Shown here: one piece after another, positions 1 through 64,000 of the stretch | Layout of the letters: the number at the start of each line of letters is the position of its first letter | Position numbering within the stretch: position 1 is the first letter of the stretch | Assembly (NCBI RefSeq): GCF_009908265.2 | Contig: NZ_JAAATX020000004.1 | Location: 62,001 to 126,000 of the forward strand | DNA length: 64,000 bases | Source: Paragemmobacter amnigenus | Lineage (GTDB): Bacteria; Pseudomonadota; Alphaproteobacteria; Rhodobacterales; Rhodobacteraceae | Reading direction: 5' to 3' | Position numbers and translations under genes: made by a program | The notes under the pieces: generated by a model | The model's database searches: none | Told to the model about the DNA's origin: nothing | Seen by the model: only the letters and a program-made list of their open reading frames with translations

Positions 1-76
1 CAAAGACGCCCGCGAAACCCTGACGCGCAGCACCCCGGACCCTGCCAACCATCCGCACCACCTGCAAATTACGTAA
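1..76 (+). CDS. Possible C-terminal end of a gene entering from the left (partial)
   Basis: One forward frame is open from the window edge to a TAA at 74-76 and would encode a 24-residue tail that ends HHLQIT. Nothing in it is diagnostic of a family. It would be convergent with the DUF167 gene that ends at 90. The stop codon lies inside a perfect 18-bp palindrome, which fits the end of a transcription unit. A second forward frame is also open across this stretch, so this is a weak call that rests on position only. Confidence 0.3.
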   Translation, partial: KDARETLTRSTPDPANHPHHLQIT

Positions 77-81
77 TTTGC
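64..81. repeat. Perfect 18-bp AT-rich palindrome
   Basis: GCAAATTACGTAATTTGC reads identically on both strands. It lies between a possible upstream gene end and the convergent DUF167 gene. It has no loop, so it would form a poor RNA hairpin and is more like a protein-binding site or a bidirectional end-of-gene element. Its AT-richness stands out against GC-rich flanks. Confidence 0.6.
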
Positions 82-89
82 GTAAACCG

Positions 90-344
90 TCACTCCAGCC
101 GGAACCGCTTGTCGCGCGAACTCGCCCCCCGCACCAGCACCACCCGCCCCTTCGCCACGCCCAGAACATGGGCCAGCGCCGCCGCCACCGCCGCATTGGC
201 CCGCCCGTCCTCGGGCGGGGCATTCACGGCGATCTTCCACACCCCGTCCTCCAGCACACAGGACGCCACCCGCGCCCGCGGCGTCACCCGGACCGCGAAT
301 TCCGCCCCCGCCACGGCCAGATCTGCCCGCTCGCCCTTCTGCAT
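90..344 (-). CDS. DUF167 (YggU-like) family protein
   Basis: This 84-residue protein matches the small DUF167/YggU family. It shows the family pattern of a beta strand with FAVRVTPRA near residue 18, the conserved APPEDGRANAAV segment (about 42-53), and a C-terminal VVLVRGASSRDKRFRLE. Family length is usually 80-110 residues, so it looks complete. The molecular function of the family is not established. It starts at ATG 344 and is divergent from the amidohydrolase gene at 410, leaving only 65 bp for both promoters. Confidence 0.85.
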   Translation of the reverse strand: MQKGERADLAVAGAEFAVRVTPRARVASCVLEDGVWKIAVNAPPEDGRANAAVAAALAHVLGVAKGRVVLVRGASSRDKRFRLE

Positions 345-409
345 CCCTCTGGCCTTTTGCCCCGCACCACGCCTAACCTGCGGGCCGACAATCCGCGAAA
401 GCCCCGCCC

Positions 410-1525
410 ATGACCACAGCCTTCTACACCGACGAACGCACCTTCTGGCACCATGGCGGCAACTATGCCCTGACCCTGCCCGTCGGCGGCCCCGTCGGCC
501 ATTTCGTCCAGCCCGGCGGCGGCCTGCCCGAAAGCCCCGAAACCAAGCGCCGCCTGAAGAACCTGATGGAGGTGACGGGCCTGATGCGCGACCTCTCCCT
601 CCGCTCGGCCGATCCCGTCACGCGCGACGAACTGCTGCGCGTCCACCCCGCGTGCTACCTCGACCGCTTCAAGGACCTCTCCGATGCCGAAGGCGGCGAG
701 CTTGGCCCCCGCGCCCCCTTCGGCCGCGGCGGGTACGAGATCGCCACCCTCTCCGCCGGTCTTGCCACCGCTGCGCTGCGCGCCATCCTGCGGGGCGAGG
801 TGACGAATGCCTACGCCCTCTCGCGCCCGCCGGGGCACCATTGCCTGCCCGACAAACCCAACGGCTTCTGCCTGTTGGCCAATATCGCCATCGCCATCCG
901 CGCGGCACAGGCGGCGGGCCTTGGCCGCCGCTTCGCCGTCATCGACTGGGACGTCCACCACGGCAACGGGACCGAGGCGATCTTCCTGTCGGACCCCGAC
1001 GTCCTGACCATCTCGCTGCATCAGGACCGCAACTATCCCACCGATACCGGCGGCGCCGATGTGCGGGGCGAGGGGGCGGCGCGCGGCACCAACCTGAACA
1101 TCCCCCTGCCCCCCGGCACCGGCCACAAGGGCTATGTCGAGGCGTTTTCCCGCCTCGTCCTGCCCGCGCTCCACGCCCACCGCCCCGACGCGATCATCGT
1201 CGCCTGCGGCTTCGATGCCGCCGCCCTCGACCCGCTCGGCCGGATGCTCGCCACCGCCGCCACCTTCCGCGAGCTGACCCGCCTGACGCGTCTGGCGGCC
1301 GAGACGCTCTGCGACGGTCGCCTCCTCCTCGTCCACGAGGGCGGCTATTCCGAGGTCTACGTCCCCTTCTGCGGCCATGCCGTGATCGAAGAGCTTTCGG
1401 GCAGCCGCATCACCGCGCCAGACCCTCTCGCCCCCACCCTCGCCGCGCGCCAACCCGATGCCCGCTTCGACGCCTTCGTCAGCGGCTGGATCGACGATCT
1501 GGAACGCGGCCTTTCCGCGCCCTGA
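410..1525 (+). CDS. Histone deacetylase-like (class II) zinc amidohydrolase
   Basis: The 371-residue protein has the arginase/deacetylase fold signature of bacterial HDAC-like amidohydrolases and acetylpolyamine deacetylases. RPPGHH is at 139-144 and supplies the catalytic histidine pair. DWDVHHGNGTE at 179-189 supplies the Asp and His zinc ligands. The second zinc Asp is in CGFDA at about 266-270, and HEGGY at 309-313 is the Gly-rich substrate loop. Such enzymes remove acetyl groups from small amines or proteins in the cytoplasm; the substrate here cannot be read from sequence. The lead of about 80 residues before the core is usual for the family. The next gene, a nitroreductase, follows 77 bp later on the same strand. 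Confidence 0.9.
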   Translation: MTTAFYTDERTFWHHGGNYALTLPVGGPVGHFVQPGGGLPESPETKRRLKNLMEVTGLMRDLSLRSADPVTRDELLRVHPACYLDRFKDLSDAEGGELGPRAPFGRGGYEIATLSAGLATAALRAILRGEVTNAYALSRPPGHHCLPDKPNGFCLLANIAIAIRAAQAAGLGRRFAVIDWDVHHGNGTEAIFLSDPDVLTISLHQDRNYPTDTGGADVRGEGAARGTNLNIPLPPGTGHKGYVEAFSRLVLPALHAHRPDAIIVACGFDAAALDPLGRMLATAATFRELTRLTRLAAETLCDGRLLLVHEGGYSEVYVPFCGHAVIEELSGSRITAPDPLAPTLAARQPDARFDAFVSGWIDDLERGLSAP

Positions 1526-1602
1526 TCCGCCATCCTCCCCCTTGCCCCGCCGCCCCCGCCCGCATAGCCAGACCCGCGACCCCTGCCCCGCATAGGCCCC
1601 AC

Positions 1603-2175
1603 ATGACCCGCACCGACGCCGCCTTCGACTTCCTCGCCACCCGCGCCTCCTACCCGTCCAAGGCCATGACCGGCCCCGCCCCAGACCGCGCCGCGCTGGA
1701 GCCGATCCTCGCCGCTGCCCTGCGCGTGCCCGACCACGGCAACCTGCAACCGTGGCGGCTGGTGGTGGGCGGGCGCGAGGCGCTGTCCCGCTGGGCCGAT
1801 CTGGGCGAGGCGCGGGCGCGCGAGATGGGCGACGACCCCGTCCGCATCGAAAAGGGGCGCGGGCAGTTCGACCGCTCGCATCTGGCGGTGGTGGTGATCG
1901 CCAGCCCCGTCCCGGCGGAAAAGGTGCCCGAAATCGAACAGACGCTGTCGGCGGGCGCTCTCTGCCTGAACCTCGTCAACGCGGCCACCGCCGCCGGATG
2001 GGGCGCACAATGGCTGACCGGATGGGTGGCGCATGACCGCGCCTTCATCACCCGCGCCTTCGGCTGCACGGTCGGGGAATGGGTCGCGGGCATCGTCCAT
2101 ATCGGCACGCGCGGCCCCGCCGCCGCCCCCGACCGCCCCCGCCCCGACCTGTCGCGGGTGGTGACGTGGTGCTGA
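1603..2175 (+). CDS. Nitroreductase family protein (YdjA-like)
   Basis: A single-domain FMN nitroreductase of 190 residues, similar in length to E. coli YdjA (about 183). The typical DHGNLQPWRLVVV-type segment is at residues 46-57 (PDHGNLQPWRLV), and a Gly/Trp-rich C-terminal half (GWGAQWLTGW) follows. The family reduces nitro or enone compounds with NAD(P)H. The frame is open for a long way upstream, but ATG 1603 is chosen because the conserved N-terminal helix begins there; the ribosome binding site is weak. The next gene begins one base after this stop, so the two are probably translationally coupled. Confidence 0.85.
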   Translation: MTRTDAAFDFLATRASYPSKAMTGPAPDRAALEPILAAALRVPDHGNLQPWRLVVGGREALSRWADLGEARAREMGDDPVRIEKGRGQFDRSHLAVVVIASPVPAEKVPEIEQTLSAGALCLNLVNAATAAGWGAQWLTGWVAHDRAFITRAFGCTVGEWVAGIVHIGTRGPAAAPDRPRPDLSRVVTWC

Positions 2176-2176
2176 T

Positions 2177-2881
2177 ATGGGCCTGATCCTCTCCTGCTTC
2201 TCCGCCGCGCTGGGACAGGTGGGCGATCCCCGCTTCCGCCGCGTGCTGCTGGCGGGGGTGGCGCTGACGCTGGCGCTGCTCGTCGCGCTCTATGCGGCGG
2301 GGGTGGGGGTGATCCAGTGGCTGGTGCCCGACACCACCGACCTGCCGCTGCTCGGCCCCGTGGGGGGGATCGATACCGCGCTCTCGGTGGGATCGGTCGT
2401 TCTGATGCTCTTCGCCTCGGTCTTCCTGATGGTGCCCGTCGCCTCGGCCTTCACGGGGCTCTTCCTCGAACAGGTGGCCGACGCGGTCGAGGACCGCCAT
2501 TACCCCGCCCTTCCCGCCCCCCGACCGCTGGGACTGGCCGAAGGCATCGCGGGCGCGCTGCGCTTTTTCGGGCTGGTGCTGGGGGCGAATCTCGTGGCGC
2601 TGCTGCTCTGGCCCTTTGCGGGGCCTTTCGTGCCGCTCCTCTTCTGGTCGGTGAACGGCTACCTTCTGGGGCGGGAATATTTCACGCTGGTGGCCCAGCG
2701 CCGGATGGACCGCCCCGCCGCCGCCGCCCTCTGGCGCGCCAACCGCGCCCGCATCTGGGGCGCGGGCGTGCTGATGGCAGCCCCCCTGTCGCTGCCGCTG
2801 GTCAATCTGGTGATCCCCGTGCTCGGCGTGGCGACCTTCACCCATCTGGTGCACCGCCTGCCGCAGCGTGCACCCACTTGA
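2177..2881 (+). CDS. EI24 domain (CysZ-like) membrane protein
   Basis: The 234-residue protein has several long hydrophobic segments, near residues 23-48, 75-97, 135-165 and 195-215. Its N-terminal half resembles the EI24 domain shared with the sulfate transporter CysZ. EI24 proteins are inner-membrane proteins; some import sulfate, but no cysteine-biosynthesis genes lie nearby, so the substrate is open. ATG 2177 begins one base after the nitroreductase stop. A pair of small hairpins follows the gene before the DUF3800 gene. Confidence 0.8.
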   Translation: MGLILSCFSAALGQVGDPRFRRVLLAGVALTLALLVALYAAGVGVIQWLVPDTTDLPLLGPVGGIDTALSVGSVVLMLFASVFLMVPVASAFTGLFLEQVADAVEDRHYPALPAPRPLGLAEGIAGALRFFGLVLGANLVALLLWPFAGPFVPLLFWSVNGYLLGREYFTLVAQRRMDRPAAAALWRANRARIWGAGVLMAAPLSLPLVNLVIPVLGVATFTHLVHRLPQRAPT

Positions 2882-2950
2882 CAGTCAGGCAACCGCACTC
2901 TACCTCTGGGGTAGCAAAATGCCTTCGCTGACCCATGCGGCAGCACATCG

Positions 2951-2974
2951 TATGGCCACCTTCGGGTGGCCATA
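2951..2974. terminator. Strong TTCG-tetraloop hairpin upstream of DUF3800 gene
   Basis: TATGGCCACC (2951-2960), loop TTCG, GGTGGCCATA (2965-2974) form a perfect 10-bp stem closed by an ultra-stable tetraloop. No T-tract follows, so it is either a Rho-independent terminator of poor quality for the EI24 gene or a 5' leader structure of the next gene, whose TTG start is 19 bases downstream. A smaller CTACC/GGTAG hairpin lies about 40 bases upstream. Confidence 0.55.
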
Positions 2975-2992
2975 TTACGTTCGGGGTGAACC

Positions 2993-3826
2993 TTGTATCT
3001 GTGTTACGTCGATGAATCCGGTGACCTCGGCGCCGTCTCCGATCCGCCCAAGCCGAACGACCAACCCGTTTTCCTGATGACCGCGCTGGTGATGGACGCC
3101 ACGATCCTGCGGGGTGTGACGACGGATTTCCTGTCGCTGAAGGCGCGGTTCTTCCCCAATCTGAACTACCCCAGCACCCTCTTCCCCGACACGATCCTGG
3201 GCGAGGTCAAGGGAAGTGACCTGCGCCACAGCCTCCTGCAAGGCTCGGCCCGCCAGCGCAGCCACGCCACAGGCTTTCTCGACCACATCGTCGGTGTGCT
3301 GGAGCGTAACGCAATCCGGCTCATGTCGCGCCTCTGGGTCAAGAAACCCGGCGATCCCTTCAACGGAACCGCCGTCTACACCTCGTCGCTTCAGGCCCTG
3401 ACGCAATCCTTCGACGCCTTCCTCGAGGAACAGGACTCCGAAGGTTTCTGCATCGTCGATGGCCGCAACAAACCGAAGAACGTGAACGCCTCCCATTCCA
3501 TCTTCACGCGCAAATTCGCCACGGCAGCCCCCGGTTACTCCCGCCTGCTGGAATTGCCGGCGTTCGGACACAGCGACAATCACGCCATGATCCAGATTTG
3601 CGACCTGATCTCCTCGGCCCTGATCTATCCGGTGGCGACCCATGCCTATTGCACGGGCCATGTGGCGAATGTCCACGTGCAGCCCGCAGCGCAGAGCCTT
3701 CGCACCCGCTACGGCCAGAAACTGCGCGATCTGCAATATCGCCATTTCGACGGTCAGAAATGGCGCGGCGGGATCACCGTCTCGGACCGTATCGGCAGCA
3801 AGGGCGCGAGCGTGATGTTCCGCTAG
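2993..3826 (+). CDS. DUF3800 domain-containing protein
   Basis: The 277-residue protein opens with MYLCYVDESGDLG, the hallmark acidic YxDESG motif of DUF3800, an RNase H-like fold. A later acidic site (EGFCIVDGRNK, about 160) and QICDLIS (about 202) complete the usual carboxylate set. DUF3800 proteins are of unknown function but recur in mobile or defence regions. The start is TTG 2993, forced because the conserved motif begins at residue 2. Base use looks lower in GC than the neighbouring genes, and hairpins bound the gene on both sides, which together suggest a recently acquired cassette. Confidence 0.85.
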   Translation: MYLCYVDESGDLGAVSDPPKPNDQPVFLMTALVMDATILRGVTTDFLSLKARFFPNLNYPSTLFPDTILGEVKGSDLRHSLLQGSARQRSHATGFLDHIVGVLERNAIRLMSRLWVKKPGDPFNGTAVYTSSLQALTQSFDAFLEEQDSEGFCIVDGRNKPKNVNASHSIFTRKFATAAPGYSRLLELPAFGHSDNHAMIQICDLISSALIYPVATHAYCTGHVANVHVQPAAQSLRTRYGQKLRDLQYRHFDGQKWRGGITVSDRIGSKGASVMFR

Positions 3827-3838
3827 GGGGGTCCCCCT
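3825..3838. terminator. Bidirectional hairpin between convergent genes
   Basis: AGGGGG and CCCCCT arms overlap both the DUF3800 stop codon (3824-3826) and the stop of the DUF1467 gene (3838-3840). The genes converge with a gap of only 11 bp, so this compact GC stem is the only candidate shared terminator. The loop is very tight, two to four bases. Confidence 0.5.
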
Positions 3839-4107
3839 CAGCCGCCCATCACCCCGCGCATGTCGATGTCGCGCACGGTGATGACGCCCGACAGGACGAT
3901 CCCCGCCAGCACGGCCCAGACGATGGCCGCGATCCATGTCGTCATCTTCGCCTTGCGCGCCACGATATGCGTGGCCGGCGCGCCCCTTGGCGTGCCCGGC
4001 ACCACCTCGCCCGCATCGCCCTGGCTGACGAAACGGATGGGCAGCACGATGAAGAAGGTCATGAACCAGCAGACGGCATAAAGCACGATGGCCGAGGTGA
4101 TGCTCAT
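3838..4107 (-). CDS. DUF1467 family small membrane protein
   Basis: The 89-residue protein begins MSITSAIVLYAVCWFMTFF and has two predicted membrane helices (about 3-25 and 58-78). The family segment RFVSQGDAGEVVPGTPRGAPA lies between them. DUF1467 genes very commonly sit directly downstream of methylmalonyl-CoA epimerase in Alphaproteobacteria, as here (4-bp gap). Function is unknown. ATG 4107 was chosen over the longer open frame because the conserved N-terminus starts there. Confidence 0.85.
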   Translation of the reverse strand: MSITSAIVLYAVCWFMTFFIVLPIRFVSQGDAGEVVPGTPRGAPATHIVARKAKMTTWIAAIVWAVLAGIVLSGVITVRDIDMRGVMGG

Positions 4108-4111
4108 GGCC

Positions 4112-4516
4112 CTACACCTGCTCCAGCTCGACCAGACAGCCGTTGAAATCCTTGGGATGCAGGAACAGCACGGGCTTGCCATGCGCGCCGATCTTGGGCT
4201 CTCCCGACCCCAGCACCCGCGCGCCTGACGCCTTCAGCCGGTCCCGCGCCGCAAGGATGTCGTCCACCTCATAGCAGATGTGGTGGATGCCGCCCGCGGG
4301 GTTCTTCTCCAGAAAACCGGCGATGGGAGAGTTCTCCCCCAGCGGATAGAGCAGTTCGATCTTCGTGTTGGGCAGTTCGATGAAGACCACCGTCACCCCG
4401 TGATCGGGTTCGTCCTGCGGCGCGCCGACCTTGGCGCCCAGCGTGCCGCGATACTGCTCCGACGCCGCCGCAAGGTCCGGCACGGCGATGGCGACATGGT
4501 TCAGACGTCCGATCAT
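4112..4516 (-). CDS. mce: Methylmalonyl-CoA epimerase
   Basis: The 134-residue VOC-fold enzyme interconverts (2S)- and (2R)-methylmalonyl-CoA between propionyl-CoA carboxylase and methylmalonyl-CoA mutase. It begins MIGRLNHVAIAVPDL, which carries the first metal-binding His (residue 7). GGIHHICYEVDD near residue 80 carries another His, and the terminal CLVELEQV carries the metal Glu. Start 4516 is supported by GAGGG just upstream; an in-frame GTG 15 bases earlier is less likely. It pairs functionally with prpE elsewhere in the window. Confidence 0.93.
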   Translation of the reverse strand: MIGRLNHVAIAVPDLAAASEQYRGTLGAKVGAPQDEPDHGVTVVFIELPNTKIELLYPLGENSPIAGFLEKNPAGGIHHICYEVDDILAARDRLKASGARVLGSGEPKIGAHGKPVLFLHPKDFNGCLVELEQV

Positions 4517-4660
4517 GGTTCCCTCATGCACAAGCTCTCGCCTGCGTTATGGGTGCGCCCCTGCGCCGGTGCAAGGGGCGGCACCGCCGCACCCCCCTTA
4601 ACGGAACCGTTACGGTTTTGTGGCCTTGTGCAGACAGACGCCAAGGACGGAGCTGCCCCG

Positions 4661-4759
4661 ATGTCCGCACCCATGATCCCCCTGCCCGATCCGGCCCCCG
4701 TGCCACCCCCGCTGCGCGACGCGCTGAACGCGCGCATCGTGGCGCTCTACCCGCCCTGA
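4661..4759 (+). CDS. Possible 32-residue proline-rich small protein
   Basis: ATG 4661 lies 11 bases after a GGAG and opens a frame encoding MSAPMIPLPDPAPVPPP followed by a short helix-like LRDALNARIVAL. It lies between the divergent epimerase gene and the end of the GNAT gene. About 50 bases upstream is TAACGGAACCGTTA, an inverted repeat that could be an operator. No family is recognised and the call rests only on the ribosome binding site and position. Confidence 0.25.
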   Translation: MSAPMIPLPDPAPVPPPLRDALNARIVALYPP

Positions 4760-4765
4760 CCCGCG

Positions 4766-5464
4766 CTACAGCGCCGAGTCCGATGCCGCGCGCACCAGCC
4801 GCGTCAGGTCCGACAGCCGCTCGCGCTGCCGTCCGCCTGCGTCGAAATTCGCGGGCGACAGCCACGCCGCATAGGCCTCGCGCAGGGCGGGCCATTCGCT
4901 GTCGATGATGGAAAACCACGCCGAGTCGCGGTTCTTCCCCTTGATGACCATGTGCTGGCGGAACACCCCCTCAAAGGAGAAGCCCAACCGCTGCGCCGCC
5001 CGCCGCGACGGCAGGTTCAGCGCGTTGCACTTCCACTCGTACCGCCGATAGCCGTGGGAAAAGGCCCAGTCCATCATCAGGAACATCGCCTCGGTCGCCG
5101 CCCGCCCGCGCTGAAGCTGCGGCGACAGGCAGATATGCCCCACCTCGATCACCCCGTGATCGGGCGTGATCCGCAGGAAGGACGCGACACCCGACGGATG
5201 CGCCGCCCCCGCCTCGCGGATCGCCCAGAACACCGGATCGCGCCCCGCCACCGCCTCCTTGGCCCAGCGGTGATAGGCGGCCGCCGAATGGAAGGGGCCA
5301 TAGGGCATGTAATCCCACAGCCCGTCATGGCCCGCGAAGGCCGCGAACAGGTCGGCGGCATGGGCATCGGCATCCAGCCGCTCCAGCCGCGCATAGCGCC
5401 CCTCCAGCGGCTCCGCTCCCGGCCAGTCCGCCGGTTTCCAGCCATCCACCGTCACGCCCGCCAT
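4766..5464 (-). CDS. GNAT family N-acetyltransferase (RimJ/RimL type)
   Basis: The 232-residue protein is a GNAT of the RimL-like type. It has LEGRYARLERLDADAHAAD at the start of the fold, the acetyl-CoA loop QLQRGRAATEAM (about 135-146), and WKCNALNLPSRRAAQRLGF (about 160-178), typical of this subgroup. It would acetylate an alpha-amino group or small molecule. ATG 5464 is preceded by GGAGG with five-base spacing; two upstream in-frame starts (5476, 5518) are possible but lack such a site. It is followed on the same strand by no close gene, and preceded by DUF1993 with a 57-bp gap. Confidence 0.85.
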   Translation of the reverse strand: MAGVTVDGWKPADWPGAEPLEGRYARLERLDADAHAADLFAAFAGHDGLWDYMPYGPFHSAAAYHRWAKEAVAGRDPVFWAIREAGAAHPSGVASFLRITPDHGVIEVGHICLSPQLQRGRAATEAMFLMMDWAFSHGYRRYEWKCNALNLPSRRAAQRLGFSFEGVFRQHMVIKGKNRDSAWFSIIDSEWPALREAYAAWLSPANFDAGGRQRERLSDLTRLVRAASDSAL

Positions 5465-5520
5465 CGCCGCCTCCATCCGTTCGCGCCCACCTTGCCCCGC
5501 CGACGGGGCGGGCCGCAAGA

Positions 5521-6006
5521 TCAGAAGGCAAACCCTTCGGGATAGCTGTGCAGCCCGTCGAAATCCGCCTTGCCCAGCGCCACCCCCGCCGCGCGCAGGG
5601 CGGCATAGCCCATGGTGACGTGGAACAGGAAATTCGGCATCCCGAACAGGTGCAGGAAGGCCGCCCCGTCCTGCTCCAGATCGGCAAAGCCCGCGCGATG
5701 CGCGATCACCCGCCCCTCCGCCCCCGCAAACTCCCCGGGCCGCATCCCCCCCAGCGTGGCCCGCGCCACCGCCAGCCGCGGCCCCAGCGCGGCGGGCAGG
5801 TCCGGCACCGCGCGCCCCGCCAGCGGACAGGCCACGCGCAGGGCAAACCCCGCCGCCGTGCCGAACTGCTGCCGCGCCGGAAAACTCTCCGCGATCCGGT
5901 GGTCCAGCGCCTGCGTCCCCGCCCGCTCCACCATCCCCGCGACACGGTCAAGATAGTGGCGGAACACGGGAACCGAGGCGGTGTAGAGCGGCGGATGCGG
6001 CGGCAT
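5521..6006 (-). CDS. DUF1993 family protein
   Basis: The 161-residue protein matches DUF1993, a four-helix DinB-like family. The C-terminal HLFGMPNFLFHVTMGYAALR (about 119-138) is the most characteristic segment, and an N-terminal SVPVFRHYLDRV is also typical. Some DinB-fold proteins are metal-dependent thiol transferases, but no function is established for this family. The end is 57 bp upstream of the GNAT start on the same strand, so the two may be co-transcribed. Confidence 0.85.
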   Translation of the reverse strand: MPPHPPLYTASVPVFRHYLDRVAGMVERAGTQALDHRIAESFPARQQFGTAAGFALRVACPLAGRAVPDLPAALGPRLAVARATLGGMRPGEFAGAEGRVIAHRAGFADLEQDGAAFLHLFGMPNFLFHVTMGYAALRAAGVALGKADFDGLHSYPEGFAF

Positions 6007-6302
6007 GGATCACCTCGGGCGGGCGGGGATGCGCCAGAGTGGCAGGGAAACCCGCGCTTGGCGAGTGGCGGGGCATCGGCCAGAGGACCGACGCGAAACT
6101 GTCCGGTGGACAGTTTCGCCGGTCCGATCGCGGCTGAGGCAACGAAGCCGCGAGGGGTCATCCACCCGCTCCGCCGGTCTGGGCACGGGCGGAACGGGTG
6201 GAAGCTTGGTCACGGCGCGCGCGACGATGGTCGCGCGCTTGCCCGATCAAACCAAAAGGGGCGCCCACCGGCGCCCCTCCCGTCCCGACAGGGCAATCCC
6301 CG
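6007..6302. other. Intergenic region with one REP-like hairpin
   Basis: About 296 bp between the DUF1993 start and the aspS stop, both on the minus strand. It holds the hairpin at 6093-6119 and must contain the DUF1993 promoter. No open frame with family similarity was found and no other repeat is obvious. Confidence 0.6.
6093..6119. repeat. REP-like palindrome, GCGAAACTGTCC type
   Basis: GCGAAACTGTCC (6093-6104) and GGACAGTTTCGC (6108-6119) form a perfect 12-bp stem with a GGT loop. A divergent relative with the same outer GCGAAA/TTTCGC arms is found at 13795-13821. No T-tract follows, so it is more like a dispersed palindromic element than a terminator. Confidence 0.75.
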
Positions 6303-8084
6303 TCACTGGTCCTTCGGCACGACCCGCAACCGCAGCTCGCGCAGCTGCTCGTTCGTGGGCTCGCTCGGCGCGCCCATCAGCAGATCCTCCGCCCGCTGGT
6401 TCATCGGGAACATGATGACCTCGCGGATGTTCTGCTCGTCGGCCAGCAGCATCACCGCGCGGTCGATCCCCATGGCACAGCCCCCGTGAGGAGGAGCCCC
6501 ATATTTGAACGCCTTGACCATCCCGCCAAACCGCTTGTCCACCTCGGAATTCGGATAACCGGCGAGTTCAAAGGCCTTGTACATGATCTCGGGCTTGTGG
6601 TTGCGGATCCCGCCCGAGATCAGCTCGTACCCGTTGCAGGCCAGATCATACTGATAGGCATGCACGGCCAGCGGATCGCCCATCAGCGCCTCCATCCCGC
6701 CCTGCGGCATGGAGAAGGGGTTGTGGGAAAAGTCGATCTTCCCGTCATCCGTCTTTTCATACATCGGGAAGTCCACGATCCACGCAAAGCGGAACGTATC
6801 CGTCTCCGCCAGCCCCAACTCCCGCCCGATCTCGTTGCGCGCCTTGCCCGCGAAGGCCACGAACTGCTCGGGCTTCCCGCCAAGGAAAAACGCCGCATCG
6901 CCCAGACCCAGCCCAAGCTGCTGGCGGATCGCCTCCGTCCGCTCCGGCCCGATATTCTTGGCCAAGGGACCGGCGGCTTCCATCCCCGACCCGTCCTCCG
7001 CCTCGCGCCAGAAGATATAGCCCATCCCCGGCAGGCCCTCTTTCTGGGCAAAGGCGTTCATGCGGTCACAGAACTTCCGGCTGCCCCCCGTCGGCGCGGG
7101 GATGGCGCGGACCTCGGTCCCCTCGTTCTCCAGAAGCTTCGCAAAGACCGCGAAACCCGACCCGCGGAAATGCTCGCTCACCACCTGCATCTTGATCGGA
7201 TTGCGCAGGTCCGGCTTGTCCGACCCGTACCACAGCAGCGAATCTTTGTAGGCAATCCGCGGCCAGTCCGACGGCACCTTGCAGTCAGGCCGGAACTCCT
7301 CGAACAGCCCCTGGATGACAGGCTGCACGGCGGCAAAGACATCCTCCTGCTCGACGAAGCTCATCTCCACGTCAAGCTGGTAGAAATCCGTGGGCGACCG
7401 GTCCGCGCGCGGGTCCTCGTCGCGGAAACAGGGCGCGATCTGGAAATAACGGTCGAACCCCGCCACCATGATCAACTGCTTGAACTGCTGCGGCGCCTGC
7501 GGCAGCGCATAGAACTTGCCCGGATGCAGACGGCTCGGCACCAGAAAGTCGCGCGCGCCCTCGGGGCTGGAGGCCGTGATGATCGGCGTCTGGAATTCGT
7601 TGAACCCCTGCCCCCACATCCGGTTGCGCAAGGACCGCACCACGTTCGACCGCAGCATCATGTTGCGATGCAGCTTCTCGCGCCGCAGGTCGAGGAAGCG
7701 ATAGGTCAGCCGCGTCTCTTCGGGATAATCCACCTCCCCAAAGACCGGCATGGGCAGCTCTTCCGCAGCACCCAGCACCGTCATCCCCGTCGCATAGACC
7801 TCCACCTCGCCGGTCGGGATCTTGGGGTTCACCAGCGCCGCATCCCGCGCCTTCACCCGCCCGTCGATGCAGATCACCCATTCGGCCCGCACCTTCTCGA
7901 TCTCGGCAAAGGCAGGGCTGTCACTGTCGGCCAGCACCTGCGTGATCCCGTAATGGTCGCGCAGGTCGATGAACAGCACGCCCCCATGATCGCGCACGCG
8001 ATGCACCCAGCCCGACAGGCGGACCGTCTGGCCCACATGGGCGGTGTTCAGTTCGGCGCAGGTATGGCTGCGATAGGCGTGCAT
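6303..8084 (-). CDS. aspS: Aspartyl-tRNA synthetase
   Basis: The 593-residue class II synthetase charges tRNA-Asp, and probably tRNA-Asn, with aspartate. The N-terminal OB-fold anticodon domain contains [12 protein letters not shown] (24-35). Class II motifs follow: [40 protein letters not shown] and the C-terminal GIDR segment. The bacterial GAD insertion is present. His33 in the RDHGG loop is the residue I associate with non-discriminating AspRS, which would mean Asn-tRNA is made through GatCAB. Two ATGs are adjacent; the second is chosen for its spacing from GGGGGAG. Length matches the family. Confidence 0.97.
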
Positions 8085-8232
8085 CATGCTCCCCCTTGCG
8101 AGGCATCTTTTGTCATCGCGCCGATACACCCCTTGCCGCGTGCGAAGTCAAGGCCCGCTTCCACGCCCCCCACCCCCCCGCCTTCATCTCGGCCCAAATA
8201 CCCGCAGGGGGTGAATGGCCCGCAAGGGCCAG

Positions 8233-8252
8233 AGGGGGCGCGCGCGCCCCCT
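8233..8252 (-). terminator. Self-complementary 20-bp GC hairpin after pabC
   Basis: AGGGGGCGCGCGCGCCCCCT is a perfect palindrome directly beyond the pabC stop at 8259. Reading on along the minus strand there is a smaller GGCCCTTGCGGGCC hairpin and then GGGTATTTGGG, a weak T-rich tail. This is the best candidate for ending the pabBC transcript. Confidence 0.6.
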
Positions 8253-8258
8253 GCCCCG

Positions 8259-8879
8259 CTATCCGGCAAAGCGCGCCGGCATCAGCCCGCGCAGCGCATT
8301 GCCCACCCACAGCCGCACGCGCGGCAGATCCTCGGCCCGCAGCACCTCTTCCGGCACCGCCATCTCGGCCCGCAACACCCCGGGCAACAGCCCCGACGAC
8401 ACAGGCGGCGTCCGCATCCCCTGCCCGCGGTCGAAAAAGACCGTGGTGATGGTCCCGTCACAGACCTCGTCCCGCTCGTTCAGGAAGACCACCTCGTCCA
8501 ACCCCTCAGGGAGCGCCGCCCGCGCCGCGTCATAGACCCCGCGCCGCGTCGACTTCACCCGCAGCCACGGATCGCCCGAGGCCAGCCGCGCCCCCGCCAG
8601 CCCCACGCGCCATTCCGCCCGTGCGGCAGGCAGCGCGGCCACCGTCACCTCGACATCCCCCGCAAGGCCCATGGTCAGCCGCACCCGCAGCGGCCCGTCC
8701 CCCACCGCCGCGCGCAATGCCCGCTCCACCGCAACCGCGTCATGGGCAAAGCCCAGCGTCTCAGCCCCCGCCGCCAGCCGCGCCAGATGCAGGGGCAGCC
8801 GCGGAAACCGCGCCCCGTCCCACAGCAGCGTCTCGATCAGACGCGCCGTTCCAGCCCTTCCGCGTAACGCGCCTTCCAC
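8259..8879 (-). CDS. pabC: Aminotransferase class IV (4-amino-4-deoxychorismate lyase-like)
   Basis: The 206-residue protein is a fold-type IV PLP enzyme. The likely PLP lysine is in RVKSTRRGVYD (about residue 109), EVVFLNERDEVCDGTITTVFF (about 129-149) is the typical central strand pair, and RLWVGNALRGLMP is near the end. Together with the overlapping pabB it would complete p-aminobenzoate synthesis for folate by removing pyruvate from aminodeoxychorismate. It is shorter than E. coli PabC (269), as is usual for this group. No ATG exists before RLIETLLWDG; GTG 8879 is the best start and overlaps pabB by 43 bp, so translation is probably coupled. Confidence 0.8.
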   Translation of the reverse strand: MEGALRGRAGTARLIETLLWDGARFPRLPLHLARLAAGAETLGFAHDAVAVERALRAAVGDGPLRVRLTMGLAGDVEVTVAALPAARAEWRVGLAGARLASGDPWLRVKSTRRGVYDAARAALPEGLDEVVFLNERDEVCDGTITTVFFDRGQGMRTPPVSSGLLPGVLRAEMAVPEEVLRAEDLPRVRLWVGNALRGLMPARFAG

Positions 8880-9976
8880 AGCGCCTCCTCCCATTCGCCC
8901 GCCGCCGTGCTGTCCTGCACCACGCCGCCGCCCACATTCAGCACCACGCGCCCCTCGGGGAACAGCGACAGCGTGCGGATCGCCACGTTCCACGCGGCAT
9001 CCCCCCCCGGCGCCATCCAGCCCATCGCCCCGCAATAGACTCCCCGCGCCCGCCCCTCGACCTCGCGGATGATCTCCATCGCGCGGATCTTCGGCGCCCC
9101 CGTGATCGACCCGCAGGGAAAAAGCGCCGCCATCAGCCCGCCCAGATCGGCCCCCGCCACCAGCCGCCCCTGCACGGTCGAACTCATCTGGTGCACCGTG
9201 GCGAAAGGCTCCACCGCGAACAGCTCGGGCACCTTGACCGACCCCACCTCGGAGATCCGCGCGATGTCGTTGCGCAGCAGATCGACGATCATCAGGTTCT
9301 CGGCCCGCGCCTTTTCCGATGCCGCCAGCTCCGCCGCCAGCGCCGCATCCCGCACGGGGTCCGGATCGCGCGGGGCCGTCCCCTTCATGGGCCGCGCCGA
9401 AATCACGCCCCCCTCCACGCGGAAGAACAGCTCGGGCGAGCGCGAGATGACCACCGGCCCCGCCCCCAGATCGGCATAGACGCCGTATCCCACCGCCTGC
9501 CGCGCCCGAAGCTTGCCATAAAGACCCAGCGCCGTGCCCGCCTCCAGCCGCGCCGACAGCGGGAAGGTCAGGTTGATCTGGTAGCAATCCCCCGCCGCGA
9601 TATAGTCCGCCACCCGCGCAAAGGCCGCGTCATAGCGCCCGCGCCCGATCCCCCGCCGCAGCCCCGACAGCCGCGCCTGCCCCGCCTCGGCCCCCGCCCG
9701 CGCCAGCACCGGCCCCGCATCGCGCGGCCCGTCAAAGAGGCCCAGCGCCACCAGCGGCCCCGACCGCCGCCGCGGCATCAGCCCCGCCAGCTTCGGCTCC
9801 AGCGCATAGCCCGCCTCGTAGGCGACATAGCCCGCAACCCACGCCCCCGCCGCCCGCGCGGCATCGGCACGGGCAAAGGCCGCGCGCACCTGATCGGCCC
9901 GCCGCGCCACGATCACCTCGCGGGCTTCGTCGAAAAGCGCAGGCTCTCCGCCCGGACCATGTTCGAAAAGGATCAC
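8837..9976 (-). CDS. pabB: Aminodeoxychorismate synthase component I
   Basis: The 379-residue chorismate-binding enzyme carries the family motifs. GDCYQINLTF is at the start of the catalytic domain, SRSPELFFRVEGG and the catalytic segment RPMKGTAPRDPDP follow, and then KARAENLMIVDLLRNDI and FPCGSITGAPKIRAMEII. The KGT lysine is the residue used by ADC synthase. It makes 4-amino-4-deoxychorismate from chorismate with PabA glutaminase. The start GTG 9976 gives MILFEHGPGG and has GGGGAG nine bases upstream; a longer open frame to 10048 lacks one. It overlaps pabC. Confidence 0.93.
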   Translation of the reverse strand: MILFEHGPGGEPALFDEAREVIVARRADQVRAAFARADAARAAGAWVAGYVAYEAGYALEPKLAGLMPRRRSGPLVALGLFDGPRDAGPVLARAGAEAGQARLSGLRRGIGRGRYDAAFARVADYIAAGDCYQINLTFPLSARLEAGTALGLYGKLRARQAVGYGVYADLGAGPVVISRSPELFFRVEGGVISARPMKGTAPRDPDPVRDAALAAELAASEKARAENLMIVDLLRNDIARISEVGSVKVPELFAVEPFATVHQMSSTVQGRLVAGADLGGLMAALFPCGSITGAPKIRAMEIIREVEGRARGVYCGAMGWMAPGGDAAWNVAIRTLSLFPEGRVVLNVGGGVVQDSTAAGEWEEALWKARYAEGLERRV

Positions 9977-10317
9977 GCGACCCAACTCCCCTGCATCGCG
10001 GGCCGAGATAGCACCCCCCCCGTGCCCCGACCAGCCCATGCGCGACACCCTGCCGCCCCGAACCGCCCGCCGCAGGCATTTTCCGACGCAGAAAATGCCG
10101 CGAAATCCGGCACAGATTTCGCCTCCAAGCGCGCGACGCCAGCCACCCGCAAAATTCTGCGCCAGAATTTTGCGCGATTTCTGCGACAGAAATCGCTGAC
10201 CGCCACAACCGCTTGCGCCGCGCCCCCTACTCCCCTAAACCCCCGTCAATTTGCGCGAAGCACGAATCCACCACCCGCTGCACTCATGCTGCGGGATGGC
10301 ACATGCGGGACAGGACC
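9977..10317. other. Intergenic region dominated by a four-hairpin cluster
   Basis: About 341 bp between the divergent pabB and carB genes. The first 100 bp beyond pabB has no feature that I can name. The centre is the hairpin run at 10075-10196. The last 120 bp leads to carB and must hold its promoter; I see no convincing -35/-10 pair and no attenuator. Confidence 0.55.
10075..10196. repeat. Cluster of four consecutive hairpins (REP/BIME-like)
   Basis: Hairpin 1: GGCATTTTC 10075-10083 with GAAAATGCC 10091-10099, 7-nt loop. Hairpin 2: GCGAAATC 10100-10107 with GATTTCGC 10115-10122, 7-nt loop. Hairpin 3: GCAAAATTCTG 10149-10159 with CAGAATTTTGC 10163-10173, 3-nt loop. Hairpin 4: GCGATTTCTG 10174-10183 with CAGAAATCGC 10187-10196, 3-nt loop. 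All stems are perfect and have an A/T-rich middle between GC ends. They lie in the pabB-carB divergent region. Confidence 0.85.
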
Positions 10318-13300
10318 ATGCCGAAAAGAACCGATATCTCCTCCATCATGATCATCGGCGCCGGTCCCATCGTCATCGGGCAGGCCTGCGAATTCGACTA
10401 TTCGGGCGCACAGGCCTGCAAGGCGCTGCGCGAGGAAGGCTACCGCGTCATCCTCGTCAACTCGAACCCCGCGACGATCATGACCGATCCGGGTCTTGCC
10501 GACGCGACCTATATCGAACCCATCACCCCCGAAGTCGTCGCCAAGATCATCGAAAAGGAACGCCCCGACGCGCTCCTTCCCACCATGGGCGGCCAGACCG
10601 GCCTGAACACGGCGCTGGCACTCGCCGACATGGGCGTGCTGGAAAAATTCGGCGTGGAACTGATCGGCGCCAACCGTCAGGCCATCGAAATGGCCGAAGA
10701 CCGCAAGCTCTTCCGCGAGGCGATGGATCGCATCGGCCTTGAAAACCCCAAGGCCACCATCGTCGCCGCCCCCAAACTGCCCTCCGGCAAATACGACATC
10801 GCCGCCGGCGTGGCCGAAGCCATGGCCGCGCTGGAATATGTCGGCCTGCCCGCCATCATCCGCCCCGCCTTCACCCTTGGCGGCACCGGCGGCGGCGTGG
10901 CCTACAACCGCGACGATTACGAGGCCATCGTGAAATCCGGCCTCGAGGCATCGCCCGTCGCGCAGGTGCTGGTGGATGAATCCCTCCTCGGCTGGAAGGA
11001 ATACGAGATGGAGGTGGTGCGCGACCGCGCCGACAACGCCATCATCGTCTGCTCCATCGAAAACGTCGATCCGATGGGCGTGCATACGGGCGACAGCATC
11101 ACCGTCGCGCCTGCGCTGACGCTGACCGACAAGGAATACCAGATCATGCGCAACGGCTCCATCGCCGTGCTGCGCGAGATCGGGGTGGAAACCGGCGGGT
11201 CCAACGTGCAATGGGCCATCAACCCCGCCGATGGCCGCATGGTCGTGATCGAGATGAACCCCCGCGTCTCGCGCTCCTCGGCGCTGGCCTCCAAGGCCAC
11301 GGGGTTCCCCATCGCGAAAATCGCCGCGAAACTCGCCGTGGGCTACACGCTGGACGAGCTGGACAACGACATCACCAAGGTCACGCCCGCCTCGTTCGAG
11401 CCCTCGATCGACTACGTCGTCACCAAGATCCCCCGCTTCGCCTTCGAGAAATTCCCGGGCTCCGAGCCCAACCTCACCACCGCCATGAAATCGGTGGGCG
11501 AAGCCATGGCCATCGGCCGCACCATCCACGAATCCATGCAAAAGGCGCTGGCCTCGCTGGAAACCGGCCTGACCGGCTTTGACGAAATCGCCATACCCGG
11601 CGCACCGGACAAAGCCGCCATCATCAAGGCCCTGTCGCAGCAGACCCCCGACCGCCTCCGCGTCATCGCGCAGGCCATGCGCCACGGGCTGACCGATGAC
11701 GACATCCAGTCCGCCACCGCATTCGATCCGTGGTTCCTCGCCCGCATCCGCGAAATCATCGACACCGAGGCGCAGGTCCGCAAGGACGGCCTTCCCGTCA
11801 CCGCGGACGACCTGCGCCGCCTGAAAATGCTGGGCTTCACCGACGCCCGCCTTGCCAAACTCACCGGCCGGGACGAGGCGCAGGTCCGCCGCGCCCGCCG
11901 CAACCTCGGCGTCACCGCCGTGTTCAAGCGCATCGACACCTGCGCCGCCGAATTCGAGGCGCAGACGCCCTACATGTATTCCACCTATGAAAGCCCCGTC
12001 ATGGGCGACGTGGAATGCGAAGCCCGCCCCTCGGGCGCGAAAAAGGTCGTCATCCTCGGCGGCGGCCCGAACCGCATCGGGCAGGGCATCGAATTCGACT
12101 ATTGCTGCTGCCATGCCTGCTACGCGCTGACCGGCGCGGGCTATGAAACCATCATGGTCAACTGCAACCCCGAAACCGTGTCCACCGACTACGACACGTC
12201 GGACCGCCTGTACTTCGAACCCCTGACGCTGGAACACGTGCTGGAAATCCTGCGCGTGGAACAGGACAACGGCACGCTGCACGGCGTCATCGTGCAATTC
12301 GGCGGCCAGACCCCCCTGAAACTGGCGAACGCGCTGCATGAAGAGGGCATCCCGATCCTCGGCACCACGCCCGACGCGATCGACCTGGCCGAAGACCGCG
12401 AACGCTTCCAGCACCTGCTGCACGACCTCGGCCTGAAACAGCCCGAAAACGGCATCGCCCACAGCCGCGACGAGGCTTTCGCCATCGCAGCACAGGTGGG
12501 CTACCCCCTCGTCATCCGCCCCTCCTACGTCCTCGGCGGCCGCGCGATGGAAATCGTCCGCTCCGACGACCAGCTGGAACGCTACATTGCCACCGCCGTG
12601 CAGGTCTCGGGCACCTCGCCCGTGCTGCTCGACAGCTACCTCTCCGGCGCGGTGGAAGTGGACGTCGACGCCCTCTCGGACGGCGAGAACGTCCATGTCG
12701 CGGGCATCATGGAACATATCGAAGAGGCGGGCGTCCATTCCGGCGACAGCGCCTGCTGCCTGCCCCCCCACCAGCTCAGCACCGAAACGGTCGAGGAACT
12801 CAAGCGCCAGACCGTCCTCATGGCCCGCGCGCTGCATGTCGTCGGCCTGATGAACGTGCAATTCGCCATCAAGGACGGCGTCATCTACGTCCTCGAGGTG
12901 AACCCCCGCGCGTCCCGCACCGTGCCCTTCGTGGCCAAGGCGACGGACAGCGCCATCGCCTCCATCGCCGCCCGCCTCATGGCCGGCGAGCCGCTGTCGA
13001 ACTTCCCCGAACGCGCGCCCTATCCGGCAGGCGTCGGCCCCGACAGCCCGCTGCCGCTGGCCGATGCGCTGACGCTGGCGAACCCCATCACGCCGTGGTT
13101 CAGCGTGAAGGAAGCCGTCCTCCCCTTCGCCCGCTTCCCCGGCGTCGACCCCCTCCTCGGCCCCGAGATGCGCTCGACGGGCGAGGTGATGGGCTGGGAC
13201 CGCAGCTTCGCGCTGGCCTTCCTCAAGGCGCAGATGGGCGCGGGCACTATGCTGCCGGAATCGGGCCGCGTGTTCCTGTCGGTCAAGGACATGGACAAGA

Positions 13301-13647
13301 CCGCAACGCTGGCCTCCGCCGCGCGCGACCTCATCGCCATGGGGTTCGAGATCGTGGCAACCAAGGGCACCGCCGACTGGCTGAAATCCCAAGGGGTCAA
13401 GGCCGAGGGGGTGAACAAGGTCTATGAAGGCCGCCCGAACATCGTCGACCGCCTGAAGAACGGCGACATCGCGCTGGTGCTGAACACGACCGACGGCACA
13501 CAGGCGGTGTCCGACAGCCGCGACATCCGCCGCGTCGCGCTGATGGACAAGATCCCCTACTTCACCACCGCCGCCGCCTCCATCGCGGCAGTGGCGGCGA
13601 TGAAGGCACGGGGCGAAGGGTACGGCGTGCGGACGTTGCAGGGGTAA
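10318..13647 (+). CDS. carB: Carbamoyl-phosphate synthase large subunit
   Basis: The 1109-residue protein has the two homologous ATP-grasp halves of CarB. The first starts [30 protein letters not shown] and the second repeats the pattern near residue 575 with [20 protein letters not shown]. The C-terminal MGS-like allosteric domain (about 960-1105) binds regulators such as UMP. It makes carbamoyl phosphate for pyrimidine and arginine synthesis with the CarA glutaminase, which is not in this window. ATG 10318 fits the conserved N-terminus. Length matches alphaproteobacterial orthologs, slightly longer than the E. coli protein (1073). Confidence 0.97.
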
Positions 13648-13653
13648 GCCAAA

Positions 13654-13864
13654 GGCGGGGTGAACCCCGCCCTACGGCTCCTGAATGTAAAGAAACCAGC
13701 GCAACGGTCAGGTCCGCCCCGTGGCCCAAAGGTCCGCAGGACGGGCGCGCACGTCCCGCCCCACCGGGACGTGCGCGCCCCTACCGTCGGTCACGCGAAA
13801 CGTGCCACTGGCACCTTTCGCGCGCCCTTGCACCAAAGCCGCGTAGGGCGGGATTCACCCCGCC
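13654..13864. repeat. Nested inverted-repeat element with terminal repeats (MITE/BIME-like)
   Basis: The left end 13654-13676 and the right end 13842-13864 are inverted copies matching at 22 of 23 positions (GGCGGGGTGAA, C or T, CCCGCCCTACG). The left copy is itself a GGCGGGG-TGAA-CCCCGCC hairpin 6 bp after the carB stop and could terminate carB. Inside are a perfect 16-bp stem (13743-13758 with 13765-13780) and a GCGAAA-type hairpin (13795-13821, one mismatch) related to the element at 6093. It lies between the convergent carB and BrnA-like genes. No transposase is present. Confidence 0.8.
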
Positions 13865-13877
13865 ATTCCGCCCCGCG

Positions 13878-14333
13878 TCACAACCCCACCCCCCTCACCC
13901 GCTCCTCCAGCCGCGCCCGCGCCTCCGCCTCGCGCTCCGCCGCATCCGGCCCCTCGCCCAGACCCATCACCCGCGCCGTCTCGCCCCACATCGGCCGCTC
14001 CCCCTCCACCGGCAGCCGGAACTGCGGCGCCGTCTCGGCCCCCCGGATCACCCCCGCCAGCCGCGCATGCATATAGGACCGCAGCACGCGGTTGATCCGC
14101 GGCCCATATCCCAAGCCCATCGACCGGAAGAACTTCACCACGTCGCGGTCCAGCCGCAGCGACACCCGCTCGGTCCCGCCCTGCGGCTCCTCCCGCGCGA
14201 TTTCGTGCCACTCGGCCGGAATGCGCCCCGTCACCTCGATCCGGTGATGCAGGTCCCATTCCAGCCGCCGCATCGCGTCCGCCATATAGTGGTAATGCGC
14301 CGCCGCCTTGCCCCGCATCCTCGCCGGTTCCAT
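13878..14333 (-). CDS. BrnA-like antitoxin family protein, no toxin partner seen
   Basis: The 151-residue protein contains the BrnA-type ribbon-helix-helix region RVSLRLDRDVVKFFRSMGLGYGPRINRVLRSYMHARL at about 57-93 (shown here in outline). BrnA antitoxins repress their own operon and neutralise the RNase-like BrnT. BrnT normally precedes brnA on the same strand, but the 328 bp upstream of this start holds no BrnT-like frame, so it is an orphan. The N-terminal 50 residues and the charged C-terminal tail (EREAEARARLEERV) extend beyond the usual length of about 90. It may now act as a plain transcription factor. Confidence 0.75.
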   Translation of the reverse strand: MEPARMRGKAAAHYHYMADAMRRLEWDLHHRIEVTGRIPAEWHEIAREEPQGGTERVSLRLDRDVVKFFRSMGLGYGPRINRVLRSYMHARLAGVIRGAETAPQFRLPVEGERPMWGETARVMGLGEGPDAAEREAEARARLEERVRGVGL

Positions 14334-14661
14334 CGCACCCTCCGCGTCCGATCAACCCGCCCACCCTGCCTGCCAGAGCTTGACGAAACCCGAACCCGCC
14401 GCGCGCCGCGTGCTGACAGCTTGCGGCACAGCCAGCGGCACGGACGACGTGACGGTTGACTTTGCACCCGAAAAGCCCCATCTCCCCCTCACGCCCGCCC
14501 TCCGCTGCCGCGTGAGCAGCCCGTTTAGGGAGCTGGACCGGGCCACAGGTTCCCACCTTCACGCAGGGGTTCCGCGCCGCGCGATCGGCGCACCCACTGC
14601 CACCGGCCGCCCTTGCTGCGGCCCCTCTTGGCCTATGAACAGGGCCGGAAAGACACGACAC
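14334..14661. other. Intergenic region without recognised gene
   Basis: About 328 bp between the divergent BrnA-like and RhlE-like genes. Open frames here have no family similarity. A TTGAC-like hexamer occurs near 14455, but no matching -10 is convincing. It probably serves as the 5' leader and promoter for both genes. No repeat seen. Confidence 0.5.
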
Positions 14662-16041
14662 ATGACCACTTTCGCCGACCTCGGCCTTTCGCCCAAGATT
14701 TTGAAAGCGCTGGAAAAAACCACCCTCAAACTGCCCACGCCGATTCAGGTGCAGGCCATCCCCCATGTGATGAAGGGCCGCGACCTGATGGGTCTGGCCC
14801 AGACCGGCACGGGCAAGACCGCCGCCTTCGGCCTGCCGCTCCTGCACCGCCTTCTGGACATCGGCCACCCGCCGGGCCCGCGCAACGTGCGCGCCCTGAT
14901 CCTTGCCCCGACCCGCGAACTCGTCACGCAAATCTCTGACAACCTTACGATTTTCACCAAGGGCACCCCCGTCAAGGTGCTGACCGTGGTGGGCGGCGCG
15001 TCCCTCAACCGGCAGGCCATGGCGCTGGCGCGCGGGGCGGATGTGCTGGTGGCCACCCCCGGTCGCCTGATCGACCTTCTGGAACGCGGCGACGTCTCGC
15101 TGCAGAACACCGGCTATCTGGTGCTGGATGAGGCCGACCACATGCTCGACATGGGCTTCATCCATGCCCTGCGGAAGATCGCAAAGCATATCCCCCTGAA
15201 AAGACAGACACTTCTCTTCTCGGCCACCATGCCCAAGGATATCGAGGAGATCGCCGGAACCTACCTCCGCGACCCCGTCCGCGTGCAGGTGGCCCCCCCG
15301 GGCAAGCCCGCCGAAAAGATCGTCCAGGGCGTCCATTTCATCCCCAACGGCGACAAGGCGAAGCTGCTCGAGGACTATCTGAAAAAACATCCCGGCGAAC
15401 AGGCGCTGGTTTTCGGCCGCACCAAGCACGGTTCAGAGAAACTTAGCAAATTGCTGGCACAATGGGGTTTCAAGGTCGGCTCCATCCACGGCAACAAAAG
15501 CCAGAACCAGCGTGACCGCACGCTGACCGAATTCCGAAATGGCGAGCTTGACGTGCTCGTCGCCACCGATGTCGCCGCGCGCGGCATCGACATTCCCGGC
15601 GTGCGGCATGTCTACAACTATGACCTGCCCAACGTGCCGGAAAACTACGTCCACCGCATCGGCCGCACGGCCCGTGCGGGGGCCGAGGGCAACGCCGTCG
15701 CCTTCTGCGCCCCGGCCGAGATGGGTGAGCTGCAAGCAATTGAAAAGGTTCTGAAAAAACAGATTCCGGTCATCGGCGGCGCCCCATGGGCCGCCGATAT
15801 CGTGGCAGCCGCCCCGAAACCCGGCCAGAACCGCGGTCAACGTCCGGGCGGTGGCCGTCCGGGCCAGAAACCGCAGGGCAAGCCGCAGGGTTCCCGCCCC
15901 GAATTCCAGTCGCAGGCCCCCAAGCCCCAGCCGAAACAGGGCGCCAAACCCGCCCGCCCCATGGGCGGCGGCGGCAGCCCCACCCGCTCGGGCAACACGG
16001 GCAAGCCGCGCCAGCAAGGGCAAGGCGGACGCAGGGGCTAA
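14662..16041 (+). CDS. rhlE: DEAD-box RNA helicase, RhlE-like
   Basis: The 459-residue helicase has all core motifs: the Q-motif region TFADLGLSPKILKAL with PTPIQ, AQTGTGKT (46-53), PTREL (83-87), TPGR (132-135), DEAD (156-159), SAT (187-189), and ARGIDIPGVRHVYNYD and HRIGRTARAG in the second RecA domain. From about residue 390 it ends in a low-complexity basic tail rich in Gly, Pro, Gln, Lys and Arg, typical of RhlE/DbpA-like helicases that bind structured RNA during ribosome assembly or cold adaptation. ATG 14662 begins the conserved MTTFADLGL; longer upstream frames have no support. The RhlE sub-assignment is by resemblance. Confidence 0.92.
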   Translation: MTTFADLGLSPKILKALEKTTLKLPTPIQVQAIPHVMKGRDLMGLAQTGTGKTAAFGLPLLHRLLDIGHPPGPRNVRALILAPTRELVTQISDNLTIFTKGTPVKVLTVVGGASLNRQAMALARGADVLVATPGRLIDLLERGDVSLQNTGYLVLDEADHMLDMGFIHALRKIAKHIPLKRQTLLFSATMPKDIEEIAGTYLRDPVRVQVAPPGKPAEKIVQGVHFIPNGDKAKLLEDYLKKHPGEQALVFGRTKHGSEKLSKLLAQWGFKVGSIHGNKSQNQRDRTLTEFRNGELDVLVATDVAARGIDIPGVRHVYNYDLPNVPENYVHRIGRTARAGAEGNAVAFCAPAEMGELQAIEKVLKKQIPVIGGAPWAADIVAAAPKPGQNRGQRPGGGRPGQKPQGKPQGSRPEFQSQAPKPQPKQGAKPARPMGGGGSPTRSGNTGKPRQQGQGGRRG

Positions 16042-16076
16042 GCCCTTTCATCCGTTCACAAATATCCTCGGGGGGT

Positions 16077-16100
16077 CCGGGGGGGCCGACAGCCCCCCGG
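16077..16100 (+). terminator. G/C-rich hairpin after the helicase gene
   Basis: CCGGGGGG and CCCCCCGG arms surround a short loop, 35 bp past the helicase stop. The motif AAATATCCTCGGGG sits directly before it, a pairing that recurs elsewhere in the window. No T-tract follows on the plus strand; an AT-rich stretch lies on the other side, so function as a terminator is plausible but not certain. Confidence 0.5.
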
Positions 16101-16148
16101 GTTCTGCCCCCCCTAGCCACGCACGGGCCTTTGCGCTAATCCCCGCGC

Positions 16149-16730
16149 ATGGCCAAGCTCTACTTCCATTACTCGACCATGAACGCAGGCAAATCGACCC
16201 TGCTCCTGCAAGCCTCGCACAACTACCGCGAGGGGGGGATGGCGACCTACCTGATCACCGCGCAGTTCGACAACCGCGCAGGGCAAGGCCGCATCGCCTC
16301 CCGCATCGGCATCGGCGAGGATGCCGACACCTTCGCCCCGGGCGAGGACATGTTCGAAAAGATCAGGAGCCGCCTGTCGCAAGGCCCCGTCGCCTGCATT
16401 TTCGTCGACGAAGCGCAATTCCTGTCCAAGGATCAGGTCTGGCAACTTGCCCGCGCGGTGGACGACCTGAAGGTCCCCGTGATGTGCTACGGCCTGCGCG
16501 TGGACTTCCAGGGCAACCTCTTCCCCGGCTCCGCCGCCCTGCTCGCCTGGGCGGATGAGATGCGCGAGGTCCGCACGATCTGCCATTGCGGGAAAAAGGC
16601 CACGATGGTCATCCGCCGCGGCCCCGACGGGCGGGCGCTGACGGCGGGCGAACAGGTGGTGATCGGCGGGAACGAGACCTATGTCAGCCTCTGCCGCAAA
16701 CACTGGCGCGAAGCGGTGGGCGACGCGTAA
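16149..16730 (+). CDS. tdk: Thymidine kinase
   Basis: The 193-residue type II thymidine kinase phosphorylates thymidine for DNA synthesis. It has the P-loop FHYSTMNAGKSTLLLQA near residues 6-22, the Walker-B-like CIFVDEAQFL (about 83-92) with the catalytic Glu, and the C-terminal zinc site ICHCGKKA (about 144-151) with CRKH near 183. Length equals that of E. coli Tdk. It complements the nucleoside-salvage operon further right. ATG 16149 is the only good start. Confidence 0.96.
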   Translation: MAKLYFHYSTMNAGKSTLLLQASHNYREGGMATYLITAQFDNRAGQGRIASRIGIGEDADTFAPGEDMFEKIRSRLSQGPVACIFVDEAQFLSKDQVWQLARAVDDLKVPVMCYGLRVDFQGNLFPGSAALLAWADEMREVRTICHCGKKATMVIRRGPDGRALTAGEQVVIGGNETYVSLCRKHWREAVGDA

Positions 16731-16731
16731 G

Positions 16732-16768
16732 GCGTTGCGATAGAATAGAAAAAACGTTGGCGCAACGC
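16732..16768. repeat. Loose inverted repeat after tdk
   Basis: GCGTTGCG (16732-16739) and CGCAACGC (16761-16768) are inverted copies separated by a 21-base A-rich spacer, starting two bases past the tdk stop codon. It could act as a weak terminator. The larger repeat at 16771 follows directly. Confidence 0.4.
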
Positions 16769-16770
16769 GA

Positions 16771-16880
16771 GGGTGGCGGCCGCACCGCAGGGTGGCTGCA
16801 CCTATACGTGCGGCCGCCCCGTGGGGGCGGTGCGGCCGCCACCCGGGCCATTGGGCCCGGGTGATCCCCGACCGTCACGC
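16771..16880. repeat. Dispersed 110-bp structured repeat, copy A
   Basis: Copy A of an element also present at 30469-30580. Outer arms GGGTGGCGGCCGCACCGC (16771-16788) and its exact complement (16827-16844) enclose an inner GGCTGCAC/GTGCGGCC fold. A second hairpin CCCGGGCC/GGCCCGGG (16842-16861) follows, then a shared GGTGATCCCCG tail. It lies in the tdk/EamA convergent gap and could end both transcripts. Confidence 0.85.
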
Positions 16881-16915
16881 CCATGCGCTCTGAGCCCCGC
16901 GGACCAGCGCAGTCC

Positions 16916-17839
16916 CTACGCCCCCACCTCTTCCACCCGCCCCCTGAACGCGATCAGTGTCCCCGCCGCCACGATCATTACCATCCCAGACGCCGCCAGC
17001 GGCGCCAACCCCGTCCCCCACAGCACGAAGGTCCAGAAGGCCGAGGCCGGCAGGATCACATATTCCAGCACGCTCGCCTTGGCCGCATCGGTGATCTGAT
17101 AGGCGCGGATCATCATTCCCACCCCCACCAGCGACCCCGTCGCCTGCACGAAAGTCCAGAAATAGAACGTCCCCGAAGGCGCAACCGGCCCGCGCTGCAG
17201 GAACCCCGCCGTCCCCTCGGGCACCGCCATCGGCGCCAGCGTCAGCACCGCCATCCCGATCGCCCCCAGCACCCCCAGCGCCACGAAGAACCCCGCGGTC
17301 AGCGTCGCCGCCTCCTCGCCCTCACACCATTCGCGCGTCGCGATATTGCCCATCGCATACATCGCCCCCGCCAGCACCGGCAGCACGGCAGGCAAGGACG
17401 CCCCCGCCATCGCCTCGGGCCCCAGCACAAGGATCACGCCCGCAAAGCCCAGCACCACCGCCACCACCTGCACCGGCCCGAAGCGATGCCCATAGACAAA
17501 GCGCGAGATCAGAAGCACCCAGATCGGCGCCGAAAACAGCCCCGCCGCCACCAGCGCCACATCCAGAAAGGCCAGCGCCCCGAAATAGATCAGCATGGCA
17601 AGCCCATGGATCGCCGACCGCCCCGCCACCCCCGCCCAGCGCTTGGGCCGCACGCGGAACCCCAGCGCATAGGACGCCACCCCCAGCAGCACCATCGCCA
17701 TGCAGGTCCGCGTGAAGTGGAACTGCCACAGCCCGACCTCGGAGGCGATCACCCGCACGTAATTGTCGGTGAACCCGATCACCATCGCATAGACGAAGAT
17801 GAACCCCGCCGCCGCCAGCGTCCTGTCGGAATTGCCCAT
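16916..17839 (-). CDS. EamA/DMT family transporter
   Basis: The 307-residue protein has about ten hydrophobic helices arranged as two repeats of five, the usual EamA (drug/metabolite transporter) pattern. The first starts AAAGFIFVYAMVIGF, and the second repeat starts near LPAVLPVLAGAMYAMGN. Family members export amino acids, metabolites or drugs; the substrate is not readable. ATG 17839 has AAGGC upstream at good spacing; an ATG 27 bases earlier is in frame. The gene is divergent from the acyl-CoA ligase at 17945. Confidence 0.85.
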   Translation of the reverse strand: MGNSDRTLAAAGFIFVYAMVIGFTDNYVRVIASEVGLWQFHFTRTCMAMVLLGVASYALGFRVRPKRWAGVAGRSAIHGLAMLIYFGALAFLDVALVAAGLFSAPIWVLLISRFVYGHRFGPVQVVAVVLGFAGVILVLGPEAMAGASLPAVLPVLAGAMYAMGNIATREWCEGEEAATLTAGFFVALGVLGAIGMAVLTLAPMAVPEGTAGFLQRGPVAPSGTFYFWTFVQATGSLVGVGMMIRAYQITDAAKASVLEYVILPASAFWTFVLWGTGLAPLAASGMVMIVAAGTLIAFRGRVEEVGA

Positions 17840-17944
17840 GAAATTGCCTTTTCGTCCCTCTCGCATCCTCTGTGAAGCCTGCTAGGTTGCCCATTGCGCG
17901 CCCGAAAGCGACATGACGCATAATTATCAAGGGGAGAGTGACGG

Positions 17945-19570
17945 ATGGGTTGGCTGGCCGACGAGACGGGTCTGGAAAAATGCGCGGCGAATTATGTCCC
18001 GCTCACACCGCTCAGTTTCCTCAAGCGCGCCGCCGACCTGCACGCGACCCGCACCGCCGTCGTCTGGAAATCCACCCGCCTGACCTATGCCGACTATGCC
18101 GGACAGGTGACGCGCCTCGCCTCGGCCCTTGCCCGCCACGGCATCGCGCCGGGCGATGTGGTGGCCACCCTCATGCCTAACATCCCGCCGCAGGCCGTGG
18201 CCCATTTCGGCGTCCCCGCCGCGGGTGCCATCCTGAACACGATCAACACCCGCCTCGACGCCGATACGGTGGCCTATATCTTCGGCCATGCAGGCGCAAA
18301 GATCGTGCTGTGCGACACGGCCTTCCTTCCGCTGGCCGAGGACGCCATCAAACGCATGGAAGGCCCCGCCCCCCGGATCATCGAGGTGGTGGACGAAGGC
18401 TTCACCGCATCGGGCCATTACCTGACCTGGGACGCGCTGCTGGAACAGGGCGACCCCGACGCGGCATGGATCATGCCGCAGGATGAATGGGAATCCATCG
18501 CCATCAACTACACCTCCGGCACCACGGGGCGGCCCAAGGGCGTGGTCTACCACCACCGCGGCGCCTATCTGTCCGCCACCGCCAACATCCTGTCATGGCG
18601 CATGGTGCTCCACCCCGTCTACCTGACCATCGTGCCGCTCTTCCATTGCAACGGCTGGACCCACACATGGATGACCCCCATCCTTGCCGGAACCCTCGTC
18701 TGCTGCCGCGACATCACGGCCAAGGCCATCTATGACGCCATCGCGGATGAGGGCGTCACCCATTTCGGCGGCGCGCCCATTGTCCTGAACACCATCATCA
18801 ACGCCCCCGAAACCGACCGCCGCCCCTTCGACCATATCGTCGAAGTCTTCACCGCAGGCGCCCCGCCCCCCGCCGCCACCCTTGCCGCCTTCGAACCGCT
18901 GGGCTTCAACGTCACACAGGTCTACGGCCTGACCGAAACCTACGGCCCCGCCACCGAATGCACATGGCGCGACGAATGGAACGGCGCATCGAAAGACGAC
19001 CGCGCCGCCTACAAGGCCCGCACCGGCATCGCCATGCCCATGCTCGAAGGGGCCGAGGTGCACGACACCCATGGCAACCCCGTCCCCCGCGACGGCGCGC
19101 ATCTGGGCGAGATCGCCATGCGCGGCAACATGGTGATGAAGGGCTATTACAAGAACCCCAAGGCCACGGCCGAGGCCTTCAAGGGCGGCTGGTTCCGCTC
19201 CGGCGACATCGCCTTCCAGCATCCCGACGGCTATATCAAGATCACCGACCGCGCCAAGGACATCATCATCTCCGGCGGCGAAAACGTCAGCTCCGTCGAG
19301 GTCGAGGGCGCGCTGATGCACCACCCCGCCGTCCTGCTCTGCGCCGTGGTCGCCAAACCGGACGAGAAATGGGGCGAAGTGCCCTGCGCCTTCGTCGAGC
19401 TGAAACCGGGGCAGACCGCCACCGAGAAAGAGCTGATCGCCTTCTGCCGCGAACGTCTGGCGGGCTTCAAGACGCCGAAACACGTGGTCTTTGCCGAACT
19501 GCCCAAGACCTCGACCGGCAAGATCCAGAAATTCGAACTCCGCGCCGTGGCCAAACTGCTGGACGCCTGA
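17945..19570 (+). CDS. Acyl-CoA ligase, DmdB-like (methylmercaptopropionate/medium-chain)
   Basis: The 541-residue AMP-binding enzyme carries YTSGTTGRPKG (189-199), YGLTETYGPAT, GWFRSGDIAF, and the C-terminal KTSTGKIQKFELR with the catalytic Lys. Length and overall pattern are those of DmdB, which activates 3-methylmercaptopropionate in DMSP demethylation in marine roseobacters, and of related medium-chain ligases. No dmdA, dmdC or dmdD is nearby, so the substrate remains open. Start ATG 17945 has GGGGAGAG upstream at good spacing. It is followed by an unrelated protein after 112 bp. Confidence 0.8.
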   Translation: MGWLADETGLEKCAANYVPLTPLSFLKRAADLHATRTAVVWKSTRLTYADYAGQVTRLASALARHGIAPGDVVATLMPNIPPQAVAHFGVPAAGAILNTINTRLDADTVAYIFGHAGAKIVLCDTAFLPLAEDAIKRMEGPAPRIIEVVDEGFTASGHYLTWDALLEQGDPDAAWIMPQDEWESIAINYTSGTTGRPKGVVYHHRGAYLSATANILSWRMVLHPVYLTIVPLFHCNGWTHTWMTPILAGTLVCCRDITAKAIYDAIADEGVTHFGGAPIVLNTIINAPETDRRPFDHIVEVFTAGAPPPAATLAAFEPLGFNVTQVYGLTETYGPATECTWRDEWNGASKDDRAAYKARTGIAMPMLEGAEVHDTHGNPVPRDGAHLGEIAMRGNMVMKGYYKNPKATAEAFKGGWFRSGDIAFQHPDGYIKITDRAKDIIISGGENVSSVEVEGALMHHPAVLLCAVVAKPDEKWGEVPCAFVELKPGQTATEKELIAFCRERLAGFKTPKHVVFAELPKTSTGKIQKFELRAVAKLLDA

Positions 19571-19682
19571 CAGTCGCTGCCGACGGCAGAGGGAGGCCAG
19601 CCCCCCGTTGCTTGTGGCGGACAGGGCGCTGCGGTAACGTCTGTTGCAACTGGACAGGACAGGCCAAGGCAGACCCCGCGCA

Positions 19683-20699
19683 ATGACCGCGCTCACGAAA
19701 TACCAGAGGCTGGAAAGCCCCGGCCTCTGGCGCGATGCGCCGGACGCGCAGCGGCGCGAGGTGGTCGTGGCCTTCCGCGACGCCACCCTCGTCCTCTCCG
19801 ATCCGCGCAGCGAGCTTGCCCTGTCCCACTGGTCCCTGCCCGCCGTGGAACGGCTGAACCCCGGCGTGCTGCCCGCGCTCTACGCCCCCGGTTTCGACAC
19901 GGACGAGACGCTGGAAATCGATGATGCCGACATGATCGCGGCGCTGGAAACCATCCGCGGCGCGCTGAAGAAGGGCAAGCCCCGCTCGGGCCGGCTGCGC
20001 GGCACGATCCTTGGCGGGGCGACGCTGGCCATCCTTGCCGTGGGCGCGATCTTCCTGCCCGACGCGCTGGTGCGCCACACCGCCGCCATGCTGCCCCCTG
20101 CCACCCGTCTGCAAATCGCGGGGCAGGCGCTGGCCGACATCACCCGCCTGACCGGCGCGCCCTGCTCCACCCCGCTTGGCAAACGGGCGCTGGACCTGCT
20201 GTCGGAACGGCTGTTCGGCGGGACCGGCGTGGAATTCGTCGTTCTGAAAGAGGGGCTGCCCCAAGCCGCCGCCCTGCCCGCCAATGTCATCCTGCTGGGC
20301 GCGCCGATGATCGACGCGGCGCAACTGCCCGATGCCCCCGCAGGCTTCGCCCTTGCCGAAACCCTGCGCGCCGAAACCGAAGACCCGATGCTGCCCATCC
20401 TGCGCCATGCGGGCCTTGCCGCCACCCTGCGGCTCCTGACCACCGGAACCCTGCCCGACGGCGCGCTGTCGGGCTATGGCGAGGCGTTCCTCGCCGCCCC
20501 CCGCCCCGCCCCTGCCGCCGAACCGCTGCTCTCCCGCTTCGACGCCGCCGCCGTCTCCTCCGCCGCCTATGGCTTCGCGCTGGACCCCACGGGGGAAAGC
20601 ACGCTCGGCCTGATCGAGGCCGACCCCTATCGCGGCGGCACGCCCCGCGCGCTTCTGAATGTCGAGGATTGGGAGGCGCTCAAGTCCATCTGCAAGTGA
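19683..20699 (+). CDS. M48-like protein lacking the HExxH zinc site (probable pseudoprotease)
   Basis: The 338-residue protein has an N-terminal domain (about 7-70, LSHWSLPAVERLNPG) of the kind found before M48 proteases, one membrane helix near 108-127, and a C-terminal region that follows the M48 peptidase pattern. The strand before the active helix is kept as AALPANVILLGAPMIDAA (196-213). Where M48 enzymes have HExxH this protein has AETLR (225-229), keeping Glu but losing both His. It is therefore unlikely to bind zinc or cleave peptides. The M48 relationship is my inference from memory of the family. ATG 19683 is chosen over an upstream in-frame ATG at 19644. Confidence 0.55.
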   Translation: MTALTKYQRLESPGLWRDAPDAQRREVVVAFRDATLVLSDPRSELALSHWSLPAVERLNPGVLPALYAPGFDTDETLEIDDADMIAALETIRGALKKGKPRSGRLRGTILGGATLAILAVGAIFLPDALVRHTAAMLPPATRLQIAGQALADITRLTGAPCSTPLGKRALDLLSERLFGGTGVEFVVLKEGLPQAAALPANVILLGAPMIDAAQLPDAPAGFALAETLRAETEDPMLPILRHAGLAATLRLLTTGTLPDGALSGYGEAFLAAPRPAPAAEPLLSRFDAAAVSSAAYGFALDPTGESTLGLIEADPYRGGTPRALLNVEDWEALKSICK

Positions 20700-20720
20700 C
20701 AGCGCGCAGCCGCGCCCCCG

Positions 20721-21914
20721 TCACCGCAGGAAGGCATCGCCAAAGCCCGCTTCGCGCACCGTGCCCAGCGCGCCCTGCGCCTCGGCGGCCGATCCGAAGG
20801 GACCGGCCAGCACCACCTGCACCACCTTGCCCCCGATCCGCCCCTGCGACTGCGCCACCGGCAGACCCAGCGCCGCCAGCCGCGCCGCAGCGCCCGCCGC
20901 ATTGGACACCACGCCAAAGCTGCCGACCTGCACATAGACGCGACCACCCGCCGCCTTCGGGGCCGCCGCCGCAGGCGCGTTCTTCGCCGACAGCACGACC
21001 TCGCCTTCGTTCACCCGCTGCCGGCGCGGCGCATCCGCGACCAGCGTCGCCGGAACCTTGCGCGTCCAGACCTGATCCTGCATCGCCTGCCCTTGGGCCG
21101 TGCCCACCCCGCGCAGCGGGTTCAGCCGGTCATCCTCCCACGCCACGCGATAGCCTTCGGGCACCGGCACAACGCCGGCCACCCGCGCACCCGGACGGCC
21201 ATCCCCGATCCCCGACGGCTGGCCCAGCGGCACGACCGCACGCGGCGCCGCGACGGCGGGCGGCGTCAGCGACGCCCCCACCCCCGCCCCGCGCGGATAG
21301 ACCGGCGCGCGCAGGCCATCCAGACTGCCATCCCCGCGCGTGCAGACCACGACACTGCCACCATTGGTCAGTTGCAGCCGCTGCGGCACGGGCGCCGACC
21401 GCGTGCACCCGATCCGGCTGCCCGAGAAGGACGGCTCCATGCTCCGCACCACCGGCAGCGGCGCGGGCGCTGCCAGCACGGGCGCGACACGCGGCATCGG
21501 TGCGGGGGCCGCCTGCGCGTTGCGGACCGGCGCGGGGACATAGCTTTCGGGTGGCGGCTCGGCCGCGCGCACCACGGGCTTCGGCGCGACCTGCGGCTTG
21601 GGCGCGGCAGCCACGGCAGGGGCAGGCGCGGGCGCAGGCGCCGCCGCCACGGCCACGGGCTTGCCGCCGCCAAAGGTGGGCGGATAGCCGCACATCGCCT
21701 TGCGGTTCTGGTCCACGCGCGGCACCCAGTTCACCGCCCCGCCGATTCCGGCGCGCAGGAAGACGCAGCCGCGGCTGTCGACGAATTGCTGTCCACGGAA
21801 ATCCGCCGGAGGCCGCTCGCGCGGCCCGCCCACATCGGCGGCAGTTTGGGCGAGGGCGCCGAAAACACCCAGAGCCGAGGCCAGAACGGCCCCGACAAAA
21901 ACCTTCACGAACAT
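20721..21914 (-). CDS. SPOR domain-containing exported protein
   Basis: The 397-residue protein begins with a signal peptide (FVKVFVGAVLASALGVFGALAQT), followed by a Cys-containing domain, a long Ala/Pro-rich linker (about 85-170) and a C-terminal SPOR domain that begins GGRVYVQVGSFGVVSNA. SPOR domains bind denuded peptidoglycan glycans at the division site, so this is probably a periplasmic or envelope protein linked to septation. The N-terminal domain is not identified. ATG 21914 has GGGGGG five bases upstream; a longer frame to 21944 lacks a site. The end is 21 bp from the convergent M48-like gene. Confidence 0.82.
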   Translation of the reverse strand: MFVKVFVGAVLASALGVFGALAQTAADVGGPRERPPADFRGQQFVDSRGCVFLRAGIGGAVNWVPRVDQNRKAMCGYPPTFGGGKPVAVAAAPAPAPAPAVAAAPKPQVAPKPVVRAAEPPPESYVPAPVRNAQAAPAPMPRVAPVLAAPAPLPVVRSMEPSFSGSRIGCTRSAPVPQRLQLTNGGSVVVCTRGDGSLDGLRAPVYPRGAGVGASLTPPAVAAPRAVVPLGQPSGIGDGRPGARVAGVVPVPEGYRVAWEDDRLNPLRGVGTAQGQAMQDQVWTRKVPATLVADAPRRQRVNEGEVVLSAKNAPAAAAPKAAGGRVYVQVGSFGVVSNAAGAAARLAALGLPVAQSQGRIGGKVVQVVLAGPFGSAAEAQGALGTVREAGFGDAFLR

Positions 21915-21983
21915 GACTACCCCCCAGTAGCGTGGCCAGATCATGCAACGGGAGAGGGGTCGGGGTAAAGGGGGCTCAACCCG

Positions 21984-22616
21984 TTATTTTGTACCGAACA
22001 TCCGGTCGCCCGCATCCCCTAGACCCGGAACGATATAGCCATGGTCGTTCAGATGGCTGTCGACCGAGGCCGTCACGATCGGCACATCGGGATGGGCTTC
22101 CTTCATCCGCGCGATCCCTTCGGGCGCGGCCAGCAGGCACAGGAAGCGGATGTTCCGCGCGCCCTTCTGCTTGATCAGGTCCACCGCCGCCGCACTGGAA
22201 TTGCCGGTGGCCAGCATCGGATCGACCACGATGGTCACCCGATCCTCCAGCTGTTCGGGCAGCTTGCAGTAATACTGCACCGGTTGCAGCGTCTGCGGAT
22301 CGCGGTACAGCCCCACGAACCCCACCCGCGCCGCCGGAACCAGCTCCAGTATCCCGTCCAGCAACCCGTTCCCCGCCCGCAGGATCGACACCAGCGCCAG
22401 CTTCTTGCCCTCGATCGCGGGGGCATCCATCTCGCACAGCGGCGTCTCGATCCGCTTGGTGGTCATCGGCAGTTCCCGCGTGACCTCATAGGCCAGCAGC
22501 AGGCTGATTTCCCGCAGCAGCTGCCTGAAGGACGCGGTCGAGGTGTCCTTCTCGCGCATCAGCGTCAGCTTGTGCTGGACCAGCGGATGGGAAACGACTG
22601 TCAGATGGTCAAGCAT
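21984..22616 (-). CDS. upp: Uracil phosphoribosyltransferase
   Basis: The 210-residue enzyme makes UMP from uracil and PRPP. It shows the Upp-specific N-terminus [27 protein letters not shown], the PRPP loop [17 protein letters not shown] (about 130-146), and the uracil-binding C-terminal [17 protein letters not shown]. It is the last gene of a minus-strand salvage operon and overlaps the stop of add by 8 bp. ATG 22616 begins the conserved MLDHLTV; a longer upstream frame is not supported. Length matches the family. Confidence 0.96.
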
Positions 22617-23598
22617 CGCGGGCCTCCAGCTTTTTCTTGATGCGCTCCCGCGTATCGCCATCGCAGAAGGCGGCGTCAAGCGAGGTGCGCGCGATCCCGT
22701 CAAAAACCCCCTCGTCCCAGTCGAAGGCGGCGTTCAGCCGGTCATATTCCCGCGCCATGGTGGTGTGGAAGAAGGGCGGATCGTCGGTCGACACCGTCAC
22801 CTTCACGCCCCTGCGGTGCAACTCTCCGATGGGATGCTTGCGCCAGTCGGGATAGATGCCCAGCGCGATGTTCGATCCCGGGCAGACCTCCAGCACGATC
22901 CCCCGCTCGGCCAGTTCATCGACCAGCGCCAGATCCTCGATCGCCCGCACGCCATGCCCGATCCGCTCCACCCCCAGATCGCGCACGGCATCGCGCACCG
23001 ACTCCGGCCCGCCCCATTCCCCCGCATGGGCGGTCAGCCGCAACCCCGCCTCGCGCGCGCAGTCGAAGGACCACAGGTAATCCTTGGGCTTGCCCACCTT
23101 CTCGTCGCCCGCGATGCCGAAACCCACGATCCAGTCCCCCGCCGTCTCGGCCGCACAAAGCGCGGTTTCCCGCGCCTTCTCGGGGCCGAAATGCCGGATG
23201 CAGGTGATGATCCCCCGCAGGGTGATGCCCATCTCCCGTTCGGCCCTGTCTGCCGCCTCGCGCATGGCATGCAGGTATTCCCGCCACGCGCCCACATCGC
23301 GGCCCCCGCAGAAATCGGGGGAAAGGAAGGTCTCGCTATAGACAACCCCGGACTTCGCACTCTCCTCCAGCACCGCCAGCACCAGCCGCGCGTAATCGTC
23401 CGGAGTCGTCAGGACAGACGTCGCCGCCTCGTAAACCTTCAGGAAATCCCAGAAATCCTTGTACCTGTAATTCCCCCGCTCATCAAAAATCCCGCCGATA
23501 TCGGCCTTCTTCTCCTGCGCCAGCCCGCGGATGAAGGCGGGCGGCGCCGCCCCCTCCAGATGCAGGTGCAATTCCACCTTCGGCATGGTCGAAATCAC
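22609..23598 (-). CDS. add: Adenosine deaminase
   Basis: The 329-residue amidohydrolase turns adenosine to inosine. Zinc-binding VELHLHLEG lies near the start, then the catalytic AGEWGG segment (His-Ala-Gly-Glu), IGHGVRA, and VSTDDPPFF with the zinc Asp. GTG 23598 is favoured because it overlaps the deoB stop as GTGA and has GGAGGAG six bases upstream; the ATG at 23586 is the alternative and would start MPKVELHLH. It lies between deoB and upp in the salvage operon. Confidence 0.93.
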
Positions 23599-24791
23599 AG
23601 GAAGCTCCTCCCCGGCCCTTGCGCCGCAATCCCCAGATGCGCCGCGACCGACGCCCCCACATCGACAAACCCGCACAGCCCGAAACTGCCGCCCCCCGCG
23701 CCATGACAGACCACCGGCACCCTCTCGCGCGTGTGCTCCGTCCCGCGGAAGGTCGGATCATTGCCATGATCCGCCGTGAACACCGCCAGATCCCCGGGCC
23801 CCAGCCGCGCCAGAAACGCCCCCACCCGCGCATCGAACCATTCGAGCTGCCGCGCATAGCCCGCCACATCGCGGCGATGCCCGAAATTCGTGTCGAACTC
23901 GACAAAGTTGGCAAAGGTCAAGGACCCCTCCTCCGCCTCTGCCCCCAGCCGGTCCAGATGATCGAAAAGGGCAGCATCATCCTTGCCCTTGTGCAGGTGC
24001 GAAATCCCCCGATGGCTGAAGATATCGCCAATCTTCCCCACCGCATGCGTCACCCGCCCCGCCACCTGCACCCAATCCAGCAGCGTCGGCGCGGGAGGCG
24101 CAATCGCGAAATCTCGCCGGTTCCCCGTGCGCCGGAAATCCCCCGGCGCGCCCACGAAAGGCCGCGCAATCGCCCGCCCGACCTTCATCGCATGCAGCCG
24201 CGGCGCCAGATCACGACACAGCGCCACCAGCCGCTCCAGCCCGAACACCTCTTCATGCGCGGCAATCTGGAAGACCGAGTCCGCGCTGGTATAGCAGATC
24301 GGCCACCCCGTCCGCAGATGCTCGGCCCCCAGCCGGTCGATGATCTCGGTCCCCGAGGCGTGGCAGTTGCCCAATATCCCCGCAACCCCCGCCAACCGGC
24401 AAACCTCCGCCACCAGATCGTCGGGAAAGGCCGGAACCGTATCGGGGAAATAGGTCCAGTCCCACGGCACCGGCACCCCCGCCAGTTCCCAATGCCCCGA
24501 CGGCGTATCCTTGCCCCGCGACACTTCGGTCGCAGCACCCCAGCGCCCCGCAGGCACCGCCGTCAAACCCGGCATCGCATGGCCCGAGGCCAGCCTGACC
24601 GCCGCCCCCAGCCCCAGCGCATCGAGGTTCGGCACAGACAACGGCCCGCTCCGCCCCTCCTCCGCGCGCCCCTCCGCACAGGCCGCCGCGATATGGCCCA
24701 GCGTGTTGGACTCCGCATCGCCAAAGGCATCGGCATCCGGCGCGCCCCCGCAGCCCACGGAATCCATCACCACCAGAAAGGCCCGCGCCAT
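23595..24791 (-). CDS. deoB: Phosphopentomutase
   Basis: The 398-residue alkaline-phosphatase-fold enzyme interconverts ribose-1-phosphate or deoxyribose-1-phosphate and the 5-phosphates. It begins [21 protein letters not shown], with the first metal Asp. KDTPSGHWE contains the phosphothreonine region, and DTNFGHRRD and [19 protein letters not shown] supply further metal ligands. Two ATGs are adjacent at 24794 and 24791; the second, which matches the usual N-terminus, overlaps the deoA stop. It feeds products of DeoA into central metabolism. Its own stop overlaps the add start. Confidence 0.95.
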
Positions 24792-26098
24792 CATCCCACC
24801 CGCTTCAACACCAAAGGCGGCTCGTCCGGCGCGGATGTCCCCACGCGATAGGCCGCCTGCACTGACTTGACCGCCCGCTCCGCCGCCGCCTGATCGGCCG
24901 CATGGACCATGGCCAGCGGCACGCCCCGCGACACGCCCTCGCCCAGACCTGCCAGATCGCTCAACCCCACCGACGGGTTGATCCGGTCCCCCTCGCGCAG
25001 CCGTCCCCCGCCCAGATGCACCACCGCCTCGCCCAAGGCCCGCCCGTCGATCGCCACGATGAACCCGTCGCTGTCACAGGGCACCTCCAGCACGACAGGC
25101 GCGCTCGGCAACCGGTCCGGCCAGCGCTCCACGAAATCGGCAGGCCCGCCCTGCGCCGCGACCATCCGCCCGAACCACTCCGCCGCCTGCCCGTTCTCCA
25201 GCGCCTCGATGATCCGCCCCTCGCCATCCTCGGCATCCGCCGCCAACCCGCCCAGCGCCAGCGCCTCGCCCCCCAAAGCCGCCGTCAGATCCCACAGCGC
25301 CACGTTGACGGATGTCCCCGTCAGCGTCTCCATCACCTCGATCACCTCCAGCGCATTGCCCGCCGCCGTGGCCAGCGGCTGGCTCATGTCGGTCACCAAG
25401 GCCCGCGTCATGCACCCCGCTCCCTGCGCCGTGGTGACCAGCGCCCGCGCCAGTTCCTCCGCCTTCTCCAGCGTATCCATGAACGCGCCCGACCCGCATT
25501 TCACATCTAGAACCAGCGCCTCCAGCCCCGCCGACAGCTTCTTCGACAGGATCGACGCCGTGATCAGGTCCACGCTCTCCACCGTCGAGGTGACATCGCG
25601 GATCGCATAAAGCCGCTTGTCCGCCGGCGCGATCTCGGCACTCGCCGCCACGATGGCACAGCGCACCTCGCCCACCTGCCGCCTGAGCGCCTCCTCGCCC
25701 AACCCCGTGCGGAACCCCGGAATCGCCTCCAGCTTGTCCAGCGTCCCGCCGGTATGGCCCAAGCCCCGCCCCGAAATCATCGGCACATAGGCGCCACAGG
25801 CCGCCAAGGCGGGCGCCAGAAGCAGCGACACGCAATCCCCGATCCCGCCCGTGGAATGCTTGTCGATCACAGGCCCGTTCAGGTCCCACTCCAGCACCCG
25901 CCCCGAATCCCGCATCGCCCGCGTCAGTGCGACGCGCCCCGCCTCGCCCAGACCCCGCAGCAGGACGGCCATCGCAAAGGCCCCCGCCTGCGCGTCGCTC
26001 ACCGTGCCATCCGCCAGCCCGCGCGCGAACCAGCCCAGCTCGTCCGCCGAAGGCTGCCCCCCGTCCCGCAGCTTCGCGATGATCGCCCGCGCGTCCAC
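24791..26098 (-). CDS. deoA: Thymidine phosphorylase
   Basis: The 435-residue protein splits thymidine to thymine and deoxyribose-1-phosphate. It begins [37 protein letters not shown] contains the phosphate-binding loop, and [16 protein letters not shown] and [11 protein letters not shown] are typical DeoA signatures. The C-terminal pyrimidine-nucleoside-phosphorylase domain ends near [12 protein letters not shown]. It lies between cdd and deoB with overlap or near-overlap at both ends, so the operon is tightly coupled. Confidence 0.96.
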
Positions 26099-26099
26099 C

Positions 26100-26492
26100 T
26101 CAGGCCCGGTCCATATGCGCGGCGGTGAACACCCCGGGCAGCAACTCCGCCACCGTCATCACCCGCGCCTTCCCGTCCGTGGTGCAGAGCGTGACCTTCA
26201 CGTCCTGCGCGGCGAATTCCGCGATCTTCTGCCGACAGCCGCCGCAGGGCGGCACCGGCTCAGGACTGTCGGCAATCACGCAGACCTCCGCGATCCGCAG
26301 CCCTCCGCCCGCCACCATCGCGGCAATCGCCCCCGCCTCGGCGCAAGTGCCCTCGGGATAGGCGACATTTTCCACATTGCAGCCGGTGAAGACCGCCCCG
26401 TCGACCGTCCGCAGCGCGGCCCCGACCTTGAAACGGGAATAGGGCGCATAGGCCCGCTCGCGGACCTCGGTCGCTCTGGCAAGAAGGGTCAT
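26100..26492 (-). CDS. cdd: Cytidine deaminase
   Basis: The 130-residue homotetrameric-type cytidine deaminase has the active-site motif NVENVAYPEGTCAEAGAI (about 49-66), with zinc Cys and catalytic Glu, and VPPCGGCRQKIAEF with the other two zinc Cys. It is the first gene of the cdd-deoA-deoB-add-upp operon and ends one base before the deoA start. ATG 26492 is chosen; the open frame extends to a TTG at 26510 without improvement. A TGACC-N4-GGTCA element lies just upstream of the start. Confidence 0.95.
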   Translation of the reverse strand: MTLLARATEVRERAYAPYSRFKVGAALRTVDGAVFTGCNVENVAYPEGTCAEAGAIAAMVAGGGLRIAEVCVIADSPEPVPPCGGCRQKIAEFAAQDVKVTLCTTDGKARVMTVAELLPGVFTAAHMDRA

Positions 26493-26514
26493 GGGGCGCG
26501 GCTCCTGCAAAATC

Positions 26515-26528
26515 TGACCGGATGGTCA
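26515..26528. promoter_or_regulatory. TGACC-N4-GGTCA inverted repeat upstream of cdd
   Basis: TGACC (26515-26519), GGAT, GGTCA (26524-26528) is a perfect dyad centred about 29 bases upstream of the cdd start. The half-site and spacing match the RutR-type TGACCANNTGGTCA pattern except for the inner pair, and GntR- or TetR-family operators can also look like this. Its position between promoter and start of the salvage operon makes it a candidate operator. Confidence 0.4.
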
Positions 26529-26585
26529 CAGTCTGGAAGGCTGCGCCCCGATTGGCAAGCAGTCACGATTTGCCCGTGAAGGATC

Positions 26586-26606
26586 AGGGGGGCTTTGCGC
26601 CCCCCT
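26586..26606 (+). terminator. AGGGGGGC/GCCCCCCT hairpin
   Basis: AGGGGGGC (26586-26593), loop TTTGC, GCCCCCCT (26599-26606), a perfect 8-bp stem. GGATATTT follows on the plus strand 29 bases later. It is upstream of cdd, not after any plus-strand gene, so it may instead receive the minus-strand transcript of the cupin gene. Confidence 0.45.
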
Positions 26607-26806
26607 CGGCGCGTGCCGCGCCTCACCCCCCGCAGGATATTTCCGGACGGAAAATGGAAAACACTCCGCCCGGAACCCGGACGGAGTGCCATTTCCCGTC
26701 GCGGTCATCGGCGTCCCCGCCTGTACCGCAAGCCCGACTTTCTCCCACGCCGGTTAAGGAACCCTGAACGCGCCCGCATTTTCCGTCGACAAATATCCTC
26801 AGGGGA

Positions 26807-26828
26807 GTCGCCGCGCCCGCGCGGCGAC
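26807..26828. terminator. GTCGCCGCG/CGCGGCGAC hairpin after the cupin gene
   Basis: GTCGCCGCG (26807-26815), loop CCCG, CGCGGCGAC (26820-26828), a perfect 9-bp stem about 50 bases past the cupin stop. Reading minus-strand-wise it is followed by CCCTGAGGATATTTG, a slight T-run. Probably terminates the cupin transcript. Confidence 0.5.
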
Positions 26829-26879
26829 GGGAGAAGAATGCCCCCCGATGCATGGCGTGCGGGCGGCACGCCCGCGCCG

Positions 26880-27974
26880 TCAGATCACCGTGGTTGCGGG
26901 ATTGCCCGGCAAGGTCACCTCCAGCAGCTCCAGATCCCCCGTCGGATCGGCATAGCGCGTGGCCATCCCCGGCGGGATGACAAAGGCATCGCCGGGCGAC
27001 AGGCGGAAGGGGTCCTTCCCCTCGCCCTCCAGCACGAAGCTCCCCGACATCACGAAACAGAACAGGATATTCCCGCCATGCTTCGTCCATGCCGTCCCGC
27101 CCCCGTCAGGCCGCGCCACCATCACCGACGCCACCCCCTTCGTCGCCTCATGGATCCCCGTATCCCGCGCCACAAAGCCCGGCAGGCGGAAGGGGCGGAA
27201 CACCCCTTTCGCGCCCTGATCATGGACGAAGCGCTGGCCCTGCCATTCGCGGTCCGGCCGCAGATGGGGGGTCGGCAGTACCATCTCGTGGTCGATCTCG
27301 GTGATATGCTCGGCCGGCACCCCGATCTCGATCACCTCGATCCCGTCGCTGGCATGCAGCACGCGATGCCGGATCTCGGGCGGCTGAATGAAGCAATCCC
27401 CGGCCGTGAGCCGGATCGGTGGCCCCTGATCCTCATAGACCACATCGACCCAGCCATTGATGCAGAAGATCAGCTGGAAGCCCACCTTGTGGAAATGCAC
27501 CATGTCGGGCACCGGCCCGCCATCGGGGATGCGGATATGCGATGCGATCATCGCGCCGCCCAGACGCGACGGCACCAGATCGCGGTACTGCATCCCCGCC
27601 CGCCCGATGATCCAGGGCGCCTGTTCCGCCAGCCGCCGCACGACGAAGGCATGTTCCGTCGGCGGCAGCACCAAGGGCGGGTTGGCCTGGTCGATCTCCA
27701 CCCGCGTGCCGTTGGGCGCGACCAGCAACCGCTCGCCCCCCGCGAACCCCTCCTCATCCGTCAGGATCCGCACCGTCCCCGGATGCTCCACCGCCCCCTT
27801 CTGGATACGCAGGCGCAACCCGTGCCCCGACAGCACCGCCACTTCCGGGTTGTCGGCCGGATAGATCATGTCCAGCCGGAACCCCAGCTTCTTCGTCCAG
27901 AACGGCAGGTCGTCGCGCAATTCCTGCGTCGGCAACCGCACCTCGGCCCGCGTTTCGCCTTTGACTTCGAACAT
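26880..27974 (-). CDS. Three-domain protein: VOC-like N-terminus plus two cupin domains
   Basis: The 364-residue protein has a glyoxalase-like first domain (about 8-100, LPTQELRDDLPFWTKKLGF). A cupin domain follows at about 130-225 with metal ligands MVHFHK (His160, His162), Gln167 and His203. A second cupin at about 275-350 (GGNILFCFVMSGSFVLEGEG and PGDAFVIPPG) lacks the second His. Function is unknown; such proteins can bind small acids or sense them. ATG 27974 has GGAGGGGA upstream. It is divergent from maeB with 139 bp between, so shared regulation is possible, but the sequence gives no direct link. Confidence 0.75.
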   Translation of the reverse strand: MFEVKGETRAEVRLPTQELRDDLPFWTKKLGFRLDMIYPADNPEVAVLSGHGLRLRIQKGAVEHPGTVRILTDEEGFAGGERLLVAPNGTRVEIDQANPPLVLPPTEHAFVVRRLAEQAPWIIGRAGMQYRDLVPSRLGGAMIASHIRIPDGGPVPDMVHFHKVGFQLIFCINGWVDVVYEDQGPPIRLTAGDCFIQPPEIRHRVLHASDGIEVIEIGVPAEHITEIDHEMVLPTPHLRPDREWQGQRFVHDQGAKGVFRPFRLPGFVARDTGIHEATKGVASVMVARPDGGGTAWTKHGGNILFCFVMSGSFVLEGEGKDPFRLSPGDAFVIPPGMATRYADPTGDLELLEVTLPGNPATTVI

Positions 27975-28081
27975 CTTCCCCTCCGTCCATCGCTGCGAAG
28001 AATGGCCGCGCCTTCCGGGGATTTGCAAGCGGGGCCGAAAACGCCTATTGGAAAGGACAGCAAATTGGACGCCAGAAAATA

Positions 28082-28095
28082 GTTTAACGTTGAAC
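28082..28095. promoter_or_regulatory. Near-palindrome GTTTAACGTTGAAC upstream of malic enzyme
   Basis: The 14-bp sequence is a dyad with one mismatched pair, 19 bases before the maeB start and inside the maeB/cupin divergent region. It overlaps where a leader or late promoter element would be. A repressor site is plausible but unproven. Confidence 0.3.
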
Positions 28096-28113
28096 AAAAC
28101 GGGCGGGGGGACG

Positions 28114-30405
<2,292 letters not shown>

Positions 30406-30406
30406 G

Positions 30407-30438
30407 CCGTAGGATGGGAAATATTGCCCATCCTACGG
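30407..30438 (+). terminator. CCGTAGGATGGG hairpin after maeB
   Basis: CCGTAGGATGGG (30407-30418) and CCCATCCTACGG (30427-30438) form a perfect 12-bp stem with an AT loop, two bases after the maeB stop. The sequence resembles the widespread CGTAGGGTGGG-type bacterial repeat and the ends of the element at 13654-13864. It probably serves as the maeB terminator. Confidence 0.7.
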
Positions 30439-30468
30439 CACACGCGAACCCGGCACCGCGCGTCGTCA

Positions 30469-30580
30469 GGGTGGCGGCCGTCACGCCGGGGTGGCTGCAC
30501 ATATATGTGCGGCCGCCCCGGGGGGGCGGGACGGCCGCCACCCGGGCCTTTTGGGCCCGGGTGATCCCCGCCCGTCGCGC
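30469..30580. repeat. Dispersed 110-bp structured repeat, copy B
   Basis: Copy B of the element at 16771-16880. The arms differ from copy A at three positions near the base of the GGCCG core, two of them compensated in the opposite arm. The inner CTGCACATATATGTGCGGCC fold, the CCCGGGCC/GGCCCGGG hairpin and the GGTGATCCCCG tail are kept. It lies between maeB and the prpE promoter region. Confidence 0.85.
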
Positions 30581-30640
30581 ACCACCAGACAAAACCAACA
30601 CTCGCGCCCCTCCCCACCTGCAAACCGAGTCGCCCCGAAC

Positions 30641-30728
30641 TTTGCAAACCCCGCCCCGCTTCGCTCCCCCGCGCGAAATTCCCAAATATTTGCAAAACTT
30701 TGCAGCCCACCCGCACCAAATCTGCAAA
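30641..30728. promoter_or_regulatory. TTTGCAAA box cluster upstream of prpE (PccR/ScfR-like sites)
   Basis: Two perfect TTTGCAAA boxes (30641-30648, 30689-30696), a TCTGCAAA (30721-30728) and a TTTGCAGC two bases after the second box. The motif is its own reverse complement. As I recall, the Rhodobacter sphaeroides propionate regulator PccR (short-chain fatty acyl-CoA regulator family) binds pairs of TTTGCAAA. The boxes lie 97-184 bp before prpE, fitting control by propionyl-CoA. This stretch is AT-rich compared with its surroundings. Confidence 0.6.
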
Positions 30729-30750
30729 ACTTTTTGCCGCACCCGCCCCC

Positions 30751-30778
30751 TGTTCACGGTAACAGCGTTGCGTGAACA
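30751..30778. promoter_or_regulatory. TGTTCACG-N12-CGTGAACA inverted repeat before prpE
   Basis: Perfect 8-bp arms separated by 12 bases, ending 46 bases before the prpE start. Size and spacing suit an operator or a leader stem. It is separate from the TTTGCAAA boxes. Confidence 0.4.
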
Positions 30779-30824
30779 GCCCGCCGTCGCGTAACAAACC
30801 GCAACTCGTGGAGGAGGGCATACG

Positions 30825-32717
30825 ATGGCATACCGTGAACTCTATGCGAAATGGCAGGCCGACCCCGAAGGCTTCTGGCTCGACGCCGCAGGGGCCATCG
30901 ACTGGGTGTCGAAACCCACCCACGCGCTGAACGCGTCCCGCGCGCCGCTGTATGAATGGTTCACCGACGCCCGCGTCAACACCTGCTGGAACGCCGTGGA
31001 CCGCCACGTCATCGCCGGACGCGGCAAGCAGCCCGCCATCATCCATGACAGCCCCGTGACGGGGACCAAACACGTCATCACCTATGCCGAACTTCACGAC
31101 CGCGTCTCCCGCCTCGCAGGGGCGCTGAAGGCAAAGGGCGTCGCCAAGGGCGACCGCGTCATCATCTACATGCCGATGGTCCCCGAGGCGCTGGAAGCCA
31201 TGCTCGCCTGCGGCCGCATCGGCGCGATCCATTCGGTGGTGTTCGGCGGTTTCGCGGCCAACGAACTCGCCGTCCGCATCGATGACTGCACGCCCAAGGC
31301 CATCATCGCCGCCTCCTGCGGCATCGAACCCTCGCGCGTCGTGCATTACAAACCGCTCCTCGATGCCGCCATCGACATGGCGACCCACAAGCCCGACTTC
31401 TGCGTGATCCTCCAGCGCGAACAGGAAGTGGCCAAGCTGATCGAAGGCCGCGACGTGGCGTGGCACTCCTTCCAATACGGCGTCGAACCGGCCGAATGCG
31501 AACCCGTGGAAGGCAACCACCCCGCCTATATCCTCTACACCTCCGGTACCACAGGCGCGCCCAAGGGCGTCGTCCGCCCCACTGCAGGCCACCTCGTCGC
31601 ACTCGCATGGACCATGCGCGCCATCTACAATTGCGGCGTGGGGGATGTGTTCTGGGCCGCCTCCGACGTGGGCTGGGTCGTGGGCCACAGCTACATCTGC
31701 TACGCCCCCCTCATCGCGGGCTGCACCACCCTCGTCTACGAAGGCAAACCCGTCGGCACCCCCGACGCGGGCGCCTTCTGGCGCGTCATCAGCGAACACA
31801 AGGTCCGCTCCTTCTTCACCGCGCCCACCGCCCTGCGCGCCATAAAGCGCGACGATCCCGAAGGGCATCTGGTCAAGGACTACGACCTGACCAACCTGCA
31901 GGCCCTCTACCTCGCCGGCGAACGCGCCGATCCCGACACCATCAACTGGGCCAGCCGCCACCTGAACGTGCCGGTCGTCGACCACTGGTGGCAGACCGAA
32001 ACCGGCTATGCCATCGCGGCGAACCCCCTTGGCATCGAACAGCTGCCCATCAAGGTCGGCTCCCCCTCCGTCGCCATGCCCGGCTTCGACGTGCAGGTGC
32101 TGGACGAAGGCGGCCACCCCGTCGCCCCCGGCCAACTGGGCGCCATCGCCATCAAACTCCCCCTCCCCCCCGGCACCCTGCCCACGCTCTGGAACGCCGA
32201 GGACCGCTTCCGCAAATCCTACCTCACCCATTTCCCCGGCCATTACGAAACCGGCGATGCGGGCTATATCGACGAGGACGGCTATCTCTACATCATGGCC
32301 CGCACCGATGACGTCATCAACGTCGCGGGCCACCGCCTGTCGACCGGCGCGATGGAGGAAGTGCTGGGCTTCCACAAGGACGTCGCCGAATGCGCCGTCA
32401 TCGGCATCTCGGACGAGCTGAAGGGCCAATCCCCCTTGGGCTTCCTCTGCCTGAACAAGGGCTGCACCCGCCCGCATGCCGACATCGTCAAGGAATGCGT
32501 CACCCTCATGCGCGAAAAGATCGGCCCCGTCGCCGATTTCAAACGCGCCGTCGTGGTGGACCGCCTGCCCAAAACCCGCTCGGGCAAGATCCTGCGCGGC
32601 ACCATGGTCAAGATCGCCGACGGGCAGGATTTCAAGATGCCCGCCACCATCGACGATCCCGCCATCCTGGACGAGATCCGCACGGCGCTGCAAAGCCTCG
32701 GCCTCGCCCGCGCCTGA
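30825..32717 (+). CDS. prpE: Propionyl-CoA synthetase
   Basis: The 630-residue AMP-forming acyl-CoA synthetase is of the PrpE type. It begins MAYRELYAKWQADPEGFW, and the first 30 residues match the propionate-activating subfamily rather than acetyl-CoA synthetase. YTSGTTGAPKG is at 238-248 and SGKILRG with the catalytic Lys is near the end. It makes propionyl-CoA, which leads via carboxylation and the epimerase encoded at 4112 to methylmalonyl- and succinyl-CoA. TTTGCAAA boxes upstream fit propionate-responsive control. ATG 30825 has GGAGGAG nine bases before it. Confidence 0.93.
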   Translation: MAYRELYAKWQADPEGFWLDAAGAIDWVSKPTHALNASRAPLYEWFTDARVNTCWNAVDRHVIAGRGKQPAIIHDSPVTGTKHVITYAELHDRVSRLAGALKAKGVAKGDRVIIYMPMVPEALEAMLACGRIGAIHSVVFGGFAANELAVRIDDCTPKAIIAASCGIEPSRVVHYKPLLDAAIDMATHKPDFCVILQREQEVAKLIEGRDVAWHSFQYGVEPAECEPVEGNHPAYILYTSGTTGAPKGVVRPTAGHLVALAWTMRAIYNCGVGDVFWAASDVGWVVGHSYICYAPLIAGCTTLVYEGKPVGTPDAGAFWRVISEHKVRSFFTAPTALRAIKRDDPEGHLVKDYDLTNLQALYLAGERADPDTINWASRHLNVPVVDHWWQTETGYAIAANPLGIEQLPIKVGSPSVAMPGFDVQVLDEGGHPVAPGQLGAIAIKLPLPPGTLPTLWNAEDRFRKSYLTHFPGHYETGDAGYIDEDGYLYIMARTDDVINVAGHRLSTGAMEEVLGFHKDVAECAVIGISDELKGQSPLGFLCLNKGCTRPHADIVKECVTLMREKIGPVADFKRAVVVDRLPKTRSGKILRGTMVKIADGQDFKMPATIDDPAILDEIRTALQSLGLARA

Positions 32718-32829
32718 CGGCGGGGATGGGCGAAGCCAGACTGGACAACCCGCCCCGCGCGGGTAGTCTGGAACGCATGATCCGGCCTGCTGCCCATATC
32801 ACCCACCCCGCCCCGCGGCAGGGGGCGGC

Positions 32830-33204
32830 ATGACCGCCCCCGCCGCGATCGGCCTGCTGGGCGACGGTCAGGCCCTGCGCGACATCCTCGCCCTCGCCGG
32901 CCCCGACATGGCCGCGCGCATCCTCGCGCAGGTTGTCACCGATCTGCGCGGCGTCGACGCGACCCTCTCCGCCGCCCTGCGGGACAAGGACCACAGCCTC
33001 ATCCGCAGCCAGACCCATGTCCTGATCTCGGTGGCGGGCACCATCGGGGCCGCCGGCCTGCACGCGCTGGCGGTCGAGATCAACACCGCCGCCCATGACC
33101 GCGCCGCCCGTCGCATCGACAGCCTTGCCGCACCGCTCCTTGCTGATCTGCGCGGCGTCATCGCCCTGCTCGCGGCCCGCCTTCCCGATGCGGGGGCCAG
33201 CTGA
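32830..33204 (+). CDS. Hpt domain phosphotransfer protein
   Basis: The 124-residue helical protein carries a single His-containing phosphotransfer domain. SQTHVLISVAGTIGA around His63 follows the Hpt pattern HxxxxxxxxxG. It would pass phosphoryl groups between a hybrid kinase and the response regulator whose start codon overlaps its stop by one base (TGATG). No kinase is encoded nearby, so the donor is unknown. Confidence 0.8.
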   Translation: MTAPAAIGLLGDGQALRDILALAGPDMAARILAQVVTDLRGVDATLSAALRDKDHSLIRSQTHVLISVAGTIGAAGLHALAVEINTAAHDRAARRIDSLAAPLLADLRGVIALLAARLPDAGAS

Positions 33205-34604
33205 TGCCGCAGACGCCCCTCCTCCTGATCGAGGACACGCCCTCGCTCCAGATGGTCTACCGCTCGGTCCTGACCAATGCGGGCCACGCCGTCCGCACCG
33301 CAGGCACCGCCGCCGAAGGGCTTGCCGCCTTCCTCGAAACCGGCTCCAGCGTCATCCTTCTCGACCTCATGCTGCCCGACCGCGACGGGCTCGACCTCAT
33401 GCGCGAGATGCTGGCCCTCCGCCCCGAGGTCAACGTCATCGTCATCACCGCCAACGGCTCGATCAACAAGGCGGTCGAGGCGATGCGCGCCGGTGCCCAC
33501 GAATTCCTCGTCAAACCCTTTGACGAGACGCGCTTTCTGGGCGCGGTGGACAACGCGCTCGCCGGTCGCTCCGGCCCCCGCCGCGCCCCGCCACCCGCGC
33601 CACGCCCCGTAGTCACGCCCGCCGCCCTTCTGCCCGAAACCGGCGCCTTCGTCGGCTCCTCTGCCGCCATGTCCCGCATCCACGCCAAGATCCGCTCCGT
33701 CGCGCGGTCCATGGCCACCGTCTTCATCACCGGCGAAAGCGGCACCGGCAAGGAACTCTGCGCCCTTGCCGTGCATGACAATTCCGCCCGCGCGGGCGGC
33801 CCCTTCATCGCGCTGAACTGCGGCGCGATCCCGCAGGATCTGCTGGAATCAGAAGTCTTCGGCCATGTGAAGGGCAGCTTCACCGGCGCCATCTCCGACA
33901 AGCCCGGCGCCGCCGCCGCCGCCGATGGCGGCACCCTCTTCCTTGACGAAATCTGCGAGATGGCCCCCGCGCTGCAAACCAAACTGCTGCGCTTCCTGCA
34001 AACCTCCACCGTGCAGCCCGTGGGGGCCACCCGCCCGCGCAAGGTCAATGTCCGCATCGTCTGCGCCACCAATCAGGACCCGCTCGACGCCGTCCGCCGC
34101 GGCCAGTTCCGCGAGGATCTCTACTACCGCCTATATGTCGTCCCGATCCACATGCCGCCGCTCCGCGAACGCGACGACGACGTGATCGAGATCGCCGAGG
34201 CCGCGCTTGCCCGCTTCGCGGCCGAGGAAGGCCGCCGCTTCGACGGGCTCTCGCCCGAGGTGACCGCCCTCTTCCGCCGCCTGCCATGGCCGGGAAACGT
34301 GCGCCAGCTTCTCAACGTGATCCGCCATGTCGTGGTGATGAACGAAGGCGGCCCTGTCACCCCCGACATGCTACCCGACATCGTGGCGGACGAGGGCGGC
34401 TTCACCCCGCCCCCCGCGACGCTTGCCCCGCTCACACAGGAACCCGCGCTCGACACGCTGGTCGGCCGCCCTTTGGCCGAGATCGAACGCATCGTGATCG
34501 AGGCGACCTTGGCCCGCTTCGACGGCTCGGTCCCCAAGGCCGCACGCGTGCTGGAAATCGCACCCTCGACGCTCTACCGCAAACTCGACGGCTGGAAGGG
34601 CTGA
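33204..34604 (+). CDS. Sigma-54-dependent response regulator (NtrC/LuxO-like)
   Basis: The 466-residue protein has an N-terminal receiver with phospho-acceptor Asp54 (VILLDLMLPD), a sigma-54 AAA+ domain with Walker A GESGTGKE (177-184), GSFTGA (224-229), FREDLYYRL and LPWPGNVRQL, and a C-terminal Fis-type HTH (VPKAARVLEIAPSTLYRKL). The sigma-54 contact loop is GSFTGA rather than the canonical GAFTGA. Its order, Hpt then NtrC-type regulator, resembles LuxU-LuxO phosphorelays. Targets are unknown; none of the neighbouring genes shows a clear -24/-12 element to my eye. Confidence 0.88.
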   Translation: MPQTPLLLIEDTPSLQMVYRSVLTNAGHAVRTAGTAAEGLAAFLETGSSVILLDLMLPDRDGLDLMREMLALRPEVNVIVITANGSINKAVEAMRAGAHEFLVKPFDETRFLGAVDNALAGRSGPRRAPPPAPRPVVTPAALLPETGAFVGSSAAMSRIHAKIRSVARSMATVFITGESGTGKELCALAVHDNSARAGGPFIALNCGAIPQDLLESEVFGHVKGSFTGAISDKPGAAAAADGGTLFLDEICEMAPALQTKLLRFLQTSTVQPVGATRPRKVNVRIVCATNQDPLDAVRRGQFREDLYYRLYVVPIHMPPLRERDDDVIEIAEAALARFAAEEGRRFDGLSPEVTALFRRLPWPGNVRQLLNVIRHVVVMNEGGPVTPDMLPDIVADEGGFTPPPATLAPLTQEPALDTLVGRPLAEIERIVIEATLARFDGSVPKAARVLEIAPSTLYRKLDGWKG

Positions 34605-34606
34605 AG

Positions 34607-34622
34607 CGCTCCCTGCGGAGCG
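34607..34622 (+). terminator. Small hairpin after the sigma-54 regulator gene
   Basis: CGCTCC (34607-34612), loop CTGC, GGAGCG (34617-34622), two bases past the stop. No T-tract follows. It sits in the convergent gap with nadK, which also holds other weak dyads. Confidence 0.4.
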
Positions 34623-34761
34623 AATCACCCCTTTCCGCCCCATGGTTAACGCCCCCGCACCCCACCGCGCGTATGCACAGCCTGCGGTACAGCCGCCTGC
34701 ACAACCCGCGGCACGGCTCCGCGCGCCCTCTGCCGCAAATAAACCGTGCGTCCGCAGGGAC

Positions 34762-35529
34762 TTAGACAAACTGCTCGTTGATCAGCCGCTCTTCCAGCCC
34801 ATGCCCCGGATCGAACAGGATGCGGTGCCGCACCGCCGGTTCCGACCGCACCTCGACGCTCGCCACCGCCCTGACCGACCCGCGGCTGTCGGCATCCGCC
34901 ATCACCGGCCGCTTCGCCGCCTCCAGCACCTCGAACCGCACCGTCACCGTCTTGGGCAAAAGCGCCCCGCGCCACCGCCTTGGCCGGAATGCCGCCATCG
35001 CCGTCAGCGCCAGCACATCCGCCCCGATGGGCAGGATCGGACCATGGGCCGAATAGTTGTAAGCCGTTGATCCCGCGGGCGTTGCCACCAGCGCCCCGTC
35101 GCAGACCAGCTCCTCCATCCGCACCCGCCCGTCGATGATGACCCGCAGCTTCGCCGCCTGCGGACCCGCGCGCAGCAGGCTTACCTCGTTGATCGCCAGC
35201 GCCTCGTGCACCACGCCATCCACGCCGACCGCCCGCATCCGCAGGGGGTTCAGCACCGCCTCCTCGGCCTGCGCCACCCGCGCGGGCAGGTCGCCGGGCT
35301 GATAGGCGTTCATCAGGAACCCGATCGTGCCGCAATTCATCCCGTAAACCGGCAGGGCCAGCGCCTCGGTCTCGTGCAGGGTCTGCAACATGAAGCCGTC
35401 ACCCCCAAGGGCAACCACAACATCTGCCTTCTCCAGCGGCACCTGCCCGTAACGGGCCGTCAGCACATGCAGCGCCTCCACCGCCGCCGGCGCGGTCGAG
35501 GCCATGAAGGCGATCCGGTCAAACGGCAT
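34762..35529 (-). CDS. nadK: NAD kinase
   Basis: The 255-residue enzyme phosphorylates NAD to NADP. It has the GGDG diphosphate loop (VVALGGDGFMLQTLHE, about 36-51), INEVSLLRAGPQAAKL and the conserved ATPAGSTAYNYSAHGP stretch (about 149-164) with the catalytic region. It starts MPFDRIAFMAST at ATG 35529, with GGGGAG upstream; a longer frame has no support. Length matches alphaproteobacterial NadK. It is divergent from glyA. Confidence 0.93.
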   Translation of the reverse strand: MPFDRIAFMASTAPAAVEALHVLTARYGQVPLEKADVVVALGGDGFMLQTLHETEALALPVYGMNCGTIGFLMNAYQPGDLPARVAQAEEAVLNPLRMRAVGVDGVVHEALAINEVSLLRAGPQAAKLRVIIDGRVRMEELVCDGALVATPAGSTAYNYSAHGPILPIGADVLALTAMAAFRPRRWRGALLPKTVTVRFEVLEAAKRPVMADADSRGSVRAVASVEVRSEPAVRHRILFDPGHGLEERLINEQFV

Positions 35530-35769
35530 CTGGCAAAGGCTCCCCGTCCCGCGCACCACTTGCGCCTGCGCCACAGTCTTGCGGGGCGCAGGGCGCGAAC
35601 TCAACCCCTGCCTGACCGTTCCGATGGGCAACCTTCTTTCCGATCCGTCCATTTATTTCGCAGCGACAGGGTTTGGAGTCGTTTTCTTGCCTTTCCGCAT
35701 TCGTTCCTTCGCGCTAGATGCAGCGCAAGCCCGCGACCACCGCCTTTGGCACCGCCTTAAGGAGAGCAC

Positions 35770-37065
35770 ATGAACGCCCCCCACCGCGACTCCGGTTTCT
35801 TCACTGAATCGCTCGCCTCGCGCGACCCCGAACTCTTCGGCGCCGTCACGCAGGAACTCGGCCGCCAGCGGCACGAGATCGAACTGATCGCCTCGGAAAA
35901 CATCGTCTCGCGCGCCGTGATGGAAGCGCAAGGCTCGGTGATGACCAACAAATACGCCGAGGGCTACCCCGGCAAGCGCTACTATGGCGGCTGCCAATAC
36001 GTTGACATCGCAGAGAATCTGGCGATCGAGCGGGCGTGCAAGCTGTTCAACTGCGGCTTCGCCAACGTCCAGCCGAACTCGGGCAGCCAGGCCAACCAGG
36101 GCGTCTTCCAGGCGCTGCTGCAGCCCGGCGACACCATCCTCGGCATGTCGCTGGATGCAGGCGGCCACCTGACCCACGGCGCCGCGCCCAACCAGTCGGG
36201 CAAGTGGTTCAAGGCCATCCAGTACGGTGTGCGCAAGCAGGACCTCGAACTGAATTACGATCAGGTCGCGGAACTGGCGGCCGAGCACAAGCCGAAGCTC
36301 ATCATCGCCGGCGGTTCGGCCATCCCGCGCGTCATCGACTTCAAGCGGATGCGCGAGATCGCGGATTCGGTCGGCGCCTATCTCCTTGTGGACATGGCAC
36401 ATTTCGCCGGTCTGGTCGCGGCGGGCCTCTACCCCTCGCCCTTCCCCCATGCCCATGTCGCCACCACCACCACGCACAAGACCCTGCGCGGCCCGCGCGG
36501 CGGCATGATCCTGACCGACTCGGAAGAGATCGCGAAGAAGTGCAACTCGGCCATCTTCCCGGGCATCCAGGGCGGCCCCCTGATGCACGTGATCGCGGCC
36601 AAGGCGGTGGCCTTCGGCGAGGCGCTGCAACCCGGCTTCGTCACCTACCAGAAGCAGGTCGTCGCCAATGCCAAGGCTCTGGCGGACGAGCTGATGAAGG
36701 GCGGGCTGGACATCGTCACCGGCGGCACCGACACGCACCTGATGCTGGTTGACCTGCGCCCCAAGGGCGTGAAGGGCAACGCGACCGAGAAGGCTCTGGG
36801 TCGCGCCCACATCACCTGCAACAAGAACGGCATCCCCTTCGACACCGAAAAGCCCACCATCACCTCGGGCGTCCGTCTGGGCACCCCCGCAGGCACAACC
36901 CGCGGCTTCGGTGAAGAGGAATTCCGCCAGATCGCCCGCTGGATCACCGAAGTCGTCGACGGCCTTGCCGCCAATGGCGAGGATGGCAACGGCGCGGTCG
37001 AAGCCAAGGTGAAGGCCGAGGTCGAGGCGCTTTGCCAGCGTTTCCCGATCTACCCGAACCTCTGA
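35770..37065 (+). CDS. glyA: Serine hydroxymethyltransferase
   Basis: The 431-residue PLP enzyme turns serine and tetrahydrofolate into glycine and methylene-THF. Features are [35 protein letters not shown], the PLP-lysine region [14 protein letters not shown] (about 231-244), and the C-terminal [12 protein letters not shown]. Start ATG 35770 is preceded by AAGGAGAG. A strong terminator follows at 37086. No riboswitch is apparent in the 117-bp upstream region. Confidence 0.97.
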
Positions 37066-37085
37066 TTTCCTTACGGAACTTCGCA

Positions 37086-37121
37086 GGGCGCGCCGTCGCA
37101 GGACGGCGCGCCCTTGCATTT
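37086..37121 (+). terminator. Rho-independent terminator after glyA
   Basis: GGGCGCGCCGTC (37086-37097), loop GCAG, GACGGCGCGCCC (37102-37113), then TTGCATTT. A perfect 12-bp stem with a T-rich tail, 20 bases after the glyA stop; the best terminator in the window. It may also end the convergent gene at 37132. Confidence 0.85.
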
Positions 37122-37131
37122 GGCGGCCCGC

Positions 37132-37503
37132 TCAGATCACCCCGGACGAGACCAGACCCAAGCCCAGCAGCATCCCCGCCGCAAAGGCCGTTACCCCGTC
37201 GCGCAGCAGGGCCCAGCGCCGCGCCCTTTGCCGCGCGCGGGCATCCAGCCCCTGCAGATGCCGCAGCACCAGACGGTAATCCTGATCGAACCGCAGCGCG
37301 TCGCTGTCGCGCATCCCGCCTTCGTCCGCCCTGCGTTCCGCCGCCACGATCCGCGCCCCCGCCGCCCGCACCTCGCGCGGCAAAAGCCGCCGCGCGCGCT
37401 GCAACCGCGCCTGAAGCGTCGGCCCCTTGACGCCCGCCCGCTCTTCCAGCACCTCGGCAAGACGGCCGGTCTTCTGCCGCAGGATGATCGCATTTGCCGT
37501 CAT
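37132..37503 (-). CDS. Uncharacterised protein with C-terminal membrane helix
   Basis: The 123-residue protein is not recognised. It is strongly basic and helical, with repeated Arg/Ala-rich segments (LQARLQRARRLLPREVRAAG), and ends in one hydrophobic segment (about 104-122, FAAGMLLGLGLVSSGVI). It may be a tail-anchored protein. The frame is open to 37608, but MTANAIILRQ at 37503 is the better start. It lies between the convergent glyA gene and the divergent esterase gene. Confidence 0.6.
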   Translation of the reverse strand: MTANAIILRQKTGRLAEVLEERAGVKGPTLQARLQRARRLLPREVRAAGARIVAAERRADEGGMRDSDALRFDQDYRLVLRHLQGLDARARQRARRWALLRDGVTAFAAGMLLGLGLVSSGVI

Positions 37504-37607
37504 GGCCGAACCCCGCCCGAAGCCCTTGTGGATTGCGGCAGAATAGCGGCAAGACTGCGGCGGAAAAACCACCCCGCCGGAAACGGCGCGACGGCATGGG
37601 GGAAACA

Positions 37608-38381
37608 ATGCTGAACCTGATCCACCACCCTGCCAGTGGCGAACGGACCCATCCCCCGCTGGTGATCGCGCATGGCCTTTACGGCTCGGGCCGGAACTGG
37701 GGCGTCATCGCCCGCCGTCTGGCCGATACCCGCGACGTCTGGGCTGTGGATATGCGAAACCACGGCGAAAGCCCCCGCACCGAAAGCCACAGCTACCCCG
37801 ACCTCGCCGCCGATCTGGCCGAAGTCGCGCGCCATGTCGGCGCGCCTGTCGACCTTCTGGGCCATTCCATGGGCGGCAAGGCCGCGATGCAACTGGCGCT
37901 CACCCAGCCCGACCTGATCCGCCGCCTGATCGTGGCCGACATCGCCCCCGTGGCCTACAGCCACGACCAGACCCGCCACATCGACGCCATGCGCGCCCTC
38001 GACCTCACCGGCCTGACAACGCGCGGCGAGGCGGACCGCCGCCTCTCGGCCCATATCGACGACCCCTCGCTGCGCGCCTTCTTCCTGCAATCGCTGGACC
38101 TCAAGGCCGAAGGCGGCCCGCGCTGGCGGCTGAACTTCGACACGCTGGCGCGCGAGATGCCAAAGATCGTCGGCTGGCCCGGCACCCAAGGCCAATTCGA
38201 CCGCCCCGCGCTGTTCCTGACGGGGGCGGACAGCCATTACGTCAAACCGGAATATCGCGACACGATCCGCGCCCTGTTTCCCGCCGCGCGCTTTGCGAAG
38301 ATCCCGGGCACCGGCCACTGGCTCCACGCCGAGAAACCGCGCGAATTCGAGGAAACGGCCCGCGTCTTCCTGAACGCCTGA
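37608..38381 (+). CDS. Alpha/beta hydrolase (YbfF-like esterase)
   Basis: The 257-residue hydrolase begins MLNLIHHPASGER. The nucleophile elbow is DLLGHSMGGKAAM (about 84-96), with Ser near 89, an Asp lies in FLTGADSHYV, and the catalytic His in GTGHWLHAEKP near 242. The size and the HGLYGSGRNWGVIARRLA oxyanion region match YbfF-type acyl-CoA/lipid esterases. Substrate is unknown. ATG 37608 has GGGGGA five bases upstream; ATG 37596 is an alternative. Confidence 0.85.
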   Translation: MLNLIHHPASGERTHPPLVIAHGLYGSGRNWGVIARRLADTRDVWAVDMRNHGESPRTESHSYPDLAADLAEVARHVGAPVDLLGHSMGGKAAMQLALTQPDLIRRLIVADIAPVAYSHDQTRHIDAMRALDLTGLTTRGEADRRLSAHIDDPSLRAFFLQSLDLKAEGGPRWRLNFDTLAREMPKIVGWPGTQGQFDRPALFLTGADSHYVKPEYRDTIRALFPAARFAKIPGTGHWLHAEKPREFEETARVFLNA

Positions 38382-38387
38382 ACCGGC

Positions 38388-38873
38388 CTATCCCGCCCGT
38401 TTCATCCGCGCCATCAGCCCGTCCTTCAGCACGACCTGATGCCAGACCGCCGCCGCCACATGCCCCGCGACCAGCAGGATGAAGACCGGCTTGCCCAGCT
38501 CGTGCAGCTCGGCCAGATCCTCGGACCCGCCGAACCACGCCATGAGCCCGACGACCGGCACCCCGATCATCGCGGCATAAAGCGCCCAATGCCCCAGATG
38601 CGCCGCCACCCGCATCAGCGGCGGATTGCCCGCGGGCAGGTCCGGCACGCCCCGCCCCAGCCGCAGCCCCAGACGCCACAGCGCAAGGACCAGCACCGCC
38701 ACGCCCACCCCGATATGGGCCAGCGCGCCCGCGTCATAGAGGGCAGGCCCGCCATGTTCCACCTGCTCCCAAGCGGTCTCGATCCAGTCCTCGAAGACCA
38801 GATTGACCGCGATCAGCGGCAGGACGACCCAGTGCAGCGCGATCTGAAGGCGCGAATATCCCTTGGGTGCCAT
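38388..38873 (-). CDS. Cytochrome b561 (di-heme b-type) family protein
   Basis: The 161-residue protein has four membrane helices (about 10-30, 48-68, 84-106 and 128-150). His residues suited to bind two hemes include LHW (about 14), AHIG (about 51), HLGHW and HVAAAVWHQV. Family members shuttle electrons from quinol in the inner membrane. ATG 38873 has GGGGAGAG six bases upstream; a GTG one codon earlier is possible. It ends 7 bp after the convergent esterase stop, and is probably co-transcribed with the 58-residue protein upstream. Confidence 0.85.
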   Translation of the reverse strand: MAPKGYSRLQIALHWVVLPLIAVNLVFEDWIETAWEQVEHGGPALYDAGALAHIGVGVAVLVLALWRLGLRLGRGVPDLPAGNPPLMRVAAHLGHWALYAAMIGVPVVGLMAWFGGSEDLAELHELGKPVFILLVAGHVAAAVWHQVVLKDGLMARMKRAG

Positions 38874-38889
38874 CACACACTCTCCCCGC

Positions 38890-39066
38890 TCATTCCCGCG
38901 CCCGCAGCATGAGAGGCGTCACCCCCAATGCCAGCACCGCCCCCGTCAGCGCCGCCGCGACAAGCCGCTGGGGATCAAGATGCCCCATGGTGACGGTATA
39001 GGCCACGCCCGCCACCGACAGGATCAGGGCAAGCGGCAGGAACACGGGCAGACTGTGGCGCAACAT
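38890..39066 (-). CDS. Small two-helix membrane protein
   Basis: The 58-residue product MLRHSLPVFLPLALILSVAG... has two hydrophobic segments (about 6-24 and 33-53). No family is recognised. ATG 39066 has GGAGAG at good spacing. It ends 16 bp before the cytochrome b561 start on the same strand, so it may be an accessory to it. Confidence 0.55.
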   Translation of the reverse strand: MLRHSLPVFLPLALILSVAGVAYTVTMGHLDPQRLVAAALTGAVLALGVTPLMLRARE

Positions 39067-39189
39067 GGCAGCTCTCCGGTAGGGCGCGGTCCGTTGCTGC
39101 CAAGGTCGCATCCTGCCGCCGCCCGCGCCTTGATCCCTGTCAAATCCGCGGTCCGCGCCCGCCTGACCGCAGTCGCGCGGACAGGCGCG

Positions 39190-40911
39190 TCAGAACAGGA
39201 TGTCGTCCAGCGATTCCTCGGCCACCGCCTGCGGGGGCGGGGCAACGGCCGCAGGTGCCGCGCCCGTCCCGACGATCCCGTCATGGATCGCCCGCTCCTG
39301 CTGCATGGTGCAGCGCGACCGCAGCCCCGCCAGCAGCTCTGCGGCGGCACTGCCCGCGGCAAAGGGCAGCACCGGATCGGCAAGCTGCATTCTCCGCAGG
39401 CCCAGCGACACCGACAGCGTCCGCACATCGGCAAGCGCGATCCGGAACGCCTCCAGCCGTCCGGCGGCCTGCCCCAGCCGGTGGGGCAGTTCCCGCCCCG
39501 CCGCGTCAAAGCCCCGCGCCGTCTCGGACACCACGCTGTCGATCTGCGTCATGGCCCCGTTCAGCGCCTCGGCATCCCCGATGAAGCCCGACAGCGCCGT
39601 CTCCAGCCGGTCCACGCCCGCCTGTCCCGCCTCGCGCGTGCGCGTCCGCGTCTCGCCCAGATTGACCTGCAACCGCTGCACGATCGCGTCGCTTTCATCG
39701 GTCAGCATCCGCAGCCATTGCGCCAGCTCGCGCAGCGACCGCCCCTCCTCGCCCAGCTTGGCGCAGATCAGCACCGCGTTCAGCCCCGACAGACGCACCT
39801 GCTGGGCAATCTGGCGGATCGTCGCCTCGTGCTTCAGGATCAGGTCCAGCCGCCCGCGCAGGTCATCCGCGCAGGCCCGCATCGCCACCAGATGCCGCCG
39901 CACGCGGCCCAGACTGGCCTCCAGCTGCCCCGGCCCGCTGCCCTCGCCCGCAGCGCCGTCGCGGCCCCGTCCGGCCTGCGCGAAATAGAACACCCGGGCG
40001 GCATTCATCGCCTGTTCGGCATTGCGCCGCACCATCTCCAGCGCGGCGACCGAAATGCCCACCTCGTCCTCGGCATCGGTCCGCGCCGCATCGGCCAGAC
40101 CGCGCGCCAGATCGACCAGCACCGCCTCCAGCGCCGCGTCGCCCGTGCTGCCCGCGGCATCCACCACCTCGCGTACCCGCTCCAGCCGCTGGCGGGTGGA
40201 ATCCCCCGCCTGAAGCGCCATGATCAGCCGCGACACCTCGGCAAAGACGTCACGCATCCGCTCGGACAGGTCGGCGCTCATCCGCGTCATCTCGGCCCGC
40301 CCGTCCTGCACCTTCTGGGCGATGCCCGCAAAACGGCTCAGCGTCGGCAGCACCTGCACCAGCAATTCCTGCCGCAACTCCTGCAGGGCAAGGTCCATCG
40401 CCGCCGTATCATGGCCGATGCCCACCATGGCATCCTTGACCTCCTGCAGGATGCCCTCGGCCTCGGAGGCCATGGCCGCCAGCCGCTCGATAAAGGAATT
40501 GACCTGCGGGCGCGGCGGCACCAGCCCGTTGCCCTGTATGCGCGCGTTGATCGACACGTTGGAAATCGTCCGCACCACGCGGTCCAGTTCGCTCACCTCG
40601 ACCCGCACACTGCGGACGGCAGCGCGCAGCCCCTCGCTCTGGCTCAGGAACGTGTCGAAATCGGCGCGGATCACGCCCACATTCCCGAAGGTCTCGGCGA
40701 TCAGCGACCCGAGCTGGCGGCTCGTCTCCTCGCCCAGCGTCACGTCCAGCCGCGCGAAAAGCGCCTCGGTCCCGCGCAGGATCTCGACCGCGCGCGACAG
40801 CCCGTCGCCCGCCTGCACGAAACAGTCCTCGGCAAGGCGCAGCACGCCTGACAGCGCATCCCCGGGGGCCGCGCGGCGCTGCTGGGCGGAAACGGGGGTT
40901 GCGATCGTCAT
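39190..40911 (-). CDS. CheZ-like protein with degenerate receptor hairpins in the che operon
   Basis: The 573-residue soluble, mostly coiled-coil protein is the last gene of the chemotaxis operon. MALQAGDSTRQRLERVREVV (231-250) contains Asp237-x-Thr239-x-Gln241. This is the DxTxQ spacing of the CheZ phosphatase site (D143, T145, Q147 in E. coli) followed by a similar helix. The extreme C-terminus EESLDDILF resembles CheZ's CheY-binding tail. Two segments, NVSINARIQGNG (118-129) and LNAVLICAKLGEEGRSLRELAQWLR (about 374-398), look like degenerate receptor signalling tips. There is no membrane segment. It overlaps cheB by four bases and has GGAG upstream. I infer a CheY-P phosphatase or adaptor; no ortholog was compared. 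Confidence 0.6.
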   Translation of the reverse strand: MTIATPVSAQQRRAAPGDALSGVLRLAEDCFVQAGDGLSRAVEILRGTEALFARLDVTLGEETSRQLGSLIAETFGNVGVIRADFDTFLSQSEGLRAAVRSVRVEVSELDRVVRTISNVSINARIQGNGLVPPRPQVNSFIERLAAMASEAEGILQEVKDAMVGIGHDTAAMDLALQELRQELLVQVLPTLSRFAGIAQKVQDGRAEMTRMSADLSERMRDVFAEVSRLIMALQAGDSTRQRLERVREVVDAAGSTGDAALEAVLVDLARGLADAARTDAEDEVGISVAALEMVRRNAEQAMNAARVFYFAQAGRGRDGAAGEGSGPGQLEASLGRVRRHLVAMRACADDLRGRLDLILKHEATIRQIAQQVRLSGLNAVLICAKLGEEGRSLRELAQWLRMLTDESDAIVQRLQVNLGETRTRTREAGQAGVDRLETALSGFIGDAEALNGAMTQIDSVVSETARGFDAAGRELPHRLGQAAGRLEAFRIALADVRTLSVSLGLRRMQLADPVLPFAAGSAAAELLAGLRSRCTMQQERAIHDGIVGTGAAPAAVAPPPQAVAEESLDDILF

Positions 40912-42017
40912 GCCTGCACTCCTGTCCTGTGACGGCGGGCAAAGGCCATGATCGCCGCCGCCATCCGGTCCAGCGCGACGCTCTGCACCGCGCTGCCCAT
41001 CCTCACCGCCTCGCGCGGCATCCCGTACACAACCGAACTCGCCTCGTCCTGCGCCAGCGTCAGCGCGCCTGCCGCCTTCATCTCGCCCATGCAGCGCGCG
41101 CCGTCATCGCCCATCCCCGTCAGGATGATCCCCAGCGCATTCGCCCCCGCCGCCGTCGCCGCCGACCGGAACAGGACATCCACCGACGGGCGGTGACGGC
41201 TGACATAGGGCCCCTCGACCACGTTGACGCGGTATCCCGAAGGCAGGCGGCGCAGCATCATGTGCCGGTCCCCCGGCGCAATCAGCACCTCGCCCTGTTT
41301 CAGCATCGCGCCATCCACCGCCTCGGACACGCCGACCGCGCACAGCCCGTCCAGCCGCCGCGCGAAGGCTGTGGTAAAGCCTGCGGGCATGTGCTGGACG
41401 ATGGCGATGGCGGGCGCATCCGGCGGCAGCGCTATCAGCAGCGCGCGCAGCGCCTCGGTCCCGCCGGTCGAGGCACCGATCACCACCACGGGCTCGGTCA
41501 CCGGCACCGGCTTGGACAGGTTCGGCGGCGGCAGCACCTCGTCCGCCGACAGCTTCTGCCCCGGCCCGCGCAGCGCGCCCGGCACGCTGCCCCGCCCGCT
41601 GCGCGACTGGCTGGCCGCGCGCAGCGCGTCGCAAATCCGCACCTGCGCCTCGGCCCGCGCGCGTTCATCCCCCGCGCCGGGCTTCAGGATCACCTCCAGC
41701 GCCCCCGCCTCCAGCGCGGCAAGGCTCTGCTCGGACCCGCGCGCGGTGAAGCCGGAACAGACCACCACCGGAATCGGCCGCTGCTCCATGATCCGGCGCA
41801 GGAAGGTCAACCCGTCCATCCCCGGCAGTTCCAGATCCAGCAGGATCACGTCCGGCAGGTTCGCCTTCATCATCTTCGCCGCGGCAAAGGCATCGGGCGC
41901 GGTCCCCATCACGGTCAGCCCCGGGTCCTTCTCGACGATCGACCGCAGCATCGCGCGGGCCGAGGTCGAGTCGTCCACGATCAGCACCTTGACGGGTTCG
42001 GATGGGGTGAGGGGCAT
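40908..42017 (-). CDS. cheB: Chemotaxis response regulator protein-glutamate methylesterase
   Basis: The 369-residue protein has an N-terminal receiver (phospho-acceptor Asp61, LLDLELPGMDG) and a C-terminal methylesterase domain. Its catalytic triad is Ser183 (GASTGGTEA), His209 (VQHMPAGF) and Asp305 (TGMGDDGA). It removes methyl groups from receptors and can deamidate Gln. It lies between cheR and the CheZ-like gene, and its stop overlaps the next start. ATG 42017 is chosen since the receiver begins there; a longer frame is open upstream. Confidence 0.96.
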   Translation of the reverse strand: MPLTPSEPVKVLIVDDSTSARAMLRSIVEKDPGLTVMGTAPDAFAAAKMMKANLPDVILLDLELPGMDGLTFLRRIMEQRPIPVVVCSGFTARGSEQSLAALEAGALEVILKPGAGDERARAEAQVRICDALRAASQSRSGRGSVPGALRGPGQKLSADEVLPPPNLSKPVPVTEPVVVIGASTGGTEALRALLIALPPDAPAIAIVQHMPAGFTTAFARRLDGLCAVGVSEAVDGAMLKQGEVLIAPGDRHMMLRRLPSGYRVNVVEGPYVSRHRPSVDVLFRSAATAAGANALGIILTGMGDDGARCMGEMKAAGALTLAQDEASSVVYGMPREAVRMGSAVQSVALDRMAAAIMAFARRHRTGVQA

Positions 42018-42018
42018 G

Positions 42019-42861
42019 TCAGATCTTCTGGAAAATCGTCGGCTTGACCTGCCGCAGGTTATCGTTACGCACCACCATGCTCTCGGCATGGCCCACCAGC
42101 AGATAGCCACCGGGCTTCAAATGCCGTGCCAACCGCTCCACCACCCGCTCCTTGTCGTCGGGATCGAAATAGATCAGCACGTTGCGCAGGAAGATCACGT
42201 CGACATCGCGGTCGACGGGATAGGTCTCGTCCATCAGGTTCAGATGGCGGAACCGCACATGGCGGCGCAGTTCCGGCACCACGCGCGACTTGCCCGCCAC
42301 CGACGGATCGCGCGACGACAGGAAATAGCGCCGCAGCAGGTCGGTCGGCACCGTGGTCAACTGGTCGTTGCCATAGATCGCCGCCTCGGCCCGTTCCAGC
42401 ATCCGCTGGCTGATATCGGTGCCAAGGATGGCATAGTCGAAGGGCAGCCCCTTGCGCCGCGCCTCCTCCAGCACCATCGCCGCGGTATAGGCCTCGGCCC
42501 CCTCTGACGACGCCGCCGACCACAGCTTCAGCCGCGCCCGCCGCCCCGCACCGGCCTTGCCCGCGATCTCTCGCGCGATGTGGTCGGCCAGATAGTCGAA
42601 ATGGTCCGCCTCGCGGAAGAAGCTGGTGGTGTTGGTGGTGATCAGGTCGATCACCGTGCGCAATTCATCGCCGGGCAGCGCCCCGCCCAGCAGCTTTTCA
42701 AGATAGGCCTCGGTGTCGGGCAGGCCAAAGGCCATGACACGCCGCCGCAGCCGCTGGTCGATCATCTGCACTTTGCTCGGCGGCAGGCTGATGCCGGTGA
42801 TGGACCGGATCAGCTCGCGGAATCGGTCGCCATGGGTGGTGTGGTTCGCCGTCTGGGTCAT
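42019..42861 (-). CDS. cheR: Chemotaxis protein-glutamate O-methyltransferase
   Basis: The 280-residue enzyme methylates receptor glutamates using SAM. The N-terminal helical domain has RLRRRVMAFGLPDTEAYL, then TTNTTSFFREADHF (about 80-93), the SAM loop LWSAASSEGAEAYTAAM, and DVIFLRNVLIYFD near the C-terminus. It sits directly between cheW and cheB, one base from cheB. ATG 42861 begins MTQTANHTT; a longer open frame exists. Confidence 0.95.
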   Translation of the reverse strand: MTQTANHTTHGDRFRELIRSITGISLPPSKVQMIDQRLRRRVMAFGLPDTEAYLEKLLGGALPGDELRTVIDLITTNTTSFFREADHFDYLADHIAREIAGKAGAGRRARLKLWSAASSEGAEAYTAAMVLEEARRKGLPFDYAILGTDISQRMLERAEAAIYGNDQLTTVPTDLLRRYFLSSRDPSVAGKSRVVPELRRHVRFRHLNLMDETYPVDRDVDVIFLRNVLIYFDPDDKERVVERLARHLKPGGYLLVGHAESMVVRNDNLRQVKPTIFQKI

Positions 42862-42865
42862 GGGA

Positions 42866-43357
42866 TCAGGCCACGTCGTCCAGATCGGCCGCGGCCAGAA
42901 CTGGCGCCGCCGCCAGATCGCGGCGGGTGAACAACCGGTCAAGGTCCAGCACGCTCACCACCTCGCCCTTGCAGCGCCCGATGCCCGCGATGGCGCTGCC
43001 CGACCATTGCAGCAGCTCCGCCTCTTCCAGCGGGCGCAGCTCGGGATCGTCCAGCGCGGTCACCTCGATCACGCGGTCGGTCTTGACCCCGATGGTCGCC
43101 CGCGCTCCGCCATGCGTCACCGACACGACAAGGATACGGCTCTGCGCCGTATCCTCGCCCGCCGGACGGCCCAGCAGCCGGCGCAGGTCGACCACGGGGA
43201 TATTGGCCCCCCGCAGGTCGATGATCCCCAGAAGATGGGCCGGCGCGTTGGGCATCGCCGCCACCGGGCGCAGGTCAAGGATTTCCTGCACACGGCTGAC
43301 CGGCACCGCGTAAAGCGACCCTTCCGCGATGAAGGTGACGACGTCCACGCTGCTCAT
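42866..43357 (-). CDS. cheW: CheW-domain protein (second copy)
   Basis: The 163-residue protein is a CheW-like SH3-fold adaptor with FIAEGSLYAVPVSRVQEIL, RPVAAMPNAPAHLLGIIDLRG and the strand VVDLRRLLG. It would link CheA to receptors. Its C-terminus (RRDLAAAPVLAAADLDDVA) is longer than needed for the fold. It lies between the MCP and cheR in one operon. The operon has another CheW (45050), so the two may serve different arrays. ATG 43357 is the conserved start; a longer frame upstream is ignored. Confidence 0.9.
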   Translation of the reverse strand: MSSVDVVTFIAEGSLYAVPVSRVQEILDLRPVAAMPNAPAHLLGIIDLRGANIPVVDLRRLLGRPAGEDTAQSRILVVSVTHGGARATIGVKTDRVIEVTALDDPELRPLEEAELLQWSGSAIAGIGRCKGEVVSVLDLDRLFTRRDLAAAPVLAAADLDDVA

Positions 43358-43367
43358 CGCGTCCCCC

Positions 43368-45038
43368 TCAGGCCGCACGCGTGAAGCGCGCGTCCAGATC
43401 ATCGCCCAGATCGCCCAGGTCGAAGTCGAAGCCGCCGTCACGCCCCGCAGGCTTGGCCTTGCCGCGCGACAAAGCCGCGCCTGCACCGGCATGGTGCGCG
43501 GACTTGCTCCGCACACCCGCCGCAGCGACCGCGCCTTCCTCGACCCGGAAGAACCCGATCGCCTCGGCCAATGCATCGGCCTGGCTCGCCAGTTCCGTCG
43601 CGCTGGCCGACAGCTGTTCCGCGGCCGAGGTGTTTTCCTGCGTGACCTTGTCCAGCTGCTGGATCGACATCGAAATCTGCGACGACCCCGTCGCCAGTTC
43701 GCGCGACGCCACCGAGATCTCGGTCACGAGCGCCGAGGTCTTCTCGATATCCGGCACCAGCCCCAGCAGCATCTCGCCCGCGCTCGCCGCCGTCCGCACC
43801 GTGGAGGCCGACAGGGACGAGATTTCCGCCGCCGCCGTCTGGCTGCGTTCCGCCAGCTTGCGCACTTCCGCCGCCACGACCGCAAAGCCGCGGCCATGCT
43901 CGCCCGCCCGCGCCGCCTCGACCGCGGCGTTCAGCGCCAGCAGGTCGGTCTGACGCGCGATCTCCTGCACGATCATGATGCGGTCCGCGATGGTCTGCAT
44001 CGCCTGCACGGCCTCGGCTACGGCCTTGCCGCTGGCGCGGGCATCGTCCGCCGACTTGGTCGCCATCTTCTCGGTCAGGCTCGCATTCTCGGCGCTCTGC
44101 TTGATGTTGGCGGCCATCTGCTCCACCGCAGCCGAGGATTCCTCGGTGGCCGAGGCCTGCTCGGTCGCGCCCTGGCTCAGCTCTTCGGACGTTGCCGCCA
44201 TCTGGGTCGACCCCGACGCCACGTTGCGAACCGCGCCGTTCACGCTGGTGACCACCTCGCGCAGCTTTGCGACCATGTCGTTCTGCGCGCGCAGCAGGTC
44301 CGCGATCTCGTCATTGCCCTTCACCTCGGCCGTCCGGCGCAGGTCGCCCTCGGCAATCAGAGCGGCCATGTCGACCGATTTCTTCAGCCCGCGCGCGATG
44401 CCGCTCACGATGAAGAAGGCCGACCCCGTCGCCACCAGCGCCGACACGACGAACAGGATGATCATCTGCATCCGCGCCGACTCGAAGGCGGCCGTGTTCG
44501 CCGCCTCGTTGGCGTGGGCACGATCCTTGACGATCATCCGCATGTCGGACAGCGCGGCAACGATCCGCTCCTGCATCGCCTGCGCCTCGGTGTGGTAAAG
44601 CGTGTTGGCCAGATCGCCATTCCCCGCCAGCTCGGTCTGCACGATGCGGACCTGCAACTGGAAGGCCTCCTTGTGGATCGCATCGAATTCGTCCACGGCG
44701 CGCTGCACGTCCTCTTCGGTCGCCGTCTCGCGCAGTTTCGCGATCAGACGGTCCACCTCGGCCGCCTGCGCCTCGAGCTGCTTGCGAAGGTTGGGGATAT
44801 GGTCGGCGGGCGCATTGGGCAGCCCGACAAGGATGCGCCCCACGATCGCGCGGACCTGCATCTTGGCCGTGACGATATCTTCGATCTCCAGCAGCTCCTC
44901 CACATCCTCGTCCATCGCGCGGGAATAGCTTTCCGCGGCAGTGCCAAGGTTGTGGATTGCCAGAACCGTCGATACCGCCCAGAGCACGAAGATCATTAGG
45001 AAGGTGGCGACGAGTCTCGTCTTGATGGTCAGGCGCAT
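43368..45038 (-). CDS. Methyl-accepting chemotaxis protein
   Basis: The 556-residue receptor has two membrane helices (about 8-28 and 191-213) flanking a periplasmic four-helix-type domain of about 160 residues, then HAMP and a signalling domain. The tip contains [19 protein letters not shown] and [13 protein letters not shown]. Ligand is unknown. The C-terminus (ending DARFTRAA) lacks an NWETF-like CheR/CheB-binding pentapeptide. The true start is ATG 45038 with GAGGGAGA upstream. It lies between the two cheW genes. Confidence 0.93.
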
Positions 45039-45049
45039 GGATTTCTCCC

Positions 45050-45538
45050 TCAAGGCTGCGCAGCCAGCGAGCGGCTGGCGAGGTTGGAAAAGATGGTCTC
45101 AAGGTTGGGCAGCAGGATGAAACCCTGCGGCCCGCGATAAAGTCCGGTCAGGTATTCCGGCGGCCACGAACTGGCCGAGGCGGGGACCGGCTCGATCACC
45201 GCCGTCTCGATGGTGGACACCTCGTGCACGGCATCGGCCTCGATGGCCACGACCGTCGCCTCGCCCGCCACCCCGACCTCCAGCACAAGGATGCGGCGGC
45301 GGTCGTCGGCGCCCTCGTCGGGGATGGTCAGCACCTGTTTCAGATCGGCCAGCGGTACCACCGACCCGCGCACGTTCACCACGCCCGGCACATGCGCCCC
45401 GGCCCCCGGCACCCGCGTCACCGGCAGCGGGTCGAGGATCTCGCGCAGCAGATGCGCCGGAATGGCCAGCGTCTGCGTGCCCAGCGACATCGTCACCACC
45501 GTCAGGTTCTTCTGCGGCCTCAGATCATGCAGCTTCAT
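45050..45538 (-). CDS. cheW: CheW adaptor protein (first copy)
   Basis: The 162-residue CheW-fold protein starts [35 protein letters not shown] and continues with [21 protein letters not shown]. It scaffolds CheA and receptors. The start overlaps the cheA stop by four bases (ATGA). The 12-bp gap to the MCP gene downstream supports one transcript. Confidence 0.9.
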
Positions 45539-46668
45539 GCCGCCACCTCCCGCGCGGCGCCGTCCTGCGCCCGCCCCATGCCCACCAGATGCTGTACGTC
45601 AAGGATCAGCGCGACCGACCCGTCGCCAAGGATCGTTGCCCCCGACACGGCCCGCACGCCCGCGTGCAGCTTCGACATCTGCTTGATGACGGTCTGGTTC
45701 GTCCCGATGATCCGGTCGACCACGATGCCCACGCGGCTTTCGCCCGACATCACGATCACCACGTTCTGCGCCGCCCCTGGCTCGCCCCCGCAGTCGAACA
45801 GGTGGCGCAGCCGCAGGAAGGGGACGAATCCCCCGCGGATATCCAGAAAATCCCCCGTCCGCTTGGGCTGTGCCTTTTCGGCGGGCAGTTCCACGATTTC
45901 CTGCACGCTGGCCATGGGCAGGGTGTAGCGTTCGCCCGCCACCTCGATCAGCAGCCCCTCGATGATCGCCAGCGTCAGCGGCAGGCGCAGCGTCACGGTC
46001 GTGCCCTTGCCCTTGCGGCTCTCGATCTCCAGCGATCCGCGCAGGGATTCGATGGTGCGGCGCACCACGTCCATTCCCACGCCCCGCCCCGACAGTTCCG
46101 TCACCTTCTCGGCGGTCGAGAAGCCGGGTTCGAACACCAGCGCAAAGATCTGCGCGTCGGTCAGTTGCGCGTCGGGCGCGATCATCCCCTGCGACACGGC
46201 CTTGGCGCGGATCTTCTCGGGGTCCATCCCCCGCCCGTCATCGCGCACGCGGATCAGCACCTCTGCCCCCGCATGTTCCGCCGACAGCTCGATCAGCCCC
46301 TCGCGCGCCTTGCCCGCGGCCGAGCGTTCGGCCTGCGTCTCCATCCCGTGGTCGATGGCGTTACGCAGGATATGGACCAGCGGATCGGCCAGCTTCTCGA
46401 TCACCGTCTTGTCCAGTTCCGTATCCTCGCCCAGAACCGAGAATTCCACGGGCTTGGCCAGACTGTCCGACAGGTCCAGCACCAGCCGCCGGAACCGCCC
46501 CACCAGCGACCGCATCGGCACCATCCGCATCGTCATCGTCGCATCGCGCAGGCCACCGGCCAGCCGCGTGATCTGCTCCGCCGTGGCGATCAGCGCGGGA
46601 TCGCGGCTTTGCCGCGCCAGTTCGGTCAGCCGCGCCTCGACGATCACCAGCTCGCCCACCGCATCCAT
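45535..46668 (-). CDS. cheA: CheA C-terminal part (frame-disrupted; dimerisation, kinase, CheW-like domains)
   Basis: The 377-residue open part starts at MDAVGELVIVEARLTELARQ, inside the dimerisation domain. It holds the kinase N-box HILRNAIDHGM, the DDGRGMD and GRGVGMDVVR G-boxes, and a CheW-like domain (AGERYTLPMASVQEIVELP). On the same strand its reading frame extends backwards over TIRVPAERLDALMDAVGE, the usual start of the domain, but there the frame does not match the upstream part. Adding one base to the four-G run (plus-strand CCCC at 46707-46710) would join the two parts into one protein of about 658 residues. Whether this is a real mutation, an assembly error or recoding is unknown. 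If real, the protein would lack the phosphorylation domain. Confidence 0.8.
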   Translation of the reverse strand: MDAVGELVIVEARLTELARQSRDPALIATAEQITRLAGGLRDATMTMRMVPMRSLVGRFRRLVLDLSDSLAKPVEFSVLGEDTELDKTVIEKLADPLVHILRNAIDHGMETQAERSAAGKAREGLIELSAEHAGAEVLIRVRDDGRGMDPEKIRAKAVSQGMIAPDAQLTDAQIFALVFEPGFSTAEKVTELSGRGVGMDVVRRTIESLRGSLEIESRKGKGTTVTLRLPLTLAIIEGLLIEVAGERYTLPMASVQEIVELPAEKAQPKRTGDFLDIRGGFVPFLRLRHLFDCGGEPGAAQNVVIVMSGESRVGIVVDRIIGTNQTVIKQMSKLHAGVRAVSGATILGDGSVALILDVQHLVGMGRAQDGAAREVAA

Positions 46669-47510
46669 CAGCGCATCCAGCCGTTCGGCCGGAACGCGGA
46701 TCGTGGCCCCTGCCGTGCCTCGCGCGCGGGTGCGGCAGCCGCCGCCGGAGGGGCGCTCGCCACAGGTCCGGTGTCCGCGTCCGGCGGTGCCGCGTCCTCT
46801 GTCAGCACCGGGGCATCCGTCCCCGCCGCAGGCTCCAGCCGCCAGTCGGCATCGACGAACATGAAAACCTCTTCCACCTGCGCGGCATCCACCCCCGCAG
46901 GCAGGTCCATCTCCCAGCCGATGGCGCAGCCTTCCACGTCCAGCCAGTGCAGCGGCGGCACATCGGAAAGATCGGCCACGATCCCCGCAGCCCCCAGCCC
47001 GCGCAGCTCGTCCAGCACGATCTCGGGCCGCGCGCCCATCGCCAGCGCAGCCCCCGACAGCCGGAAGCGCAGCCGCGACGGTGCGTCCGCCGCAGGCAGG
47101 GCCGCCACCGGTGCCGTGACGGCGGCGGGCGCTTCGACCTCGCCGCCCGCCATCATCGCCTTCAGCCCCGCAAGGATCGCCGCGCGCCGCCCGTCAGGGT
47201 CCGGCTCGCCCTCTACCAGCCCCGGGATCTCGTCCTTGGCGGCCAGCGCCAGACGCAGGATTTCCGCCCCCACGGCCAGTGCGCCCGACCGGATACGGTC
47301 GAAGACCGTTTCGAATTCGTGGATGAAGGCGGCAAGATCGGTAAAGCCGAACATCGCCCCGCTGCCCTTGACCGTATGCAGGTCGCGGAACACCTGATTG
47401 ACCAGCGCCATGTCGCCGGGCCGCTTCTTCAGATCCAGCAGGCCCCGTTCCAGACTTTCCAGAAGATCGCGCAATTCCTCGCGAAAGATCGCCGCCATAT
47501 CGTCGGTCAT
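46668..47510 (-). CDS. cheA: CheA N-terminal part (frame-disrupted; Hpt and P2-like domain)
   Basis: The 280-residue open part starts MTDDMAAIFREELRDLLESL. It carries the Hpt site RDLHTVKGSGAMFGF with phospho-His45. A P2-like middle domain follows (LRFRLSGAALAMGARPEIVLDEL and VFMFVDADWRLEP), then a Pro/Ala linker. It ends with an out-of-frame tail (PRSAFRPNGWMR). In the other frame the same bases read ATIRVPAERLDAL, the conserved start of the dimerisation domain. So it is almost surely half of a normal cheA, split by a one-base loss near 46707. Its ATG overlaps the cheY stop by one base. Confidence 0.85.
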   Translation of the reverse strand: MTDDMAAIFREELRDLLESLERGLLDLKKRPGDMALVNQVFRDLHTVKGSGAMFGFTDLAAFIHEFETVFDRIRSGALAVGAEILRLALAAKDEIPGLVEGEPDPDGRRAAILAGLKAMMAGGEVEAPAAVTAPVAALPAADAPSRLRFRLSGAALAMGARPEIVLDELRGLGAAGIVADLSDVPPLHWLDVEGCAIGWEMDLPAGVDAAQVEEVFMFVDADWRLEPAAGTDAPVLTEDAAPPDADTGPVASAPPAAAAAPAREARQGPRSAFRPNGWMR

Positions 47511-47875
47511 CAGCCCAGCACCTTCTTGATCACGGCCAGCAGCTTGTCCTGCGTAAAGGGCTTGACCATCCAGCCCAGCGCCCCCGCCTCGCGCGCCTGT
47601 GCCTTCAGATCCTCGGCGGAATCCGTCGACAGCACGACGATCGGCACGCCCTTGCCCGCCGGATGCTGGCGCAGCGCGCGGATGAACCCCAACCCGTCAA
47701 GATTGGGCATGTTCTGGTCGGTGATGATCGCATCCACCGGCTGGGCCAGCGCCTTGGCCAACCCGTCCTGTCCGTCGACCGCCTCGATCACGGCATAGCC
47801 GGCCTCTTCCAGCGTCATCGCGATCATCCTGCGGATGGACGGGGAATCATCGACGGTCAGTACTGTCTTGGACAT
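47510..47875 (-). CDS. cheY: CheY response regulator
   Basis: The 121-residue single-domain receiver begins MSKTVLTVDDSPSIRRM, with acidic pair Asp9-Asp10 and phospho-acceptor Asp53 (AIITDQNMPNLDG). Further conserved residues are Ser in VVLSTDS and Lys in WMVKPFTQ. As the only single-domain CheY in the operon it is the likely target of the CheZ-like protein. It overlaps the cheA start by one base and follows the STAS gene by 39 bp. Confidence 0.94.
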   Translation of the reverse strand: MSKTVLTVDDSPSIRRMIAMTLEEAGYAVIEAVDGQDGLAKALAQPVDAIITDQNMPNLDGLGFIRALRQHPAGKGVPIVVLSTDSAEDLKAQAREAGALGWMVKPFTQDKLLAVIKKVLG

Positions 47876-47914
47876 GTTTCTCGGCTCTCTATCTCTTTTC
47901 CGGCATCGGGCAGT

Positions 47915-48187
47915 TCAGGCGGCAAGGGCATCGCCCAGCGCCAGCCGCGCCGCCATCACGCCCAGCGCCCCTGCCTGTGGCGCATCGATCTGCAAGTTCC
48001 GGTCCAGTTGCCGCGCCGTCCGCTGTGCCGACAGCAGGACCTGCACCACGGCCGTATCCACAGCCGTCAGCCCCGCCGTGCGAAGCACGACATCTCCCTC
48101 GGCCAACGCCCCCAGCAGACGCGCCCGCAGGGCCTCCGCATCGCCCGCGCGCAGATCGCCCTCCAGTTCAAGCACAGCCCCCGACAT
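47915..48187 (-). CDS. STAS domain protein
   Basis: The 90-residue protein resembles anti-anti-sigma-factor STAS domains: VLELEGDLRAGDAEALRARL at the start and VVLRTAGLTAVDTAVVQVLLSAQR around the usual phospho-site, where Thr45 takes the place of Ser. STAS proteins at the head of che operons occur in Alphaproteobacteria; the partner here is not known. It is the first gene of the operon and has GGGGGACGGG before ATG 48187. The frame is open to 48391 but the extension is not STAS-like. Confidence 0.75.
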   Translation of the reverse strand: MSGAVLELEGDLRAGDAEALRARLLGALAEGDVVLRTAGLTAVDTAVVQVLLSAQRTARQLDRNLQIDAPQAGALGVMAARLALGDALAA

Positions 48188-48347
48188 CCCGTCCCCCTTT
48201 CGCGCATTGCGGGACAGACCCGCCCCATCGCTTGCAGGAACGGCGCAAGGCCGCGTTCTGTTAGGGGAAAAATTGATCAGCCGGTCGCGGATCACCGGCC
48301 CGCGGTCCGACCCTACGCCCGCAGGGTCGCGCCGCGCCGTCCGGTCG

Positions 48348-49616
48348 CTAGACGACCACCACGCGGTTCCGGCCCTGATCCTTGGCCGCATACATGGCGC
48401 TGTCCACCTGCGCGAAGGTCTCGTCCAGCGACCGGTCGGGCGACAGCATCGCCACCCCGAAGGACATGGTCAGCCGTCCGTATTGCGGATCGACCTGTTC
48501 CTCGATCACGACCTTCATCCGCTCGGCGAATTCGGTCGCGGCAGTGATGTCCGTGTCGAAAAGCAGGATCATGAACTCGTCCCCGCCCCAGCGCACCACC
48601 GCATCCTCGCGCCGCGACTCGATCCGCAGCACGCGCGCCACGCGCTGGATGGCACGGTCGCCCACCAGATGGCCGTGGATGTCGTTGATATCCTTGAACC
48701 GGTCCAGATCGCACATCACCAGCGCGGCCTGCGCCCCCTGCGTCTTGACCTGCACATGGGCGTGCTGCAACAGCGCCTCGCCGCTGCGCCGGTTCAGCAG
48801 CCGCGTCAGCAGATCGGTCGAGGCCGCCTCGGACAGTTCGCGGTTCTGCAGGATGTGCAGCGTCACATCCTTTGCCACCACGATGATATCCGCCTCGGCA
48901 GCCGGTCCGGCATCGAAACGGCAGGCGGTCAGGTCCAGATAGCAGATCTCCTCGTCCAGCCCGCGGAACGGCACGATCCCGCGCGCCGTGGCCAGCGCGT
49001 TGCCCGCACGGGCCTGCTCCAGCAGTTGCGCGGCCACCGCGAAATCCCCCACCACAAGGTCGCGCAGATTGACCCGCTGCCGGCATCTGAGAAGCGAGGT
49101 AAAGGCCACATTGGCAAAGGTCAGGGTATAGTCCGTATCGATCGTGAAGATCGGTTCCGGTATCACGTGCAGCGCCTTGTAAAGCGCCGAAAAACTGTTC
49201 AGCCCGAAAGGCTTGTCCGTGATGTCCGACTGGATCGACACATAGTATTGCGGCTCGCCGGCATCGTTCAGCACCGGCGTGACGGTCCAGTGCACCAGAT
49301 AGCGTTCGCCCGTCTTGCGATAATTGTAGGCCACCCCGTCAAAGCCCCGCCCCTCGCGGATCGACTTCGACAGATGGGCGATCACCTCGGGGTCCGTCTC
49401 GGGCCCCTGCAACATCGACAGCGACCGTCCGACCAGTTCGTGCAGCTCGTATCCCGTCATCCGGCAGAAGGCGGGATTGGCATAGATCACCGGATAGCCG
49501 GGGTCCGCGCTGGTGATCACAAGCGAATTCCATATCTGGCGGATCGCCATCCTGATCGCGTCCGAAATGGCATCGGGCATGTCCGCACCGGCCAGCTCTT
49601 GGGTTCCGCCTGTCAT
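48348..49616 (-). CDS. Diguanylate cyclase with LOV-like PAS domain lacking the photoactive Cys
   Basis: The 422-residue protein is cytoplasmic. Residues about 28-133 follow the LOV-PAS pattern: NPAFCRMTGY (47-56), GRSLSMLQGPETDP (63-76), NYRKTGERYLVHW (98-110). In LOV proteins the second motif is GRNCRFLQG with the flavin-bonding Cys; here Leu66 takes its place. A second PAS-like domain (about 145-255) follows, then a GGDEF domain with GGDEF at 344-348 and an inhibitory RRED site at 335-338, five residues before. So it should make c-di-GMP with product inhibition. Its start overlaps the previous gene's stop (ATGA), so it is the third gene of a c-di-GMP operon. Confidence 0.88.
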   Translation of the reverse strand: MTGGTQELAGADMPDAISDAIRMAIRQIWNSLVITSADPGYPVIYANPAFCRMTGYELHELVGRSLSMLQGPETDPEVIAHLSKSIREGRGFDGVAYNYRKTGERYLVHWTVTPVLNDAGEPQYYVSIQSDITDKPFGLNSFSALYKALHVIPEPIFTIDTDYTLTFANVAFTSLLRCRQRVNLRDLVVGDFAVAAQLLEQARAGNALATARGIVPFRGLDEEICYLDLTACRFDAGPAAEADIIVVAKDVTLHILQNRELSEAASTDLLTRLLNRRSGEALLQHAHVQVKTQGAQAALVMCDLDRFKDINDIHGHLVGDRAIQRVARVLRIESRREDAVVRWGGDEFMILLFDTDITAATEFAERMKVVIEEQVDPQYGRLTMSFGVAMLSPDRSLDETFAQVDSAMYAAKDQGRNRVVVV

Positions 49617-51661
49617 CCCGCACCTCGGCCCGGATCGGTGTTCCAGTTGATTTTGTGTGGTTTTCCAAACAGATAACCCTGCACATACCGCACCCCGAGC
49701 GAGGCAAGGATCGCACTGTCCTCCTCGGTCTCGACCCCTTCGACCACCAGGCTCGCCCCGATCGATCCGGTCAGTTCGACGATCAGGCGGATGATGTGCC
49801 GGCGCCGACCGGACTCGCGCAGTCCGGCGATCAGCGACTTGTCGGCCTTGACGGTGGCGAAATCGAACGAGGCGAGACGCTCCAGCCCCGAACCTTCCTT
49901 CCCGAAATCGTCCAGATAGACGAGGAACCCGCAGTCATGGATCTTCGCAAGGTTCCGCGCGATCTGGTCGGGCTGCATCTTTTCCAGATAGGGGGTTTCC
50001 GTGACCTCGATGGCGATGCGGTAGCCTTCTCTCACCAGCTCCAGCAGAACAGGCGTCAGCGCGTTGTTCTCGAACTGGTTGAACAGGTCGAACGGATCAT
50101 AATTGAACGAGAAATAGGGCGCATCCGCCCCGTCGGGCGGGCGGGGTGGCAGGGCCGCGCGCACGATCGCCGCCATGTCCTGCACCAGCCCCTTGTCACG
50201 CAGCGCCGCGATGAAATGCGTGATGAAGGACGGCAAGGGAACGAACCTGCCATCCGGTCGCTGCCAGCGCACCAACGCCTCGTAGCCGACGGGCAGGCCC
50301 GACCCGATGGCAACGATGGGCTGCAGGTGAAAGCAGATCTCGCGCGCACGGATTGCCTGCACCAGATCCATCAGCTTGGGTGTCTCGGTGCTGTATCCCA
50401 GCTGCTCCAGCAGATGCGCGTCCGCCTCGACCGCGCGGTTCTTGCCCGTGGCCTTGGCATAGCGCAGGGCCATGTCGGCCCGCTCGGACGCCACGGTGAT
50501 ATTGTCACCCCGCCGCAGCAGCCCGAAGCCCAGCGATATGGTGCAAAAGGCTACCGCATCGTCAAAGCGCATCTCCGTGGCCGCGATGCGTTCCACCGCC
50601 TGCGCGAAGAAGGCCTGCGCCGACGGCCCCGTCGCCTCCACCGGGACGAGGATCAGGAAATCCTCGCCGCCAAAGCGGCAGATGACCTCGGCCTCGGGAA
50701 TGACGGACAGCAGGTTCCGCGCCAGTCGGCCAAGGACAAGATCCCCGACCCTGTGCCCGTGGCTGGCATTGATCGACTTGAAATCGTCGATATCCGTTAT
50801 GGCAAGGTAATAGTCCTTTTCGCGGTGGTCATGCGCGTAAAGCTCCTGAAACCGCGGCCGTCGCATCGCGCCGGTCAGGTTGTCGTAATGCGCCTCGCTC
50901 CGCAGCGCCTCGGTCGTCCGGTTCAGTTGCGCGATGAACAGGTTCAGCACCCGCGAGAAGAAGCTGAACTCGTCCTGTCGCGGATCGACCAGCGGCTTCA
51001 TCTGGCCGGTCGCGGGATTGCTTTCGAAATAGCTGGCGATATGCCCGATCCGTCTGGACAGAAAGCGCCGCATCAGCAGCCAGAAGCACGACACGCTTCC
51101 CACAAAGACGAAACCGGCAAAGATGACGGGCTTCACGAAGGTCTGGATAAGCTGAGCGTTCTGGCTTTGCGTGCTCATCACGACGTAAAGGTCGCTGCAG
51201 GTTTCCTTCAGCGCAAAGGCGGGCGAGACGGTCGCGACCGGCAGGCAGATGCTCGTGCGGGTGAACAGCCGGTCCCCGTGCCATGTCAGGACGGCCGAAC
51301 TCTTCTGGCTCGGGTCGATCCCGAGCGAGGCCTTCAACTCGTCCACCGGCACCGCCGACCGGCGCGGCGAGGCCGAGGCGATCACCTCCCCGCCATTGAT
51401 CAGGAAGGCATCGACAAACCCGTCGCGCCCCTGCATCGCGGCCAGACTGTGCCGCAACTCGCGCATCGTGTTCTGACTGAGCTGGCTTTCCAGCAGGACG
51501 CGCAGCGAAAAGGTCATCTCGAGCAGTTCCTGCTCGGTCACGCGCGACATCCACGAATAGGCCGACTGGATCACCAGCGCCATGATGGCAGCATTCGCCG
51601 ATACGAAGATCGCCGACATGAGGACCGTCATGGTCGTGCTGAACCCCGGCCGGATCCGCAT
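49613..51661 (-). CDS. Membrane GGDEF-EAL protein with periplasmic sensor region
   Basis: The 682-residue protein has two membrane helices (about 11-35 and 178-198) that enclose a periplasmic domain of about 140 residues. GGEDF (331-335) replaces the usual GG(D/E)EF, and no RxxD inhibitory site is visible, so cyclase activity is doubtful. The EAL domain keeps YEALVRW (459-465), E551 in EVTET, DDFG (583-586), VKADKS (603-608) and EGVE (640-643). It is thus probably a c-di-GMP phosphodiesterase. Its start is one base after the binding-protein gene's stop (TGAGATG), and its stop overlaps the next start. The pairing resembles NspS-MbaA. Confidence 0.88.
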   Translation of the reverse strand: MRIRPGFSTTMTVLMSAIFVSANAAIMALVIQSAYSWMSRVTEQELLEMTFSLRVLLESQLSQNTMRELRHSLAAMQGRDGFVDAFLINGGEVIASASPRRSAVPVDELKASLGIDPSQKSSAVLTWHGDRLFTRTSICLPVATVSPAFALKETCSDLYVVMSTQSQNAQLIQTFVKPVIFAGFVFVGSVSCFWLLMRRFLSRRIGHIASYFESNPATGQMKPLVDPRQDEFSFFSRVLNLFIAQLNRTTEALRSEAHYDNLTGAMRRPRFQELYAHDHREKDYYLAITDIDDFKSINASHGHRVGDLVLGRLARNLLSVIPEAEVICRFGGEDFLILVPVEATGPSAQAFFAQAVERIAATEMRFDDAVAFCTISLGFGLLRRGDNITVASERADMALRYAKATGKNRAVEADAHLLEQLGYSTETPKLMDLVQAIRAREICFHLQPIVAIGSGLPVGYEALVRWQRPDGRFVPLPSFITHFIAALRDKGLVQDMAAIVRAALPPRPPDGADAPYFSFNYDPFDLFNQFENNALTPVLLELVREGYRIAIEVTETPYLEKMQPDQIARNLAKIHDCGFLVYLDDFGKEGSGLERLASFDFATVKADKSLIAGLRESGRRRHIIRLIVELTGSIGASLVVEGVETEEDSAILASLGVRYVQGYLFGKPHKINWNTDPGRGAG

Positions 51662-51662
51662 C

Positions 51663-52631
51663 TCAGCGACCGGTTCCGTGCGGCTCGATCCGGTCCAGCA
51701 GATCCGGCAAGGCCAGATCGCTGCGCCCGGTCTCCACAAGCCAGCCATGGATGCCCGACACCAGCCTTCGGAAACTCTCCGCGGCAAGGATCGCCTCGCC
51801 CTCCGCCGCCGTGGGAAGCGTCAGCCCGTCATACTGGGCATAGACATCGTCCTCGGCCACCCCCAGCCCCGCGGCAAGGGCGGGGACCAGTTCGGGATCC
51901 TTCGCGCGGATGCGCCCTGCAATCTCTTGAAAGGATCGCATCATCGCCGCGACATCGCCCTGCATCCGGTCGTCGTAACGCTCTTTGCGGACGACCAGCA
52001 CGTCGATGATCGCAGGGCCCAGCTGCGACGAATCGAAGATCGGCGCACACCCCGCCGCCACAAGATCAGAGGCAAAGGGGTTGAATGTCAGGAAGGTATC
52101 CGCCGTCCCCGCGACCAAGAGGTCCAGATGCTCGTCGACCGAGGCATTGACGCGCGTCACGTCCGACAGGGCCAGACCGTTCCGCGACAGATAAAGATAC
52201 AGGAAATATTCGCCCAGCGCGGTGCTCTCATGGGCATAGACGCGGTCGCGCACTGCCGCATCCGGCGTGGTGGTGCAGATCACATCCGCCCCGCTGGAGA
52301 TGTCCGTCACCGCGACGACGACCAGCTCCGTCCCCCGCGCGGCCGAGGAGACCGCCTCGTCCAGCGTCAGCGCCGCCATGTCAACCAGCCCGATCTCGAG
52401 CGCCGACGTCACCTCGGACGCGTTCCAGTACCGCACGAGCTCCAGCGGCCGCGACGCATCGGAGGGCGCATGCGCCCCGATCAGGTAAAGCGGCTCATAT
52501 CCCGGCCAGACATTGGTGGCGATGCGTATTTCGTCGTGGTTGGCGTGGGCGGATTCTGAGGTCAGTACGACAGTGCACGCTGTCGCAAAAACTGAGAAAC
52601 CAGCATGTGGCCAAAACCGCTGAATAAACAT
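51663..52631 (-). CDS. Periplasmic substrate-binding protein (NitT/TauT-like), no ABC partner
   Basis: The 322-residue protein has a signal peptide (MFIQRFWPHAGFSVFATACTV... with a cleavage site after AHA) and a NitT/TauT-like binding fold: DEIRIATNVWPGYEPLYLIGAH, VDMAALTLDEAVSSAARG and KASVDEH-type segments. Nearby genes include no permease or ATPase. Instead its stop is followed after one base by the GGDEF-EAL gene, so it more likely delivers a ligand signal to that protein than serves transport. ATG 52631 is favoured since the signal peptide starts there; a GTG- or ATG-led longer frame reaches 52664. Confidence 0.8.
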   Translation of the reverse strand: MFIQRFWPHAGFSVFATACTVVLTSESAHANHDEIRIATNVWPGYEPLYLIGAHAPSDASRPLELVRYWNASEVTSALEIGLVDMAALTLDEAVSSAARGTELVVVAVTDISSGADVICTTTPDAAVRDRVYAHESTALGEYFLYLYLSRNGLALSDVTRVNASVDEHLDLLVAGTADTFLTFNPFASDLVAAGCAPIFDSSQLGPAIIDVLVVRKERYDDRMQGDVAAMMRSFQEIAGRIRAKDPELVPALAAGLGVAEDDVYAQYDGLTLPTAAEGEAILAAESFRRLVSGIHGWLVETGRSDLALPDLLDRIEPHGTGR

Positions 52632-52752
52632 ATCTTGCAGCTCTCGCGCAAAAGAGTGTTCCAATGTCGAGTAACAAAGTAGAGACCACTTTCATAATGG
52701 ACCCTACCTATTTCAACAACACAAGCTCGACCAAGCCGCAGTGTTCGCGGCC

Positions 52753-52947
52753 TTACGGCGTGGTCGTGGTAGTAAGCTTGGTTTTTACGTCATCAAACGT
52801 TGTTTCGATTACGCCACCAAGCGTGGTGAAAGCTGCAATGATGATAACTGCAAGGATCCCAACAATAATCCCGTACTCAATCGCAGTCGCACCGTTCTCG
52901 TCGCGCCCAAACCGCGCAACGCTCTTGACGAAATTCTTGATTTTCAT
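52753..52947 (-). CDS. flp: Flp-family type IVb pilin
   Basis: The 64-residue prepilin has the Flp signature RDENGATAIEYGIIVGILAVIIIAA: the prepilin peptidase cleaves after the Gly, leaving a mature N-terminus that carries the conserved Glu-Tyr. The tail is a Thr-run (KLTTTTTP). It forms the Flp pilus fibre assembled by the Tad machinery encoded next to it. ATG 52947 has AAGGGTGAAG upstream. It is divergent from the rest of the Tad genes and lies in an AT-rich stretch. Confidence 0.94.
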   Translation of the reverse strand: MKIKNFVKSVARFGRDENGATAIEYGIIVGILAVIIIAAFTTLGGVIETTFDDVKTKLTTTTTP

Positions 52948-53252
52948 GAGCTTCACCCTTCTTTTGCGTGATCCACTCCAGCCCGGTTTTACGTGCACGG
53001 GACGAGTCGTGGCCTGAAGATTCACATAAGAATGATTTGATCGTCTGGCAAATTTTTAATGTGCGGCGATCTTTTTTCCACTCGCTTACTTCACTAAAGT
53101 TATAATTTTATCTTTCGATAAAGACCCCAATTCCAATGGCTGGATTACTGCTCTTGCGTTTGCTGTTTAATATCAAGATCAACAATCGCGTGGCGGTGTG
53201 CCGTGATAAAATAAGGCAGGGACTGACAAAGTTGACCGGCACGATTTCAACG
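52948..53252. other. AT-rich divergent regulatory region flp / TPR lipoprotein
   Basis: About 305 bp with clearly lower GC than the flanks. It holds a promoter-like pair for flp (53024-53051) and a TATAAT at 53101-53106 that could serve the plus-strand unit, but no matching -35 stands out. The region probably holds regulator sites; no clear CtrA motif was found. Confidence 0.55.
53024..53051 (-). promoter_or_regulatory. flp: Sigma-70-like promoter candidate for flp
   Basis: On the minus strand TTGCCA (53051-53046) is followed after 16 bases by TTATGT (53029-53024). It gives a leader of about 75 bases to flp. Matches are three to four of six at each box, so this is suggestive only. Confidence 0.3.
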
Positions 53253-53696
53253 ATGGGTGTGGCACGCTGCCTCGCACTCGGCCTTCTGCTGGCCGGCTGC
53301 GTACCGGCAACCGGCCCCGCCACCGATCCCGCCACCGCAGCCGCCACCGTCAGCCAGGGCTACACGCTCATCGGCCAGAAGGACTACGCCAAGGCCAAGA
53401 CCACGCTGCAATCGGCCCAGCCCTTCCGCACCGGTGACCGGCGCGCGCTGATGGGCCTTGCCGTCGCCTCGGACATGACCGGCGATTTCCGCACCGCCGA
53501 CCGCGCTTACAAGGAACTGCTCCTGCGCGAGACCGACCGCGCCATGCTCTTCAACAACATGGCCTATTCCTACATGCTGCGCGGCGATTACGCCCGTGCA
53601 TCCGCCTATCTGGCCGAAGCGCGCCGCCACGATGCGGCCAATGTGACCATCGCCAACAATGCGGCGATGCTTGAAAGGGTGGCACCGCTCCAATGA
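53253..53696 (+). CDS. TPR lipoprotein, TadD-like pilus assembly protein
   Basis: The 147-residue protein has a lipoprotein signal with the lipobox LLLAGC near residue 15, then TPR-like repeats (YTLIGQKDYAKAKTTLQSAQ, RTADRAYKELLLRE, MAYSYMLRGDYARASAYL). TadD lipoproteins help assemble the secretin in the outer membrane. ATG 53253 is chosen for the lipobox, although its ribosome site is weak; the frame is open back to 53136. The stop overlaps the cpaC start by four bases. Confidence 0.8.
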   Translation: MGVARCLALGLLLAGCVPATGPATDPATAAATVSQGYTLIGQKDYAKAKTTLQSAQPFRTGDRRALMGLAVASDMTGDFRTADRAYKELLLRETDRAMLFNNMAYSYMLRGDYARASAYLAEARRHDAANVTIANNAAMLERVAPLQ

Positions 53697-55051
53697 CCCC
53701 GCATCGGCTCATCATCGCGGGGCGCGCAGCCTCGGTCCGGCTCGGATCTCTCCTCGCCCTTCTGGCGCTGGTCCTGCTTGCGGCCACCACCCCCTCCGGC
53801 ACCGCCACCGCACAAGAGGTGAAGGTGTTGCGCCTCGCCATGGGCGAGACCGAGGTGATCGACGTCCCCTTCGGTCTGGCCGATGTGATCGTGGCCGACC
53901 AGAAGGTCGCCTCCATCACCCTGCTCTCGGCACAAAGCCTGCTGGTCACCCCCCTCGCGGCGGGCAGCACGCAGGTCATGCTGCGCGATGCCGAAGGCAC
54001 CGCCCGCCTGACCCTCTCGGTCGCCGTGCGCGAGGATTTCGCCCAGCTCCAGAACATCCTTGACGAAGTCTCGCCCCGCGCGAACATCGAGGTCCGCAAC
54101 GTCAACGGCCGCGCCCTCGTCGCGGGCATCGTGGGCGACGAGGCCGAGGCGAGCCGCATCCTCGACATCGCCCGCTCCTACAGCGACGGCGACGTGATCG
54201 ACGCGCTCAAGGTCGCAGACCCGCGTCAGATCATGCTCAAGGTCAATATCCTCGAACTCTCGCGCAGCGGCGGCAAGGAGCTGGGCATCAACACCTTCCG
54301 CGACCCTCAGGGCATGGAAGGCACGAATGGCGACCCCTTCGGTACGATCAGCCGCAACCTGAGACTCTCGGCCAACGGCAAGCCCTACAGTGTCGACCTT
54401 CTGCTGCAGGCGCTCGAGACGAAGGGCATTGCCCGCCGTCTGGCCAACCCGACACTGGTCGCGGTGAACGGATCGACCGCCAGCTTCGTCGTGGGTGGCG
54501 AAGTGCCGATCACGACCGCCACCGAAGATGGCGAATCGACCACCTACCGTGAATACGGCGTGAAGCTCGCCTTCACCCCGCAGGTTCTGGACGGCCGCGT
54601 CATCCGCCTGCAGATCATGCCCGAGGTGAGCGAGGTCGACTGGTCCCGCCGCGTGAACGACAACCCCGCCTTCGTCTCGCGCAAGGTCGACACCACGATC
54701 GAATTGCAAAGTGGCGAAAGCTTCGCCATCGCGGGCCTGCTGCAAAGCGACAGCGTCCGCTCCGCGCGGCAATATCCGTGGATGGGCAATGTCCCGATCC
54801 TCGGCGCGCTGTTCCGGTCCTCGGCCTACCAGAAGAACCAGACCGAACTGGTGGTCGTGGTCACGCCCTATCTCGTGAACGGCGACTCGCCCGAGAACAT
54901 CGACGGCGACCCGACCCTTCAGGCGGGCGATCCCGATGATGCGGAAACCTTCCTGCTCGGCGCGGTCGAGGACAATGACGAGGTGAAAAGCCGTTTCCTT
55001 GGCGGATTCGGTGTCACCGGGCCTTACGGGCACATCCTGCCGCGCCAATAG
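53693..55051 (+). CDS. cpaC: Secretin CpaC/RcpA of the Tad pilus
   Basis: The 452-residue protein has a signal peptide, an N-terminal pilus-assembly domain (VKVLRLAMGETEVIDVPFG, about 43-61), a BON-like middle domain (ILDEVSPRANIEVRNVNGRALVAG) and a C-terminal secretin domain (RLANPTLVAVNGSTASFVVGGEVPI and VVTPYLVN). It forms the outer-membrane pore. It overlaps the TPR gene and is followed by cpaB, in the order usual for Tad systems. Confidence 0.92.
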   Translation: MTPHRLIIAGRAASVRLGSLLALLALVLLAATTPSGTATAQEVKVLRLAMGETEVIDVPFGLADVIVADQKVASITLLSAQSLLVTPLAAGSTQVMLRDAEGTARLTLSVAVREDFAQLQNILDEVSPRANIEVRNVNGRALVAGIVGDEAEASRILDIARSYSDGDVIDALKVADPRQIMLKVNILELSRSGGKELGINTFRDPQGMEGTNGDPFGTISRNLRLSANGKPYSVDLLLQALETKGIARRLANPTLVAVNGSTASFVVGGEVPITTATEDGESTTYREYGVKLAFTPQVLDGRVIRLQIMPEVSEVDWSRRVNDNPAFVSRKVDTTIELQSGESFAIAGLLQSDSVRSARQYPWMGNVPILGALFRSSAYQKNQTELVVVVTPYLVNGDSPENIDGDPTLQAGDPDDAETFLLGAVEDNDEVKSRFLGGFGVTGPYGHILPRQ

Positions 55052-55147
55052 ACGGCGCGGCGGCAGACCGTCCGGCCCCGCAGGGCCGACGGGGTGGAAC
55101 AGAAGGCAGGCCCCTGCAGCGGGGCCATTGATGGAGTGCAACGATCC

Positions 55148-56146
55148 ATGCGACGCAGCCGAATCCTTCTCTTGGCGGTGCTGTCCGGTCTCGGAACACT
55201 CGGGCTCATGCAATATGCGCGGATGGCGCAGCAGCAGGTCGCGCAGGAAGAGACGGTCGCCCCCACCACAAGCCAGGTCCTCGTCTTTGCAGGCGACCTT
55301 GCGCGGGGCACGCTCGTGGACGGGTCCAGCCTGCGCTGGCAGGAACAACTCATCTCCGCCGTTCCCGCCGGTGCGATCACCGCCACCAGACCGGATGCGC
55401 GCTTTCCGGACGGCGTGACGGGCAAGCTCCTGCGCCGCGACGTGCTGGCCGGAGAGCCGGTGAATGCCGGCGTCTTCGTGGACGGCCCCGCCGGTTTCAT
55501 GTCGCTGACGCTGCAGCCGGGAATGCGGGCGGTGGGTCTGGCGGTCACGCCGCAGAAACTTGCGGGCGGGTTCATCCTCCCTGACGACCGCGTCGACGTG
55601 ATCCACACGGTGGACGGCGATTTCGACGGCGACGGCCGCGCCAGCAGCTATTCGCAGACCATCCTCAAGAACGTGCGCGTCCTTGCCGTGGGCACCACAC
55701 CCTCGGGCCGCGTCACCAACCGCACCGCGGGCGAACAGGCCGAAGAGGACGGGACGCAATCCGACGTCACCCTCGACGGCGAGACGGTCACCCTCGAACT
55801 GGGCGAGGCCGAGGCCGCCGTCCTCTTCTCGGCCATGGCCAGCGGCCAGATCTCGCTCGCCCTGCGCGCACTCGAAGATTCCGAGCCATCCGGCATCGCC
55901 TCCATCCTGGGCTTCGAACAGGGCCCCGGGGCCCCGACGCCCGAACCCGCTATGGCCGCAGAGCCTGCCGCCCCCGCCGTGGCAGAGCCTGCAGCGGCTC
56001 AGACACAGGAACCGACCCCGACCGCAGCCCCGGCCCCGACCGCCACGGCCGCTTCCGCGGCCGAGCCGGAAAAGGTGACGGTCCGACTGATCGAAGGGGG
56101 CAATGAACGCTTGGTCGAAATCCTGACCGGCGGGGAAACACGATAA
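55148..56146 (+). CDS. cpaB: CpaB/RcpC pilus assembly protein
   Basis: The 332-residue protein begins with a membrane anchor (MRRSRILLLAVLSGLGTLGL), then a SAF domain (VLVFAGDLARGTLVDGSSLRWQE, about 45-67) and GFMSLTLQPGMRAVGLAVTP (about 133-152). The C-terminal tail is Ala/Pro-rich. CpaB/RcpC is a periplasmic part of the Tad secretin complex. ATG 55148 is used; its site is weak and the frame is open to 55094, and a GTG 55136 is an alternative. Its stop overlaps the cpaE start by one base. Confidence 0.87.
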   Translation: MRRSRILLLAVLSGLGTLGLMQYARMAQQQVAQEETVAPTTSQVLVFAGDLARGTLVDGSSLRWQEQLISAVPAGAITATRPDARFPDGVTGKLLRRDVLAGEPVNAGVFVDGPAGFMSLTLQPGMRAVGLAVTPQKLAGGFILPDDRVDVIHTVDGDFDGDGRASSYSQTILKNVRVLAVGTTPSGRVTNRTAGEQAEEDGTQSDVTLDGETVTLELGEAEAAVLFSAMASGQISLALRALEDSEPSGIASILGFEQGPGAPTPEPAMAAEPAAPAVAEPAAAQTQEPTPTAAPAPTATAASAAEPEKVTVRLIEGGNERLVEILTGGETR

Positions 56147-57351
56147 TGATCCAGGATTCGCTCTTCATTCCGCGCAGCACCATCGCCGCCTTCGCCAAAA
56201 GCGAAGGCGTCTACGAGGTGCTCAAGGCGCTCAAATCCCACCCGCTCCTGACCCGCGCCCAATACGAGGCCTATCACGGCGGGATCGACGATCTGGTCAA
56301 CCACTATCCCACCGGCGGGACGCCCCAGCTTCTGCTGCTGGAACATGACGGCCCCATCCCCGACCTCGACCGCGTGGCCGAGATCAGCGCACCGCATACG
56401 CAACTGATCGTGCTGTCGGGCAACAACGACATCGGGCGCTACCGCCAGCTGCTGGACAGGGGCGGGTCCGATTACCTTTTCACCCCCGTCTCGCCCGAAT
56501 TGCTGGTCGCCTCGATCAGCCGTTCCTTCGCGCGGGCCGAAAACCGCAAGACCGCCAGCATGTTCGCCTTCTTCGGCTGCGGCGGCGGAACCGGCGCCTC
56601 GACCGTGGCGCAGAATGCGGCGGTGCTGCTGTCGCAGGTGCCCGACAAAAAGGTCATGCTGATGGATTTCGACCTGCATACGGGCAGCGTCGCCATGACC
56701 TTCGGCATCACACCGGTGCGCGGGGTCCACGACCTGCTGCGCGATCCGAAATCCATTTCGGCACAGGAAATCGCCCGCATCGCGCATGAACGCAATGCCG
56801 GCCTGCAGGTGCTCTGCTCGGTCCCCTCGCTGGAGCCGGGCTTCGCGCTCAAGGTGGACCATTTCGTCGACATCCTCGATCAGGCGCGGATGCTGGTCGA
56901 CTATGTCGTGATCGACCTTCCCGGCGGATGGAGCACCCTGCACAGCCGCCTTCTGGCCATGACCGAACATGTCGGCCTCGTCGGGCTGCCCGATCTTCGC
57001 AGCTTCCACCTCCTGCACCGCATCCAGCAACTCTCCGCCAAACTGCGCGAGGGGATGCCGCCGGTCGATCTCGTGCTGAACCGCTGGACGCCCGCCTCCG
57101 AAGGGGTCATCTCCTCCTCGCTCTATACCGACCTCCTGCGCGGCGGCCGGATGGTCCAGGTCGGAGAGTTCGGCCCCCTCGCCATCGAAAGCGACGCCGC
57201 CGCCCGCACGCTGGCCGAAACCGCCCCCACCGCCTCGGCCCTGCAGGACTTCACCCGCTATCTCGAATCCAAGACCGGAACGCCCATCGTGCCAAGGACG
57301 CGGCAGACCAAACCGCTCCTGTCGCGGCTGTTCGGGAAAAAGGCGTCCTGA
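56146..57351 (+). CDS. cpaE: CpaE/TadZ-like ATPase of the Tad pilus
   Basis: The 401-residue protein has an atypical receiver-like N-terminal domain (about 60-125) and a MinD-like ATPase domain. The P-loop is GCGGGTGASTVAQN (about 142-155), with Ser and Thr in place of the usual Lys, as in other CpaE/TadZ proteins. DFDLHTGSVAMTFGI and IDLPGGWS follow. It directs Tad assembly to a cellular position. It is followed three bases later by a tadE gene. Confidence 0.9.
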   Translation: MIQDSLFIPRSTIAAFAKSEGVYEVLKALKSHPLLTRAQYEAYHGGIDDLVNHYPTGGTPQLLLLEHDGPIPDLDRVAEISAPHTQLIVLSGNNDIGRYRQLLDRGGSDYLFTPVSPELLVASISRSFARAENRKTASMFAFFGCGGGTGASTVAQNAAVLLSQVPDKKVMLMDFDLHTGSVAMTFGITPVRGVHDLLRDPKSISAQEIARIAHERNAGLQVLCSVPSLEPGFALKVDHFVDILDQARMLVDYVVIDLPGGWSTLHSRLLAMTEHVGLVGLPDLRSFHLLHRIQQLSAKLREGMPPVDLVLNRWTPASEGVISSSLYTDLLRGGRMVQVGEFGPLAIESDAAARTLAETAPTASALQDFTRYLESKTGTPIVPRTRQTKPLLSRLFGKKAS

Positions 57352-57354
57352 CCC

Positions 57355-57825
57355 ATGCGCCGGCTGCGCCAATTCCTGACGGAAACCTCCGGGGCAGCCG
57401 CCATCGAATTCGCGATTCTCAGTCCGCTGTTCCTGATCCTGCTTGTCGGCATGCTGAACCTCGGCTCGCAGGCCTTCACACAGGCGCGGCTGAACCAGAC
57501 CGTCCGAGAGACGGCCGAGGCCGCACTCTTCACGCAGGACACGGCAGTGCTGTCCGCCATACTGCGCGCGGCACTGACAGACGCGGGCTTGCCGACGTCC
57601 GGCAGCACCGGTGCAGTTCTGGTGGAGCTCAGATGCCTCTGCGGGATCGAAGATCTCGCCGAAGCGCTCTGTACGGTGCAGAAAACGGCAAGCTGTACGG
57701 CCACCGGCATGCCATGGGAACTGGTGTTCAAGATCAGCACGAAGATCCCCTTCACCCCTCCCCTCCCGATCGAGGGATACGGGCCACGGGAACTGACAAG
57801 CGAATTGCGGGTGCAGTTGCGATGA
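57355..57825 (+). CDS. TadE-like pseudopilin (first)
   Basis: The 156-residue protein has a pilin-like N-terminus TSGAAAIEFAILSPLFLILLVGMLNLG (prepilin cleavage expected after the Gly, conserved Glu), then a periplasmic domain with several Cys residues (ELRCLCGIEDLAEALCTVQ). TadE/TadF-type pseudopilins prime Flp fibre assembly. It overlaps the next gene as ATGA. Confidence 0.87.
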   Translation: MRRLRQFLTETSGAAAIEFAILSPLFLILLVGMLNLGSQAFTQARLNQTVRETAEAALFTQDTAVLSAILRAALTDAGLPTSGSTGAVLVELRCLCGIEDLAEALCTVQKTASCTATGMPWELVFKISTKIPFTPPLPIEGYGPRELTSELRVQLR

Positions 57826-58238
57826 CCCTGCGCCGTTTCTTCCGCGATACAAGTGGTGCCACGGCGGTGGAAACCGCCCTCATTTCCCTTCCGCTCATCA
57901 CGCTGACCTTCGGCATCATCGAGATCGGACGCGCGCTCTACATGCAGCAGGCGCTCAGCTTCGGGGCGGACAGGGCTGCACGCATCCTCTACATAAACCC
58001 CACCGCGACCGAGTCCGCGATGGAACAGGCGGTGGTCGACAGCGTGTTCTTCGTCGATCCGCTCCGCCTCGACGTCAGTCTGGACCTCGCGCCGACGACG
58101 GTGAATTCCGAGGATTTCACGACAAGACGCCTGACCGTGACCTATGACTTCGTCAGCCTCGTCCCGTCGATCCTCACGGGCACGATCAAGCTGTCGTCAG
58201 ACCGCCACGTCGTGATCCGCAAGCCCGCTACTCCTTGA
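57822..58238 (+). CDS. TadE-like pseudopilin (second)
   Basis: The 138-residue protein begins MTLRRFFRDTSGATAVETALISLPLITLTFGIIEIGRAL, again a prepilin-type N-terminus. The rest is a small beta-rich domain. The start overlaps the previous stop (ATGA), and its 3' end overlaps by 11 bp with the convergent tadG gene. Two TadE-like proteins are usual for Tad loci. Confidence 0.86.
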   Translation: MTLRRFFRDTSGATAVETALISLPLITLTFGIIEIGRALYMQQALSFGADRAARILYINPTATESAMEQAVVDSVFFVDPLRLDVSLDLAPTTVNSEDFTTRRLTVTYDFVSLVPSILTGTIKLSSDRHVVIRKPATP

Positions 58239-59586
58239 GGGAGATGCGCTGCTGTGCCGTGATCTTCGGCGCATTGGGCGGCATTGCCGACCGGAAATCG
58301 CAGGAATCGTCCAGTTCGACCGTCGAATTGCCCGAAATCGTGATCCGGCCGGACAGAAGCCGGATGCAAGGCTCCACGACATCCCGGTTCGTATTGCCCG
58401 AAAACTCGACTTCGTCATTCGGGAAATAGATCAGACCCGACAGCACCGTGCCATTGTTGCCCGTGAAGGAATGCTTCAGTTCGGTCCCGACCCTGTCGCC
58501 AAAGAACAGGATGCCGTTATAGGGGTCCGTTCTGTTGCTGGTGGCTTTGTTATACGCGGTCAGCTTGACCTGTGCACTCCCGCTCACCGACAGCGTCGCG
58601 CCGTTCATCAGATAGAAGCTGACATTCTCTCCTTCGACGACAGCTCCGGCGTTGATCGTCAGGTCGCCGTTCCTTGCACCGTCGATGATATAGAGACCCG
58701 GTTCGAAACGGACCTCACCCTTCAGATTCAGATCGTCAAACCGCGCAATCTTCAATTCGCCCAGCGAAGAAATGCTCTGCCGCGCCGCATAGACCACCCC
58801 GCCTGCATTGACCGGATCGGCAGTCGGGGAAACGGCATTGATCCCGCCGACCTCGGACGAAGTCAGCATGTGCAGATCGGCATATGGATCGGCAGACGGC
58901 CGCTGCCGGATCTTCGGGGCCGCGCATTCGGGATCGGTATAGGTGATCTTGACGTTATCTTCCTGCAGGTTGTCCGTTCCACCCACGGTATAGACACAGG
59001 TCGCCGTCAGTTCCGCATTGTTGCCGACCCTCTGCGCGCTATTGGACGCGACCGAATTCGATGCCGCCGCGCAGTTCACCATGGTGACTTCCCCCGACCC
59101 GCCGATCGACAGCGTCACACCGGTCTTGCCCAGCGCTACCATGCAGGCCTGCTCTCCGCTTTCGGGGTCCACGCCGGCCACCGCCCGTGCCGTGATCAGC
59201 ACATCGTCAGCCGCACCTGTCGTGCTGAACAGGGCCGTCAGATAGCGCGGCAAAGCGCGGGAAACGGTCACCTCTGCATGGTTCTTGCGCCCCGCATAGC
59301 TGCCGGTCGTGGGGGGCAGCGTCAGCACCAGATCGTCATCCGCCAGCAGACCCGCGCCGCTGGCACGGTCCATGACAGACTCCCGCACCTTCCCGATGTC
59401 ATCCGTCGAAAGCGACCGCGTCGCCGCGGTATAGGCCGCGACATCCGCGATGTGCTGGATCTTCCTCTGCGTCAGCAGCCACATGCCCACTTCGCTGCCC
59501 AGCGCCGCAAAGCCGATGAGGATGGGCGATACCAGCGCGATATAGACCGCCGCCGCACCGCTTTCCGACCGAAGGAAGGACCGCAT
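58228..59586 (-). CDS. TadG-like pilus-assembly protein
   Basis: The 452-residue protein has the prepilin-like N-terminus SESGAAAVYIALVSPILIGFAALGSEVGMWL followed by a long, Gly/Asn/Ser-rich beta-type region (GARNGDLTINAGAVVEGENVSF). That suggests an extracellular or periplasmic right-handed-repeat domain. TadG proteins help anchor or localise Flp pili. ATG 59586 is chosen with AGGTGG upstream; GTG codons at 59595 and 59592 are alternatives. The 3' end overlaps the second tadE. Confidence 0.8.
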   Translation of the reverse strand: MRSFLRSESGAAAVYIALVSPILIGFAALGSEVGMWLLTQRKIQHIADVAAYTAATRSLSTDDIGKVRESVMDRASGAGLLADDDLVLTLPPTTGSYAGRKNHAEVTVSRALPRYLTALFSTTGAADDVLITARAVAGVDPESGEQACMVALGKTGVTLSIGGSGEVTMVNCAAASNSVASNSAQRVGNNAELTATCVYTVGGTDNLQEDNVKITYTDPECAAPKIRQRPSADPYADLHMLTSSEVGGINAVSPTADPVNAGGVVYAARQSISSLGELKIARFDDLNLKGEVRFEPGLYIIDGARNGDLTINAGAVVEGENVSFYLMNGATLSVSGSAQVKLTAYNKATSNRTDPYNGILFFGDRVGTELKHSFTGNNGTVLSGLIYFPNDEVEFSGNTNRDVVEPCIRLLSGRITISGNSTVELDDSCDFRSAMPPNAPKITAQQRISLKE

Positions 59587-59595
59587 GGACACCAC

Positions 59596-60555
59596 CTAGA
59601 AATCCGCCGTCAGCACGATGGGCGCGATGATCACGACGAACAGCACCGGCAGGAAGAACACGATCATCGGCACCGTCATCTTCGGGCCCAGCGACGCCGC
59701 CCGCGCCTCGGCATTGGCCAGACGGGCCTGACGGTTCGCCGCCCAGATCGTCCGCAGCGAATGCGCGATCGAGGCACCCTGCTTTTCGGCCTGCACCAGC
59801 GCGATGGTGACAGATTTCACCCCGGGCAGGTCGATGCGCTGTGACAGGTTGACATAGGCCATGCGGCGTTCCTTCAGCAGCGACAGGTCGGCCACGGTGA
59901 TCACGAATTCCTCGGCCAGGATCGGTGCCACGGGGGCCAGTTCCTGCGCGATCCGCCGCATCGCCACCTCGATGGACAGTCCGGAATCCAGACAGATGAT
60001 CAAAAGCCCGATCGCATCGTCCCAGTAATCGCCAAAGGCCCGCCTGCGCGCCGCGATCCGCCGCTTCAGCCAGCCTTCGGGCAGGTAGATCCCCACCGCA
60101 AAGGCCAGCACCGTCAGCGCCACCGTCGCCAGCCCCCCCGGTCCGCGCGGCATCCCGCTCAGGAACAGGAACGTCCCCGCCGCCAGCAGAATGGCCAGAA
60201 GCGCGCGGACACCCTCGAAATACAGATACATCCGCGGCGCGCGCAGCCCCGCCTGACGCAGCAGCACGCGGCGCTGCTTGCCAAAGGTCGACCGGTCCCA
60301 GATCCAGTCGATGGCCTTCTGCCGCCATTCGTCCAGCGCAAGCTTGCCCGACAGCCAGGCCAGCGGGTGGCGCAAGATGGACTTGCGCCGTTCCTGCTGC
60401 ACTGCATCCTGCAGGATCGACCGCGCCCGCCGCGCAAGGGCCGAGCTTTCGGTCCGGCCGGGTCCGGCCAGCAGGACATAGGTCGTCACCGCCGCAATCG
60501 CGGCAAGCGCGAGCGGCGCAAAGGACAGGACCAGCGACAGCACCTCTTCCCGCAT
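59596..60555 (-). CDS. tadC: Tad secretion inner-membrane protein TadC
   Basis: The 319-residue membrane protein has a type II secretion F-domain (AIGLLIICLDSGLSIEVAMRRIAQEL, about 182-207) and four hydrophobic segments. It pairs with TadB as the inner-membrane platform of the Flp pilus motor. Its start overlaps the tadB stop by one base (TGATG). The tadG gene follows after 9 bp. Confidence 0.91.
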   Translation of the reverse strand: MREEVLSLVLSFAPLALAAIAAVTTYVLLAGPGRTESSALARRARSILQDAVQQERRKSILRHPLAWLSGKLALDEWRQKAIDWIWDRSTFGKQRRVLLRQAGLRAPRMYLYFEGVRALLAILLAAGTFLFLSGMPRGPGGLATVALTVLAFAVGIYLPEGWLKRRIAARRRAFGDYWDDAIGLLIICLDSGLSIEVAMRRIAQELAPVAPILAEEFVITVADLSLLKERRMAYVNLSQRIDLPGVKSVTIALVQAEKQGASIAHSLRTIWAANRQARLANAEARAASLGPKMTVPMIVFFLPVLFVVIIAPIVLTADF

Positions 60556-61544
60556 CACAATTCGATCCGCATCATCGACCGCATCACCACCACGCCGACC
60601 AGCATCCAGCCAAGGCTCGCGCCCACGATGATATTGCCGGTCTCCGTGTCGATCAGCGGACGCAGGAAGTCGGGCGCCAGCAGCGAAAGCGCCCCGATCA
60701 GCAGCACCGGCACCGCCCCGATGATCAGGGCCGATGTCCGCGCCTCGGCCGTCATCGACCGCAGCTTGCCCTGCAGCGTCGCCTTGTCACGCAGCAGGTT
60801 GGCCAGATTGGTCAGAACCTCCGCGATGTTCCCGCCCGACTGGGCCTGAATCGCCACGACGATCGCAAAAAGCCGCGCCTCGCGCACCGGCACGCGGTCG
60901 GCAAAGCGGGCGACCGCCTCGCGCATGGACAGGCCCACGCCCAGATCGTTCATGATCTGGAACAGCTCGCGCCGCAGCGGATCGCGCCACTCCGTCGCGG
61001 CCAGCCGCAGGCACTCGATCAGCGGCAACCCCGCCCGCACCCCCCGCACCATGAGGTCGAGCGCATCGGGAAGGTCATCCGTAAACAGCTTCAACCGCCG
61101 TCTGGCCAGAATCCGCACCTGCAGCAGCGGCGCCCCGATCCCCAGACCCACAGCCCCCAGCGCCACCTGCAGCAGCGGCAGGTCGAGAAGCCACAGCACC
61201 AGCGCCATCACCACCGTCGCCGCCGCCGTATAGCCCAGATGCCGCTCCACCGACCGCTCGGTGCCCGAGCTTTTCAGCAGCCGCGCCAGCAGGAACCGCC
61301 CCTCGCGCTGCCGCGTCGCCTCCAGTTCGTTCAGCGCCTTCTGGATCTCCTCGCGCGCCCGCGCCTCGTCATCTGGCTCGACCGAGGCGACACTGACCAA
61401 CCCCGCGGCCAGCAGCCGCGCGTCAAGCGCAGACTTGCCCTTCCGGTCGCCTCCGGCAAAGGCCATCAGCACCAGCCCCACGGTCAGCGTGACGGACAGG
61501 CCGAACAGCAGGCTCATGACAGGATCACTGACCAGCGCGGACAT
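60555..61544 (-). CDS. tadB: Tad secretion inner-membrane protein TadB
   Basis: The 329-residue membrane protein has the F-domain (LPDALDLMVRGVRAGLPLIECLRL, about 159-182), hydrophobic segments near 10-28, 110-145 and 300-325, and a cytoplasmic linker with repeated charged residues. It lies between cpaF and tadC, in the usual order. Confidence 0.92.
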   Translation of the reverse strand: MSALVSDPVMSLLFGLSVTLTVGLVLMAFAGGDRKGKSALDARLLAAGLVSVASVEPDDEARAREEIQKALNELEATRQREGRFLLARLLKSSGTERSVERHLGYTAAATVVMALVLWLLDLPLLQVALGAVGLGIGAPLLQVRILARRRLKLFTDDLPDALDLMVRGVRAGLPLIECLRLAATEWRDPLRRELFQIMNDLGVGLSMREAVARFADRVPVREARLFAIVVAIQAQSGGNIAEVLTNLANLLRDKATLQGKLRSMTAEARTSALIIGAVPVLLIGALSLLAPDFLRPLIDTETGNIIVGASLGWMLVGVVVMRSMMRIEL

Positions 61545-61546
61545 GC

Positions 61547-62980
61547 TCAGACGATCCCCAACTCGGCGTCCTCGGCCGAATTCCGCCGCGCGTTCAGCGC
61601 GCCCAGCGCCGCCGCCAGACGCTGCTGTTCGCCGAAATAGGTGGCACGCGGCCAGAAATTGGGCTGGGTGATCCCCGTTCCGCTGTGACGGCCCAGAATC
61701 CGGCCATCCGCATCCTCGCCCTCGATCCGGTAGACGAAGATATCCTGCGTCGTGATCGTGTCCTCCTCCATGCCCACCACCTCGGTGACATGGGTGATGA
61801 CGCGGCGCCCGTCCCGCAGACGCGCGGCATGGATGATGACCTCGACCGAATTGGCGATCATCTCGCGGATCTGCCGCGCAGGCAGCGCCAGACCCGCCGC
61901 CGTGATCATGCTTTCCAGACGCCGCAGCGCCTCGCGCGGGCTGTTGGCATGCACCGTGCCCATCGACCCGTCATGCCCCGTGTTCATCGCCTGCAACAGG
62001 TCGAACGCCTCGCCCCCGCGCACCTCGCCCACCACGATCCTGTCCGGCCGCATCCGCAGACAGTTGCGGACCAGATCGCGCATCTTCACCTCGCCCTCGC
62101 CCTCCAGATTGGGCGGCCGCGTCTCCAGCGGTACGACATGGGGCTGCTGCAACTGCAACTCAGCCGAATCCTCGCAGGTCACGACCCGCTCGGACTTGTC
62201 GATGAAGCCCGCAAGACAGTTCAGCAGCGTCGTCTTGCCCGACCCCGTCCCTCCCGACACGATGGTGTTGCACCGCGTCCGCCCGATGATCCGCAAAAGC
62301 TCCGCCCCGTCCGCGGTGATCGATCCGTAGCGGACAAGATCGTTCAGCGTCAGCTTTTCCTTGCGGAACTTCCGGATGGTCAGCGTCGGCCCCTTCAGCG
62401 CGAGGGGCGGCACGATCACGTTGACGCGCGACCCGTCCGGCAGGCGGGCATCGCAGATGGGCGAGGATTCATCCACCCGCCGCCCGACCAGCGACACGAT
62501 GCGCTGGCAGATGTTCAGCAGATGCGCATTGTCGCGGAACTGCACATCCACCCTGTGGATCTTCCCGCCCCGCTCGACATAGATTTCCTTCGGACCATTG
62601 ACCATGATGTCGCTCAGGTCGTCCTGCGCCAGCAAGGGCTCCAGCGGCCCGAAGCCCAGCACGTCATCCACCAGCTCGTCCACGATCCGGTCGGCCACGA
62701 AGGTCGGCACCGGCGTCTGCCGCCGCGCAAGGATGCGCCGGATCGCCCCCGCAATCTCGGCCCGCGCATCCTGCGGGTTCAACTGGTTCAGGCGCGTCGC
62801 GTCGAAGATCTCGACCAGCGACTGCCGCACCTCGTCCATGATGGGGTAGAATTCGTCGTTTTCCGCGCTCAGCGCGGCCGCCTGCGCCTCCGGCTCCGTG
62901 ACCGCCGCCGCCGCCGCCGTCACCGTACGCAGCGGAACCGCCTGCGGTGTGCCCGTGCGCTGCGCCCTGCCGAAAGCCAT
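61547..62980 (-). CDS. cpaF: CpaF/TadA secretion ATPase
   Basis: The 477-residue ATPase of the PilT/VirB11 type has Walker [10 protein letters not shown] (243-251), the Asp-box region [30 protein letters not shown] and a Walker B near it, and the N-terminal [19 protein letters not shown] domain. It powers Flp pilus assembly. ATG 62980 begins MAFGRAQRT and has GGGGG eight bases upstream; the frame is open to 63118. It is the first gene of the minus-strand Tad unit. Confidence 0.94.
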
Positions 62981-63212
62981 TCCGTGATCCCCCGGGAAAT
63001 TGCCGCGTAAAACAGAACCGGACGGTAGGTAAAAATCATGGATGCGTAAAGTCGAGGCCGGTCCGGCTTTTGGATGCAATTTGCACCCAAGGGGGAAATC
63101 AATCCGATGGTTTTGCAATTAGGATAAACACACATACCAATAGACCATCCGGAGTGAATTCTACGTCCGTCCCGCTGCTGTTAAGCTGCGTGCACACCAT
63201 CGGAGTTCCGGA
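62981..63212. other. Divergent promoter region between cpaF and DUF6812 gene
   Basis: About 232 bp, moderately AT-rich. It includes GGATGCAATTTGCACCC near 63071-63087, an imperfect dyad. Promoters for the cpaF unit and the small gene should lie here; no sure -35/-10 pair was identified. Confidence 0.45.
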
Positions 63213-63500
63213 ATGCATTTCGAGCGCAGCAAAGTGATCAAGAAGCCGGGCGTCCCCGTCCGCATCCATTTCACCAATGGCGGATCTCTCAAGGGACTGG
63301 TCTTCATCAGCAATGACGGCCGCGTGCTGGATGCGATCGAACGGCGCGAATACTTCCCCCTGCGGACGCTGTCCGGCACGCGTCTGGTCCGCAGCAGCAG
63401 CATCGTCTGGATCGAGATCCTGTCCTACGAGGATTATCTGGCCGACCGCGAAGCCTATCCCCCCGTGGACGAGAATTACCTGCGCTCCAACCGCTGGTGA
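63213..63500 (+). CDS. DUF6812-like small protein
   Basis: The 95-residue protein has a compact beta pattern VRIHFTNGGSLKGLVFISNDGRVLDAIERREYFPL and a final RLVRSSSIVWIEIL. This matches, from memory, the DUF6812-like small domain. Function unknown. ATG 63213 has GGAG seven bases upstream. It is divergent from cpaF and convergent with the HD-GYP gene after 3 bp. Confidence 0.65.
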   Translation: MHFERSKVIKKPGVPVRIHFTNGGSLKGLVFISNDGRVLDAIERREYFPLRTLSGTRLVRSSSIVWIEILSYEDYLADREAYPPVDENYLRSNRW

Positions 63501-63503
63501 CTG

Positions 63504-64000
63504 TCAGCTTGCGGGATGGTCCTGCTCGTATTGCTCGAAGATCCGCGCGAATTCCACGCTGACCTTGTCGAAGGCGGCGAAGAGATCGGGGTCGAACTTC
63601 GTGCCGACCAGCTGCGACATGTTCTGCAAGGCTTCCCTGTGGCTCAGCGCCGCCTTGTAGGGGCGCTGTGACCGCAACGCGTCATAGACATCGATCAGCG
63701 CCATGATCCGCGCCGCCAGCGGAATATCGTCGCGGCTCAGCCCCTCGGGATAGCCGGTGCCGTCCCAGTTCTCATGGTGATAGCGCGCCACATCCTCCGA
63801 AATGGTCAGCACCGGCTCGTCGTCCAACCCGCTCTTTTCGGTGAAATCGCGGATCATCTGGCCGCCCATGCTGGCATGGACCGACATCGCGTCGAACTCT
63901 TCCTTCGACAGCCGTCCGGGCTTCAGAAGGATGCTGTCGGGCACCGCGACCTTGCCGATGTCATGCAGGCGGACGGCCTCGGCCAGATCCGTCTCGTTCA
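63504..64000 (-). CDS. HD-GYP domain phosphodiesterase (partial, runs off the right edge)
   Basis: Only the C-terminal part is in the window. LHDIGKVAVPDSILLKPG lies close to the right end and supplies the HD residues, and HHENWDGTGYP near 63760 is the GYP signature. Such domains hydrolyse c-di-GMP to pGpG or GMP. Reading continues past the window edge, so the start and any sensor domain cannot be seen. It adds another c-di-GMP enzyme to the region. Confidence 0.88.
   Translation of the reverse strand, partial: NETDLAEAVRLHDIGKVAVPDSILLKPGRLSKEEFDAMSVHASMGGQMIRDFTEKSGLDDEPVLTISEDVARYHHENWDGTGYPEGLSRDDIPLAARIMALIDVYDALRSQRPYKAALSHREALQNMSQLVGTKFDPDLFAAFDKVSVEFARIFEQYEQDHPAS

Follow-up and report, generated by a model that had tools for sequence, protein, structure and literature searches.

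The window examined here is a 64,000-nucleotide stretch of Paragemmobacter amnigenus DNA (assembly GCF_009908265.2, contig NZ_JAAATX020000004.1, positions 62,001 to 126,000 of the forward strand), and positions below are those of the window. It carries a chemotaxis operon on the minus strand in the order STAS-CheY-CheA-CheW-MCP-CheW-CheR-CheB-X, where X, the subject of this work, is a protein of 573 amino acids whose ATG overlaps the stop of cheB. The features are as follows.

47915-48391, minus strand: STAS-domain protein, first gene of the operon; start uncertain
47510-47875, minus strand: cheY, whose product is the proposed substrate of X
45535-47510, minus strand: cheA, read as two overlapping ORFs (46668-47510 and 45535-46668) because of a frame break
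45050-45538, minus strand: cheW (first)
43368-45053, minus strand: chemoreceptor (MCP)
42866-43576, minus strand: cheW (second); ORF as listed, the true start probably lying further in
42019-42942, minus strand: cheR
40908-42068, minus strand: cheB (receiver and methylesterase); start uncertain
39190-40911, minus strand: gene X, TlpC-family soluble helical protein, 573 amino acids, last gene of the operon
40510-40572, minus strand: first degenerate receptor-tip-like segment of X (residues about 114-134, containing VSINARIQGN), at a predicted helix turn 128-134; the evidence is weak
40186-40215, minus strand: LQAGDSTRQR, residues 233-242 of X, with the DxxxQ motif D237/Q241
39691-39828, minus strand: second degenerate receptor-tip segment (residues about 362-407, containing GLNAVLICAKLGEEGRSL), with the invariant N378
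39280-39312, minus strand: CTMQQERAIHD, residues 534-544, matching the family motif YTMxxERxIHD with invariant E539 and R540; no role is known to us
39193-39219, minus strand: C-terminal peptide EESLDDILF, residues 565-573, resembling CheZ C-terminal tails

Directly upstream of the operon on the same strand (48348-51787) are two GGDEF-type proteins, judged by eye, the second apparently with an EAL domain. The break in cheA lies in the 46668 region; in a related locus, L065, the same stretch reads through in one frame, and sequencing error, decay and frameshifting all remain possible. No FlhA and no FliM were found in the genome that carries the window, although it is rated 99.99% complete and 16 of 19 genomes of the genus have FlhA. 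Of the 14 genomes of the genus that bear X, 13 have FlhA. Chemotaxis may therefore be decaying in this strain, or the assembly is incomplete.

Conservation of X and its place in the TlpC family

A preliminary description, made from the sequence alone, drew attention to a soluble coiled-coil protein at the end of the operon that combines D237-x-T239-x-Q241 in a helix like the CheZ active site, a terminal EESLDDILF like the CheZ CheY-binding peptide and two degenerate receptor-tip segments, with no other phosphatase in the operon. We find that this observation is correct. The maximum 19-residue mean hydropathy of X is 1.23, too low for a membrane span, and an AF2 model is helical throughout (mean pLDDT 84.4, pTM 0.62). 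CheZ, CheC and CheX were found neither in the operon nor elsewhere in the genome.

A DxxxQ match is in itself no more than chance, since X carries four where 1.9 are expected from composition. Conservation separates them. In an alignment of 36 rows, with identities to X down to 16%, D237/Q241 is kept in 36 of 36, while the other three pairs are kept in 1, 1 and 2. Nine columns after M1 are identical wherever a letter is present, with at least 34 of 36 letters: Q234, G236, D237, Q241, R242, N378, E539, R540 and F573, the last with two gaps. In 28 homologues found by whole-protein search and not seeded on the motif, QxGDxxxQR is kept in 28 and the end is hydrophobic followed by F, L or M in 28, one of them with a trailing G; the partial matches L028, L030 and L031 were left out. 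A scan of named genomes gave 80 loci, of which 78 have a closed ORF over 480 amino acids (L086 and L097, cut or broken, were left out). In these 78, [LM]QxGDxxxQR is kept in 78, YTMxxERxIHD in 76 and the hydrophobic end with F, L or M in 74, the exceptions being L112, L114, L118 and L133. The scan is biased, however, because the motif was one of its two seeds and only the best 80 of 165 relatives were kept. Loss of D237/Q241 or of the tail in orthologues had been set beforehand as grounds for rejecting the phosphatase reading, and the outcome was in its favour.

The named homologues come, among others, from Tabrizicola, Rhodobacter, Gemmobacter, Paracoccus, Marivivens, Cereibacter, Devosia, Mesorhizobium, Rhodomicrobium, Bradyrhizobium, Sphingomonas and Roseomonas. 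A cheB match lies directly upstream on the same strand, within 900 bp, in 77 of the 80 named loci, and cheB is the neighbour in 26 of the 28 rows outside the named set (all but L027 and L029). In the Rhodoplanes tepidamans locus (L132) the homologue faces cheB convergently instead of following it. A record titled Arthrobacter sp. TPD3018 (L139) carries a che locus almost like that of Sphingomonas aquatilis (L140), and its title may be wrong. Matches were found in 14 of 19 genomes of the genus, and full-length ones (E<1e-30) in 13 of 196 genomes of the order, taken from the named near relatives to be Rhodobacterales, and in 3 of 241 of the class. The last two counts are lower bounds, since only 5 to 7 candidates per genome were scored. 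Many of the matches in the order start after position 200 of the profile and are ordinary receptors hit through the tip; these were not counted. A single-protein search of 198 genomes of the family found 16 with a match, some partial, and a search of plasmids with X found none.

The closest known protein, which the preliminary description did not recognize, is TlpC of Rhodobacter (Cereibacter) sphaeroides, encoded by the last gene of CheOp2. Four published tlpC primers (PMC3358273) match one genome, G069, without mismatch, in cheB, at the start codon and downstream of the X homologue (L017), and the start codon so defined gives exactly 580 amino acids, the length stated for TlpC (PMC3964821). 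X is homologous to it over the full length, with 36-38% identity, and the homologue has the same motif and tail (LQAGDSARQR, DLADIFF). The order cheY-cheA-cheW-cheW-cheR-cheB-tlpC, found in loci L220 and L082-L084, is that listed for cheOp2 (PMC7277832); the window operon has in addition an MCP between the two cheW genes. Genome G069 has a second, more distant family member (L029; locus L219, 10087-11760, minus strand) with the same DxxxQ motif, which lies among receptor genes upstream of another cheA and is perhaps TlpS of CheOp1.

TlpC has been treated as a cytoplasmic receptor-like protein. It was named in 2002 and is described as lacking a HAMP domain, a methylation region and the glycine turn (PMC3964821; PMC6829392). 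It lies in the cytoplasmic cluster, although the other CheOp2 proteins are polar, and receptor-type roles have been proposed for it (PMC10924463). In two-hybrid tests it interacted with itself, CheW4 and CheA3 but not with TlpT, no CheY was among the partners in the table that we consulted, and the cluster became more diffuse on deletion (PMC6829392). According to one review, deletion of any gene of CheOp2 or CheOp3 led to loss of chemotaxis (PMC10924463), whereas PMC3358273 calls TlpC non-essential, without saying for what. Among the open-licence papers that we searched, none was recognized as reporting a phosphatase motif or activity for TlpC.

Comparison with chemoreceptors and with CheZ

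X has no Pfam match above a cut-off and no NCBIfam match at E<=0.01. A match to DUF948 (E 3e-6, below its cut-off) was judged to be a coiled-coil match, and the MCP signalling domain scored 16.6 bits against a cut-off of 34.6. A distant relationship to receptors is nevertheless clear from profile comparison, in which X matches solved chemoreceptors over about positions 279-483 with E of about 6e-18. The N-terminal half aligns in register with a receptor tip, but weakly (domain E 0.03-0.045). The column aligned to the conserved tip glutamate of receptors, residue 382, holds no Glu in 36 of 36 rows, and no W-x-x-F tail is present in 36 rows.

The AF2 models show long helices with turns at 128-134 and 256-258. 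We infer two receptor-like hairpins in tandem, with tips near N122 and N378 and with the D/Q site, the ER motif and the tail towards the other end, a placement taken from helix boundaries. The model shows no turn at the second tip, and this part of the arrangement is uncertain. The motif is helical in both models, although the full-length model breaks the helix at residue 233 where a fragment model with more sequences has one helix, 135-255. Past position 235 the hydrophobic residues lie opposite D237/Q241; before residue 234 they lie on the same side as D237, so that exposure of the site depends on a bend there. Searches with Foldseek and VIA-align, using the full model and the 88-316 fragment, returned helical bundles, BAR domains and receptor hairpins. 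CheZ was not among the matches inspected, which excludes nothing for a coiled coil.

The resemblance to CheZ holds for the motif and the tail only. We compared X with 30 alphaproteobacterial CheZ ORFs, picked with a motif pattern from CheZ loci of the class. The block DxTxQR[IL]xxV shares more than D and Q with these, having A at D-5, T at D+2, R at D+5 and V at D+9. With a CheZ position matrix the X site is reached by 8 of 2264 other DxxxQ windows and by 32 of 676,339 background windows, and with a harsher matrix by 20 and 61, respectively, in both cases with 81 X-like ORFs removed from the background. The 12 highest of the 32, those that we inspected, are of the type ISAACREQDIGASQ, which we recognize as receptor helices. 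The motif site is the most CheZ-like site of the protein in 26 of 36 rows, but in 10 another site scores higher, and with the harsher matrix TlpC of G069 is among the latter. In its score for resemblance to alphaproteobacterial CheZ tails, the X tail is matched by 6 of 1842 background C-termini, a background that includes spurious ORFs. No CheZ-like tail is present in L112, L118 and L133. The N-terminal peptide of FliM was considered as a yardstick for the tail, but four readable N termini in the genus (KLSAG[ED]VAALVGG) do not resemble it.

There is no match to the CheZ domain model (PF04344) at E<=1 for X or at E<=0.01 in 36 members. An HMM-HMM comparison with CheZ at first looked promising (score 37.4, E 6e-4, motif helices in register), but reversed CheZ scores 37.3 and reversed X 35.0. 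On a trimmed CheZ set the score is 35.9 against 41.0 and 35.8, and on gap-filtered alignments 21.9 against 29.6 for reversed CheZ and at most 27.5 for 60 block-permuted X alignments. We do not use this comparison as evidence of homology. CheZ proteins are mostly of 200-250 amino acids with one hairpin per subunit, whereas the 78 named homologues have 554-585 and X has more helices than one hairpin. X possibly works like CheZ; on these tests it is not a member of the CheZ family. Nor does X match CheC or CheX at E<=1.

A possible CheY-P phosphatase

No CheZ match was found in 196 of 196 sampled genomes of the order and no CheC or CheX in 19 of 19 genomes of the genus, with positive controls. 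In the class CheZ is common (97 of 241), and two of the three genomes there with a full-length X (G407 and G413) also have CheZ matches, so that a strict replacement of CheZ by X is not supported. R. sphaeroides has no CheZ homologue and is stated to require an alternative mechanism; CheA3 acts on CheY6-P, and by 2010 no phosphatase had been identified for the other regulators, with half-times of 36 and 38 s for CheY3-P and CheY4-P (PMC2924250). The same paper accounts for fast decay by a phosphate sink, so a further phosphatase is possible but not demanded. Three CheA3 candidates (L151, L153 and L154), identified by Hpt match, size and place only, carry a kept DxAAQ (DTAAQ, DAAAQ), a possible DxxxQ for the known activity on CheY6-P in a different protein context. 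There is a precedent in CheT of Sinorhizobium meliloti, an alphaproteobacterial che-operon protein with DXXXQ and without significant sequence similarity to known chemotaxis proteins, which is reported to resemble CheZ in predicted structure and to enhance dephosphorylation of one CheY-P (PMC12654446).

The preliminary description had suggested a CheY-P phosphatase that evolved from, or is fused to, receptor-like hairpins, or else an adaptor competing for CheW; our results support this interpretation in part, and receptor ancestry of the scaffold is supported. We consider it about as likely as not that X is a CheY-P phosphatase built on tandem receptor-like hairpins. In this model the receptor-tip ends would hold the protein in the CheW/CheA array, which the interactions of TlpC with CheW4 and CheA3 would allow, and the flexible acidic-hydrophobic C-terminal peptide would capture CheY-P as the CheZ tail does. 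D237 and Q241, on a long helix towards the other end of the first hairpin, would act on the CheY active site as the Asp/Gln pair of CheZ does, in which Gln places the attacking water, so that CheY-P made by the operon's own CheA would be switched off at the array. The sequence, its conservation, the operon position, the identity with the TlpC family, the receptor relationship and the lack of detectable CheZ, CheC and CheX in this genome rest on direct evidence from our analysis, whereas CheY binding, catalysis, anchoring of X in the array and the hairpin arrangement are inferences. The residues G236, R242, E539 and R540 are invariant yet belong to no CheZ pattern that we know, and the block could be structural.

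The strongest alternative, though less likely, is that X is a degenerate receptor or array adaptor only, with QxGDxxxQR a structural bend or polar layer in the long helix and the tail a docking peptide for another array protein. The receptor relationship of both halves, the invariant G236 and R242 within the block, the helix break at residue 233 in the full-length model, the change of hydrophobic side at this point and the behaviour of TlpC in two-hybrid and deletion experiments are consistent with this. However, the missing tip glutamate and the absence from TlpC of a HAMP domain, methylation region and glycine turn speak against it, and a purely structural role does not predict an invariant D-xxx-Q pair together with a CheZ-like tail. 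It is more doubtful that X binds CheY-P through tail and motif without catalysis, as a sensor, sink or feedback adaptor at the array. The tail and D/Q site fit binding, CheT is said to bind CheR as well (PMC12654446) and phosphate-sink logic was modelled for R. sphaeroides (PMC2924250), but an invariant D and Q at i/i+4 is the pattern of auxiliary phosphatases and binding alone needs no such pair. That X is merely a relic here, its conservation reflecting only motile relatives, is improbable despite the frame-broken cheA and the missing FlhA and FliM, since X and the operon genes other than cheA are open in frame and a missing contig or sequencing error is not excluded, and it would concern this copy and not the family.

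The role of TlpC is still described as receptor-like and uncertain. A wider reading, to which we give slightly less than even weight, is that the TlpC family is an independent kind of CheY-P phosphatase, with a CheZ-type Asp/Gln active site and a CheY-catching tail on a single-chain pair of chemoreceptor hairpins, so that the off-switch is built into the array scaffold. It would supply the unidentified phosphatase for CheY3-P and CheY4-P in R. sphaeroides, a model chemotaxis species without CheZ, and for the cognate CheY-P in related alphaproteobacteria. If this is true, receptors would have given rise to a signal-terminating enzyme, and cytoplasmic 'receptors' of this type should be re-read as possible enzymes.
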